Shown one piece after another: positions 1-64,000 of a stretch of DNA of 64,000 bases. How positions within the stretch are numbered: position 1 is the first letter of the stretch; every line of letters begins with the position of its first letter. This stretch comes from Tomocerus qinae (taxonomy: Eukaryota; Arthropoda; Collembola; Entomobryomorpha; Tomoceridae). The notes beneath the pieces are model-generated. The model was not told the origin of the DNA. It did not search any database and saw nothing but the letters and a program-made list of their open reading frames with translations. The stretch spans positions 86,056,001-86,120,000 of the forward strand of contig CM034546.1 in assembly GCA_020055645.1 (NCBI GenBank), read 5' to 3'. Position numbers and translations under genes: made by a program.

Positions 1-2
1 GT

Positions 3-836
3 TACTATTTTTATTCTAACTTTTTTGCCTATTTCCTCAAATAAATTATCGGTCATAACTCTTTTAAGATTTTCAAATGCCTCGTTTTGTAATTCCAGCT
101 TAATTTTCTCAATCAGTTTGTTATTTGTTTCGTTAGGTTCAGCTTTTAGCTCAGAATCGTCGTTTTCAGATGTAGTAATTGTTTCATTCTCGGGTTTTTC
201 ATAGTCTCGAACGAATTTATAACATTCATTTGTTTCTTTGTCATACTCTTTCTTTTCTACCTCTAGCGGATTGCTTCTCGGTAATTGCGGTGGTGTTGTG
301 TAAGTGTGCAATTCTCCATCGGATTGAATAGCAACATATTTTTTCTCATTAACAGCACTGGTTTTCTTCCTGGTGGAAGTTCTCCTTAAATGTAGTGGCA
401 AATCGTCCATAATAGAAACATTTGCTCCCTTCAGTTTGTAGCAGTTCGCATAAACAAGACTTTTTTCTTCGGTGGAACTTAGACTTACAATAATTGTAGA
501 GTATAAGTTGCCTTCTCGTTGCTTGATGAATCGGGCTGAGATAATTTTGGGTTGAATGTTGAGATTGCGTTCCATGAATTTTATCACTGTATTTTTTAAG
601 TCCAAATTTGGAGTGCAATCAAATTGTGCTTGGATGATTATATCATTTGCAGTTGAGCCATAACTTTTGTTGACATTGATAGGATTTTCTTTGCTGGCGT
701 TGCACTGTTTGTATTCTATGCAATTTGATACTATGTTTTGTAACTGGGACAGTCTGCTATGATAACTATGCAATGTGTCTCTTTCTAGTATCACTTTATC
801 AGTTATCAGTATCCGTTCTAACCAATCTAATATAAC
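3..836 (-). CDS. LINE ORF1-like nucleic-acid-binding protein, partial
   Basis: A frame of 278 codons is open from a TAG at 837-839 to the window edge, far too long for chance in such AT-rich DNA. The order is an N-terminal heptad-like stretch (LERDTLHSYHSRLSQLQNIV), then a compact domain whose pattern (KNTVIKFMERNLNI, then ISARFIKQREG, then LKGANVSIMDDLP) recalls the RRM-like domain of LINE ORF1 proteins, then a charged tail rich in Lys and Glu. Such proteins coat LINE RNA and act as nucleic acid chaperones. No start codon is seen near the N-terminus; the first in-frame ATG lies inside the domain. The frame begins just beside the inverted-repeat element at 853, which may have cut it. No reverse transcriptase is in view. 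It could instead be an exon of a host gene; the family call is tentative. Confidence 0.45.
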
Positions 837-852
837 CTAACTTTATCTCTCT

Positions 853-2302
853 GGGGTCAGACAGTCTGACCCAAGGTGGGCTTAATTTCTATAGCAATAC
901 ATTTATCGTAAATACACAGGTGAGGAAAGGACTCTATATTACCATTGAAATGATATGGACAAACTCTGGGACGAATCGTCCCAGCTCATGGTACCAATCC
1001 AAATTCAGTTAGGAACTCATTTTCATTTGAATGATCTTATAGAGATTACCATACAAATTGATAGTCATTTAGTTTCCAAATTAATTTTAAGTACTTAATA
1101 CCTATGGATCGAGATTAACATAAAATTTTCAACAAATTAAACTCACGATGTAATCTATGCAATGGAACACGCAGCAATTTCAATCATGGAAATCTGCAAT
1201 CCCATTGGCAAAATGCATCCACCAATGAAAAGAGACTTTAACCTCATTTTTTGACAATTTCAAGTCCTTGAATGCTAAAGTACGAATGTATAGAGGTGGA
1301 AATTCTGATAGCTTAACTGTAATTTGTTTTTCAAAAATAATTAAATAAATAATGAAATTCTCGTTCCCTACTTGTCCTCGTCCATACTCCACTCCACGCA
1401 CTCACTGGACAACTCGTGCCTTACTGGGCAGCGGGGCAGGTGCTAAATTTTTATCCACAGTACAACTTGAGTCATTGGCCCCCTAACTCACAGGCGTGAT
1501 TTAAACAAAATTCCTGAGGAATTTCATTCTGAAATCGACACTATTAATCCACTTAATTTACAACATTTCAACCGGCCGGTCATTTTCGTTACTGGTTATC
1601 AAAGATTTTCAACCGGAGTCCATACTCCAGCCTCAGCTCCGGGGAAATGGGAAGTTGCTTAATGATCATGATCCTCAATCTCACTCTCAGTTCCCCCAAA
1701 CTCATTGACCTCATGCACACCATGTGAACCTCAAAGATTAAGCGCGAACTTCTTGAGGAAGTTCAATCTGAAATAGGCACTTTTAAATTATAAATCCGAC
1801 AACTATAAATAAGTAGTCAATGAATCCATTAACTGAAAAGCCTAGGATATACAATAGGACGGAGGAAGTTCCACGAAAAAACGTTTTAGCCAGTGGCCAC
1901 CGCAAACTCGGAATAATAAAATCATGAAAAGATAAAATGCAATTTACAGACGCCAAAATTAGCGAGGTTCGCTTTAAAAACTCCGCAACAGAGCAAAAAA
2001 TCCAACCATGCATTCTTCCCGTACACTTGGAAAATAAAATACTGTAGCAGAAGGGCTACCTTTCAAATTTGTGCAACACTTGACAGCACACCGCCTAACC
2101 ATCGCTAATTCCAGCATTGGACAATAGACGCCTGTCAATATGAGAAATACGCATACAAGTCTAAGATGAGGACGCGACTGCTGGGACAAAAAATCATATT
2201 TTTGTCCCAGAGTTTGTCCACCGATATAAAGGTCCTTTCCCCACCTGTGTATAAGCAAAACAAGCGTCACTATAGAAATTTAGCCCGCCTTGGTCTGACC
2301 CC
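853..2302. mobile_element. Non-autonomous DNA element with ~130 bp inverted ends
   Basis: The left end (GGGGTCAGAC, then CCAAGGTGGGCTTAATTTCT) is mirrored at the right end by AATTTAGCCCGCCTTGGTCT followed by GACCCC. The inverted match continues inward through the 'ACAGGTG(A/G)GGAAAGGA' and 'GGACAAACTCTGGGAC' blocks of both arms. The left copy has a short duplication inside the tip. No transposase frame lies between the arms and I could not settle a target duplication. Confidence 0.65.
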
Positions 2303-2602
2303 TAAAACATATTAACTTAAGCGAATAAATAATCACGAGTTTAAATACCACAAATCTATACTCTATATTAACCTACTAGTTGATTTTCATGTTCATTTTA
2401 TTCATTATGTAGGATGTGCATTAACTGTCGACATTCCCCAAAACGTTTCAAACCTCAGTGGAGATCAGGGCCCTCAAGAAGGAAATGACATAATGATTGT
2501 GGACATAGAATTCAAGTTTCCCAAAGATTTGGCTCAGTATTATAATTACGTTGGAACCTTTTATAAAGTAACGACCGCAACTGGTGATGCTATAAGAAAA
2601 AA

Positions 2603-3829
2603 ACTGTAAAGGCAAAATGCAAACAATGTACAAAGTGTTTTAGTGCGCCTTTAGGCAATTTTTTCAATTTCAAGAGGCACCTAATTGTAAGATTCTATTT
2701 GCCTTTATTGGGTTTGGACTGGCCAAACCCATTTAAAAAATATTTATCCTTTCTATTATATTTGTTTCTTTTTGCAATTGACAGAACGCCCACAAAATCA
2801 TATTTGATAAAAAGGAACTTGATCCTACTATAACAAGCAAAATAACTTCCTTTTTTTGTTCTGCAAACAGTAAACAGCAGCCAGTTGATCCATTCCAAAG
2901 TTGTTTGAAGAAGCGTAATGTGACATGTTTTGCATCGATGGATTACCTTTAAATTTTGCAACTAGGCCTGGTTTCAGAGCTTATGTTAAGAAATTACTAC
3001 CAGATGTAAAAACTATACACCCCAACACAATTAAATCTCGAATTCAAAAGGCAGTTCAGGAGCGTGCAATTCCAACTCTTACCTTAGACTTTGAAATGCA
3101 GCCAAAAAGCAGCATTCATTGTTCTGCGGACATTTGGACAACGACAAACTCACAATCGGTAATTTCCGCTAAGGCTCATTACATTACAAGAGATTGGGAG
3201 ATAAAATCGAAGGCACTAGGATTCGTCACCTTTCCGGGACAACACACAGCAGAACGCATAAAAGAAAAGCTGGACACATTTCTGAAAAACAAAAATTTAC
3301 GACCTGACCAAGTCGGACCTCTGATTACCGATAATGCGGCAAATATGACCAAAGCAGCGAATCTATCGGAATTCTTCGATGAAGGTTGGGTGGTAGGTTC
3401 TTTAGAAGATTTATACGGAGATGTTTTGAGGAGCGTGGAGATGACGATCAATCAGGGTTTGGAAATTCCAAACCCTCGGACGCAGAATCAGAAGATGAGA
3501 ATGAAGATGAACTGATTATTGACTCTGTCGACTGTGACCAATCTGCTGTTTTTTTAGAGAGTGAAATTCTAGAAGCCATTGCGTTTGAATACAACGAAAT
3601 CGGACAAGTTTGGAAGTATGGTTATTCGTGCCATAAGCTTCAATTAGGAATAAATGAGGCAATAAAATCAGACCAGGAAGTTACAGAGATAATCAATTTG
3701 GTAAACAGTATAATCGTATTTTTCCGAAGATCTTCACTTAAAAGTAGTGAACTGCAAGAAATATGCCCAAGACAATTAATAAAGATCGGAACTACTTCGG
3801 CTAACATTAGGAACCTAATTTGTTTTTAG
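2603..3829 (+). pseudogene. hAT superfamily transposase, broken
   Basis: A BED zinc finger is readable at 2603-2686 (CKQC, then FNFKRHL), ending at a possible GT donor. An acceptor-led stretch from about 2785 continues it. The RNase H part at 2925-3390 carries the hAT signatures ADIWTT, an HYITRDWEIK block and the catalytic-site motif ITDNAANM. A third segment (to 3829) has the CHKLQL block and FFRRSS, which follow the TDN motif in ZBED-like transposases. The segments lie in different frames, so at least three frameshifts separate them: before the BED finger, near 2930, and near 3390. The C-terminal hATC dimerisation region is not found. Terminal repeats and an 8-bp duplication could not be identified. 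Confidence 0.75.
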
Positions 3830-3983
3830 AAATGCGAAACTTTTTCATGATTATCAGAGGAACTGGATCCTGAGTCGAGCTTATCTGTGGGGAGAAAGTT
3901 TTTAAATTTTGTTTAAAAAATAAAAACATTCTCAAAACGACTGGAAAATTCATTTTTACCAGACGTTAGAGTTCTAGATGGTT

Positions 3984-4413
3984 TAGAGGTTGAGTTGAGT
4001 GTAGTTGTTCGGTGAAAAGAGTATTGAGTTGAGTATGGCCGTGTGGTGAAAAGAGTATTGAGAGGTTGAGTTGAGTATGGCCGTTTTGTGTAAAGAGTAT
4101 TGAGAGATTGAGGTGAGTGTGGCCGTGTGGTGAAAAGAGTATTGAGAGCTTGAGTTGAGTGTGGCCGTTTTGTGTAAAGAGTATTGAGAGATTGAGGTGA
4201 GTGTGGCCGTGTGGTGAAAAGAGTATTGACAGCTTGAGTTTAGTATGGCCGTTTTGTGTAAAGAGTATTGAGAGGTTGAGGTGAGTGTGGCTGTGTGGTG
4301 AAAAGAGTATTGAGAGGTTGAGTTGAGTGTAGCCGTGTGGTGAAAAGAGTATTGAGTGATTGAGTTGAGTGTGGCCGTTTGGTGAAAAGAGTATTGAGAG
4401 GTTGAGTTGAGAA
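3984..4413. repeat. 42-bp minisatellite, about ten units
   Basis: The unit has the form GAGTTGAGTGTGGCCGTGTG followed by GTGAAAAGAGTATTGAGAG, with period 42 and two alternating variants (GTGTGGTGAAAAG and TTTTGTGTAAAG). Because 42 is divisible by three, the minus strand reads as a 14-residue peptide repeat (around LNLSILFSPHGHTQ). I regard this as a consequence of the period and not as a gene. Confidence 0.85.
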
Positions 4414-4813
4414 TTTTGGATTTTCAAAATGAGAAAAGTGTAGGCCCTTCTCAATACTCTTCCAAATTGCGATCTCTGTTCTGGAGCATGTCGTCACTTT
4501 GTCCCTGAGGGCGGAGCCCTGGAAACATTCGAATCATTTTGGTTGTGATAAAATATTGCATGAATATCCAGGTGTCGAATTTGTAGATTACTGTTCATCC
4601 TAGAAAATTAGGCAGTCCAAAATCTGAAAGGTTATTTGGCATATTTAAATGTTACCATGGTTATTGAATATCAAAGATATTATATAAAAATGCCCATCAT
4701 GTCTATGTCTGTCCGTCCCTCCGTCGAAAATTCAGTTTCTGTCAATTCAGTTTCAGTCAATAGCTTTCAGTTCAGTTCAGCCAGCATTATTGCAGTATAC
4801 ACTGTGCACTGTA

Positions 4814-6224
4814 CTGTTAGAATCAGCCAACATCAGACCTATGGTTGCCCTGTGGTACGGCGATAAGCCTTCTGATTGGCTGAAATTTTTTGAAATCCAG
4901 CCTTCTGATTGGCTATTTCTATGACGAAAATTCTATAGATTACCCAAATGGGGACATTTTAGCAAATTTTGAATTGTTGCAAGCTACAATGCAGTCATAT
5001 CATGAATCATCTATTTTATTGCCTAATAGTTTTCATTTCAAGTAGACCTTCATTCTGGAATATGATATTGAGCAATGAGAATGAGAAATGTATATATTGA
5101 GCTATTTACATGCACGTCTTATGCAGTTATTACACTATAAATTTTATGCCATGAACTATGAATCATCTATTTTTATTACCATCAGCGTTTAAATGCTATT
5201 AAGAAGTTTACCAAAGCTAAGAAGGAAAACTTGTCTAAGAAAGGCTATCGACGCCTGGATACTACTGAGGAACAAGGATCGGGTGGTCAGGAATCACCAG
5301 AAACGGTCTAATGTTTAGATATATTTAGTATTCACACATTTTTCAGTTATCAGTAATTTGCTTGCTGAGTTATCATTTTAAAGGTCATTGTAGGAAGAGT
5401 TTGTTTGTACGATACTCATTTAATATTAATCACATCATTCCTTGTTCGATTATGAGGATTATGCACTATATTTATATACCCACAATGTGTGTTCTTCCGG
5501 TTTATACTTGTTTCTCATTGCTCATGCTCAATATCGTATTACAGAATAAAAGTCTACATTGAAAGGGAAACTGGTAGGCATAGAGATATAACATAGGTTG
5601 GTATTGTACAAATCTAGAGAGAGCATTTGAAAAGGATGCGGAAAAGCACATGACATGATGAGGGGATCTGCGCGAAAGCTATTCTCATGTGTTTTCGTAC
5701 AAAATGAATTTAAATTGCCTCCGACTTCATCCCTCATAGCCAATCAAAATTAATTATTACACGTCACTATTATTCAATAATTTATAACATTGATGGAATA
5801 CGATAGGCTCTCTCTAGATTTACCTACCTATACTATCTCTATGCTGGTACTGCTGGTAGGTAATAAAAATAGATGATTCATAGTTCATGGCATAATATTT
5901 ATAGTGTAATAACTGCATAAGACGTGCATGTAAATAGCTCAATATATACATTTCTCATTCTCATTGCTCAATATCATATTGCAGAATGAAGGTCTACTTG
6001 AAATGAAAACTATTAGGCAATAAAATAGATGATTCATGATATGACTGCATTGTAGCTTGCAACAATTCAAAATTTGCTAAAATGTTCCCATTTGGGTAAT
6101 CTATAGATTTTCGTCATAGAAATAGCCAATCAGAAGGCTGGATTTCAAAAAATTTCAGCCAATCAGAAGGCTTATCGCCGTACCACAGGGCAACCATAGG
6201 TCTGATGTTGGCTGATTCTAACAG
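4814..6224. mobile_element. TA-flanked foldback element with ~367 bp inverted arms
   Basis: Arms at 4814-5180 and 5859-6224 are near-identical inverted copies. Tips read CTGTTAGAATCAGCC and are flanked by TA on both sides, as for Tc1/mariner-type insertion. Both arms hold paired CTTCTGATTGGCT motifs. The 680 bp centre holds a splice acceptor and a short coding exon. A diverged relative lies at 20725-21901, and an arm fragment at 14399-14456. Confidence 0.85.
5186..5311 (+). pseudogene. Captured C-terminal exon inside a foldback
   Basis: Directly after the left arm a TACCATCAG acceptor opens a 42-codon frame ending in TAA: basic at first (KKFTKAKKENLSKKGYRRL), then acidic and Ser/Gly rich, ending PETV. 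The related element at 21304-21450 carries a homologous tail (LSKKGYSQL, ending SETV), so the peptide, its stop and the upstream acceptor are shared between two otherwise diverged elements. I do not recognise the donor gene. In the second copy a hydrophobic segment precedes the tail, which suggests the cytoplasmic C-terminus of a membrane protein. Confidence 0.5.
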
Positions 6225-6644
6225 TACTACAACATACTGCGACGAGTAGCGGCATAGAATAAATACACGTTCCACTTTGTTGTTGTTTGTGGCATTTGAC
6301 CTTCACGAGAATAGTCATTGTTTTACAAACCGTTGATGTAGTTCCACTATCGACATGTGACTGATTAAAACTGTAGCATTTTGCTTAGTACAGCGGGTAA
6401 TTCACCAGTATAAAAACTAGTTAAATAGTGGTAATATGAAAAGTGGTTTGCAGTTTTATAGAAGTAGCATAAAGTGTCAAAAAATTGCAACATCTTTTCT
6501 CTCCTTAAAAGCATTGTTTTTTAACTGATAACTTGATAAGTATAGTTATTATTAGTTGCAATTCTATTACTTTTCTTTGATATTCCCTTATACCCGTCTG
6601 TTACGGTTTATTTATATTTCTGCCTCCAGTGAAATAAAATTTAC
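6225..6644. other. Gene-free spacer
   Basis: AT-rich sequence between two foldbacks. I see no reading frame, structured repeat or RNA gene here. Confidence 0.5.
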
Positions 6645-7002
6645 CCGTGAACCAAGGAGCATGGAGGTTGTCATGGTATAGTAGCTCTTTATCAGGAGAG
6701 TCGAGTAGGGAATTTTACCATAAGCGAATTTGAAGATTTATAAGGGACGTTTTTTGGAAAACGTCCCCTACCCCTGTCTTTATTAAGGACGCAGTTTACG
6801 TTGGTTGCTAACGAAAAAAATATAATTTCCAAAATTTAACCCGTCAATTGTCACATCCGAAACCCCATAGTTAACCTACCCGGCCATCCCACTACCTCAA
6901 GGGGAAGTTTTGGCAGTGCAATATTGATAAACAAGATGCTATCAAGTCAATAACAAAATGAATTCCATGCGACATAAACGGCCGTCTTATGGTATAATAT
7001 TT

Positions 7003-8317
7003 GACTGGCTCAGTAGGATAAGGGTCTTAGATATTTAGTAAACAAATAATATATTTTTAGCCTGCCCGAAGGATGAGCTTATGGAATTGCAAAGTCTGTT
7101 GGATAACTCCGGAATATTGATTGTTAAAAGAGCAAGATGCCTCGAATTTGCCACTCTATAGTAACACATTTATTTAATATCAACTCCATTACAAGGTGGA
7201 CACATAGAGGGTTTCCCTAATTTTTGCACCCAATTCGTATTATACTTACTACAACAGAGAAGTAGGCACTCAAACCAAATTAATGTCCGTGAAGTTATAC
7301 CATGGTAGGAATTACCAAGTAGCTTCCAAAGGTGGGCTCAACATGGGCCCGGTTCACCACCAACGTACCTTTAGATTTCCAATTGAGTTACATTTGGAAA
7401 AATCTTTTACTGATACGCAGCTGGTGACCACAATATTTTGAGGTGATTTGCCTCCCACTGCTACAGCTTTCAATATTTCCTCGAATTAAATGAAAATATT
7501 TTTCAAAAATGATGTCAAAAATTTCCTTCCAGTCAAACTGTCCTAAACCTTTAAAAGTTTAATTCTGGACATTCTAAAATGATCTGAGGAATCGGTCTTC
7601 TTTGAAGTTCAAAAATTTATTCCTATTTGCACTTTCCTAGACTTAATTTTATGATTGATATCTTGATTTTTTTGCTCACTTACATTTTTGTACATATACG
7701 ACCGAAATATTTTGCATGCCCATTTCTGAAAAATATCTTAATACATTTGCCAGTCTAGAAAATTTTTATCTAAATTTTTGTTTTTTTTAATTTGAATGTA
7801 GTTTTTTTGCTATCCAACCGCATCCCAGGATTGCAGATTCAATCCCATTTTGATGTCAGGAGATGATTAGGGCAGGGTTACGGTATCCGGATAGGAAGGT
7901 GTGGACAAAAGTGGATAAAAGTGGTTTTATCCAGGGCAAAACTAGTTTTGTCCTGGAAGAAATTAGTTTTGTCCACTTTTGTCCTGGATAGAAAGTGGAC
8001 AAAACTAATTTCATCCTGGACAGTAATAGTTTTGTCCGGACAAAACGCAACCCTGGATTAGGGAACAAAAATTACAGACGTAAATATTTTAACATTTCAT
8101 TACGTACCCTTAAACTTTTAAATTGGATAGAAACGAGAATTATGTCCTTATCTGTCTACAGCGCTCGCAAAAATAGGCAGTGGTAACTTTTAAACACAAT
8201 TGCTTAGTGTTGTATTGATTTTCACATATAGGGCGGGCTTCAGGTACTGTCAAAATTATGGTTACTATGGTATTTTTTTCTGCAAATATCTAAGACCCTT
8301 ATCCTACTGAGCCCGTC
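7003..8317. mobile_element. Element A: 4-bp duplication, GACNGGCTCAG ends
   Basis: Ends are the inverted pair GACTGGCTCAGTAGGATAAG / CTTATCCTACTGAGCCCGTC, continuing through GGTCTTAGATATTT. It is flanked by a perfect ATTT duplication (6999-7002 and 8318-8321). A second copy, in opposite orientation, is at 18226-19724. It holds no transposase frame, so it is non-autonomous. A 4-bp duplication fits Sola- or Chapaev-type transposases but does not decide between them. Confidence 0.85.
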
Positions 8318-8596
8318 ATTTGTAAATCTATTGGTTAGTATTTGGTTAGTACCAGGACGGTAGAATACTATATAGAGATGGGTGATCCCATTGCCATGTA
8401 AACACGATGCCCCAAAAGCGAAAAATCAGGTTTGAGTTATCCTTGAAAATAAAATGACGTCATTATTTCACAGATTCTCAGGTTCACATACATACTCAGC
8501 GGACTTTAATACAGAAATACGTCTCTAAAATTCCAATTTCATATGCATATTATGAAATATGAATATTTAATATTTAGGCACAAGATTTAAGTTATA

Positions 8597-10593
8597 CTAT
8601 AAAATACCAGAGCAAACACTTATTTTGAGAAGTCTAATAGTTAATTCCCAATGCTTGCCACAAAGGCCTCTAAGAAATATCACTTGAACTTTTTTACATG
8701 GTCCAATTACCATGTTTAGAGATGTATCCATTACCACTGATGAGTCCAGAGACATTTCATGAAAACAAATAGCACAAAGTCTTTGAAAGTCATCCATAGA
8801 TTTTCCCTCTCCTTTCATAACAGTCAGTACATTATGCAATATCCCGTTTTCGCAAGAAAATTTTTGTGCCCACCGTTTCAATGTACTTCCTCCAGGGAGG
8901 GGGATCGTCCAAACGTCTCTAATGATCTCGTAGGCCTTTCGAGATATTGCAAATAGAGACAAATAGAGATCTTTTTTGAACATTTAGCAATTTAACTGTC
9001 AGATTCCTCTTTTGATAGTAAAATTGTTGATGCTGGGATTTTTCATATAACTTGATTGATTTCTGAGTTTCTGTAATTAATTATTAAAAACATTAAAGGT
9101 AATGGTTAAGGACAACGGGCAACCCGTTCTGGCTACCATATTATATATTTTGTAAAGCGACTTCTCACAAACAACCAGGCCGGCATTAAAGTGTACATTC
9201 TGTTCCGAAAGAGTATTTCATTTTTTATTCGAATCTAGTGGTATAGTGTAAGGCTGAATTTAGGCAGCGGTACCTCGTTGCCGGTGTTGCCGGTACACAT
9301 TGTTGCCAAATAACGTTTTAATCGGCAACGACGGTAACACAACATACACATTCAACATCCCCATCTGATTGCCTTTATCACTTATAATGTATAATAGAAC
9401 TAGCGATCCATATATTCCGGATATAACAAACATGAAACATAACATAAATGAAGTAAACAATTCGACAGTTAGCAATAAAAATTATTAGTTTAGGTTCGTC
9501 ATATTCAAATCTGGTAGAATGTCAATTTTCCCCAGATCCCCTCCTTATTTGTTTAATTCATTTAGGTTAGGTTTATTATATCCACAATATATGGACGGCT
9601 AGATCTATATTAATTTATTACATATTATACAGCATAAAGGTTATAAAGGCAATCAGATGAAATGTGTTGCCGATGTCGCCGGTGTTGCCGTTGTTGCCGG
9701 TGTCGCTGGTAAAAAAAGTTATTTGGCAACAATGTCTATCGGCAACGAGGTACCGCTGCCTAAATTCAGCCTAGTGTAATTTCAATTTACTCGGAACTAC
9801 CCAGGGTAGAACTACCTGCGTGGAGTTTTACATTTTCTTTCGGAACGGGGATGTAAGGAAATGTGATTTATTTAATTTGAATCTATCTATCCTTTTTAAA
9901 GTCCTGGTTGTTTCTGAGATTTTATAGGGCTTTAAAAGATTCAAGGAAATGCTATTAGTTTTATTTATTAGTTGAATTAGTTTATTTATTAGTTGTTTTA
10001 CTTCACCCTGTGGAAAAGTCACAACTGAGAGTCCGTATAGAATTTGATTCATCATCTGTAAAAGGCTCCAAACAGACAGGGGCAGAAACGGAGATATCTG
10101 GTGGTCCCTTGCTGTCGACAGTAGGATGACAATTGAATCTAAAACATCGGTTGAAAATATTAAAAATCAATCAGTTTCAATTTTAATAGCTTTTATGCAT
10201 TATTAAGTAATATATTATTGATATTTTAGATCATTACCACAAGTTTTTCAATTCCCGTGTTCAGACATGGAATTATGCGAAGTCCTCCTCGACACTTTAG
10301 TTTCTGCAATTGAAGATTTAAAGTGGGTACGACTCCACGTTTTAAAACCCTCATTTCCTTTACTTTAAACTAAGCATCTTGCTGATTTTGTCTTCAATAA
10401 AGTCATTTATTTGGAAATGGCGAGAGAACACACAACAGCAGTTTTTTGTATTAATTCGATCTGTCCTTTTACATTTGGATTCCCAAAATTTTGACAGAGT
10501 TTTGTCTTTTGGAAAGTGGTGAAGAGACATATCTTCATCCAGTTTCATGGTTATATTATGAGTGTTGTGGCCCAATGAAATAGCACAAGGCAT
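8597..10593 (-). pseudogene. P-element (THAP9-like) transposase, broken
   Basis: The N-terminus at 10593-10360 is a THAP DNA-binding domain (MPCAISLGHN, then SLHHFPKDKTLSKFW, then SRHF and NDFI). The cysteines are damaged: the second Cys is replaced by His in LGHN, and the Cys expected just before SRHF is Phe. After a frameshift, the post-THAP motif LKRGVVPTLNL is readable near 10345. Further on, 8983-8597 encodes the start of the RNase H core: AYEIIRDVWTIPLPGGSTL, a G.L..VL segment, CFHEMSLDSSV, IGPCKKVQVIFLRGL and W. These match the order of P transposases and human THAP9. Everything after this, including the GTP-binding insertion and the later catalytic residues, is absent. It cannot make an active enzyme. 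Confidence 0.8.
9252..9771. mobile_element. 520 bp foldback MITE with 8-bp duplication
   Basis: The tips GGCTGAATTTAGGCAGCGGT / ACCGCTGCCTAAATTCAGCC begin arms of roughly 200 bp, rich in GTTGCCG repeats. A perfect TAGTGTAA duplication flanks it (9244-9251, 9772-9779), so it jumped into the P relic using a hAT- or P-type transposase. A degraded relative ends near 51938 (GCTGCCTAAATCCAGC). Confidence 0.85.
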
Positions 10594-11231
10594 TTTGAAA
10601 TGCAATTATTAGAATACTATTACAACGTATTTAGTACTTCAGTATTGCCTAAAATAGCACGTTATATTTGAAATCAAAATTACACAAATTTTGCTAAAAA
10701 AGCACATCTAAAACGATTAAAACTCATTTGAGTTGTGTTATGTGTTGTATTGTACTCGTTTGATTTTGTGAAATAGTGACGTCATGTCCCGCGCTACAAT
10801 ATCCTTGCATAAAAAAAGTGATAAAGTTTTTGACTGGGATCACCCATCTCTATATAGTATTCTACCGTCCTGGTTAGTACTATATCACTATGACTACGGC
10901 GTCAATGCTTGTACTTGATGGCCGTTTATGTCACATGGACAATAGACATCCTTGATAGTAGTTATAACAACCATGGTAAGTTATAAAACTTAAACTTACA
11001 AGTATGAATGTATTGGAGAAAGATACAAGCAAAAAGATTTTGTACTAAATAACATTGCCAATGTCGACAGGTGGAAATGCTACTACAAGTCAGTATAGAA
11101 ATCTTTATAATATAATACACTTCCCCGTTTCCTAGAAACTAATTTTTTGGAATTGCATTGACTTATGCCCTCGGTATTCCATCATCCATCAGCAATTCGG
11201 GTCAACCTCCATGCATTTAAAATTCATCATA

Positions 11232-11570
11232 ACATCTTTACATCGACTACTATAACTTCCGGAGGATCAGTCTGATTTTTATGGGACCTACATTTTTGGA
11301 ACCGTGGACTATCAAGGAACAAAAGTTGGCATTCGGAATTTTGATATAGTTGTTTTAAATGCATTTAAAAATATCAAATTCCCAAAAATATGTGTCATTT
11401 TTAGTTTTTTATAAAACGTTGAGGTTTTTGGTCCATTTAAAGCAACTATATCAAAGTTCCGAATGCCAACTTTTGTTCCTTGATAGTCCACGGTTCCAAA
11501 AATGTAGGTCCCATAAAAATCAGACTGGTCCTCCGGAAGTTATAGTAGTCGATGTAAAAGATTTTTTAAC
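11232..11570. repeat. Hairpin with ~125 bp arms
   Basis: The stretch from ACATCTTTACATCGACTACT to TTTTAAATGCA (11231-11365) is repeated inverted at 11435-11570 with few differences (CTTCCGGAGGA / TCCTCCGGAAG; GTGGACTATCAAGGAACAAA and its complement). Loop about 70 bp. It lies inside the right arm of the older foldback. Confidence 0.7.
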
Positions 11571-11641
11571 ATGCATTTTGATAGTCCCCTGTGGTTGCTA
11601 TGCAGGGCCAAAGTGTAACCTTAATCTGCTATAAACATTCA

Positions 11642-11944
11642 TGTCCCACTTGCTATCCTCTAATAATTTAATACGTTTCCAACAGCATAGCAACCAGATA
11701 TTTACACAAAATTACGGACAAAATGTCCCTTATAGATCTTCAAAATCCATTACGGGCAATTCTCTACTTGGCTCTCCTTATTAACCGTCCAAGCTCCTTG
11801 CCGTGAACTAAGATTTCAAAATCGTTAACACGTAAAATGTCACACAAGACTGACTAATTTCCTTGGATGAACAATAGTAGTGCCAATTTAAGGTGGGGGT
11901 ATTCCTAGTTACAGCTAGTTACACTGACTATCAAATTGGCCCTT
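11642..11944. other. Gene-free spacer
   Basis: Contains the outermost part of the 6645-11812 foldback arm and AT-rich flank. Nothing else is recognisable. Confidence 0.4.
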
Positions 11945-12290
11945 AACTTTTTTTTTAGCAAAGTCCCTAAGGATCTGAGACGACTGGTCATACACACATA
12001 TAGTAAATTTGAAAAAGATACATCGAAACTTTCTTCATCGTTTCCTTATTGAAAATTATGAAAATTTAACAGTTTCGACTTCTTTTTCTAAGATACTGCA
12101 GTTTGAAAATTGAAACTTGGTTTTTTGGCCAAAATGTTAAGTTAGAAACTGCGATATCTTAGACAAGTTGAAAGTGTGAAATTTTCAATAAGGAAACGAT
12201 GAAGAAAGTATCGATGCATCTTTTTCAAATTTACTATATGTGTCTAGGACCAGTCGTCTCAGATCCTTAGGGACTTTGCGAAAAAAAGTC
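11945..12290. repeat. Hairpin with ~110 bp arms
   Basis: CCCTAAGGATCTGAGACGAC (11951) is mirrored by GTCGTCTCAGATCCTTAGGG near 12265, and the match runs inward through CACATATAGTAAATTTG and TTCTTCATCGTTTCCTTATT. A diverged relative with the same order of blocks is at 24880-25215, so this is a dispersed hairpin family. Confidence 0.75.
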
Positions 12291-12355
12291 GAAATTTTTG
12301 TATTGCCCATGACCAACTTGGTAGTCAAGTAGCTTAGTAAATTGTCTGATCTGTC

Positions 12356-12457
12356 CAGGGCCGCAGCGAGGGGGGAATCCGGGGGCCCGCCCCCCCCCCC
12401 GAAATCAAAAGAAAGGAATTTTTGCCTTAAAACCCAAAAATTTTTCGCGCGTCCCTG
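12356..12457. mobile_element. GC-rich hAT-type MITE, short copy
   Basis: Starts CAGGGCCGCAGCGAGG and ends GTCCCTG, with a perfect 8-bp duplication GATCTGTC (12348-12355, 12458-12465). Inside are a G/C run and TTTTTCGCGC. Compared with the 13287 copy it lacks the right third, yet its duplication is intact, so this shortened form may itself have been mobile. Confidence 0.85.
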
Positions 12458-12465
12458 GATCTGTC

Positions 12466-13278
12466 AACTAATTATATATCCTTGGCTGGATAGGCGCTAA
12501 AATATAAATCTTTCAAAACATTTTTGTGTTTGTGTTTTTGGTATAGCATTGAATAAAATTGTATCACATAACGTAATAGGACAACTATTTTCACTATTTT
12601 AAGGAAAATTCATTCAAAACTAGAAACAAATAGATAAATTACCTAAATTAATTACCTAAATTGGCTCTACAACTGCTCCAGCCGTTACTCACAGGCAATT
12701 TAATTTACTTATTTAAGGAAATCAGAACTATCTCTTCCATACAAGTCATAATATCATTGATCATCCCTATATTATTCTAATTACATTTATTTTGTACCAT
12801 TTTAGGTGACAAAGAGTGTGATGAATTTAATTTCATTTGTGATTTGGTGACTAATGTGATATTGAGTTTATTGACAATTGAACTAACAGTTTTAGAAATT
12901 TGTTCTCTCCCATCACAGTAATTCTAATATTAATAAAAAGTTTATATTATGATATGACTATATGATTGAAAGCTAACGAGCAATAATTGAAAATAGTCAA
13001 TCAAATCGGAAGACGGAACAGAACGGTGGTCTATATAGCCGAAGATGTTATGAATAGTCATAGTGTCACAGTCAAAATCGCAATTCTTATATTCCCACAG
13101 AAAAGTTCAATATATTATGGATAGGACGGGCTTTGGATTCTGGTTTTTAGAATAGTATTCATAATTTTAAATAATATCCAGAGAGATTTTATTATTTACT
13201 AAAACATGAAATTTGATACTATTTTCCCTGACTGCCCACGTTAATAATGAAAAATGAAAGTTCGTTTAAGCCACGCCT
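12466..13278. other. Gene-free spacer
   Basis: AT-rich; I see no frame, inverted repeat or RNA gene. Confidence 0.5.
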
Positions 13279-13286
13279 ATGAGATA

Positions 13287-13460
13287 CAGGGCCGCAGCGA
13301 GGGGGGACCCGGGGGCCTGCCCCCCCCCCAAAATCTAAGAAAAGAAAGGAATTTTTGCCTTAAAACCCAAAAATTTTTCGCGCTTCGCGCGAATATTGTA
13401 TTATTTTGCAATTATTATATGTCGGGCCCCTCCCGAAATTTTTTTCTGGCTGCGGCCCTG
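13287..13460. mobile_element. GC-rich hAT-type MITE, full copy
   Basis: Ends CAGGGCCGCAGCGAG / CTGGCTGCGGCCCTG with a perfect 8-bp duplication ATGAGATA (13279-13286, 13461-13468). The centre has a G run, a C run and the palindrome TTTTTCGCGCTTCGCGCGAA. Relatives are at 12356 and 52021. Confidence 0.9.
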
Positions 13461-13468
13461 ATGAGATA

Positions 13469-13790
13469 TTGGGTCAATGAGTTAAGTGGTAATTGGTGAA
13501 GTGGATAAAAATATAGCTCCTGCTCTGCTGTCCAGTGACGCTGGGTTGGAGGAGTGACGAGCGGAGTGGCGTGGAGTCAAGGTATCGAAAAACCTTATCA
13601 GGTGGCCCGATTGGTATCACGCCTGCGCCAGCTGGCCGTACATACCATCGGGAAGCAATCCGTAAGATAAGAAGCCTCCTACTTATCCCCATGTATTTTG
13701 TCCTAACTACAGAAATCAAGATTTAGGAGGGATTCCGCACCAAATCGCGTTGACAAAATTTTTGTCGTTGGATGTGGAATGGTTTTGCTT
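13469..13790. other. Unassigned, locally GC-rich stretch
   Basis: About 170 bp from 13520 are clearly richer in G and C than their surroundings and contain a hairpin (CCCGATTGGTAT near 13596 against ATACCATCGGG near 13640). No tRNA boxes or convincing reading frame are visible, so I leave it unnamed. Confidence 0.3.
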
Positions 13791-13794
13791 TTTA

Positions 13795-14390
13795 GCTCGT
13801 CTGAGGAAGCGAGCTTATAGAACAGCACAGTATGTCCGTACGTCCGTCCCCACGACAACTTTCGAAAGCAAAGAATGATATTGACCAAACTTGGCAAAAA
13901 CAATGCCTATGGTCCACTGACGATCCCTATTGAATTTGGGTTAAATCAATGTTCCATTGATTGCTGAGAAACCGCGCGCTCAAAAGTTCAATGGCGTTTC
14001 CTATAAATTGTTTGTGAGATAGTATAAAATATTTCAATCTGCTTCTACCAAATTTGAGATTTTATAATAAAGCAAATAAAACCAAAAAATCACTATTAGA
14101 AAACGGAAATAAATCTATTTTGGATTTATATTCAATTTTATAGTCAAACTTGCAATTTTCCAATTTCTATTGATTTTGATAATTAATATTTACCGATTTT
14201 GATTCTCCATAGATTTTCATTGTCAACATTAATCAATTTTGATTTTGACTTGATTTTATGGTCAACATTAATCAATTTTAATTTATGTTAATTTGCATAG
14301 TCAAAATTAATCAATTTTGATTTTAAGTTGATTTTCATAGCTAAAATTAATCAATTTTAATTTGAATAGAAGATTTGATAGCTAGATGAT
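13795..14390. mobile_element. Half copy of the 40-bp-array foldback family
   Basis: Begins TTAGCTCGTCTGAGGAAGCG and carries the family's arm text (GTCCGTACGTCCGTCC, ACCAAACTTGGCAAAAAC, GACGATCCCTATTGAATTTG), then several diverged copies of the 40-bp unit (GTCAACATTAATCAATTTTG). No mirror arm follows, so it is a truncated copy of the kind at 22684-24145. Confidence 0.7.
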
Positions 14391-14398
14391 AGAAGATA

Positions 14399-14456
14399 GC
14401 CTAATAGTTTTCATTTCAAGTAGACATTCATTCTGGAATATGATATTGAGCAACTG
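14399..14456. repeat. Arm fragment of the TA-flanked foldback family
   Basis: CCTAATAGTTTTCATTTCAA and the following GAATATGATATTGAGCAA match the arms of the element at 4814-6224. Confidence 0.7.
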
Positions 14457-15402
14457 TTTTGTTCCGTGTCTACAAAATGAGTAAATTTTTTTATACCACA
14501 GAATATTGAAATAATTTAAAACCACCCTATTACAAAACATTGTGCTCGGTCAAAAATTATTATTGGATAAATAAATAGACGTACTAATAACTGTGCTACA
14601 AGGCTGCCAGCGCGATCACAAATCAGCCGCAAAACATTTCATTTCAAGTTTTCCTATTGCTGTCGGTAATAGAGTGACATCCTACTCAATGATATCAACC
14701 CCCTCATCTAATCATACCCATAAGATAATCTTGAAGTGGAGTTGCGCAATGAAAATTTTCCGTGATAATGTTTGAATGTAAAAGATGAACTTCGTGTAAG
14801 TACGCAGGCGCAAGAATAATTGCAATATTTCGAAATTAAAGCAAATGCTGCGCGGATGATAAAAGGACTTTAAATAGCAACCTTAGAAAAGATTTCACTT
14901 TTTGGTAAAATTACTGGATTTGGTATTGTTAGGAGTGGAGTGGGTAGTGTTGATAATTTCCCGTCCGTAGGATGGGCTTTTTTTAGTATCTGAAAATCGT
15001 GATTTTAACTTTTAGGGATTTTGTAGATACCAAAAAGTAAGAGGACAAAAATATCTAGTGAAACTATATAGAGCGTTCTTTTCTTAATTACGCCATTAGT
15101 AACGACTACAGATTGAATGTATCTGTCTCACAACATGCTCTTTTGCATGCATTAACTTTTGCAGAAAATGACTCAACTTTTTATTTTCAAAAATCAAAAA
15201 ATACTATTTTATTTCCTTTTAAAAATTTCAAAGGACTAGGTTCACTAGATAATAAGTCGAAGAATCTTCAATTTGAAAGGGTTCGTACGCCTTGGGGTAA
15301 TGAAGATAGGAGGATTTTGCGAAACGTAATGGAAAGCCGTAAACGCTATCTTAAAAGGAACTTTTGAGGAACCATACAGCATTTGGCATAGGTGGCATGA
15401 TA
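14457..15402. other. Gene-free spacer
   Basis: Short frames only, none with a recognisable motif. An 84-codon plus-strand frame at 15113-15367 has no family resemblance that I can see. Confidence 0.4.
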
Positions 15403-15662
15403 TACCCCACTAAATAAATAAAATACCCACTAAATAAATAAAATACCCACTAAATAAATAAAATACCCACTAAATAAATAAAATACCCACTAAATAAATA
15501 AAATACCCACTAAATAAATAAAATACCCACTAAATAAATAAAATACCCACTAAATAAATAAAATACCCACTAAATAAATAAAATACCCACTAAATAAATA
15601 AAATACCCACTAAATAAATAAAATACCCACTAAATAAATAAAATACCCACTAAATAAATAAA
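15403..15662. repeat. 20-bp satellite, ~13 near-identical units
   Basis: The unit ACCCACTAAATAAATAAAAT repeats without variation except in the first copy. One more unit appears at 16287-16312 beyond the foldback, so the array was probably continuous before that insertion. Its uniformity points to recent expansion or gene conversion. Confidence 0.95.
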
Positions 15663-16285
15663 GGTTGCGAATTAAAGCTTATGGCACACACAGGAATTTT
15701 GTATGGCAAGAAGTTTTAGTAAACAGTCGTACTTTGTATGGTGTGTTATAGAAAACCATGTGAAACTTTCTGGTAGATAAAGGAATTATGTATGGTACTA
15801 TTGTGAGACAAAGAATGGTGGACGTGACATAGAAAATGTAAATGTTTCGTCATTGCAAGTGCATATTTTTTATTAGTATGCATTAGAAAATTAAGAAAGC
15901 AAATTAGGTAAACAAGTAAAAAAACAGGCAAAAAAATGAATATACATTTCCAAAGAAATGCAGCTAATACCATGTTATTTTCATTCAGATTACTAGATAA
16001 AGGAACGTTGACTCTGTTTCCTCTTATCTACATTATCATTTGCGGGTTTTATACACTATATAGCAGTTGTAGTAGTTGCAATAGTACCTTACATTCCGAA
16101 TTACCAATACATTGTTTAACCTTAACTTACTCTTGGTACTCTTATTAGTACCATACATAATTCCTTTATCCACCAGAAAGTTTCACACGGTTTTCAATAA
16201 CACACCATACAAAGTACGACTGTTTACTAAAACTTCTTGCCATACAAAATTCCTGTGTGCCATAAGGATTCCATTTTTTCCTATT
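15663..16285. mobile_element. Foldback inserted in the 20-bp array
   Basis: Arms 15680-15798 and 16149-16266 are inverted copies (CACACAGGAATTTTGTATGG; ACAGTCGTACTTTGTATGGT; AAAGGAATTATGTATGGTAC). Array units lie on both sides. No coding potential. The target duplication cannot be told because the flank is A/T only. Confidence 0.75.
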
Positions 16286-16312
16286 AAAATACCCACTAAA
16301 TAAATAAAATAC

Positions 16313-16589
16313 TTTGTTTATTTAATGTGTATTCTATGTATACATGTATTCCTTCTAGGTGGATCCAAGACTTTCAATCTCACTTCACTTTCAATTGCCG
16401 GTAGAATGGCAAGTAATAGAGAACGTAAATAAATCAGTTAATTAAAAAACGGTCAAGTATACCCTAATTGATTAGAATTATTATTCAACAAAAATACTAA
16501 CTATTATAACAATAAATCTACGAAACACGATAACACGATTATAACACTTATATGACTTGCAAATAAAAAGACAATCACAGTCAATTAAT
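16313..16589. other. Gene-free spacer, 3' side of NELF-E
   Basis: AT-rich downstream flank of the minus-strand NELF-E gene. I did not find an unambiguous polyadenylation signal. Confidence 0.4.
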
Positions 16590-16707
16590 TTTAACGTTAT
16601 TACTTATATGTACCCCAACACATACTTTCATGCACATGTACTAAATACTCACGAAGGTATGCTTTGTGGGCTTGTGGGGTACATACATAAGTGAAAACGT
16701 TAATACC
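16590..16707. repeat. Small inverted-repeat element
   Basis: TTAACGTTATTACTTATATG (16590) with TACCCCA is mirrored by GTGGGGTACATACATAAGTG and AACGTTAA. Loop about 45 bp. It lies just downstream of the NELF-E stop and may be part of its 3' untranslated region. Confidence 0.65.
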
Positions 16708-16773
16708 TGTAACAATATGCATTTAAAAATTGACTTTTGTAATGGGGATGTAGTGCACTGGAAATAATACTGA

Positions 16774-19700
16774 TTAAATGTCTTCTTCGTAAATGACTTG
16801 GGTGCGTTTGTCTTGGTGAGCTCCTTTCTGAGATTGACTAGATGCTAAAGCGGTCCAGGAAGCAGAGGCGGGGGCGTCATTTATTAATTCAATGACAGGT
16901 GGCTGCCGTCGGGCAAAAGAAACATGAAGTTGCACATCGTCAACAAATGTTCCATTCACCTGGATCAAATCAAAATTCTGTACTGCAAACATGATCATAT
17001 TAACAATATTGTCGACACTGCAAAAGCAATCCTACCACCACAGTTGGAAAATTCGATTTTCTATTGGAATCTAGGACTATAGATTATACTTACTATATAC
17101 TAGGACGGAATAACAAATTCAATCTGGAAGAATTATAGATAAATGATAGATTTTACTCTTGCTTACATCATTAATAGCTTTTTCAGCGGAGGTGATGCGA
17201 TCAAATGTGATAAATCCACAGGAGCGTTCCAATTCCATTGACACGTTGACGACGTTTCCGACTTTGCCAAAAACTTGGCGGCAAATGTCTTCGGTGATAT
17301 TGTGAGCTCTCACATGAATGGTGTGCCCATGTTTCGGTTTAGCTGCGCTAAATCCAGCAGAAGATTCGGAAGCTTGAGCTTGGACTTCACTCTTCCGGGT
17401 GGGACATGGACCCTGGTTTCCTGCATTTTTGCTGGCATTTCCTTGAGGTTTGTCTTTGAAGAACAGTCCATGATTCTTTCTGGGAATGGGTCGATATTTT
17501 GGAACAGAGTCTCTGTCTGTTGCTCCCCGAGTCTCTGGAACCAGTTTAGTGGGTGTAAATGGTTGAAAATGAACTGAAGCTGAAAGGGAAGGGATGCTGC
17601 TGGATAGATTTCCTTCTGTGACAGCTTTCGATTCTGCAGAGACTGACCCCGAAGCTATCACAGAAACTCCATGTGCTTTGGCTAAGAGATTGTTGCTTCT
17701 TATTTCCGACAATTTTCGTTCTAGTCCTCTGGGTCGTTTGAATACCGTCCGTTGGCCATTGGACTGATTACTTACCGAAATCTTACCGGCAAGAACCATT
17801 TTCTTAGCAAATTCTTTGGCATCTTTAGGCTCTAGGGGTCGTTTCAATAAATTTGACTTTTCCGGCTCTGTCTTAGGAGCTTGGAAAGCTTGAAGAGCCT
17901 TTTTCTATAATCACATTAAAAACCATGAGTATTAAATGTAGCTGCTGCACAGCAAATAGCAATTACACTGTACAGACTACAGACTAATGGGCTTCGATTC
18001 GACGCAATTGTCTCTGTAAAGTTTATATTTTCTAGTTTGAAAATGTGAATGTGATTGCAAGACATAAATAATAGATGTACGATATACGGTGGATGTACGT
18101 AACAGTATTATCCTTCCTTCTGTGTGTAATATTAGCGTTTTGGTTTGTGGAAAGTGATAAGCTGTGGAACAAGGGGGAGAACAAATAACAACCTCTATAT
18201 GAGTTGCTGAGCGGAAAAATGACTTGACGGGCTCAGTAGGATAAGGGTCTTAGATATTTGCAGAAAAAAATACCATAGTAACCATAATTTTGACAGTACC
18301 TGAAGCCCGCCCTATATGTGAAAATCATTACAACACTAAGCAATTGTGTTTAAAAGTTACCACTGCCTATTTTTGCGAGCGCTGTAGATAGATAAGGACA
18401 TAATTCTCGTTTCTATCCAATTTAAAAATTTAGTAAGTTTAAGGGTACTTAATGAAATATTAAAATATTTATGTCTGTAATTTTTGGTCCCTAATCATAG
18501 CTCTCCACAGCTTATGGTTTTGCAACTTATTTGTAGCTAGCTAATTTTTTCGACCCTAGCTAGCTAATTAATCTCATGACATCAAAATGGGTTTGAATCT
18601 GCAATGCTGGGATGCGGTTGGATAGCAAAAAAGACTACATTCAATTTTTAAAAAAACAAAAATTTAGATACTATTATTTTTCTAGACTGGCAAATGTATT
18701 AAGATATTATTCAGAAATGGGCATGCAAAATATTTCGGTCGTATATGTACAAAAATGTAAGTGAACAAAAAAATCAAGATAAATCATAAAATTAAGTCTA
18801 GGAAAGTGCAAATAGTAATACATTTTTGAATTTCAAAGAAGACCGATTCCTAAGATCTTTTAGAACGTCCAGAATTAAACATTTAAAGGTTTAGGGCAGT
18901 TTGGCTGGAAGGAAAATTTTGACATCATTTTTTAAAAATGTTTTGGTTTAGTTTTCAACCGATTGTTGGATGGTAATGTTTGATAGTTGAAGTTGTTTCC
19001 ACAGCTTTGATATCATTTAATTCGAGGAAATATTGAAAGCTGTAGCAGTGGGAGGCAAATTATTTCAAAATATTATTTCGTGTGGTCACCAGCTGCGTAT
19101 CAGTAAAAGATTTTACCAAATGTAACTCTTGGAAATCTCCTAAAGGAAGATAAATTTTTATGATAAATAATTCACCACTGACTCCAGTCTTTTAATACCG
19201 AATCAATTAAGAGTAAGTAGATCATAGCTTGTGTAACTGTGAATTTTGGGCTTGGAAAATAGTTTTCGAGGCGGAATTTATAAAGAATATTTTTTTGGAA
19301 TTATACATGAAGTTATAAAATGGACTACTTCAAGTTTTTTTTGGCCAAACTAGCCCATCACTTACTGTAACCCCTTTTACAAGGTGAAGGCATAGAGGGA
19401 TATTTCCCGATTTTGCACCCAATTGGAATTCTACCCTACCTATACTGCCACAGAGAAGTAAGCGTCCAAGCCGAAAGTAACAATGGTAATTTGGTTTGGG
19501 TGCATACTTCTCTGTGGTAGTAAGTATAATACGAATTGGGTGCAAAAATTAGGAAAACCCCCTCTATGTCTCCACCTTGTAATGTTACTATAGAGTGGCA
19601 AATTCGAGGCATCTTGCTCTTTTAACAATCAATATTCCGGAGTTATCAGCTCATCCTTCGGGCAGGCTAAAAATTTACGTAATCTAAATTTAATATCTAA

Positions 19701-22700
19701 GACCCTTATCCTACTGAGCCCGTCACTTATCTCAGTTGCCAAAAATAATTTATAATGTAACTAAGGGCTTTTATTAAAAATTCAAACAATTTTTAACCCT
19801 TACACTCGGATGTTCCATAACCTACAGCATTCGGCTCCGAAAGAATATTTTAAACTTTTCTCTGTAGTTGCGATTAATTGCAAATTCCTCACTAAAACGT
19901 TTATATCTCCAGATTGGACCAGTATGTTTGAAATATTCTTCCGGAGCCGAATGCAGAGGATTGTGGAGGATCTGTTTCCCAATTTAAACTTTTTTGTAGA
20001 TCTTTTGGTTTTTGAGTTGATTCTTTTGCTGCAAAAAAAGTTAAGAGGCAATATGATAGTCAGAATAATTTGCCGGTTGCCCACAGACACTTCCCTTAAA
20101 AAGTCCCACCATTGGGGGCACACCAAAATATATTGTTGTGCAAAAATATAATGGATTTTTAACTAATTTTGACAAAAAATCGTTTTTTCTGGAAATTTAG
20201 TGGGAGGCTCGGGCTTCTCCAGTCCCACCCTCTGGATAGGTGCTGAACATAGGCCGGTTTTTTAAGCTTTCTGATTCCCTAATACCCTACGTACATTTAT
20301 TATACTATGATATCTTATAACTAAGTTTCAGTTTTAAATACAAATACATTTACGAATGTAGGTAGCATTTTAATTCAATATAACAAAAATTTTGAGTCGA
20401 TTATTTATAGCTGCTTTTGCGAATTTAAACTTATTTTTAAGAAAATTTGCCCGTAAAATTTTTACCCTTTTTTAGTAAATTTTCGTGTAAATTTTTTCGG
20501 TTTTTAAATAAATAAAATTCCGACGTCTGCTCATTAGGTGGGCCGGGGCCAGAAGAGGTACAGATTTTACGTTACATTGATAGAGTCAAAAAACATTCCA
20601 AAACTTCGCCGTATTACGGCCTAGGGGCAACCTTTTGTTCAGAAAGAGAATTTGGCTATTGGCAAATTACTCCGGTTACCCACCACATTTTTGATTCGGA
20701 TACTTTTAATCACCATTATACATACTGTTACCCGCTTTGAACTATTGACTTCCTATCCCCAAGTTGCATAGCGATATGCATTCTGATTGGTTGATAATTT
20801 TTGAAATCCTGCAATCTGATTGGTTATTTCTATGACAAAAATTCTATAGGTTACCTAAATGGGGACATTTTCAAAATTTATGACATTGTTGCAAAACTCA
20901 ACCAAGTCGTATTATGAATCATCTGAATGATCTATTTACCTACTAGTTTCCCTTTCAATGTACATATTTCTGAGAATGGTGAATCGAGCTATTTACATAC
21001 ACAATATTATGCAATTATTTCACTATGACTCTGGTACAAGTGAACAATCGGTACTACTTTATTCCAATTTATTACCAAATGAAGGTTATATATAATATAG
21101 GTCGGTTTGAAGAGTAATATCATTCAGTACTAGTACTGTGCTATAGTAGCATAGAACAAAATATTTTGTAGTAAATCCGATCTTGTGGAGCATTATTTTT
21201 ATCCAAGTAAGTGGAAGTTGTTTTAAAAATAATTTATAGTATTTTACTGAGTTCAGTATTCGGGACGTTTCAAATCATTAAGATTCATCTTTTTTCATTT
21301 CAGCTGTCTTGTTTAGCCTAGGAGTCCTTTTGACCTGGATTCGACGAAAATTAAAAGTTAGTCGCTTGAGTGTCATTTGAGGAGTTGTCCAAGAAAGGGT
21401 ACAGTCAGCTAGCAAATACTGATGAAGCATCAGCTTCTGAAACAGTGTGATCTGATTGCTTATAATATATATTAGATCAATTAGTAGTTTATTAATGTTG
21501 TGTAAAAATATTGTCTAGAATACAATGCAATTTAACTAGTTAGTTACATAGTTAATCCTAAATGCATTTCTTCATTTGGTAATAAATTGAAATAAAGTAG
21601 TACCGATTGTTCACTTTGTTGTGTATGTAAATAGCTCGATTCACCATTCTCAGAAATATGTACATTGAAAGGGAAACTAGTAGGTAAATAGATCATTCAG
21701 ATGATTCATAATACGACTTGGTTGAGTTTTGCAACAATGTCATAAATTTTGAAAATGTGTCCCCATTTAGGTAACCTATAGAATTTTTGTCATAGAAATA
21801 ATCAATCAGATTGCAGGATTTCAAAAATTATCAACCAATCAGAATGCGTATCGCTATACAACTTGGGGATAGGAAGTCAATAGTTCAAAGCGGGTAACTA
21901 GTACTGCCATCACTGGACAATGGACCATTGATAGGCCGAGTTCATACTTTCTCACCTAGGTATGCTGTAATGTACGGAGACCCCCCCTAGCCGACGAAGT
22001 CGGCTAGGAACCCCCCTTGGCCTAAGAGGTACTGAGACCCCCCCTCCTCTGGCCGACGAAGTCGAAGCCCCCCGAAATCCAAGAAAAGAGAAAATTTTTT
22101 CTCAAAATACCAAAAAATTTCGCGCTTCGCGCGATTTTATGTGATTTTTAGGCTATTTTTTACTCATTTTAGCTAAAATAAGCCAAAATTTTTCGAAGTC
22201 GTTGCCCCCTCCGAAATCGCCTTCTAAATACGGTACTGATCGGCAATCGGACAAACTGTGTCAGCCATCAGTCAGCCTTTGGTGGTGGCACTGGTGCCTT
22301 ATCCTTGCCCATTTCGATATCAGCAATATTAGTTCCAATAAAATGTGTTAAAGTTAAAAAATGCCATTTATGCCTAATTTATGTTGGAAATGCAAATACT
22401 TCAAACAAAATATAGAGACTTAAGGATACGTTTATTTTTTAATAATAAAAATTTTTAAGGTCGTTTTCCTATACTCCTGCACCCCTTTTCAAAAAAAATT
22501 TCGCGCCCCTTACGGGGCGCGAACCCCCCGCCCCCGATGACACCCCCTCTAAAAATCTAGCAATTTTCCAAATATACCCCCCTTGGCTTTACACTCGGTG
22601 AGAAAGTATGGCCGAGTTAGCCTTAATTAGCAATGTAGCGTCAAACGAGTAATTAGAAAATTGAGTGTTTTTTATTGTAATTTTAGCTCATCGCCTGAGG

Positions 22701-25700
22701 AAGCGAGTTGATAGAACCGCACAGTCTGTCCGTACATCCGTCCTTCTGTCCCTACGATAACTTTTGAATGCAAAGACGGACATTGACAAAACTTGGCAAA
22801 AACGATGCCTATATGGACCACTGACGATCCCTATTGATTTTGGGACAAATCGGTCCATTGGTTGCTGAGAGACCGCGAGCTCACTTTGTTTCTTTTTAAG
22901 TAGAACATGGGTATTAAAAAGTTCAATTGCGTTTCCAATAAATTGTTTGCGAAAAATATTTCACTCCGCTCCTACCAAATTTAAGATTTATTTTGATAGT
23001 CAATAATAATAATTTATTGACTGCTTCAATCGAAGTTGCCTTTCGACACAGAAAATTAGTTTTAACAATTAATACAATATAGTAAATAATAAAAATCAAA
23101 TGATAACATGGAAATTAAGAGTTAACTGTTTTGTACAAATGATTTTGTAAAATAGCATCCGAACCTTATTAACAACTTATTTTAAAACTTTTTGATTTTG
23201 ATAGGCAATTATGATCAATATTGATCTAATTTGAATTACTGTAGAATTTAGTAATCAACAGATATACGTATCTAGAAATTTGGTCAAGGGGGGGCGCAAC
23301 CAAAAAAACCTACAGCAAGCCGTAACAGAAGCTCGCCAGAGTAAAGGGGACCGTGTGCACATTTTAGGTAAAGTAGTTGTGAAAACGATTCACGTTGATT
23401 ACTAAATCAATAGTAATGGAAAACATCAATACTGACTATAAAAATCAACAGCAAATCAAAGCAGATTAATGTTGACTATAAAAATCAACAGAAAATCAAA
23501 GTAGATTAATGTTGACTATAAAAATCAACAGAGAATCAAAGTAGATTAATGTTGACTTTAAAAATCAACAGAAAATCAAAGCAGGTCAATATTTACTATT
23601 AAAATCAACAAAAAATCAAAATAGATTAATATTGACTATCAAAATCAACAGAAAATCAAAATTAACTAATATTGAGTATTAAAATGAAAAGAAAATCAAA
23701 ATCTGTTAATATTAACTATCAAAATGAAAAGATGTTAGAAAATGTAAATTTGACTATCAAATTGAATATTATATAAATCCAAAATAGATTTCTTTCCGTC
23801 CTGTAACAGTAATTTTTTGGTTTTATTTGCTTTATTATAAAATCTCAAATTTGGTAGAAGCGGATTGAAGTAATTTGTACTATCTCGCTAACAATTTATA
23901 GGAAACGCTGTTGAATTTTTTAATGTCCATTTAATTCCAAATTTTCACTTTGACTATTAAAATGAAGACAAAGTGAGCCCGCGGTATCTCAGCAACCAAT
24001 GGATTGATTTACCCCAAATTCAATAGGAATTGTCAGTAGTCCATAGGCATTGTTTATGCTAAGTTTGGTCAATATCCGTCATTGTTTTCGAAAGTTATCG
24101 TGGGGACGGACGGACATAGATAGGCGAGCTTCTGTTACGGCTTGTTGTAGGTTTTGTTCTCTACTACTGTACTCGAAAAAGAATAAAATTTGAACGTGAG
24201 TGCGTGCTTGGACGTGTCCAGTGGGGGAGGGGGTGCAGCGCCCCTCTCAAAGTAATGTTACCTTATACCCCAGGTTAAAAATGTGACCCTAGTGGGTGGC
24301 CAGAGTATGTTACCGATCGCCAATATGCTATTTAAATACAACCATATTGACTCAGGAACCGAAAATCTCTTGCAACTAGCATGGTTGCTGAGGAAATCGG
24401 CCCTCGCCCCGCCCCTAAAGTAGGAGGAGCTTACGTGTTCTCAGCCAATAGAATGTCCCGATCCATTCGGGGGCGTGGCTAATTGGCGGATCTAAAGTGT
24501 AGAAATTAGCCAGTGGGCGGGGCTTGTTACACTGGAAATTAAAATTTTTTCGATGTCTATTGACCCCAGGTAGTAGTAAGATGAAATTTTAGAATATTTT
24601 TTTGACTATTGGAGTAACTCATTGAGCATACTATTATACCATTAATGTATTCGTATATTTTATACACTGTGATGGTCGACATTATATCCAGGATTCCAAA
24701 AATGTACCACACAAGAAAATCGGGTAAGAACTTTAGACAGAATTCCAACGGTTGTAAATCAATTTTTACATGTATTTTGATGACCATCAGAGATTTCCAA
24801 ATCTGAGGTACCGGGAGCTTAATGCCATGGTGCATACAAACGTAAATGATCTCTTGACTATCATATTATTCCTCGTTAACTTTTCTTGGGAAAGTGCTAA
24901 AGGATTCGAGATTACTGATCCAACACCCATAAAGTAAATTCAATATAAAGATTCATCGGAACTTATTCTAGAGGTTATATTTTGAAAATTTTACAACTTT
25001 GTCTTTGATTGGAAGATACACGGATCACAAAATGCAAATACAGAAATATGTATCAATTTCAAGTTTCAAACGATGATATCTTCAAGCCAGAGACAAAAAT
25101 GTGAAGTTTTCAAAGTATAACCTCTTGAATAAGTTTTGAAGAATCTTTTTTACATTTACTACATGGGTGTAGGATCAGTAATCTCAGATCCTTTAGGACT
25201 TTTCCAAAAAAGTACGAATTCCCATTCACCCTCCATGATAATTGAGGTTTCAATCTGGAAAAGGGCCTATCAGAATTTCTTTTTTAGTAGTCATAGAAAC
25301 ATCATATATTGTATTGTATTCAATAAAAAAGAATTTCTGATAGGCCGTTTTCCAGTTTAAACCTCAATTATTGTCTGGTTACCTAGCAGCGTCCCTATTT
25401 GTGGCAAAAACAGTGTTTTGAAATCTGCACCACTGACAGAATCGGAAACTGACTCACCTTTTTGGGAATCTAACTTTTATTAAACCAATTCAAAATTCAA
25501 AACATCAATGTAAATGGCCAAACTTAATTTTCCCGCACATGAAGTATTAGAAACCTTGAGCGCACTGAGAGCTGGAAATTTTTTTTATACAGAATGCATT
25601 CATTGTTTCTGTTATGAAATTTTTTGTGCCTTGTAAGTCGTAGGAGACTATAGACCGCACAGTGCATAATTGCGTATACTGCCACCAATTATTCTGCTTT

Positions 25701-28700
25701 GGACGTGTTGGAATTTGCCTCATTATGTGCGTTATTATGTGCTTGACTGCGTTTTAGAATTACGGCAAATCAACACACGGAAGTACAAACATACAAACGA
25801 AATTGTCACGTGACTGACTTTTGCCGTTTATATAATAGTAGTGATTATGACATCAAAACAATAATAGAAATTAGCATAAGAAGGTTGAATGGTGGTGAAT
25901 CGTGATTGAATGGAAATGATTTGCGAAAGGGGACATTTCGTAATGATCGTAACCAAGATTGGCTGTAGTCATAGTGATTGCATATTAGGTTAGCTCACTT
26001 GGGTGTTTGGGAAAATGAAAATTCAGTTTTTTCATTTGAAATCCTGACGGGAACAAGGGGGAATCTCGAATGATAAAATTAAATAACCCTTTAATAAACA
26101 AAATGTAAAACTATAAACAAACTTTTATATTTAGGGAACGTCCAACAACACTGTTGTGACTCGAATTTCCATAACATCATCATTTAGATAACGAAAGTGA
26201 AAGAACTGAAACAATTTGCATGAGTTGCAATAAATGAGAATTATGGTTGCAGTAGAGGCAGAAAATATTGCTTTTTGCTGTTCGGAAGGTAATCCATCAT
26301 CTTCTTCAAATCGTTTACTTTTTCCGCAGACAATGGCAACTCCCTTTCGTAGGCTCTAGCCAGGTCCCCTTCCTCTAACAAACTTGAATCCCAGTCTGGA
26401 CGATCTACAATACGAACCTCAGTCCCGAAAGGAGCATGAATGCGATGAACTTCCCAAGCTTCCGTCGGAAGATGTGTCATCTTAGTTTGTATACTTGCTG
26501 GGGCATCCACACACATTTTTATAATATGATAAGCACTAATTTTGAATGTTGCTGGTCTTGGAATAATTTCACATAGAGCGGAGACATCCAAAAAGTCTTG
26601 ATTGGCCATTTGTACGACATCAAATGGAGTTTTGAGATTTGCGTTTCGAATAATATCTAACCAATCGTCTGGATTATGAATAATCGCCTTCCGCTCTGCT
26701 CTTTCTATGGTGGCAAAGTCGCGATCACACGGCAGAAAGCTATGACCACTAACTAAGCTTTTCTTCTGCACTTCGGTGAAGTAGCCTTTATGCATTAGTA
26801 GTTTTAAAAGGCATACGTTTGAAAAGTTGCAATTTTGTCCAAAGCTTCTGTCACTCCACACAACAAGAGTCCTTTCAGTTCCTGGCTGAAGAATCTGGAA
26901 GTTTCGAATGATATATCTATAGATACAAGATCCTATATCATTTTGACCTCTTTTGCCATCTACTTCATTCCAAAACATCATAGTTGAATTTCTGACTCCC
27001 GGTGAACTAATTCCAAAGTTATACGAAGAGTATTTCCGGTAATAATACATTTCACCGTGAGTCAAGCGTGGAGATAACATTATTTTTTGCAAATCAATGC
27101 AAATAACAATATAGGTACTCTCTTGTTTTGATTTCAATATATCTTGTTTTAACTCTGTGTAACCACACTGGGACATTTCGTGGTGCTTCTCAATTTGTGC
27201 TTCTGTCTCAAGTATTATAGCCTGTTGATTTGGATCACAGTTTTTTAATTTCATACTTAATTTGTCACACAAGCTACAAGTGTCAGTTTTGGGAAGTGCG
27301 AAACGTAATTTAGATGATCTTAATGTGTCCTTGTATAATTTTTCTAAATTTATAAACCGATCCCCATATCGCTCTAAGAAGAGCCTAAACATCTTCGACG
27401 CATTAAGATCGTGCGCCAGGTATTTTCTTTCAGGGTCTCCGTTTTGACGACAGTAGTGAGACAAATATCGAGGAAATGACGCAATATGCTCATTTACCAA
27501 ATTGATACTTTCCTCCGAATGTTTATGCGTTCTATTCGAATGTGTCCCTCTTCCATCTACCATGTACAACTGTCCGTCCTTTATTTTCTTCTGTAAGACT
27601 TCCAATCGCTTTTTAGAGACTTGAAACGTGTCCATGAAAGTTTTAGCACAACATTGAAGTTTTATTCCCTCTGCATTTTTCAGGTGGTAAAGATAAGAGG
27701 CTGACCTTCGACTTTCATCAATATTTACTGTCCTCTCTCTTGGGACTGACCAATCTATGAGAGAAGACATTATGTTTGTCTGTTTGTTGTAATTGTCGTG
27801 TCCTGGAAGCCAAAAGATCTTGCAGAGATTTATTTTATCTGGAGCATTCATCAAGCAACCTTGCTTTTGACACGTAGCTCCACAGACCTTTGCCTGTATA
27901 TTAGAGTAATTTACAGTAAGCAAGCGAAGTTTGGTGCATGATACTAGTAATACAAGTAACATAAGATAAGTAGATACAAGTAATTTTAAAAATATTAATA
28001 CCCCTGTGCTAATTTGCTTCTCAGGATTATGCTTTCCGTTTTTCCCAAAATATTCAATGCCGGAGTTTTTCAGAAACTTTCTTTCGACGCTTTTATGGTC
28101 ATAGAAGTTAACCTTTCTTTTTTTACCACGGTTTAATTCTTTCAGGTCAGAAGAACTCATTTTTAGTTCTGCCATCTTACACTTTGATAATCACTCCTTT
28201 GAAAATTCAAATTCTTAAAAATTTCCCTCTTCATCATCAATAAAAAACCCTTTACCAGTTATTATTGTGATACTACAGTTTTAGTTGTCATAGACAATTG
28301 GTATTTTAATTGATCGTTCGAGATTCCCCCTTGTCCCCGTTAGAATTACATTTGTGGATCCAAATTGGACAATTTGGATCCACAGCCAAATCTGTCTTTC
28401 AATGACCAAGGATGGTTGCCATTGGGTACGTATGCCTTGGTGGGTCATAGCTTTGAGTACAGACAAAAAATTGGATTTTCATTTTCCCAAACACTCAAGT
28501 GAGCCAACCTTACTACACACACACTGTCTTACTAATACTATATGAATTTTGGATCGTAACGTGGCTTACTAAATAGCATATCAAAACTTCTAATGCAAAT
28601 TGTTATGCTATATCGACAAACTTAACATTTTTTAGTAGAGCTTACTTTTTTACTACCCTCTTGATTCTTTTGGCAGTTGGCACACCTTTTTGTAGAATTA

Positions 28701-30073
28701 AATAACAGTACTGGGTAACTAACTATACTTTAAAATATTTATTTGTAAGTTGTACTCATAGAATTTGTAGGTTTTTCCAAAAACCAAGGGAGAATCTTAT
28801 TTTTCTGATTTAAAAGGGAGCTTTTTGGTGACTTTGTGGGATTTTGTTTCCAAAATGGCGCTGGTGGAAATTATGTTTTCTTGCCAGTATCCAAAATGTT
28901 TCCAAAATCCTTCCCGGTTTTGAGTAATTATCTCTTCCCAAATGTATTGGAACCAATGATAGTTACCGAATGAAGTGGTATTCGCGCGAAGCACGAAAAT
29001 TTTTGGCCTGTTTTGGAAAAATGATTCATCCTTTTCTCAAATTCAAGGGCGGCTATTCCCCCCAGCCACCTCTACAAACAGAATTGCATTTCGGTTAGGG
29101 TTAATATTTTATATAGAAATTTTTAGATACATCCATTCGCGCGTAGCTCGAAAATTTTTGGACTTTTTTGAAGGAAAATAAGTCTAAAATATATATAAAA
29201 ATATATATGGTATCTTTCCTTTTTTCCTATTCTTCCCTCTGCCTTTTTTTATTACTGCGAAGGGTGGCCTGCTGGATTTCTCTTGAGTGCTAGATTTGCC
29301 CCTTAGCTGGGTTCACTAGTAATATAAATAAATAAAGTAACATAAAGATTAGATATAGACAGTGTTCCACTTTAGCCGGCTAAAAAGCTTTTAGCCAGCC
29401 GGCCGGCCGGCTAAAATGGCCGGTCTCCGAACCTTATAGTTCGATTTTAGCCGGCTATCAAGCATTTTGGCCAGCCGGCTAGCCATTTTAGCCGGCCGGC
29501 TGGTTCAAATGACCGGTTACGGAAAACTGGATATAGGAGCAAGACAAGGTCTACCCTAAACATAATAATATTATTGACAGTGAGTGTGCGTGCCAAATGG
29601 TGAGAGGGAACAGCAATCAACAGTAAGTCAGAGTCAAGTCAGGTCATTTTTGTAGGTTTATAATATTTATAGTAGCCCCCAGCAGTGACAAAAAAGGTAG
29701 ACATCCAGCATAATCATGTATTGGATATTGTGGCGATTAGGCACGTTAGCACGTATCCAGGAATTTAATCGAAGTACTAAGCAAATCGTATTTGGATAAT
29801 TTCACGATTATTAGTCTCTTTGGAAAATAGTTGATATTTAATCAGATTTAGGGTACACTGCGTCCCCCATCACGACGTTATACATGCCCGACAGCCCGTC
29901 CAAGACAGACAAACAACATATGACATAATGACAGGAAACTTTTTGGCTTATATTTTTATTATATAGAGATTATGGACTCAAAGGACATCAACCTTCTTTC
30001 TGAGCTTGGCGTACTTCGCTTTCAGCATTAGTTCTTCATCCGTCAAGTTAGAGGGGAAGTGTAAATAGACCAT
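16774..30073 (-). CDS. NELFE: Negative elongation factor E (three exons)
   Basis: NELF-E is the RNA-binding subunit of the four-part NELF complex, which with DSIF holds RNA polymerase II paused near promoters in the nucleus. Exons are 30073-29993 (27 codons, MVYLHFPSNLTDEELMLKAK then YAKLRKK), 17904-17167 and 16959-16774; introns are GT-AG and phase 0, giving 1005 nt and 334 residues. Exon 1 matches the conserved N-terminus (LTDEEL.....KYAKLRKK) that joins the complex. Exon 2 opens KKALQAF, as in vertebrates. The RRM lies at the C-terminus: TIHVRAHNI, then CGFITFDRITSAEKAI, then DVQLHVSFARRQP. The end, HQDKRTQVIYEEDI, matches the conserved tail. The Arg-Asp dipeptide repeats of the mammalian protein are absent, as in other invertebrates. 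Intron 1 is 12.1 kb and full of transposons. The exon 1 donor reads GTTGAT, a weak match to consensus. Confidence 0.93.
17905..18221. other. Start of NELF-E intron 1 (acceptor side)
   Basis: Intronic by the gene model; nothing recognisable besides the GATTATAG acceptor at its left edge (minus strand). Confidence 0.5.
18226..19724. mobile_element. Element B: second GACGGGCTCAG copy
   Basis: Inverted ends GACGGGCTCAGTAGGATAAG, with a perfect ACTT duplication (18222-18225, 19725-19728). It is the reverse-oriented relative of 7003-8317: shared internal blocks include TATTTCGGTCGTATATGTAC and GGGATGCGGTTGGATAGCAA. It carries about 180 bp more. It lies in NELF-E intron 1. No transposase. Confidence 0.88.
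19729..20724. other. Intronic sequence without a gene
   Basis: An inverted pair of short motifs (CATTCGGCTCCGAAAGAATA near 19828 and TATTCTTCCGGAGCCGAATG near 19930) marks a small hairpin. Otherwise AT-rich intron. Confidence 0.4.
20725..21901. mobile_element. TA-flanked foldback, second family member
   Basis: Arms of about 340-360 bp (left to 21086, right from 21561). Tips are CTGTTACCC on the left and GGGTAACTAG on the right, with TA outside each. The arms share with 4814-6224 the motifs TTCTGATTGGTTGATAATTT and TACCTAAATGGGGACATTTT. The right arm has lost about 35 bp present in the left. The centre carries a second copy of the captured exon. Confidence 0.82.
21304..21450 (+). pseudogene. 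Captured transmembrane/C-terminal exon, second copy
   Basis: After a TTTTCATTTCAG acceptor the sequence encodes a hydrophobic segment (VLFSLGVLLTWIRRKLK), then in another frame ELSKKGYSQLANTDEASAS and ETV before TGA. The tail is homologous to that at 5186-5311. A frame break lies between the hydrophobic part and the tail, so this copy is dead. The order (membrane span, basic stop-transfer residues, short acidic tail) fits the end of a type I or multi-span membrane protein. I do not recognise the source gene. Confidence 0.45.
21930..22622. mobile_element. C-tract-rich inverted-repeat element
   Basis: CATACTTTCTCACC (about 21951) is mirrored by GGTGAGAAAGTATGGCC (about 22597). Inside are several C runs, a CGCGCTTCGCGCG palindrome (about 22121) and CGCGCCCCTTACGGGGCGCG (about 22502). 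The style matches the small GC-rich hAT-type elements, but I could not settle a duplication. Confidence 0.55.
22684..24145. mobile_element. Foldback with 40-bp tandem arrays
   Basis: The left arm (TTAGCTCATCGCCTGAGGAA, GACGATCCCTATTGATTTTG, CGCGAGCTCACTTTG) is mirrored at 23935-24145 (GAGCCCGCGGTATCTCAGCA, AAGTTTGGTCAATATCCGTC, GGCGAGCTTCTGTTACGG). Between them is a 40-bp array at about 23400-23720 (unit GATTAATGTTGACTATAAAA then ATCAACAGAAAATCAAAGTA). A module ending CAAGCCGTAACAGAAGCTCG at about 23310 shows that a related copy is nested or joined here. No protein is encoded. Confidence 0.7.
24160..24870. other. Intronic sequence without a gene
   Basis: NELF-E intron 1. A 92-codon minus-strand frame (24557-24835) has no recognised motif. 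Confidence 0.4.
24880..25215. repeat. Hairpin related to 11945-12290
   Basis: GTGCTAAAGGATTCGAGATT is mirrored by AATCTCAGATCCTTTAGGAC, with inner blocks TTCTAGAGGTTATATTTTGA and AGTATAACCTCTTGAATAAG. Diverged arms; same family as 11945-12290. Confidence 0.6.
25238..25372. repeat. Hairpin with ~47 bp arms
   Basis: ATTGAGGTTTCAATCTGGAA with GGGCCTATCAGAATTTCTTT is mirrored by AAAGAATTTCTGATAGGCC and CCAGTTTAAACCTCAAT. Confidence 0.7.
25373..25986. other. Intronic sequence without a gene
   Basis: NELF-E intron 1; nothing recognised. Confidence 0.4.
26241..28175 (-). CDS. DUF7869-type transposase-like protein
   Basis: One uninterrupted frame of 644 codons. The N-terminus is basic (RGKKRKVNF), followed by the motif YFGKNGKHNPEK and a Cys cluster (CGATCQKQGC). 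Residues 238-260 hold the family's SHYCR....KYL block, and 300-305 a CSLC pair. The RNase H-like core has VICIDLQK (Asp361), WNEVDGKRGQNDI, VVWSDRSFGQN (Asp442) and GHSFLPCDRDFATIE (Asp484, Glu491), the candidate acidic catalytic residues. This order is typical of DUF7869 proteins found in arthropod and other invertebrate mobile elements. Residues 59-94 are hydrophobic and unlike the family; they coincide with a 108-nt stretch (28001-27894) that starts GTATTA and ends ATACAG, so it is probably an in-frame intron and the spliced product is 608 residues. DNA transposition is inferred from terminal repeats, not shown. Confidence 0.8.
   Translation of the reverse strand: MAELKMSSSDLKELNRGKKRKVNFYDHKSVERKFLKNSGIEYFGKNGKHNPEKQISTGVLIFLKLLVSTYLMLLVLLVSCTKLRLLTVNYSNIQAKVCGATCQKQGCLMNAPDKINLCKIFWLPGHDNYNKQTNIMSSLIDWSVPRERTVNIDESRRSASYLYHLKNAEGIKLQCCAKTFMDTFQVSKKRLEVLQKKIKDGQLYMVDGRGTHSNRTHKHSEESINLVNEHIASFPRYLSHYCRQNGDPERKYLAHDLNASKMFRLFLERYGDRFINLEKLYKDTLRSSKLRFALPKTDTCSLCDKLSMKLKNCDPNQQAIILETEAQIEKHHEMSQCGYTELKQDILKSKQESTYIVICIDLQKIMLSPRLTHGEMYYYRKYSSYNFGISSPGVRNSTMMFWNEVDGKRGQNDIGSCIYRYIIRNFQILQPGTERTLVVWSDRSFGQNCNFSNVCLLKLLMHKGYFTEVQKKSLVSGHSFLPCDRDFATIERAERKAIIHNPDDWLDIIRNANLKTPFDVVQMANQDFLDVSALCEIIPRPATFKISAYHIIKMCVDAPASIQTKMTHLPTEAWEVHRIHAPFGTEVRIVDRPDWDSSLLEEGDLARAYERELPLSAEKVNDLKKMMDYLPNSKKQYFLPLLQP
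28354..28383. repeat. Perfect 30-bp palindrome
   Basis: GTGGATCCAAATTG, two centre bases, then CAATTTGGATCCAC. It lies between the two inverted blocks at the right end of the DUF7869 transposon, a place where a transposase-binding site could lie. Confidence 0.9.
28515..29359. other. Intronic sequence with GCGCG module
   Basis: Mostly unremarkable NELF-E intron. At 28980-29165, TTCGCGCGAAGCACGAAAAT and ATTCGCGCGTAGCTCGAAAA repeat, each followed by TTTTTGG, resembling the centre of the GC-rich small elements. Confidence 0.4.
29360..29515. mobile_element. CCGG-rich palindromic element end
   Basis: CAGTGTTCCACTTTAGCCGG opens a run of CCGGCCGG and TTAGCCGGCTA motifs, repeated twice within 150 bp. 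The same text occurs inverted at 46546-46593 (GCCGGCTAAAATGGCCGG, ending ACTGAACACTG). CAGTG-type tips suggest a hAT MITE, but no matching 8-bp duplication is found. Confidence 0.45.
29516..29992. other. 5' end of NELF-E intron 1
   Basis: Nothing recognised apart from the GTTGATG donor at its right edge (minus strand). Confidence 0.4.
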
Positions 30074-30300
30074 TTTCCAAACGATTGCGATGCTTTACAA
30101 AAATAAATACATAGAAAATAACAATATAAGATAGAAAATATGGCGATACAATCATGTATAGTGTATTTTCAAAATTTTGAAATGGGAAACAAATAAAAAT
30201 ATTGCTTACGGGTATTGGTGTACGTACGCAGAACAGATGACAGAGACGGGGCGAGGACGGGACCGACGGACAACGGAACGACGAGAAGAAGAAATGAAAT
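30074..30300 (-). promoter_or_regulatory. Probable NELF-E 5' UTR and promoter
   Basis: Upstream of the NELF-E ATG a GTAAAG acceptor (about 30087) precedes CATCGCAATCG. Further up, CCAATACCC followed by GTAAGC on the minus strand (about 30202-30216) looks like the donor of a non-coding first exon. The 30215-30290 stretch is rich in CG dinucleotides against an AT-rich background, as expected near a housekeeping start site. Inferred from position only. Confidence 0.35.
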
Positions 30301-30523
30301 GAAGCAACAGCTCTCTAGTTTAGTAATACTATCATCAGTACTATCACTAAAACAAAGTCAAACAGTCATTAGTCATTTGTTTGTTGTATATTGCAAGTAA
30401 GTCTTCATGTTCGCCATATTTTATCATAGACTTGTAGGCTGCATTGTACATAGATTGTCTAGAGTCTATTCTATACCCATTATTGCTTTCCAGCAATGTT
30501 ATATGCTAAAATGTATGTACTCC

Positions 30524-30651
30524 CTGGCTAAATAGGTTGGAGAATCGATTTCATATTCCCCCAAAATCTGCGTTGTATCTTTTCAGTACACGGAAAAGTA
30601 AACACAAAATTTGCGCGAAAATCATATCGATTCCCCAACCTATTTAGCCAG
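30524..30651. mobile_element. 128 bp MITE
   Basis: CTGGCTAAATAGGTTGGAGA against TCCCCAACCTATTTAGCCAG, arms about 33 bp including ATCGAT. No frame. Confidence 0.7.
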
Positions 30652-30731
30652 AGTGTAGTATATTATACCAATAGAGATTATAAAGGATAGAGAAGACATC
30701 CAGCACATAATTTTATTGTTTGATTCGTGAG

Positions 30732-30901
30732 ACACCTTGTTTTATCCTTGAAGAAATAACCGCGAGGTTAAGGTATAGCCCCGAGACGCGGGAATATGAA
30801 TATTTGTGATGCTTAGATATATCAGATATTTATATTCCCGCGTCTCGGGGCTCTACTTTGCAACCGACCAATGAATATAAAATGCCTTCAAGGATAAATA
30901 A
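30732..30901. mobile_element. 170 bp MITE with GC-rich inner arms
   Basis: Outer TTTATCCTTGAAG / CTTCAAGGATAAA and inner AGCCCCGAGACGCGGGAATA / TATTCCCGCGTCTCGGGGCT. The inner arms are perfect for 20 bp. Confidence 0.75.
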
Positions 30902-31146
30902 AGGTACATGATGGAAAAGCTTATAACACAGGCAGATAGGGCATGTCCTTTCTATGTTATATAGTGTATATAGTATTAGTAATTCTATTATTATACCAAA
31001 CGAATTTTGCAATAAACATTCCCCCTGAGAATGTTTATGAAAGTCATACAAAGTTTTGAAATGAAATGTTGTGTTCTGAGGTCAATTGTACCATCAACTT
31101 TTGCTTTTTACTTTGCACTTTTGTAGGCCATTTTGCAAAATTGTAT

Positions 31147-31603
31147 TGACGTTTTCACGGTTTCTCGTTTGGTGGGCGAGAGGCAGGAGTTATACATTGA
31201 TTTAGTAGGGAATCTTGCGGAAAGTGTTAATAACTTTTTAACCAGAGGAGGTACTTACCATGTGTCAGCGAGGCAGATGTCACAAATTTAATGCAGATTT
31301 CAGAGGTATAAGTCTTATTCTTCTACGATAAGTACAACGGGCGTTATTGCGATTTTTCTAAGACAACCTTTTTGTATGAGGGGAGAATACGACTATTGAT
31401 TGATGCCTGCTACTTGTGTTTTGTAAATAATAACGTATAGATGGAAGACCACTAAACAAAGCAAGAGCTAACTTTTTATTTGGTAACTAGCACCATTAAA
31501 CGTTACCTAATGCTGTTAAATAAAATAAATTACAATTTTTAAATTTCTTTGTTAATATTTAACATAATATAATTGTAATAGTAACAAAATAATAGCGGAC
31601 AAT
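31147..31603. repeat. Left terminal inverted repeat of the ISL2EU element
   Basis: Matches 45898-46354 in reverse complement, with about seven differences in the inner 170 bp. Includes AGGCAGGAGTTATACATTGA and TAGATGGAAGACCACTAAAC. Confidence 0.9.
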
Positions 31604-31744
31604 AATAATTGTAATAATAATAATTATTAATAATTAATTAGTAATTAATAATAATAAATAATTCAAGGTTTATTCTTTCAAAACGCTTCATTATTATCAT
31701 ATAATTGACGATTATTAATACTAATTATTAAGCAAATTTAATAA

Positions 31745-34700
31745 CTACTGACAAATTTCTTGGAAAAAATGAGGCAAGAGGACGGTACACCACAGTTTTG
31801 TTAATTTAAATATTTCGTCTCCAATGTCGCATCTTTCAACTAAGACAAACTCTAAATCATTGGGAGGGACATATAACACTAAATAGGCAGTACTGATGTT
31901 GCAGATGTTCAGTTGCCCTTGTATTTGTAAAAATGTTTTGTGCTTTTGGTTAACTTGTAATTGGCCATTTCGAAATTCTAAATAAAAATTCGCTTCTTTT
32001 GCTCTTTCTATAATTTTCTTTTTCGTTCTAAACAGTGAATATGGACATTTTACTTCTAAAAGGCACAAATTTCCATTATCTAAGACACAAAAATCTGGTG
32101 ATGCCCCAAGAAATGGTATTTTCGGATTTACAACAAGACCGACATTAGCTTCAACATAAGAATTACTGAAGATTTTTTGAGTGTCCAAAAATAGTTTTAT
32201 AGCTTGGGGCTCGTAAAACTTGCCATGGCGTAAAGAGGGTGCATAAGGAATGCATAAAGTTTGCTGATACGCTAAAATTGGATTAGTTGAAGGCTTCAGA
32301 TGCACAAACTTATGAAAATTTGACGCTGTGAATCTGTAAAGTCTTTCTTTTCTCCATAGAAGGGATCTGCTCTGCATTCTAGTTGCTTCTTCAATTCTTT
32401 TAGCTTCTTCAATAGTTACAGCTATTACATTGTCATGGAACTTTTCAAATTTGGAAATTTCAGCTGCAAAATGGGACTTGTATTCACAAAGACTTTCACC
32501 TTCATCAATTTTTTGAAAAATAACATCGGAAAGACTAACCACCCGAGATTCTGGAAAAGAAGTTTTTTCAAATTTTTCAATGAGAATAATAATTTTACCT
32601 CAGCATACACAACACATCGTGGCATATAAGCTAAAAAAGATTAAATTAATTTTGTGTTTAAAAAACTTTGCAATCATACCAACTACCAAAGTACAACTAA
32701 TTTGCTGTATCTATATGACATTACTGTATCTTTTTAAACATTTCCTCTCAGGTTAAACTACTGCCCCGCCAGAAATGGAATTAATTTCCTATTTTAAGGA
32801 ATTTTTATGGAAAAATGAAATATTTGAAATAAATACAATGTGCATTTGTACACGATATTCATAGGAATTTATAGAAATAAATTCCACGTACCCTATATTT
32901 ACTTCAAATATGTCATTTTTCAAAGAAAGTGGGAGTGAAATCTTTTGCGAAATATTTATAGCAATTTTTAACTATTTATTTTTGGAAAATATTTCAAGTG
33001 CCTTGTCTGCACCCAGCAGACCTACTTTCTATTGGATTTCCTCTCGGTTAGCCTAGCTCCCGATACGAAAAATGTAAAAAATGTAGAGTGAAAATTGAAA
33101 TTGATAAATGTTATTTAAGGAAAGAAGTATGTCGTAAAGAGTAATATAAATGTAAGTAAAGGGTGGAAAAGAAATAATTCACTGGTATAAACACACAATA
33201 ATAAAATGTATCTGTAATTACTAGCAATGTACACAAAGGCCAAGTGGGAAGGATTCGTTCACGATTCAAGTCTGGGCCAGGGTACAAGTAACCATAACAA
33301 GAAGTACTGAGGGCAATAGAAGAAGTCTTTTATCCCATAGAACGAGTACATTGTAACATAAGTATATTACCATAAATAAATCAAAGAAATAAGCAGTTAT
33401 AAATGAAAAAAGCATTTCTTCGTGCAATTCCTATATTTAAAAAAAACTACGGAAAATATGATTTTCTGTACTATGTGATGGTATGAGATAAATATGACAT
33501 GGTAATGAATATTCGGTGGTAGGTCGATTTGGCAAAAGTCATTTTGGCAAAAGTTGTTTTGCCACGATTTTGACCCCTCGGGATAATTTGGCAAATCGCC
33601 TTTTTGCCATGTCGGAGAGTTTGGCAAAATGTGCAAACGCACAATCTGGCAAAAACTATAACCGTAGTATAGGATGGATATTGACGGTACTTTAAGGGAC
33701 GCCGACCTTGTACACAAAGAGAAGGTTATTGTACACATATATAAACCTTAAACTACGCAAAGTCACTAGAAAATATCGGAAAAACAGCTTTCCCTTCCAA
33801 AAATTCATAAAAATTGTAGCAATGATTTTGAAATAACTTTTGTTACGACCCTTTATGTATTTGACTGCGTGCATAATGCATCTTTTTAACTTTAACTAAC
33901 TTAATAAATTAAGAATTGACTATGTGATATTTAAAACATAGTAAAAAAGTGCGACAATGATGAATAAAAATTCAACCCGCACATTATTAACACGTTTTGC
34001 CAAACTATCCTCATCGATTTGCCATTCTATCCACAGCCCTTTTGCCAAGTTATCCCCAAAGAAAAAAAAACTGTTTTGCCAAAATGACTTTTGCCAAATC
34101 GACCTACAATCGAATATTCAAATGAAATTGAAATCAAGGATACTTAATGTTATTCATAAAGTATTTACTGTAAGGACTTGTCTTTTTAAAACAACTTCCC
34201 AACGAATGAGTAATTCGGACACATTCCAAATCAAAATTAGAATACAAAACTTGGAACCCGTAATAATGACTACATTAATTTACTATATTGCAACAATTAC
34301 AAATGAGCCAAATACTTACTTATTAGGATCGAAGCTTTGCTTAGTATCCTTATGAATTTGTCGCTGTCACTCTGGCGATCGTCTGGTCGTCTGGTCGTCT
34401 GGTCGTCCACTAATTTTATGGGTGTTTTATTGGCACGTATATCTTTGCAACGACATAACTTATTCCAAATCTGTTTTTTGCATATGGTAGCATATATATT
34501 CAGGATCAACCAGTTATCATTAAAATTCAAATTCGATGCATCCCCTGGTTTGTGGAAATTAAAACATGCAGCAAGTGAGGCAGACAGTAATAGTACGGCA
34601 GGTGAGACAGACAGCGTAGTAGCATAGAGGACTGTAGATGAGCTGAGCTATCTAAGAGACTACACACCGCGCTGGTATTAACATGCTCTGAAACTGCGGG

Positions 34701-37700
34701 AGACAAATGCAATATAAAATAGCTTCTCTTTAGTGCAAGGATTAGTTGAATACAATTTTCGTTTCATTGCAACAATATTGTCACTGCATTGTAACCCAAA
34801 AGTGAAAATTGGCTAAAGAAGAGGATTTTTGTCCATTGTGATTAGTTAAATACAGTTTGAAACATTTTAACGTGAAAATTGTCAAAATATAATGGAAATG
34901 GTTGTCCAAGTGAAATCTTCACTTCATTATGAATACATGTGTGGGATTCATCAGTGGTGAGGTGCAGTTAACTACAATTATCTCAAATCACTATTTAGGT
35001 ATTGTTTAAATCACAATACTACATTCAATTTGTATTGCAATCCAAAAAATTATTAATCGGGTATAATCCTAATCGTGACACTCGATTCTTTCTAGCTTTA
35101 CAGTCACCTGGTGCGGAATTGATTGGGTTGTGATTAGTTTTGAAACATTTTATAGTAAAAATTGTCAAAATATAATGGAAATGGTCGTCCATCGTCACTT
35201 CATTATAAATACTCGTGTGGGATTCATCAGTGCTGAGTGCAGTTAACTACAGTTGTCACAAATCATTATTTAGGTATTGTTTAAATCACAATACTATATT
35301 CAATTTGCATTGAAATCCAAAAAATATTAATCTGGTATAATCCTAATCGTGATACTCGATTCTTTCCAACTTTACAGTCACTTGGTGCGGATAATTGAGT
35401 TCTGCATGTTGACTCATATGAACTTATATGAATACTCTAATACCAATACCATTAACTCCCGCCCAGACTGTTGGACCAAAGACTCTCCTACTATAACCCT
35501 AGATTTTAGATGGCGTAGTAAGTGAAATCTACAAAATCAACAAGATATTACTATTTAGGTATTGTTTAAGTCACGTTACTATATTGAATTTGTATTTCCA
35601 GCTGACTTGCCGAATGCATCCCTACTCATTATTAAATGACATATTCCATTCTTTCCAGCTTTACAGTCTACTAGGAATTGAGTTCTGCATGTTGACACAT
35701 GGTGAAGAATTGAAGTTCACTATTTGGAATAAACATTTTATCGTGGAATCTACAAAATCGACAAGATATCACTATTTAGCTTGGTGTTAATTGACTCCTG
35801 GAGGGTGGATATTCATGACTACCAGCAGTTTGATCTGGAACAGGAATGGGATTCCGGAATGGGACTAATTCAAAAGAAAGTCCCATATAAAATTTCAAAC
35901 TATTTTATAGGACTTTCTCTACAGAACCCAGCTGATACGGGCAGGGGAAGGAGGGAGGAAGAGGCGGGAATCTGTCTATTTGCCTTGATTCTAATGATAA
36001 CTGATTGTGGCTGAATACATGTGCTACCATATGCAAAAAGCAGATTTTAAACAAGTTATGTCGTTCCAAAATATGCGTGCATTTTATTATCGAAGGACAA
36101 CCAGACAACCCACTGGGAAACCATGCTAAGAGCAATAGACTTACTGATAAACAATTGTTGGTTGGGCATAAGCTGCGAAGCAGGCAAATGGTCGTGGCGC
36201 GATCTCAAACTTGCAAACGTGAAATTTCATGTGAATGCAATGCAAGCAGGATATAGTTTATTATTGTTATTGTTGTGCACTGCGCCGTGCACCATCTACC
36301 ATTTCAACCTAGTCTACAAGCTTTAGCAAGTAATTGGTTTCCCTTAGGTGTAGTTTCGCTACTGCCGTTTCAGAGCTACACGCTGTCACTTTTTGCCCTA
36401 TAGCATTATCCTTCCAGATTAACCTATTAGTAGTAGTCTAATTCCGTGCAACCAGACCATCAGAATTTTTTTTTAAATCTCCCGCTTCGATCCTGCGTAT
36501 ACGCCTGTTGCCAACAGTTTATTTATATTACTAGGCCCCCATTACTAATGCTGAATTTCAAAATGATTAAATAGGCATATGGCATATGTTTAATTTTTGA
36601 TATAAGCTAATGTTCACTCAAAATCAATGTCCTAGTCCATAGCGTAGAGAGATATATGGAGACATTCGACATACGCATAAACCACTTTATTATATAAAGA
36701 TGTAGGATGTTATATGTCATATTTTCCACAAAAGTTACGCATGTAAATATATCATTGGTATTGATACTATGCTTAAGTTATAGACACTATTTCACAGAAA
36801 ACCAAAAATCTAAGTATTGCAATTAAGTCGAAAGCATGGACACCAGCAGTTCTATTCAAAGATCGGGTTAAATCGTGATTTTTTCCACAAATTATGATAT
36901 ACCTGCTTATTTCTGGACTCAATGGTACTGATTTTCAACTATAATATAAATCTTGATTTGGTTTTGACGAAATAAAAACGTTTAAGTGTTATGGAATTTA
37001 GTACTCGTTCTATGGCCTTTCGTACTTCTTCATAGTGCCCCATAAACTCTTTCTATGGCCCATTGTACTCGGGACAAAATGACTTCTCTTACAGTCCCAT
37101 AAACTATTACCCCCTTCAAAACATTGTAAGGAATTAATTAATAGTAGTATAGTAACCAATCTTTTGTTTACTTTTTTTCTTATCACAGTTCTTTTCTTAA
37201 CTAACATTTTGAGTTTCAATTTTTGTTACACCGGTCCTTTACATTTCTCTTATTGGGAGGTAGCCTAAACGGGACGGAGTCTGATACGAGAATCTAATAT
37301 TATTTACAAAAAATCCCATAAAAATATTTAAATGTTGATATGCTATTTTACCTTTAGGAATTACGGGAGTAAAGTCGCTAGATTTCCACGTTTGAAGAAT
37401 TGGCAAATTTTTTGACTTGATAGCATCGTAAACAGATTTTAGAGATTCTCTTGTGACATAATTTTTCAAGCTAACGCTAGATGAAAAATTTTCAATCTTG
37501 TCTCCTAATCCCCTTTTCTTTGGCCGTTGGTCAACCTTTTCTACTTTTACTTCACAAAATAAAAACGCATCGTCGCTAACAGGTTTTTTAATATGCCATA
37601 CTTGTGCTTGCTGTGTTGGACAAATAGGTTCTGGAAAAAAATCTTCCCCAAGCATCACGTAATGTTTTATGTTAAAAAGTAGTGCAAGGACGTGCTTGCA

Positions 37701-38394
37701 TTCGCCATCGATTCCAGCTGGGCAGCCACAATGAGCCCAATTGACGGAAAGCGTATCAGCATTATAGCACACGTTTACGCTATAGGCCAATCCTTTCATG
37801 GAAGCCTTTATGTTGCCTTTGTAAAATAGGTACATCGGTAGAAGTGTTTCGTTGGAAAAACTCTGCAAAATGCATCCTGAATGCCATAATTTATAAGCTT
37901 CCTTGGAAATTCTACTTGATATTTTCGAAAACGGAAGCAAAGCAGAGTCAGGAAATTCTTGTAGATACACTTTATTTGTCCATCCAGACTTTGGTGTTAC
38001 CCTTCCTTGAAACCCCAGTAGTTCTAAAATTAAATGAAATAAATAAATGCTTTATATGGACTAATATTAATGGCTTATAAAAACCTAAATTAATAATAGT
38101 ATTTAATTAATATAATTAATTAAATAACAAAATAATTGATGGAATTAAATTGGAAAAAATTAGTGAAACATATGTTAATATTAAAATACCATCAGCGAAT
38201 GAAGGAAACTCCGAAATAATATCCAGACAGGCACGGCACATCCATGGAAAATCGTCATCCACTTCCTCTTCTACTATTCCAAAGCATGACATATGATACC
38301 ACTCCTTGCATTTTTCGCACATGATCATAGGCCTTGTTGGATCATTTATTGTTCGGCAAATACAATAAAGTCTATTGTCCTTAGAGGTCGTCAT
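31745..38394 (-). CDS. PHD-SWIM-YqaJ nuclease of the ISL2EU element
   Basis: Three exons: 38394-38190, 38023-37352 and 32550-31745. Both junctions are phase 1 and GT-AG; each rebuilds a Glu codon, and the total is 1683 nt, a 560-residue protein. Order: a PHD finger (CIC at 11-13, CEKC at 26-29, HMSC at 34-37, then MCRAC), a linker, a SWIM zinc finger (Cys167, Cys169, Cys177, His179), then a YqaJ/lambda-exonuclease-like domain. The latter has RFTASNF, GKFYEPQA (Glu406), LGASPD (Asp445), LEVKCPY (Glu458, Lys460) and QIQGQL, the full metal-site pattern. PHD fingers usually read histone tails; SWIM binds DNA or protein. The nuclease may process transposon ends or intermediates; that is inference. 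ATG at 38394 is chosen as it follows a TTCTATCAG acceptor; an in-frame ATG at 38433 is possible. Intron 2 (4.8 kb) holds two younger elements. Confidence 0.88.
32551..33521. other. Intron of the YqaJ gene, no feature
   Basis: AT-rich, with a TTTCTTTTCCAG-like acceptor at its left edge (minus strand). Nothing else recognised. Confidence 0.4.
33522..34104. mobile_element. TA-flanked MITE rich in TTTGGCAAA
   Basis: GGTCGATTTGGCAAAAGTCA against TGACTTTTGCCAAATCGACC, flanked by TA (33520-33521, 34105-34106). The motif TTTTGGCAAA or its complement recurs many times inside both halves. Mariner-type insertion inferred from TA. Confidence 0.8.
34360..36120. mobile_element. Foldback with internal ~275-bp tandem repeat
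   Basis: CAACGACATAACTT and TTTTTTGCATATGGTAGCAT near 34450-34490 are mirrored at 36013-36070 (ATGTGCTACCATATGCAAAA, AAGTTATGTCGTT). Between the arms a ~275-bp unit (TGGGATTCATCAGTG; GTATTGTTTAAATCACAATA; CTCGATTCTTTC) occurs twice in tandem (about 34828-35400) and a third time in part (about 35540-35700). No protein recognised. Confidence 0.65.
36140..37238. other. Intron of the YqaJ gene, mostly featureless
   Basis: At 37000-37110 the text resembles the arms of the element at 52976-53885 (GGCCTTTCGTACTTC; GGGACAAAATGACTTCTCTT, ACAG), a likely lone arm. Nothing else seen. Confidence 0.4.
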
Positions 38395-39202
38395 TTTGCT
38401 GATAGAATCAAAGAAACAAACCTTTATGGCCAAAATTTAGCCAAACTTAGATTATATAGTAAATGAAAAACGATTTATATTGTTATTTTTTATTTATCAC
38501 TTACTCTGAATTTATTGAATCTCTGTTTGAAATTCTCTATCCAATTCTTTCTCTATCTCAATTTTTGGTGCGGAGTTTATCTATAGTAATTTACAATTTA
38601 CTCAAAGCACCAAAGAAATAATTTGCACCATATGTTTTTTTATACATTTGCTGCTTTTATACTGTGTGCATATTAGGTCACCACAATAAAAAGTAAATAA
38701 AACGCCTATCACACAACAACCTCCACTCTCAATTAGCATATTTCAAAACTGTTTGTACATACTTAGAAAGTTCTGCCTGGATTATTATAATAAAATTATT
38801 TATTCCTATATCGCAGAATCTATCTATGTATCTATCTGTGCCATGGACATTGCAGCATTTTGTTGCAATGCACATGCGCGTATACAATGCATGTTTCATA
38901 AAACAAGGAAGTCCAAAATGGGTAAACATTGGGTTATTTCAAAATTAAATCATGTATGCTGGGGGCTACTAGTAGTATATAATGTACATGTAAATCAAAA
39001 TAACTAGCACAATACTCAACATTGACTCACGAAAGCGTTACAAGCCCTTGTCACTGGACAGGTCAATAAAGTTTAAGGAAATCATCATTTTTAAAGCAAA
39101 TGTCAGAGTTGTATAATTTGTCACAGGTTATGATTACTGAAAAATAATTTTGTATTAAAAAGTTACTTATCCTTTAATTGGCACTTATTAAAGTGTGCAA
39201 AA
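38395..39202. promoter_or_regulatory. Divergent promoter region of the ISL2EU genes
   Basis: The 808 bp between the PHD gene start (minus) and the THAP gene start (plus) must hold both promoters. It is AT-rich; I see no convincing core motif. A possible 5' UTR intron acceptor (TTCTATCAG) lies just before the minus-strand ATG. Confidence 0.5.
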
Positions 39203-42200
39203 ATGCCGAATACAACTTGTTGTGTCGAAGGTTGTCATAATAAAACCAACGACATTCCCAAAATTAGTTTTCATAGACTCCCGATGAATGACGAGAAGAA
39301 ACTTTCAGTTTGGGTTCGCCGTCTTTCTGCAAAAAGAGGTTCGTTTGTGGCTAATTCTGCAATGCGAATTTGTGGAAATCATTTTGATACATTCATGTTT
39401 AAAAAAAATGGACGACTGAAGCCAGGTAATACAATTTAACTACAATTAAACTACCTCAGTATATCGATCAATTAATTTGCAACAGCAGTTGATAGTTCAA
39501 TGAATTTAGACATTAGAAATTTAAATTTCGAACATTTTATTCATTGAATTTTATCACATAAAATAAGCATAAATATGTTTTTATGGATGTTGTGCAGTTT
39601 TAGCTCGCTTTTCGTATAAAACTATTTTGTCAGTGCAACAAATCTAGGCATGTACAGATACCCACAGGAGTATTTGAAGTAACTAACCCAGTAAAAACGC
39701 AGTAAAAATGTAGTAGAAATCACTCTACTAGTTTAATAAAATTTTTCTTACTAAGTAATTTAATTGTAATCTTTTTTTAAATTTGTAACTTTAATTATTC
39801 AATTTGAAAAGTCAGGCTCTTATTAGAAATATCCATTAACCTTTTAGCTTGGATTCTTTGAACCAATCTTAGGGCTGCCATTACCAGCAGTCGAATAATT
39901 GATGCACATAGTGTAACATATTTTATTTCTCGTATTTATATTTTAGTGCGTAAATTGCAAGAAAAAGAAAAATTATTGGTTTGAAAAATAAAAGGAGAAT
40001 CCTACAGAATATCACAATTGATTTTCCGAGACCAATAAATGGAAGAGCTAAATTAATTATAACTCTAAACGGTAGCAACATCATAAATAAATCTAAATTA
40101 GCGCTATATGAGTATCAAATAAGATGAAAAGTTCAATTAAAATGTTGTGTATGCATTCACCAACAATTTTTTGTAAGTTTACTACGAGTGATCGATTATT
40201 ATTTTTTTTAAATCTTATGACCACAGAAATTTATTGAGTATATTTGCAGGTCAAGTGTAAGCCAAAATGCGGAAATGACTGTCCCCATGCATTTTAAAGG
40301 ATATTTACTAAAATGGAAATGATTTTTATTTTTGTCCCATGCTAACATTAAGTTAGGATAAGATAAGATAGAATTTGTCTGTTTTGTTTTTGACTTCAGA
40401 TGAATATTACCCTATTATTGTTTTGCATAATTACTTCTTTAAAAAACTTGCAATAGAACTCATGAAAGTTGCGAGATTCAGACCGCAATTCGAATCTACT
40501 ATCATGATATCAAACATCAACAATGATGATTGACATTTTAGAACAACCATTTCCTTCTCGATTTTAAGGCATTAAATAATTCGATCTCAAAGGAAGTTCG
40601 TTGCTAATTTGCCCCTGGATCACAAGAACGGAGAGAAGAATACGCTAGCGACATAACAATGATATTTTTTGAGAATCACTTAATAAATGATTTAAAATTA
40701 GTGAGAAAAATGTGAAAAATATGAGTGGAAATTTAACCCAGGAGATCTTTCTAAGCTGGAAAATACTTTTAATTTTAAATATCCCCTTATTATCATCGAT
40801 AAATGCGTGATGAAAATCGATTGACTTTAAATAGTCACAGAAAATAGAAGGTTTTAATAGAAAACAAGTGAAAACAAATTCTTGTAAAGTTAAAATACTT
40901 GCCTAATACCGTCAATTTATCAAGCTGAAGTGTACCACTCTTTTTTGAATTTGTTTGGAAATTTTCCACTAATTTTCAACCTGATGTCTAAACTTAGACC
41001 TTTCAATTTCAGGGATAAGTTCATTATTGTAATTTCACTCAGTCTTTCGAATAGTTTCCGATATTTGGGCGTACTACTATCGCTTTTTGAGTTACTGAGA
41101 GTGATATGAGTCATGGCAATAAATTTTTTATATTTCATTTTTTAATTTTTTATCAAAGTGGGAAACAATGCAATTTTGTTTATAGATATTATATCGTAAG
41201 AAATTTTACGCACTTTATATTATGGTAATATGTAACAATATTATCAAATAAATATGATAGCAGTAATTTAATCTTGGAACGAAATATATGAGCCCCAGAT
41301 TATTAAATAAACATGGAAAACTTTCTTAGGTTGTTAAAAAATTCAAAAAGTGACTGTGACATTAATGACATGGATTAATTTTATGCCATTGTCATAATTT
41401 TATTTTGTATCTAATTTATCTAAATTTCTTTTTTGAAACACAATCAATGTAATTAATGTTTTATTAATAAAATGTATTTCATGACTATATAATAGATGCT
41501 GTTCCAAAGATCTTACCTTGGAATAATTTGAAGCTTTCTCAAAAATCAAAATCCCCTAAAAGCATTCTTACTACCTCGCCTCGATTAGAAGCTCGACGTA
41601 CTTCATTTTTTAGTGCTGCAAATATGAAGAAAAATCCAAAGATTTTGCAACGTTACACTGGGATGAAATCAGTAGACATTTTTGACAGCCTATTCACATT
41701 CTTTTTCTCACCTTTGAGCAAAATTGGCACGCTAAAAAATTATATTAGACAAAATTATGTCCCAAATCCTAGCACTCCATCTAAGAAAAGAGGACCACCT
41801 AGAAAATTAAAGCTAGAAGATGAGTTTTTAATGACGCTGATAAGACTCCGAAGAAATATTCAAGTCGATGTTATCGCCGATATGTTTGGTGTCGCAATTG
41901 GCTCAGTATCAAGTGCAATAAATACTTGGCTGATTGTTATGGAGAAAATGTTTCGTCTAACACCAATTTGGAGAAAATCTGAAGACATAGCAAGCACTGT
42001 CCCTGAAAAATACTTAAAGTATCCTAATTTGAGGGCTATTTTGGATTGTACTGAAGTAGAAATTGAAAAGGCGTCTGATGTTAACATTCAAAAAAATACG
42101 TTTAGTAATTATAAGCAACGAAATACAGTAAAAGGCTTGGTAGTTATGAGCCCTGATGATCAAGTTATATTTGTATCGCAAATGTATCACGGATCTGCTT

Positions 42201-42772
42201 CTGATAATAAGATAGTGAACCATTGTGGAATACTGGACATGTTAGATCCCGGTGATGCAATCATGGCTGACCGAGGATTTACCTTAAAAAATGAATGTCA
42301 GAAAAAGGGGATAGAGCTAATTATCCCAGACTTTTTAGCTGGAGCGGCACAATTAACGCCGGATGCAGTGCGTCGCAGCAGAGAAATTGCTCGGCTAAGA
42401 GTTCGGGTAGAAAATAAAATTGGAGCGATTAAATTTTTCAAAATTCTGCATTCAAAAATTCCATTGACCCTACAGCCAATGGTAGATAGCATTTGGATTG
42501 TTTGTAATTACCTTGTAAATTTCACATCTCCTCTGTCACCTAATGACGAGGATTTAATGGAAGATGACGAATTAGACATGCCTTTTTCAACCGATACTAC
42601 GCCTTCAATTAATTTATTTCCGGATTCTGCTTTAAAAGACCTCATTCTGCCACAGGACTTGATTCCCAAATTTTTGGATATTTCGAGCCAAAACACAGTG
42701 AACAATGTTGAGACTTGTAGTATTGTGTGTGGAAAACTGGTAAATAAACATAATTTATCATCGCTAGAATAA
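39203..42772 (+). CDS. THAP-DDE transposase of the ISL2EU element
   Basis: Two exons, 39203-39425 and 41496-42772, with a GT-AG phase-1 junction that rebuilds Asp in KP-D-AVPKILPW, the motif that usually follows a THAP domain. Total 1500 nt, 499 residues. The THAP domain (MPNTTCCVEGCHNK, SFHRLP, VWVRRL, ICGNHF) binds the transposon ends. Next come a spacer and a helix-turn-helix (LMTLIRLRRNIQVDVIADMF, GSVSSAI). The DDE_Tnp_4 core shows RAILDCTEVE (Asp258), IMADRGFTL (Asp333) and RVRVENKIG (Glu380), a full catalytic triad. The middle motif YHGSASDNKI is also typical. Close relatives are HARBI1-like and THAP-fused transposases of other animals. The product should cut and rejoin the terminal repeats in the nucleus. 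No break is seen, so it looks functional. Confidence 0.92.
39426..41495. other. Intron of the THAP-DDE gene
   Basis: 2070 bp, AT-rich, GTAATAC donor and ATAATAG acceptor. No recognisable element; a 72-codon minus-strand frame at 40920-41138 has no known motif. Confidence 0.6.
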
Positions 42773-44079
42773 CCTTTATTACTAAACCTACAAATAATTT
42801 ATTTTTAAGCATTCATAATAATAAATTTCTTTTAATGTGATTCTGTGATAAAAATTCATTTCTTCTCATCCTTGCTGAAAATGTTTTTCAATTCCAATGC
42901 CTTAAATTTAAAAAATAATGTAAGACTCAGATAAAATATAGAGAAAAGATTATGAACGCTCGAAGCTATTTTATTTCCTGACCGCAAACTTCAACAAAAA
43001 TTAGTATTTTAGATGCTGAAAATAAACATTTTCATTCTTAAATTCAGCCGATTTCCAAAAAATATTTTAATTTAAAATTCACACTTATCCAATTTCAAAT
43101 GTAATTCCAGTTTCGGTAAATCGTAGCCTACTTGATGAAAATTGAATGAAAACTTTATTTTAAATATTTAACCAGATTAACGATAAATACACTGTGACAC
43201 ACCTCATTGTACCTAAGCAAGAAGGAGGGTCAAATTTTTGTGATGCACTTGATGAACCTAGCATTCAAGCTGAAGTCACACAGGTTGAAAATAAATGATA
43301 ATATAATTTAAATTGTAATGTAATTAAGATCTAAATATTTATTTATTTTACAGCTAAACTTAATTACTTTGGGATGGATACATACACATCCATCGCAAAC
43401 TGCTTTTTTATCTTCTCCTGATCTCCACACGCAATTTGGATACCAATCTCTACTACCAGAAAGTGTGGCGATAGTTTGCGCGCCTTCGTATAATCAGTAA
43501 TTAAAATTTTTATTATTGTTTTAAAATTTCTAATTTCATATATGATTGTTTTCAAAATTTATGTACATTGAAATATGATATTTACTATCGAGACAGACGT
43601 TGGGATGAGAGTCATATCAAACTGTTCTGATCAAAGTTTTTTTCATAATCATGCTACAACTGACGTAATTATCTCATTTCCATTATTTTATTTAAAATTA
43701 GTAATTTTTTTAGCTAAATGATGTTTATTTTCTTTGTTAGATGCCGCTGTTTCATGAAGCCACCCATGTTGGATTTACAAACGAATTTAGTATTGTTGTG
43801 ATCGATATTCGGACTTCGGATTGAAAATTTTCATTAATTAAGATTTTTCAGAGGGCTTTTTTCAAAACCTGAAATTTATGGTGTTGTGTTAAGACATAAT
43901 ATGACAGTGGTTATCTAGTTTACTTTAATATTAATAACCAAACATTGAAAACATAAATACTGATATACTAAGAATACTAAGAAGCTTATTTTTTGCACAT
44001 TTACCCCTCAGGGTTTAAAAGCCTAAAAGGCCTGACCGGAGAGTGGGGCACTCTACCTGTTCCACCCTGCAACCCTAAC
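42773..44079. other. 3' flank of the transposase gene
   Basis: No gene recognised. An AATAAT/AATAAA-rich stretch just after the stop (42790-42835) could supply the polyadenylation signal. Confidence 0.4.
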
Positions 44080-44083
44080 TTAA

Positions 44084-45278
44084 GGAGCTGGTCACTAAGT
44101 TAAGTCACAAAATTACTTTTGCCCCCAAAACATCAATTCTACTTTGGTGATTTCCATATTTTCTACGCAACTAGTACAAACATTTATCTAGTGATTTTTG
44201 GTTCTTAATGCTGCGAAAACCTCACTACGTCAAACATTTCGAAATTATTTTCTCACTTTCTCCATTAGAGCCAGGCCACTGTTTTCAGCAAATGTTTTTA
44301 TCATTTTTCCCGATATAATGCGAAAATTTTGAAAGTTTTTTGTGATGGTTTACGTATTCGATACTCATTTTTACAAAAATGTCAAAATCGTTCATTGTGT
44401 CTCGCTTGGGGAATATTTAGAAAATTGTTCTTCTTTTCGACAAATTCCATGTTTTTGTCCAGGAGAAAGTCAGTTGCGTTTCGAGCATAAAGACGGAAGC
44501 ATTTTCTTTTTGATACATTAATTTAACTATACTTCAGATTCCGAGGTTTTCGTTGTCATTAAGGGTTTGTAATGTTCTGACATTTTCACCCAGCGCACAA
44601 CATAACCTAAACACTTGGGACCTATCCTTTACTTTTAAATTTAAATCCATTTAAATACTATCGGAATTTTTAAAAGTGCAGTATCTTACTCCGTCTATGG
44701 CTTCCGGGTCATTTGGACAGTAGGTTTCATTGTCCAATACGATTAATTTTAGTGATTTATAGTTGAGTGATTTTTCAACGAGTGTTCAAAAATTCGATTT
44801 CCCGGAATTATTCTACCTTAAGAGAATTTTGAAACACTAGTTGCTTAATGTGTCTTGAGTCCTAATATATTGGTCTTCATTTTGGGAAAATAGGATTTTG
44901 ATAATCCTACTTTCCTGGTCGCAGCACTTTTTGAAATACGTGGATGGTCCTAAAAGACTTTCTTGTCGTTTTTAAATTCACTTGTTTCTCGTTCCTAATA
45001 CTGGCCAACAATTCGTGATATGGTTATTTTGGGTATTCACTCTTGAACAAAGTGAGAAAGCGTCTTTTTCGGGTTCCACCGAAACACTTTATCGTAGTAG
45101 TGGCAAATACGTTTTGCAACTTCGTCCGAATTTTTTATTGTAACTTTCGCAATAACTGAAGTACAGAAATAAGGCTAACATATTTCAAATCGCAGAAACC
45201 TGGCGCTTACAAATTTAGTATGCATTAATTTATACTAATTACTTATTTTAAAAGGGCATCAAACTTAGTGACCACCCC
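44084..45278. mobile_element. TTAA-flanked inverted-repeat element
   Basis: GGAGCTGGTCACTAAGTTAA at the left and AAACTTAGTGACCACCCC at the right are inverted, each bounded by TTAA (44080-44083, 45279-45282). TTAA targets are typical of piggyBac, though the tip is not the usual CCY. No transposase inside. Confidence 0.55.
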
Positions 45279-45282
45279 TTAA

Positions 45283-45897
45283 TTTATTATAATATAAATA
45301 AAACCTAACCTACGAATGACTCGCTTGGGGCACCTTTCCTTAGGTTATTTGGTTTTAACAGTGTTTCAGAAACTTTACTGTCAGACAATATATTGCACGT
45401 CGTTTTAGTCGTGTGAACGGGGGTTAAATCGATTTTCAGGTATTTTTAAGTTTTCTACCAACTTCCCCTTTGAGGGGAAAGTTTTAATCTGGTAACCAGT
45501 GTCATTGGACCTGTCCGTTTTAATTCTTGCTATTGTACGGCCTTGTAAGAAAAATACAACCGAAATATTAACGATTTTCGGGCATTTTAAAGTTTTTTCC
45601 CAATTTCCCTATAAGGGGAAAGTTGTAATCTATTTATTAGTGTCCAAGAAACCTGTCAGCAGTCAATCTAGATATTGCATTACTTCATATTTAACTATAA
45701 ATTGTTCCTCCAAAATTTGAACAGTCTAGCTCAAACCGTTCGAAAGTTATCGTGCCCAAAGATAACTGTACAGACATATTGAAATAGTATTTATACAAAG
45801 CAAATAAACTTCTGATGTGAATAATAACCGTTAATTATTAATTACATAATACCCTTATATAATAAATTAATAGACAAATAAATCATTGATTCAATTT
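45283..45897. other. Gene-free part of the ISL2EU element
   Basis: AT-rich; a 73-codon plus-strand frame at 45499-45720 is not recognised. Confidence 0.4.
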
Positions 45898-46354
45898 AAT
45901 GTCCGTAATTATTTTGTTACTATTACAATTATATTATGTTAAATAATAACAAAGAAATTTAAAAATTGTAATTTATTTTATTTACAAGCATTAGGTCACG
46001 TTTAATGGTGCTAGTTACCAAATAAAAAGTTACCTCTTGCTTTGTTTAGTGGTCTTCCATCTATACGTTATTATTTACAAACAACAAGTAGCAGACATCA
46101 ATCAATAGTCGTATTCTCCCCTCATACAAAAAGGTTGTCTTAGAAAAATCGCAATAACGCTCGTTGTACTTATCGTAGAAGAATAAGACTTATACCTCTG
46201 AAATCTGCATTAAATTTGTGACATCTGCCTCGCTGACACATGGTAAGTACCTCCTCTGGTTAAAAAGTTATTAACACTTTCCGCAAGATTCCCTACTAAA
46301 TCAATGTATAACTCCTGCCTCTCGCCCTCCAAACGAGAAACCGTGAAAACGTCA
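45898..46354. repeat. Right terminal inverted repeat of the ISL2EU element
   Basis: Reverse complement of 31147-31603, ending GTGAAAACGTCA. Confidence 0.9.
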
Positions 46355-46356
46355 AT

Positions 46357-46819
46357 AAAAGTAAAAAGTGAAAAGTAAAAGTTACAAGTAAAAAGTGCTT
46401 ACTTTTTAATCTCTGTTGCACGGACAACAAAACGGAAAAGAAAAGGTTGAATAACTTTACAGGCTTTTTTGCAAGGTGTGCAGAGGCTTGTCAAGTTAGT
46501 CAAGTATAATAATACTACATGAGCAATAGGGTACAAATAAGATTATATTAGCCAGCAAGCCGGCCGGCTAAAATGGCCGGTCACTGAACACTGCTCCAGA
46601 CAAGTACATAGACTGTAGTTCTACAATATCATCTGTGTGTGTTTTATTTGATGTTTGAATGTTTGTGACTTTTTTGTGTTGATTTATTATTATAGTATAT
46701 CTTTTTAAGATAGAGCCTTGCAAATTCTAAGAGGTTTGCTGAAATAGATTGCAGAAATAATTAGCAGTTAGTTTTTTATCCGTAGTGTAAGAATGAGCCT
46801 CCCGTGGTAATATTTTGAC
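46357..46819. other. Spacer with CCGG element end
   Basis: Holds an A-rich AAGTAAAAAGTG repeat stretch (46358-46410) and the CCGG-rich end at 46546-46593 that mirrors 29360. No gene. Confidence 0.4.
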
Positions 46820-48300
46820 TTGTCTAGAATCTATACCGTTATTGCTTTCCAGCAATACGGTCTAGTATCGTTGGCTCTACCAAATGCATTCTGTTTGCCA
46901 CGGAATCCGTGGCAAACAGAGGTGAAGACCGACAATGAGGCGAGGTGGAAATGAGTGGAGGCGGCCAAAATATCCATGGTTATTATAATAAATAATAAAT
47001 CAGAACACAGCATTTCATTTCAAAAGTTGTATGACTTTCATCAACATTCTCAGGGGGAATATTTATTGCAATATGCGAATGTATTCGTTTAATATGATAT
47101 ACTACATACATTTGAGCATATTACATTATTATCACCATCCTAAGCTACACTTTCTACAGTGCGTACTCAGCTCTATGAATAATACAAGCTATAATATTTT
47201 ATTGGATTAACTTTCGAACTATGAAAACATCATAATAGACTAGATTATCTTAATTAATTACTGTTTGGAAGGAGCAACTGCTGACACACAAAATAGAAAG
47301 ACACAGTAAATTTTTGGGTTATAAATCATCAATATTGTAAGTCACTGCATAAAAAATTTTAGAACAAATTACAACCTTTCCGAATAAATTACAACATTTC
47401 CGAATAAATTATTACAATTATTACGCAGATAAGGCTTAAGGATACTTCATGAGAATTTCATCTACTTCTACGGCAAGGATTAAGATTTGAATACATCAAT
47501 AACATAAAATTACAAAATGATAAAATGTTGGACGAAATGTAATTATTTTATGAATTTATTTCACGGCTAAAAGCTTTTGGCATGCATTCCAAGTGAAATG
47601 TAATTAATCCTGCCAATCTCGCACATCTCGCACAAGTCGCGGAGGTCTTAATGTTGGGTATATACGGTTAGGTAATTCCATTTCTTCATCTATCGGTTCT
47701 TCTTGTTTGGCCAACATTCTATGTTGTAATTTATTCGGAAAGGTTGTAATTTATTCGGAAAGGTTGTAAAATTTTTTATGCAGTGACTTACAATATTGAT
47801 GATTTATAATCCAAAAATCTACTGAGTCTGTCTATTTTGTGTGTCAGCAGTTGCTCCTTCCAAACAGTAATTAATTAAGATAATCTAGTCTATTATGATG
47901 TTTTCATAGTTCGAAAGTTAATCCAATAAAATATTATAGCTTGTATTATTCATAGAGCTGAGTACGCGCTGCTTAGGATGGTGATAATAATGTAATATGC
48001 TCAAATGTATGTAGTATATCATATTAAACGAATACATTCGCATATTGCAATAAATATTCCCCCTGAGAATGTTGATGAAAGTCATACAACTTTTGAAATG
48101 AAATGCTGTGTTCTGATTTATTATTTATTTATTATAATAACCATGGATATTTTGGCCGCCTCCACTCATTTCCACCTCGCATCATTGTCGGTCTTCACCT
48201 CTGTTTGCCACGGATTCCGTGGCAAACAGAATGCATTTGGTAGAGCCAACGATACTAGACCGTATTGCTGGAAAGCAATAACGGTATAGATTCTAGACAA
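46820..48300. mobile_element. Near-perfect 1.5 kb palindrome (foldback)
   Basis: Arms 46820-47410 and 47712-48300 are inverted with very few differences over ~590 bp (TGTCTAGAATCTATACCG at the tips; inner hairpin GTTTGCCACGGAATCCGTGG with CAAAC; GGAAGGAGCAACTGCTGACA). The ~300 bp centre is unique. The frames found in the two arms are the same text read twice and are not genes. Confidence 0.88.
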
Positions 48301-48309
48301 TACTTTGAC

Positions 48310-49176
48310 TAGTGGGTAATTTAAAATATTTAATATTTCTATATGGTCCACACCAAACAATAAAATATCAATTGCGGACGTCAAAAAAACGGTCAAGTTT
48401 CTAATAGAATGAAGCCAAATTTAGCAACTTACTGCGGTCATCCACTCCAGGGTCACATTTTTGACTCTGGGTGTATAGGACTGTTACAATGATCCGCAAT
48501 TATGCATACTTACGCCGTTCCGGGTATTTTGTATTTCAAAATTTTATATTTCCGTTAGCAACGAAAATAAAATTGAAATCTAGACTTCTTCATCTAACAA
48601 CTTCAATAATTGAATAATATTGTGTACTGTCTGGCTTTATAAAAATGTAGCAGTCTATCTAGACTGTAGCAGTAGCAGTCTATCTAGACTATAGCAGTAG
48701 CAGTCTATCTAGAATATAGCAGTAGCAGTCTATCTAGAATGTAGCAGTTCCAAATGTTCCATTTTATCATTTTAATCTTTCTCATTTATACTATTGTGAT
48801 TTTGTGTGGAGAGATTTTCTAATAGTCAAAGTTCAGTTCAGTCCAAACTTTCAAACCAGAGCAGACTAGAATCTACAGAGTCCCACCCCACTCGACTCTG
48901 ACAACTCTGACTCAAGTCCCAGTCTAACAAAGCAGGCCAATAATAATCCACAGCAGAACAAAACGTCAAAATTAATGCAGTGCATTGTGACATTGTGAGT
49001 GTAGTGTGTTTAAATAAAATGTTAATGTATTAAAAGTTATGTTTGTGTTGGTTGCAGATGCAGACAGAGACAGATATTAGATACACTGATAGACCGACAG
49101 ACGAAAATGACTATCCTGTTTCCTGCCAACAACAGAAGCTAAGATATCATGTAACTTCTTTGTGGTTTGGGTTTGA
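48310..49176. other. Spacer with a lone transposon end
   Basis: At 48567-48597, CTTCTTCATCTAACAACTTC followed by AATAATTGAA resembles the tips of the DUF7869 transposon at 58768-61465, so a solo end or relic is likely. The rest holds the 25-bp repeat below and no gene. Confidence 0.45.
48650..48745. repeat. 25-bp tandem repeat, four units
   Basis: Unit TAGCAGTCTATCTAGAC with TGTAGCAG, period 25, small differences between units. Confidence 0.9.
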
Positions 49177-49262
49177 GCGGGGCGGCCCCAGGGAACATCT
49201 GGCTCAGGGGGCCTCTACAGCTGCCTGGGCGGCGCCGCCCGCCCGAACGGGGTGGCGCTAGG
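49177..49262. other. Isolated GC-rich island
   Basis: About 85 bp of strongly GC-rich text (GGGCGGCGCCGCCCGCCCGA) in an AT-rich region. GGGAACATC and GGGGACATC occur near its two edges as direct repeats. Function unknown; a small mobile-element core or a contaminant are both possible. Confidence 0.4.
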
Positions 49263-49859
49263 GGACATCTCTATGCGAAGGAGGGAATTTTAGTCCAAGG
49301 CATTCAACTATATCTAACTTTCCAGCATTAATTACTCACCACTTTCGAATTTTATTTTGCTGTTATATTATTACGGTTTCTTATTCGTAAGAATAAGTAA
49401 CATATAAAACAAAATTACATTTTGGTAACTCTTGAATTTATTAATACAAAGCAAAACCAAATAAAAAGCGTACGTGGTTTTTATTTTTGACAAATGGTCT
49501 ACTTTTTAGCTCGCCTGACGAGCTATATAGAATCGCACAGTCTGTCCGTCCGCGCGATGAAACTACATCAAGTTTGTCCCCACGATAACTCCCGAAGGAA
49601 TTGACGGGATTTGAATTTGACCAAACTTGGCAAAAACGTTGTCTATGGGCTTGTGACGATCCCTATTGATTATTGACGAATTATGTCCAACGGTTCGCAA
49701 ATAGCCCAAAAAATATGTTATTTAATCTTCAGTGGTACTGTTGATTGCCATAATGCCGCTTTTATTGAAAACTTGTTTAAATATTTATAATGGTTGTAAA
49801 ACAGACCACAATAAATATGTGTGCTTGTCAAACATGAATTTCTGCTCTTATATAACTTG

Positions 49860-50210
49860 GATTAATATAGTATTAATTGCCAAATTATTGGTTAACATGT
49901 TCAACCTACAAATTGTCCATTTTATTCTGCTTGCTTTTAATAGGTAATTTTATAGTCGCAATAAACGTTTCTACTTAAAATTGATCCTGTTAGTGGAAAT
50001 TAAAAATGGTTATAAAAACATTTAAGTGTTTCTAAATTACACTTTTTTCAATAGCAAGAACAATAATGCAATTTTTTTGTTTATTAAAACTGCTTCCAGC
50101 TGTCGAAAAGCGAGGGTACAAAAGATTAAATTGAAAATTTAGATGTGCTTTTGTTTAACATAGCATGACTATTTCATTTGGTAGACAATATTATTCCATT
50201 CTTGTACACA
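49860..50210. other. Gene-free spacer
   Basis: AT-rich; nothing recognised. Confidence 0.4.
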
Positions 50211-50214
50211 AGCG

Positions 50215-50785
50215 TTTTAGCTCGCCTTAATAAGGAATTTTGATAGTCAACACTCATCAATTTTGATTTTCTGTTGATTTTAATAGTCAGCATTAATCAA
50301 ATTTGGATTTCTGTTGATTTTAATAGTCAGCATTAATCAAATTTGGATTTCTGTTGATTTTGATAGTCAGCATTAATCAATTTTGAATTTCTGTTAATTT
50401 TGATATTTAACATTGATCAATTTTGATTTTCTTTTAATTTTGATAGTCAACATTAATCAATTTTGATTTTCTTTTGATTTTGATAGTCAGCATTAATCAA
50501 TTTTGGGTTTCTGTTGGTTTTGATAGTCAACATAATAAATTTTGGGTTTCTGTTGACTTTGATAGTCAACATTAATTTTCTGTCGATTTTCATAATCAAC
50601 GTTTATCTACTTTGATTTTCCATTTTTTTTGATGGTCAACATTCATCTATTTTGATACTCAACGTTAATCAATAAATATCAAAATAAACCAATTTCTATT
50701 TTTCTACCAAAGATCTTGCATCTTACGGCTTGCTGTAGGTTTTACCGTCATAGTGGTAAAACCTATTGCAAGCCGTAACAGAAGC
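50215..50785. repeat. 40-bp tandem array and element end
   Basis: About eleven diverged units of GTCAGCATTAATCAAATTTG with GATTTCTGTTGATTTTAATA, the complement of the array at 23400. It ends in two inverted tips around 50727-50785 (ACGGCTTGCTGTAGGTTTTA, then TAAAACCTATTGCAAGCCGT), as if two copies met end to end. Confidence 0.75.
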
Positions 50786-51599
50786 TCGCCAGAGTAAAGG
50801 TGACACTATATATTATACTATCACCTGTGCACATTTTTAGTAGAATAATAGTAGAAATAAAATTTGTTTTTATGACTGAAGTAACTATTAAACAAAAATG
50901 TAAAGTGTGGTATTGTATTTTCACGATAAGATTGATCGTATATAATAACACATAGTATAGAAAGGATACAGCAGAAAATTTGCACGTGGAGGTATCTGTA
51001 ACCAATACATTTCTATGGTAATTGCCATTTTTCGACTTTTAACATGTGAAGGGTCTGTCCGCCCGAACTGGCTCGTGTAAAAGGGATTTGGATATCATCA
51101 CTAGGCTGTTTTCTGCTTTGTGAAAAACAAGGAAATTTCTAATCCTCTTTCTTGACACGTTTCCGACAATTTTGCAGATTTAATAATTGAGGATCTGTGT
51201 ACAAAAAGAATATATCTCGCCGACATAATTTTTCCAGTTGGAAACTTTGGAAACCCAAAAGAGAAATTGAGAAATATTTGTCGTTTTTATGACAAAAATG
51301 ATCCAGGGTGGTAAAAATAAATATTAGCAGTCTTTAATCTCCTTGAAAACAAAATGAGACTGACTAAGTTTGTATATAAATAGCCCTACGAATACACAGA
51401 AAATGGCATGTTTTTGGGTTGATTTTAACGAAAGTGTGGTTTTAAAACGTATTTCATGGTCATTACGCTATGCGCAAAATGAAAGGCTGTTTTCAAACCT
51501 GATTTTTGTCATTCAAAGAAATTTAATCTTCTTTGACAAATAGTAGTTTAGTAGTGTCAATGGCAAGTTTTCGAGGGCGGAGGGAGGCGTAACGAAAAG

Positions 51600-51938
51600 T
51601 AGTATACGTGCCTAATATTGTGTGTGGGGGCAACGGGGGCAACGAATTCAATAGAATAGGTAGGCACATTAGAAGCACTTGGGCAACGGAGAAAAATTTT
51701 AAGGTAATAGGTGACCGTATTAATCGATTTAGTTCCCCATTTCGCAATAGTTCCCCTGGTGGAAACTTAACGAATAAATTTCACAAAGTAAGTGACCAAA
51801 CTTGGGGCAACGGGATAAGGGGCAATGGAGGCAACCAAGATGGAAATGAGTTGGTATTAAACAAATGCGTTACTATAGAGTGATAAATTCGAGACATATT
51901 TGGAGGTAACAATATCCCGCTGCCTAAATCCAGCATAA
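51600..51938. repeat. Decayed relative of the GTTGCCG MITE
   Basis: Repeated GGGGCAACG text and the end GCTGCCTAAATCCAGC recall the element at 9252-9771. Near 51866, TTACTATAGAGTGATAAATT also matches an inner block of elements A and B. No clean left end. Confidence 0.4.
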
Positions 51939-52020
51939 TTTTTTTAAATCGAATTGTGACGCACTAAAAAGTTCAATGCGGTTTTTAGGTTTCGGGTGTA
52001 GGAATGAATGTCGTGGGGGA

Positions 52021-52153
52021 CAAGGCCACAACGAGGGAGAGGGCACTGGGGTACTTGGCGCCCCCCCCCCCGAAATCGAAAAAAAGAAAGAAATTTTAAT
52101 CGCAAAAAAATCGGTAAAATTTTCTTGGCATATTTTTTCTGGCTGCGGCCTTG
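52021..52153. mobile_element. GC-rich hAT-type MITE, diverged copy
   Basis: CAAGGCCACAACGAGG to CTGGCTGCGGCCTTG, with a C run and an ATCGCAAAAAAATCGG centre. Related to 13287-13460. The flanking 8-mers agree at only five positions, so it is older. Confidence 0.65.
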
Positions 52154-52975
52154 ATAGGGAATGACGTTGGTCTATGAGTAGTCTACAATGTTTTTTCAGG
52201 GTCGAGTCAGAGGAAGCGAGGTGTGTAGGAGACTTAAACCTAACTTCAAAACCTATTTTTGAGGCTCTTTCGCACTTTACCAACCTTTTCCTGTCGCGAC
52301 ACTTTTCCAGACTTTTCCTAATATTTTCTAAATTCTAAAAGGTGTCGCCTCCTTTTTCTAAGTCTGAAAACGTGTCGCCTCCAAAAAATGTCTCATCGAC
52401 GACCCATTTCCTCCACACTTATTTCTGAACTCGGTCTGAACTCCTGCGGCGGGAAGTCATATTTTGTGCTATTCATAGTCTTAATAATTATCATTACTCG
52501 TTGCATAAATTAAATCTGCAAAATTGTCGGAAACGTGTCAAGAAAGAGGATTAGTTGTTTTTCATACAGCAGAAAACAGCCTAGTGATGATATCCAAATC
52601 CCTTTTACACGAGCCAGTTCGGGCGGACAGACCCTTCACATGTTAAAAGTCGAAAAGTGGCAATTACCATAGAAATGTATTGGTTACAGATACCTCCTGT
52701 GCAAATTTTCTGCTGTATCCTTTCTGTGTTATTATTGTAACAATAACGAAAGGTCGTCTGTACAGTAAAGATACGAACCCTATCCCTTTAATGCTAAAAT
52801 CAGTTTCCATAGAATTAGATTTGTCGCCCGTCCGGTGTGTGTTAAAATGGGTTTTAACCTGTGAAAGATATGTCACGCCTTACTGCCCTGTACGAAAGTC
52901 ATTTGGATATGATCGCTAGGCTGTTTCCAGTTTCGGGGCAGGAATGTGAAAAACATATAAAATTGGGCAATGGTT

Positions 52976-53885
52976 ATTTTCGGGTAGGGATTTACGGGGC
53001 TGTAAAAGAAGTAACTTTGGCAGTAAAATAAAGTCTTTTGGGCAAGGGTACAATAGGCATTAAAAGTGAGTATTGACAGCAGTAATATAAAGTACGAAAG
53101 GCAGTAGTACGGGTAGTAGTGGCTGTAGCACAAAAATTAGCATTAATTAGAAGAATTAAGGCTTTGAATACTCCTTGAGCATACAAGTTAATGCAATTCA
53201 ACTTGACGTATTGCAATGCAGTGATAGCTTGCTATATACTTTACATCGGATAAGAAATTTAAGGTAATTCATTATTTCGTTGGAGTTGTTGGTGGTTAGT
53301 AATAAAATGTCCATTAATTCTAAGACTCAGACTAGACTTAGACGTAGACTCGATTCGTATACGTTACTGAGTTTACTTAGTAGACTGAGTTTTAGTAGAA
53401 AATGGCTTCCCAACTTGCTTATTTCCAATTCTGACACAGATTCAGAAATTGAAAATAGTACCAATAATACCACGAAAAATACTAAAATCAACTCGAAACT
53501 TTTAAAATTTAATACTACTACTTCATTCTCCCCAGTGATAATCAGATACCAATCGCTATAAAACGCAAAGCAGGAAGACCTCGAGGTGTAGCTAAAGCCT
53601 TGGTAAAACCATTAATTCTGATCCATTAAATTTTGAAAAACGACACTGATTGCCCGATGATTTAATTTTAAACTATAGGTAATTGTGATTTAATTTTGAC
53701 TAAATAAAAATCATTTTTGTTACAGCCACTATTACTCGTATTACTGCCTTTTGTACTTCATTTTACGGCCCTGAAAAATTAGACGTACTGCCTATAGTAC
53801 CCTTGCCCAAAAGACTTTATTTTGCTGCCAAAGTTACTTCTTTTACAGCCACAAAATCATTAACCCGTTATTTTCAGTCTGCACT
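52976..53885. mobile_element. Inverted-repeat element with AT-hook remnant
   Basis: Arms of ~160 bp (GGCTGTAAAAGAAGTAAC, then AAAGTCTTTTGGGCAAGGGT, and complements near 53800-53860). The centre has a 93-codon frame (53280-53558) rich in Arg then in Ser, Asn and Thr; just after it, in another frame, comes KRKAGRPRG, an AT-hook-like motif. This may be a piece of a DNA-binding protein. Broken and unclassified. Confidence 0.5.
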
Positions 53886-54186
53886 CTGTACATGTTCAAA
53901 CAAATTACCTTTTTATTAACCTTAATAATTGTAATTATCAATTATTGAAACGTAACTCATTAGTAATTAATGATAAAAACATGAAGCTACGGATGATGGA
54001 TAGTTGTTATTAGAAGAAATCAATGAAATATTTACATTTTACGTATTTAAATGAGGATACAGATATAGCACTGCACTTTGAAATAGTTGTGGAGGTCATT
54101 GTTGCGTCTCATTGGATGTTGTAGCCAGTAAGTCCAGGAAATAAATAGCAAAGACAGGGGACGAAAGCGGTGAGAAGGCCGAGTTA
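53886..54186. other. Gene-free spacer
   Basis: AT-rich; nothing recognised. Confidence 0.4.
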
Positions 54187-54194
54187 AATTGCAA

Positions 54195-54471
54195 CATAGG
54201 CGTCGGAACCGGGGGGACAGCGGGAACAATGTCCCCCCTAGAATAAGGCCAGGAGGGACATGTCCCCCTGAAAATGTTCCAAAAACCAAACTAAAATTAC
54301 ATACGCACAAGAAAAGACGATTTTTTTGTCAAAAAAGGTTAAAAATCCAAAAAATTTTAGCGCTCCGTGCGAATATGTCTTCATTTTACCAACATTTTAT
54401 TATTTTGGTGCCCCCCTTTCTGAAGAAGCCATTTTGTCCCCCCCTGGATAAATTACGTTCCGACGCCTATG
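54195..54471. mobile_element. hAT-type MITE with 8-bp duplication
   Basis: Tips CATAGGCGTCGGAAC / GTTCCGACGCCTATG with a perfect AATTGCAA duplication (54187-54194, 54472-54479). Inside are G runs, C runs and TTTTAGCGCTCCGTGCGAA, the same style as the CAGGGCCGCAGC family but with different tips. Confidence 0.88.
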
Positions 54472-54479
54472 AATTGCAA

Positions 54480-55485
54480 TAAGGTACCCACATATTTAGA
54501 GTTGATCCACATATTACGTAATCAAAAAATTTATCGTTGTTTAGAAACACCTTTTCCCTCTGTCATCAAATGTCAACATTTAATTAGTTAACTTGAATTG
54601 AAAATGTTTATTTTCATTTCTTGGTTTATTTATTACCCGATTCTATTTAGTACTTATTTAAATGAGAATATTGCACTGTACTATCTGTAATATAATAAGA
54701 TATAGTACAGTGCCATATCGGTATATCGGACGGAAGGAATATATTGTCACTTATCAACCTACCCATTCTTCTATGCAATATCTAATATCTGCCCTTACAC
54801 ACATTGCATTGTGGCAATTGTGAATATACTATATACGAATAGTATTTACTAGAATAGAATAGAATAGAATAGAAAAGAGTGACGTCCCTTTCGGGCTATT
54901 GCCCATGGGACCATAAATATTGATTTACAATGTATATTTGATTTACAAAGTTTATCATTGATAAATTAATTGGGGTTAGTTGAAGTAGAATTTAAACTGG
55001 TTTTAAACAGGTCGTTTTTTTGCAAGTTTGTCGAAGCAAATCGCTTTTATAATTTTTAAGACTGCTGATTTAAAAATAAATTCTAAATGTTTAATTTTTG
55101 AGTGTTTTGTGTTTTATTTATTTGTGTGCTACTTTACAATGTTTAATTCATGCTCTTCAACCATCTCCTAGTCCTTAGTCATTACTCAATACATTGCGCC
55201 ATTATGTCCGCTAGTCTACTTGATTAGACACAGTGTGCACTCTTTCACTAGGTACGCATATACCTCGGTGAGCCGAGTCGAGCGAGAGCTTTCATTGTGT
55301 TGTTATCTTTTAATCCTATTGTTCTCGAGGTCTATTCAGAAAACTAAAATGAATATCCTAATACCTATTACAAGCAAGCAGAATATGGATAATTTGTAGC
55401 TAGAATATGTTAACCAATGATTTGATAATTAATACTCTATTGGTTAGAGCGTAAGCTACATGGAAAACTTGTCGACTTTGATTTC
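54480..55485. other. Spacer with AGAAT microsatellite
   Basis: A short (AGAAT)n run at about 54850-54885. No gene or inverted repeat otherwise seen. Confidence 0.5.
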
Positions 55486-55489
55486 AAAA

Positions 55490-55730
55490 TGTAGCTGTTC
55501 TATAACAGCTACAGAGTCGAAAAATATCTTGTTGAAAAGATGACAAAATGTTTTAGTTGATTCCGGTCCACAAGTCCAAATTTTTAATTGTGATGATAAA
55601 ATTTCCCCCCATAAAGGGCATCAGAGTATAGATATAAGATATAACGGACCGGAATCAACCCGCTTATTTTGTCTTCTTTTCATCGAGCTCTTTTTCGACT
55701 CTGTAGCTGTTGTAGAACGGCTACATTTTG
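55490..55730. mobile_element. 240 bp MITE
   Basis: AATGTAGCTGTTCTATAACA with GCTACAGAGTCGAAAAA is mirrored by TTTTTCGACTCTGTAGCTGT and AGAACGGCTACATT; inner pair TTGATTCCGGTCC / GGACCGGAATCAA. No frame. Confidence 0.75.
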
Positions 55731-55739
55731 GAAAATAAA

Positions 55740-56180
55740 GGTCACAATGATGACCTATAACTAGACTTAATAAAATTGCTAAATTTTATGAAATGAGATG
55801 GTCCACGAAGTGCGATAGTTGGTGTGTAGATGGTGGGCTAGCTAGAGTAGGTATTTTACATGTGCATTGCATCTCAACATCACCAGCAATACCTGCTGCT
55901 CGGCCGAGTAGGGCATACTAGACTAGGATTTTTGTAACGGTTGAGCGGATCTATATATTTTTAAATCGTAGCCATACCATAGATACTTCCCCAGAACCTG
56001 CCCCTCATTGAATTTCCCCGTATTTTGAACCACCCCTGAACCTTAATATGCGTAATCATTTTGAAATTCAGAATTAGTACTGTGGAGGCCTAGTGAAATA
56101 ATAAACCATGTCCAAATAGATGTAAAAAAGTGGTGTGAAATTGCATAAAAAGATTGAACTAATTATCTGACGTTACATGA
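55740..56180. other. Gene-free spacer
   Basis: Nothing recognised. Confidence 0.4.
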
Positions 56181-56800
56181 CGTTTTTAGTGAATTTTTCC
56201 AATGACCTTTGACCTTGACATGGCCTAATGAATAAAATCGAACGAGCTATCCCTTGACGTTCTACAATGTCAATACCTAAAGTTACACCAATTTTTAATT
56301 TTTGGACCACGCCCACAGGCAGGGGGGGGTGTGTCTGATTTATTTTTTTAATTTTAAACTTATTTAAATTTATTATTTTCAAACTCGACATTGCTTTTCA
56401 TCCCTACATCACGCATAGTAAGGTTGAGTTAATTATCTCAAACCGTTTTTGAGTTATCGACGTTTTTAGTGAATTTTTCCAATGACCTTTGACCTTTTTA
56501 TACGTGTGACTTGACCTTGACATGGCTTAACAAATAACCATTTCGAGCGAAATATCTCATGACGTTCTACATTATCAATAACTAAAGTTACAACAATTTT
56601 AAATATTTGGACCACGCCCACAGGCAGGGGGTGTGTCCGATTTAGTCCATTTTTGAACTCCTCCTTGCTTTTCATCCCTACATCACGTACAGTAAATTTG
56701 GGTTGATTATCCCAAACCGTTTTTGAGTTATCGTGCTAACAGACAATCAGACGGACGGACAGACAGACAGACAGATCAGGCATTCCTATAAAGCGGTGTT
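56181..56800. repeat. ~280-bp unit repeated in tandem
   Basis: Two diverged direct copies start at about 56181 and 56461: CGTTTTTAGTGAATTTTTCC, then TGACCTTTGACCTT, then GGACCACGCCCACAGGCAGG. The second ends in ACGGACGGACAGACAGACAG. Text of this kind is a common dispersed repeat in invertebrate genomes; class unknown. Confidence 0.7.
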
Positions 56801-56889
56801 GCACACCAATTAGTAAGAAATGTAATAATGGAATTCAGGAAGTCTTGGTTTGCAAACGTTTGATGAGGTGTGAAATCACACAAAACACT

Positions 56890-57057
56890 CGTATAAATCT
56901 GCCACCAGTCGTATCTGGATTTTTAAAATGTTTGCGCGGGCCTATTCTATGGTGTAAAATCTTAATGGTTAAATGGGACGAAATTAACCTATAAGAATTT
57001 TCAACATGCAATGGACCCGCTCAAGCATTATAAAAATCCAGACACGACTGGTGTCAG
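56890..57057. mobile_element. 168 bp MITE
   Basis: CACCAGTCGTATCTGGATTT / AATCCAGACACGACTGGTG with inner GCGCGGGCC / GGACCCGC. No frame. Confidence 0.7.
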
Positions 57058-57059
57058 TT

Positions 57060-57419
57060 TTAATACATTATATTAGACTATTACGATGCGTGTTATGTGT
57101 GTGTGAAATGGCTTCACTGTGTCATTTTGTCTAATACAAACAAACCAAATGTAGCTAGATATTGTGTTGTGTATTCATATCGCGATATCGCACGGAGGAG
57201 TGGTGGAGGAGCAGAGCGACGCCACAACAATCCACACTTTCCTCCGGGGCAGGAGCTATATATATTTTTACGATCCTCCTGTTCTCCAAACTCATTGACC
57301 CCATGCGCCATTTCGAGAGATTTCCGAACTTCTTGAAGAAGTTCAATTTCCGAGATCAGCACTTTTAATCTACAATACGACACCTGGAAAATAATGCGGC
57401 AAGTCTGTAAAGACGGCCT
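57060..57419. other. Spacer, no feature
   Basis: Contains a moderately GC-rich block around 57190-57255. Overlapping short frames on both strands show no known motif. Confidence 0.35.
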
Positions 57420-57789
57420 CCTTAATGCTTGTTTTTTAAGAGCAGAAATTCATGTTTGACAAGCATACAGATTTATGTTGGTCTGTGTTTTACAACCAAT
57501 ACAAATATTTCAACAAGTTTTCAATAAAAATGGCATTATGCCAATCAACAGTAACACCGAAGATTAAATAACATATTGTTTCGGCTGTTATTTGCGAACC
57601 GTTAGACATATTTTATCAACAATCAATAGGAATCGTCACAAGCCCATAGACGACGTTTTTGCCAAGTTTGGTCAAATTTTGTTAATTCCTAGTTGACGTT
57701 CCTAGTCGTGCTGACGGACTTAGGGTAGTTTCATCGCGCGGACGGACAGACTGCGATTCAATGTAGCTCGTCAGGCGAGCTAAAAATGG

Positions 57790-58272
57790 TAAATTTTTAT
57801 AGTTTTATTGATTAGACAGCTGAGTACAGATACACTAGACTTCCTAAAAAATATAAGTTTTAAAACTTTATTTTCTATGAAATATTTCCATTTAGCCCTT
57901 TAATCAGTTAAATTAATCATATTTATTTGATTGTACTCCAAAAGTAATAAAAAATTAAGAAAGAAAGCTTGTATTTGGTATCGCCCATTAAAAATTGATG
58001 CTAATTTAATTGCAATTAATTTCTCAATCAGCATTGGAGTTGATGGTGTCTGTTATTAAACTTGTTTTTTTCACTCATTAGTAGGTTTGTAATTTCGCTT
58101 TGTTTGTGTGTATTATTAGTTGAGTGTGGGTTACTAGAGTTTTCCTCGTTAAGGGGAACAGAGTTTTTATTATCTTCGCTTGCACAGCTGAAAGGTATTT
58201 TAATGTTTTTATTTGCAGAGCTGCGCGATGTTTCCTGTTCTGATGTCAAGTTTAACTCGGCAGTTGACTGTT
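57790..58272. other. Gene-free spacer
   Basis: AT-rich to 58020; the part from about 58028 may belong to the retroelement fragment that follows. Confidence 0.35.
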
Positions 58273-58707
58273 TTAATGTTTTTTGGACGTGTCACAGTGG
58301 GTTGAATTGCTTCCATTGTAGATGTTTTGTTCGTAGGAGGAGAAGGTCATGTCCACCATTTTCTTAGCAGTTCCGGCATTGGCACCAGCAATTCCAGAGA
58401 GTTGGACTGATATCCGTTGTCGTCGCAGCCTGATTCGGGTTGCACAGCTGCTGGTGATAAAACTGGTTTCTGAGCCGTTGTCGAGAAGCGCACGGAAAAG
58501 CACCATTTCTTCAGAGACAGACTGTATACGGATGAGAGCCGTTGAGAGTAATCCCTTACTTCTGCTGGTAGCAGAGAAAAACGTCTGAGCTCCTACTGGT
58601 ATTTCGGTTGATGTTTCTTGTGGAGTTGGTTGTTGTAGATTCTTCGGTGTAGGTATGTAATGAAGGAGAGTGTGATGAAACTTACTGCATTGTCTAAGGT
58701 GATGCAA
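58273..58707 (-). mobile_element. BEL/Pao LTR retrotransposon fossil fragment
   Basis: About 145 codons of the region joining Gag to the aspartic protease: a zinc-knuckle-like CSKFHHTLLHY end, then the DUF1758-type protease core (LLDNGSETSFI). No LTRs, reverse transcriptase or integrase are seen in the window. A broken, isolated fragment. Confidence 0.75.
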
Positions 58708-58807
58708 TAATGATGGGGTGTGCAGTAGTTGAGTAGTGGTTGAGTCCTAATTATCATTACTTATTGCATAATTGAAGTTACTAGATGAAGAAGTCGTGAT
58801 TTCAAAA

Positions 58808-59163
58808 ATTGATCTAAAATTACCAAAATAAACAAGGTTTTCAGGGGTCCCGCAATGACGTTGTTACAGAAATTAATGAAAACAACGAAAATCAACTTAG
58901 TGATTCAACTCAATTTACTCTCAATACAATGATTATTTCAAACTTACAAATAATCGTACCTACATTGTAATGTACAACATACTAACAGATGGACATAATT
59001 TATGTAAAGTGGAACGTTACAACAAATCAGGAACTTTACTACAAATCAAATCGAATATAGTTATTTGATTTCTATTAAAGTATGGGTATCATAAATGACG
59101 GGTTTTTAAGCTGAAGGATTAACTTTAAGCTATATTATATGCATGGTATTTCTTACAACATTA
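58808..59163. other. 3' part of DUF7869 transposon 2
   Basis: Non-coding tail between the stop codon and the left tip; AT-rich, nothing else recognised. Confidence 0.5.
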
Positions 59164-61208
59164 CTACATATTAAGAAATGCAAAATCGAAAGGCACATTT
59201 TCATATTGTTCCATGACCTCTAAAATTATTCTTGTTGTAGAATTGAGATCTTCATCACTTGGCACAGGTTTCAAACTTGAATAAAACGTTTTCTCCGGAG
59301 AACGATAAAAGGTTGATAGCAGGTATGAGACGTTTGTAAACTTGGCTTGACTAATTGGTAAATAATCATTGTAAGATACCGGGGTATTTGCGTCTGTCTC
59401 AAGCAAGGTGTTTCGTGTTACGTCTGGACTTGTGAGAATATATTCTTTAGTCGGTTCCATAGACAGATCCCTACTAATTAAGGGCTGTAATCGATCTCTA
59501 GTAAATAGTATTCGTCGGATTCCCCATATTCCCTGAGATTGTACTAAGTGTTGTTCCAAGCTTTCCTTAAAGTTTCTGACTTGAACTATAGGGGTGTTAT
59601 CATTTTGAAGGTTATCTGTGACTGGGTGGTTTACAAAGATCACATGGAAAGGTTTTTCAGATCTAGTCTCGCGAATCATCTTAACCCATTCAGAAGGAAA
59701 TTCGATGCGATCTTTCTTCCGCTTTTTCTTTTCGATAAGGGCAAAGTCGGCGTCTACGGGCATTCTACTATGGCCGGGCAACGGATAATTAATTTCAACA
59801 CTATCAAATCTATTCCCACAAAGTGCTTGGCTATAGCACATAAGATATCGGTTTTTGTTTTGGCCGAATGAATTGTCTGAAAAGAAGTGTAAAAATCGAA
59901 TTTCTGGTGAGATAAAATTTTTGACAAAATACTTAATAAAAGTTGTCACTTCTGAGCACCCTTTCTTAGCAAAATGTTCGCAGTACAAAAACATGTACGT
60001 ATCGTTAGTCCGCAAATCATGGATTGAAAAGTTATAAAGCCAAACTTGACGTAAAAAGAACTCCTTTCCTACGTTTGTGACAGGGAAAGCCAAATTCTTT
60101 TGATAGTCGAAGCAATAATATCCATGGCTGGCATTTGAAACAATAACTATTTCCTTTGAAATTCTTAAAGAAAATTGGCTAGCTTCCCTCCAGTGCGTTT
60201 CTTGTGTTTCTTTTAAATGTCTGACTTCTTCTAAATTTCCATTCACCTCGGCTCTGCGTATATTGCAATGGATCCCCTCACAGGTTTCGCAGATATCGCT
60301 TCTCGGATGACCAATGGGTAGATTAAACTCATAAGAATATATCTTACGAAATTGCCACAATTTTAAGTTTTCTTCGGTAACAATGGTTTGTTCGCTACTG
60401 CATAAACTTCTGTATAACGACTCTACTGTGACATCAGATTCTAGGTATTTTCTATAACTATTTCGAAGTCTGGAGTAGTGACTTTCACGAGCGTCTAAAT
60501 TCGTGAGATATCGTCTAAATTTGTCTAACAGCCTCTAAAACTTCTTTATTTGTCCTTGGGTGATGGCCATGTTTACCCCTTAAGTCTTCTATGGGAACGT
60601 CTCTTTTTAACACCTGAAACCAAAGTTTGGTTTTAATACGCTAAATTATTTTAAGTAGATATTTTAGAATAAGAGATAAAACCTTTTTTTCCAATCTGGA
60701 ACTTTTTATTCCATGTAATCCCAGAAAGTATTTTTTGCAAACATTTACAACTTTTTCAGGCAAATGTAAATTCCAGTTTTTCTGTCCATACGTCGTCCCT
60801 ATGCTTTTTCTAAGATAGATATTCTGTTTTTCATGGTCAGCTAGCTGGTTGAAGCTGGTGAAAACGAACTCCATCTCCTCGGCGGTCAACTTGTTTTGAC
60901 AGCCATGTCGGCAGGGAAGGTTAATCATAGTTCTCGGAGGCATTATATTCATGCTATAATGAGGTATGTAGCTCTCGCCTAATTTTGAAATAAACAAGCA
61001 GACACTACTATTAGGGATTGATAACAAGCACTGTAATAATACGTTCTTCGAAAAAACTAATCCATCACAATATCAATAATATATAGATAGTAATGTATTG
61101 TATAATACCTCTAGCCTTTTTCCTTTTAGTTGCATTCCGTCGCCAGTTCTCTTCATGTCTTGATTTCCGCTTTGGCTTTATCGGATTGACATTTTCTTCA
61201 TTCTCCAT
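59164..61208 (-). pseudogene. DUF7869-type transposase-like gene, one frameshift
   Basis: Exons 61208-61109, 60978-60683 and 60613-59164 join at GT-AG sites; the first junction rebuilds Gly in KKAR-GESYIPHYS and the second is phase 0. The order matches the family: basic N-terminus, RGESY motif, Cys block (LPCRHGCQNKL), VCKKYFLGLHGI, LRGKHGHHPRTNKEV, ARESHYSR...KYL, CETC, FDYQKN, FFSDNSFGQNKN, LPGHSRMPVDADFALIE. Near 60535, just after KEVLEAVRQI, the frame shifts by one base before YLTNLDARESHYSR; exon 3 is 1450 nt, one more than a multiple of three. No other break is seen, so loss of function is recent or the shift is an assembly error. It is clearly diverged from the 26241-28175 protein, hence a separate family member. 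Confidence 0.82.
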
Positions 61209-61465
61209 ATTTACACCTTTACACTGATTACCGTGAAAATTTATGGCGTTTTTGCTGATTTATTATAACTTTAATATTTTTCAATATGTAAATGTGATTT
61301 TACTTTTCATGATGATGTGAAAAGGCAAAAGTATTTTAAAATACAAAAAAACGAGGGAAAAATGGTTATGGACATCCTTCATTTAATGATCAATATGTAA
61401 CCATTCCTATGACAATATTTACCTCTTTTGAAATCACGACTTCTTTATCTAGCAACTTCAATTAT

Positions 61466-61690
61466 TAAATCTGCAAAATTGTCGAAAACGTGTCAAGAAA
61501 GAGGACTAGAAATTTCCTTGTTTTTCACACAGCAGGAAGCAGCCTAGTAATAATATCAAAATCACTTTACACGAGCCAGTACGGGCGGACAGCCCCTTCA
61601 CATGTTAAACTGGCAATTACCATAGAAATGTATTGGTTACAGATACCTCCTGTACAAATTTTCTGCTCTATCCTTTCTATGCTATGTGTT
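61466..61690. repeat. Third arm copy of foldback E
   Basis: TCTGCAAAATTGTCG, CACGAGCCAGTACGGGCGGA and CCATAGAAATGTATTGGTTA match 52515-52720. Its other half was displaced by transposon 2. Confidence 0.8.
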
Positions 61691-61810
61691 ATTAGATACG
61701 AACGATCAAAGTGATCGTGAATTCCCAATAACAATAAACCAAATACGTCGTAAGACGTAGTTATAGAAACTACTCTCAAAGACCAAATTCGCCATGTGAC
61801 GTATTGAGTG

Positions 61811-62368
61811 GTATGAATAAGGTCTACCTTATGCTTTTACTTAAAGTTTTTGAAGCAAAAGGTTCCTTTGGTATGAATAATATATTAGCAATTACTTTTG
61901 CTTGTGCTTAATCTAGGAGTAAAAGTATTTGCTAATTTGCATGAAGCATTTACTACCGTTAGAAGTAAATATTACATTTTGGTATGAATAACATCTTGAA
62001 TTTACTTCTACTTTGAGTATTTGCTTCAAAAATTTGAAGCTTCTCCGATAGCAACTTCACCTTTTACTTCTCCACGCAAAAGAGTAGGATTAGTAGGATT
62101 CACGATTAATTTTCTAAAGTAACTCTGACCGGTTACTTATCGCCATGACCACGAAATTGCATTTGTGAATTGAAGAGTATAGGTGTGATTCGTTGCTGGT
62201 CTCTTATTGGCTGAGTCATAGTAACCAATTTTTACTTTTGACAGTAAAAGTTTTCTTTTATTCATTCGATTTGAAGCAAATGCTTTTGCGTCTACCTTTT
62301 ACTTCAAGTGTAGACCTTTTACTTATACTTTTTACTTTGTAGTAAAAACTTATTCTTATTCATACCAA
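61811..62368. mobile_element. MITE with TGGTATGAATAA tips
   Basis: TGGTATGAATAAGG at 61811 and TTATTCATACCA at the right end. The motif also occurs twice inside (about 61871 and 61980), between AAGTAAAAG-type repeats, which suggests a composite of tandem or nested copies. Confidence 0.6.
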
Positions 62369-63772
62369 TCATTGTATAAGTTTGTCACTTGGGCCCGAGT
62401 CCGTCATAGCTTTCAAATATGAAAGCCTTTATTCCTCCAGTTGGGCCAGTAATTTTTCTCGTTTCTCAATTTTATAATACGAATAACAAAAATGCCCAGT
62501 TACGTAACTTGGGATATGGAAATCAAAATTTCGTAAAATAATAAAGTCACTTTGTCATGGATACCGAACCCATCAGTAGTAGCTTGCAGGTACTGCTTAA
62601 CTGTGATAGTGTGATAAACATGCATTTCTGTGTCTTACAGTAATCTCACGTATATAGTAGAGCATTACTAGTCACACCTAATTTCATTGCAATTTAGTTT
62701 ACTGTCCCGCAAGCAACGGAGTCTTAAGGTTGAGTATCAGTAATGTTAATTTCCTATCTCAGGAAAGTGAAAATATCTGAAGTAATATTGCACGTACAAG
62801 ATTTTGGTGACTATTGTTGGAAAGATTAAACATTTCCCTGGAACTTGTGGCCCTCCGAATTTTCAAAAACAAACCAAGTGGGTCATAATTAGCGTTTCAA
62901 AAAAAAATATTTATAGAAAAATGGCGCGGAAATTTTCTACGACAATATTGTGATGTATTTTTATTACAATCAAATAATTTAAAAATCTGAGAGCCACATG
63001 TTCCAGACAAATCCTGGAGGATCAACACAAAATTTACCGGAATGAAATCGGTTGATTATTTTTTGATTTATGTCCACTATTATAAAGGTCTGTAATTTGA
63101 AAAAATGTATAAGCAAAACCATCAGAGAACGACCCACAAATCTAGAGTGGCAGAGTACATAAAACAAGTATGGAACTAGAGTTACAGATTTCAGTGCACA
63201 CTCAAAACAAACTAGATATTTGTTTTCTGTCCTAGTTCCGTCTTTCTTACAGATTTTTGATCCGTTTGAAAATATATCCGGATTCTATAAAAGTATGAAT
63301 TGTCATCTATCTAATCTGTTGTTTGTGTGCGAGGGTAAATGTAATTTTGTGTTGGCGGAATTTGGAGTGCCAAAGGGACTACTTTATACCAGGGAAGGAT
63401 TTAATTTTTAGTGCAGAGCAGTTAGCTTTGCTTTTGCTAGCATTGATGTACTTGTGGGAGGAGCTAAACCTCCACTATTAGCCACCCTTAAGAAAAGTCT
63501 ATTTGCATAAGCTACCTTCTGCATACCGTTAAGGCCACTTTAGATTCATCCTATTACTATCGTTGTCATATCATATTATTAACAGTTTCGAATGGTGTTC
63601 CCAGCAACACTTTAGACTATTTTTTAATTTTTTCTATTTGCGTAACATTTATTTCGTTTTCATATCACTACTCAAAGACGAAGTAATAGTATAAAGAAAT
63701 AAAATTGACGAAACTAGGAAAGAAACTGAGTGTAAGAAAAAGGTTGTCTGTGAAGTTGCGGATCGTTGTAAA
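62369..63772. other. Gene-free spacer
   Basis: Two short frames (62979-63167 minus, 63220-63411 plus) have no family resemblance that I trust. No clear inverted repeat. Confidence 0.4.
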
Positions 63773-63942
63773 ATGAAAAGATCGTTAAAAATCTTGCTAT
63801 GCTACGCGATTATGAAATCGCGGAGGAAAAGAGAGAGGGCATCGTACATTAGACCAATCTTTGAAAATCGAAGCAATCGTGGTGAATCATTTTTAGTACA
63901 AGAACTTGCATTGGATCCCTTCTACCATCATAAATATTTTAG
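63773..63942 (+). CDS. HARBI1-like (PIF/Harbinger) transposase, first exon
   Basis: An ATG-led 56-codon frame plus two bases ends at a TTTAG/GTAAAT donor. The peptide has a basic start (MKSRRKRERASYIRPI), then ENR...G....LVQEL.LDP...HKYF, which matches the N-terminal helix of HARBI1/ALP1-type nucleases (W/Y-I-x-P, then L-x-x-EL-x-x-D, then FR-M). Such proteins are DDE transposases of the PIF/Harbinger superfamily or genes domesticated from them; DDE and Myb-like parts would follow beyond the window. In the family the next residue is usually Met after FR, so the AG left by the donor fits an Arg codon. Whether it is a transposon or a host gene cannot be told from one exon. Confidence 0.6.
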
Positions 63943-64000
63943 GTAAATACACACGTCAATACCTATTGCTTTAAATAATACAAATGTTTGGAAATACAAT

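Follow-up and report, generated by a model that had tools for sequence, protein, structure and literature searches.

Transposons of the ISL2EU type, which belong to the PHIS superfamily, are the closest described relatives of the element reported here. As characterized in the portions of two papers that are drawn upon here (PMC4482050, PMC9179366), they pair a THAP-HTH-DDE transposase with a YqaJ partner protein and duplicate an AT target, and their terminal repeats are given as 6–259 bp in length, usually with a GG start (PMC4482050). Proteases directed against ubiquitin or SUMO are known from other transposons. According to the relevant section of PMC2836005, Ginger1 elements carry a C-terminal OTU or Ulp1 domain, one of them with a PHD finger, and the authors suggest that these additions serve in the repair that follows transposition. 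Helitrons encode VTD and OTU deubiquitinases, some of which have been proven active (PMC9741609, in the part cited). Other cysteine proteases on transposons include Ulp1 in Mutator elements and, in Trichomonas, a C19 peptidase joined to a transposase (passages of PMC2836005 and PMC9741609).

The element described here is situated in the window, i.e. the whole stretch of 64,000 nucleotides of Tomocerus qinae DNA that was analysed (C1:86056001–86120000). The analysis drew on Pfam, PDB sequences and open-access papers, and on comparisons with other loci of the 334-Mb genome. On the basis of its Pfam matches (THAP, HTH_Tnp_4, DDE_Tnp_4 and YqaJ), the element is an ISL2EU-type DNA transposon, as proposed in the first-pass annotation, with the transposase (ORF1) on the forward strand and the partner protein (ORF2) on the reverse strand. 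Its features are as follows.

31147–31605, forward strand: left terminal inverted repeat, 97% complementary to the right end; AT duplication at 31145–31146
31745–32550, reverse strand: ORF2 exon 3, YqaJ nuclease with E406, D445, E458 and K460 (Pfam YqaJ 1.9e-8, Viral_alk_exo 5.6e-7)
33515–34111, no strand assigned: nested insertion in an ORF2 intron, with an 8-bp duplication, GAATATTC, at 33507–33514 and 34112–34119; absent from the sister copy C1:140225049
37352–38023, reverse strand: ORF2 exon 2, SWIM-like motif CxCPxGxxGxCKH, its residues invariant in five of five lineages (weak in Pfam)
38190–38394, reverse strand: ORF2 exon 1, PHD finger (Pfam PHD 2.2e-9)
39203–39425, forward strand: ORF1 exon 1, THAP domain (Pfam THAP 1.3e-13)
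41496–42739, forward strand: ORF1 exon 2, HTH and DDE (D258, D333, E380), then from 42629 the initial 37 JAMM codons with the catalytic Glu (Pfam matches); GT donor after 42739
43176–43283, forward strand: ORF1 exon 3, JAMM; in-phase join, AMSH match
43354–43496, forward strand: ORF1 exon 4, JAMM core; in-phase join, AMSH match
43571–43664, forward strand: JAMM exon 5, the C...FHxH part; acceptor defective (TG)
43741–43824, forward strand: JAMM exon 6 and stop codon, continuing the JAMM
45896–46354, reverse strand: right terminal inverted repeat; AT at 46355–46356

The likeness to ISL2EU is apparent in several respects. THAP, HTH and DDE domains occur in a single ORF (Pfam E values for exon 2 were 7.1e-39 for DDE_Tnp_4, 2.2e-9 for HTH_Tnp_4 and 8e-14 for JAB), the second ORF encodes YqaJ, the AT duplication is shared, with the context A|AT|T in most copies here, and an animal host fits the distribution given in the consulted part of PMC4482050. 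The terminal repeats fall outside the usual ISL2EU range, with lengths of about 459, 773 and 1026 bp and starts of TGACG, GACTG and AGACC. Since PMC4482050, in the passage concerned, gives a range and the word 'usually', repeat length and start were treated as descriptive rather than defining. A further difference lies in the JAMM domain on the transposase and the PHD finger on the partner; the main text of PMC4482050, to the extent available, makes no mention of JAB, PHD or SWIM.

The limits of the element, previously placed at 31147–46354 with ends of about 457 bp that are some 96% alike, were borne out: the inverted pair 31141–31605/45896–46360 is 97% alike, and the termini (TGACG from 31147, CGTCA up to 46354) are each flanked by AT. 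The context of the window copy is T|AT|A, while A|AT|TGAC was found at seven of the eight other family ends inspected, and the terminal repeats of two relatives (E1401 and D718, below) abut A|AT. When the flanks of the window copy were joined, 47 matching places were obtained, 38 of them across the join, which places the window copy within one copy of a repeat of the host. All five empty copies of that repeat that were compared agree exactly with the right boundary. On the left side, 18 bp of the host-repeat target are missing, so that the AT duplication on that side is not provable from the empty sites. Other copies sharing the ends, for which a search had been suggested, do occur: the left-end 180 bases have at least 42 matching places in the 334-Mb genome (40 of 51 candidates scored), and the left-end matches scored include MITEs of the family, with at least 12 opposed end pairs spanning 569–583 bp. 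The element is thus a real one with correctly assigned ends. Its reported length of 15 kb is swollen by nested DNA (33515–34111), and two relatives with bounding terminal repeats measure approximately 7 kb each.

The transposase had been read as a protein of 499 residues. Joining 39203–39425 to 41496–42772 does produce a frame of that length in which D258, D333 and E380 are all present. The stop codon of that frame, however, is situated past the GT donor that follows Leu-489 (42739), and the coding sequence continues in later exons as a JAMM domain. This domain, of the AMSH/STAMBP type (JAMM, MPN+), spans 42629–43824 over successive exons; it starts at about residue 453, residues 453–489 being the last 37 codons before the donor. 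In the PDB search, exons 2–4 of ORF1 matched STAM-binding protein with an E value of 1.9e-41, and with exons 5 and 6 added the value was 1.6e-49. AMSH is the nearest PDB relative by sequence, with STAM-binding protein, AMSH-like protease and sst2 as the top matches and RPN11 far behind.

The JAMM motif (Glu, HxH, SxxD) is present, the Glu in four of the four element lineages covered at that position and the HxH, Ser and Asp in five of five. The His, Cys and FHxH residues of the second zinc site are likewise found in all five lineages; their role, and the roles of the active-site residues, we take to be those known from work on AMSH-LP. Five element lineages have SSPDLHTQ, versus SSVDLHTH in three AMSH sequences, and the element JAMMs share one extra residue before FHxH. 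The element protein therefore has in common with host AMSH/STAMBP and AMSH-LP the whole MPN+ domain, the JAMM motif and the second zinc-site residues, but the host proteins have an N-terminal USP8_dimer part where the element has a transposase.

The acceptor before JAMM exon 5 (43571) reads TG in the window copy and AG in its nearest relative, B163, and the window copy is thus not fully intact. If the intron before exon 5 is retained, the protein stops directly after APSYNQ. As judged from these sites, the window copy keeps the JAMM core, but its final two JAMM exons are probably no longer spliced in. It can be called apparently whole as regards its ends and catalytic motifs, but not as regards the full length of ORF1.

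It was of interest to compare the related copies, designated here as W (window), B163 (C1:16.30 Mb), D718 (C1:71.81), E1401 (C1:140.11) and C10 (C10:0.32); C7 denotes two near-identical inverted copies on C7, counted as two loci. The DDE domain of the clade was found at no fewer than nine loci (W, B163, two on C7, D718, E1401, C10, C1:28.47 and C1:133.99), on the basis of 94 matches listed, with 93 of 167 candidates scored. JAMM sequence is situated downstream of the DDE at nine of the nine loci with a clade DDE match, including, weakly, C10, where there is a JAMM start inside the DDE exon and a 28-residue match (E 0.005). In W, C7 and D718 the DDE runs on into the first stretch of JAMM without leaving its open frame, and in E1401 a stop codon lies between the DDE and the catalytic Glu. 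Terminal repeats were identified in E1401 (1026 bp, 99.8%), D718 (773 bp, 99.5%) and C7 (94 bp, 98.9%), each pair enclosing both genes and the JAMM, which accordingly lies inside the terminal repeats in all four copies with repeats found (W, E1401, D718 and C7). Terminal repeats of B163 were sought in the stretch examined and none were found. None of the 25 JAMM matches obtained at E values up to 10 fell on four further loci at which a DDE is paired with YqaJ.

Every copy is damaged and none is fully intact. D718 has an insertion in the JAMM core exon, C7 has a stop codon in the YqaJ exon, and C1:28.47 is degraded, with frame breaks and the last His of FHxH out of frame. The first JAMM exon was looked for and not found in B163, and no THAP match was obtained for C7. 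Alignments of the DDE-JAMM exon against viral and prokaryote contigs, and of the SWIM exon against viral contigs, gave no confirmed relative.

The gene at C1:100.66 Mb is, by its domain and PDB matches, the host AMSH gene: it has a Pfam JAB match of 7.4e-23 and a partial USP8_dimer match of 0.00026 (below the Pfam cut-off), and among PDB sequences it matches human AMSH best. Its four JAMM introns agree in place and phase (0,0,2,0) with those of the element copies that extend over them, which points to the capture of genomic DNA rather than cDNA. A tree was constructed from five element JAMMs, the host gene, human AMSH and AMSH-LP, and the three AMSH sequences group apart from the element JAMMs (support 0.997). 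DDE, YqaJ and JAMM trees of the in-genome copies have a common split, W and B163 versus C7, E1401 and D718; within the latter group, the DDE tree gives a different order that is weakly supported (0.70). One capture predating the lineage split would be the simplest reading of these trees, although a second AMSH capture would also be compatible with a tree that holds three AMSH sequences. The alternative that only the window copy acquired AMSH, and did so recently, was considered and rejected, because the DDE-JAMM arrangement recurs in relatives.

Substitutions between W and B163 were determined over 141 JAMM codons, with a dN of 0.22, a dS of 1.22 and a pN/pS of 0.32 (bootstrap 0.24–0.45). Corresponding pN/pS values were 0.31 for the DDE (194 codons) and 0.28 for YqaJ (262 codons). 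It is apparent that, between these two copies, the JAMM is constrained much like the DDE and YqaJ domains. The other 14 JAMM pairs had values of 0.38–0.60, most pairs being near saturation. We consider it very probable that the JAMM is a standing part of the transposase gene of this clade.

The frame of the partner protein was confirmed at 560 residues: 38394–38190, 38023–37352 and 32550–31745 join in phase, and E406, D445, E458 and K460 are present. These Glu, Asp, Glu and Lys residues are kept in all eight aligned YqaJ sequences. The SWIM finger assigned to this protein is weaker in Pfam, as there was no match for the window exon even at an E value of 5, and values below the cut-off were obtained for C7, one of three relatives tested (0.085), and for an ordinary ISL2EU locus (0.0075); its CxC-x7-CxH residues are nonetheless invariant in the five lineages aligned. 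The pairing of the transposase and YqaJ genes is supported, as this transposase is accompanied by PHD, SWIM-like and YqaJ exons in divergent lineages too. In the relatives each of these is an exon of its own, the introns between them are short and the donors, where inspected, are in phase 1 at the corresponding joins. Copies that assign the two genes to different elements, which the first-pass annotation had named as grounds for rejection, were looked for and none were found. The window and sister copies are 98.5% alike in the YqaJ exon, with eight synonymous and four non-synonymous codon differences, and 93.5% alike in the adjacent intron.

The accessory protein had been put forward as the novelty of this element, a claim that is only partly right. 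Among the 82 ORF2 matches listed, those outside the clade cover the YqaJ part only, and PHD matches are confined to the clade. At an ordinary ISL2EU locus (C1:81.86 Mb) the frame that encodes YqaJ also contains a SWIM-like motif; at four other YqaJ loci the motif is absent from the YqaJ open frame. Within the 334-Mb genome, therefore, it is the PHD and not the SWIM that marks the clade. The JAMM on the transposase, which had been overlooked, is the more unusual part.

The reading that we somewhat favour is that of a cut-and-paste ISL2EU clade with a THAP-HTH-DDE-JAMM transposase, a PHD-SWIM-YqaJ partner and roles in the handling of breaks as set out here. Genomic DNA comprising the 3′ part of a host AMSH (STAMBP) gene, together with its introns, would have been taken up by an ancestor, whose transposase would thereby have gained the MPN+ domain as its C-terminal end. 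The transposon ends would be bound by THAP and HTH, and the DDE domain would cut and join at AT targets. For the partner, we infer, as had been hinted, chromatin targeting by the PHD and DNA trimming by YqaJ: the PHD would help the protein dock on chromatin, and YqaJ, a lambda-type exonuclease, would process the ends or the gap. The JAMM, a preference for Lys63 being expected from its membership in the AMSH family, would most likely strip Lys63-linked ubiquitin from proteins on transposase-bound DNA, and this removal may damp break signalling or steer repair. The host JAMM enzyme BRCC36 reportedly acts on ubiquitin in the same way in break signalling and repair. That relatives kept the JAMM suggests that ubiquitin removal helps the transposon to move. 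From sequence, the chances that the JAMM works as a deubiquitinase in transposition appear evenly balanced.

Transposons do take up pieces of host genes, introns included, and the JAMM might accordingly be a host gene fragment carried by transduplication and useless to the element. The decayed JAMM exons of several copies (D718, E1401, C10 and C1:28.47) would fit such a passenger, but the fusion is at the same place in lineages that are only 43–67% identical in the JAMM, the active-site residues are kept, and the JAMM has a pN/pS like that of the transposase. We regard this explanation as unlikely. Equally, the enzyme could act on the transposase or partner itself, removing ubiquitin so that the protein lasts and leaving break signalling unaffected, by analogy with the protective role suggested for Helitron deubiquitinases in the cited part of PMC9741609. 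Such a function is improbable, given the preference expected of the enzyme. AMSH-type enzymes favour Lys63 chains over the Lys48 chains of proteasomal decay.

It might also be argued that this is an ordinary ISL2EU element with a transposase of 499 residues, the downstream JAMM exons lying outside its mRNA. That frame is indeed open and ends in a stop codon. Its end, however, is already JAMM, cut at a GT donor, the following exons continue the domain in phase, and relatives are alike at the same places; this account is very unlikely to be correct.

The proposal of a JAMM transposase acting at breaks can be taken further, tentatively and at a little short of an even chance: the domain may be a host-derived, Lys63-specific enzyme that erases ubiquitin at the transposon's own breaks, alongside a chromatin-reading exonuclease, and the first JAMM transposase to be described. 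No JAMM, AMSH or MPN domain on a transposase, and no PHD in ISL2EU, was recognised in the part of the open-access literature that was consulted.

Ginger1 resembles this arrangement in having a ubiquitin/SUMO protease behind a DDE-type transposase, but its proteases are cysteine proteases and its transposase is Gypsy-integrase-like (PMC2836005, section cited), in contrast to the zinc metalloprotease and DDE_Tnp_4 found here. Helitrons are alike in encoding deubiquitinases, but are rolling-circle elements with cysteine proteases (PMC9741609, in part), unlike the DDE transposase and metalloprotease of this clade. Unrelated transposons have thus repeatedly acquired ubiquitin/SUMO cysteine proteases, for which a repair role has been proposed and no demonstration was found in the portions of PMC2836005 and PMC9741609 consulted. 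The JAMM transposase would be a further, convergent example drawn from another class of enzymes, constrained like the transposase itself and belonging to a family known for one chain type, on which the idea of a repair role becomes directly testable. It would also represent an intron-bearing host gene turned into a lasting part of a transposase and, if the proposal is true, a transposon that switches off host ubiquitin signalling at the cut site.

The window element (W), an ISL2EU-type transposon at 31147-46354, is inserted in a host repeat. Its flanks were compared with five fetched empty copies of that repeat:

31134-31146 and 46355-46370: host-repeat flanks of W

It is apparent that 18 bp of the host repeat, present in all five of the empty copies, are absent at the left end of W. 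This segment may have been lost before, during or after the insertion of W. Beyond the right end of W, a fold-back structure was observed at 47116-48000, with arms of 30 nt (100% complementary) and of 209 nt (97% complementary).

Within W itself, an insertion of 597 bp is nested at 33515-34111, with an 8-bp duplication (GAATATTC); comparison of copies revealed the corresponding empty site in the sister copy of W at C1:140225049. The intron of ORF2, the PHD-SWIM-YqaJ gene, also contains direct repeats, spaced about 220-285 bp apart (34856-35800).

Related elements were found elsewhere in the genome. One, at C1:140103850-140111050, was probably inserted recently, despite a stop within its transposase frame, because its 1026-bp terminal repeats are 99.8% alike. 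Another is present at C7:1190944-1209483 as two copies inverted relative to each other, and the stretch that separates them contains a long tandem repeat.

At least 80 YqaJ matches, many of them within long open frames, were obtained from the whole genome, and these matches indicate that YqaJ-bearing elements are abundant in the genome of Tomocerus qinae.
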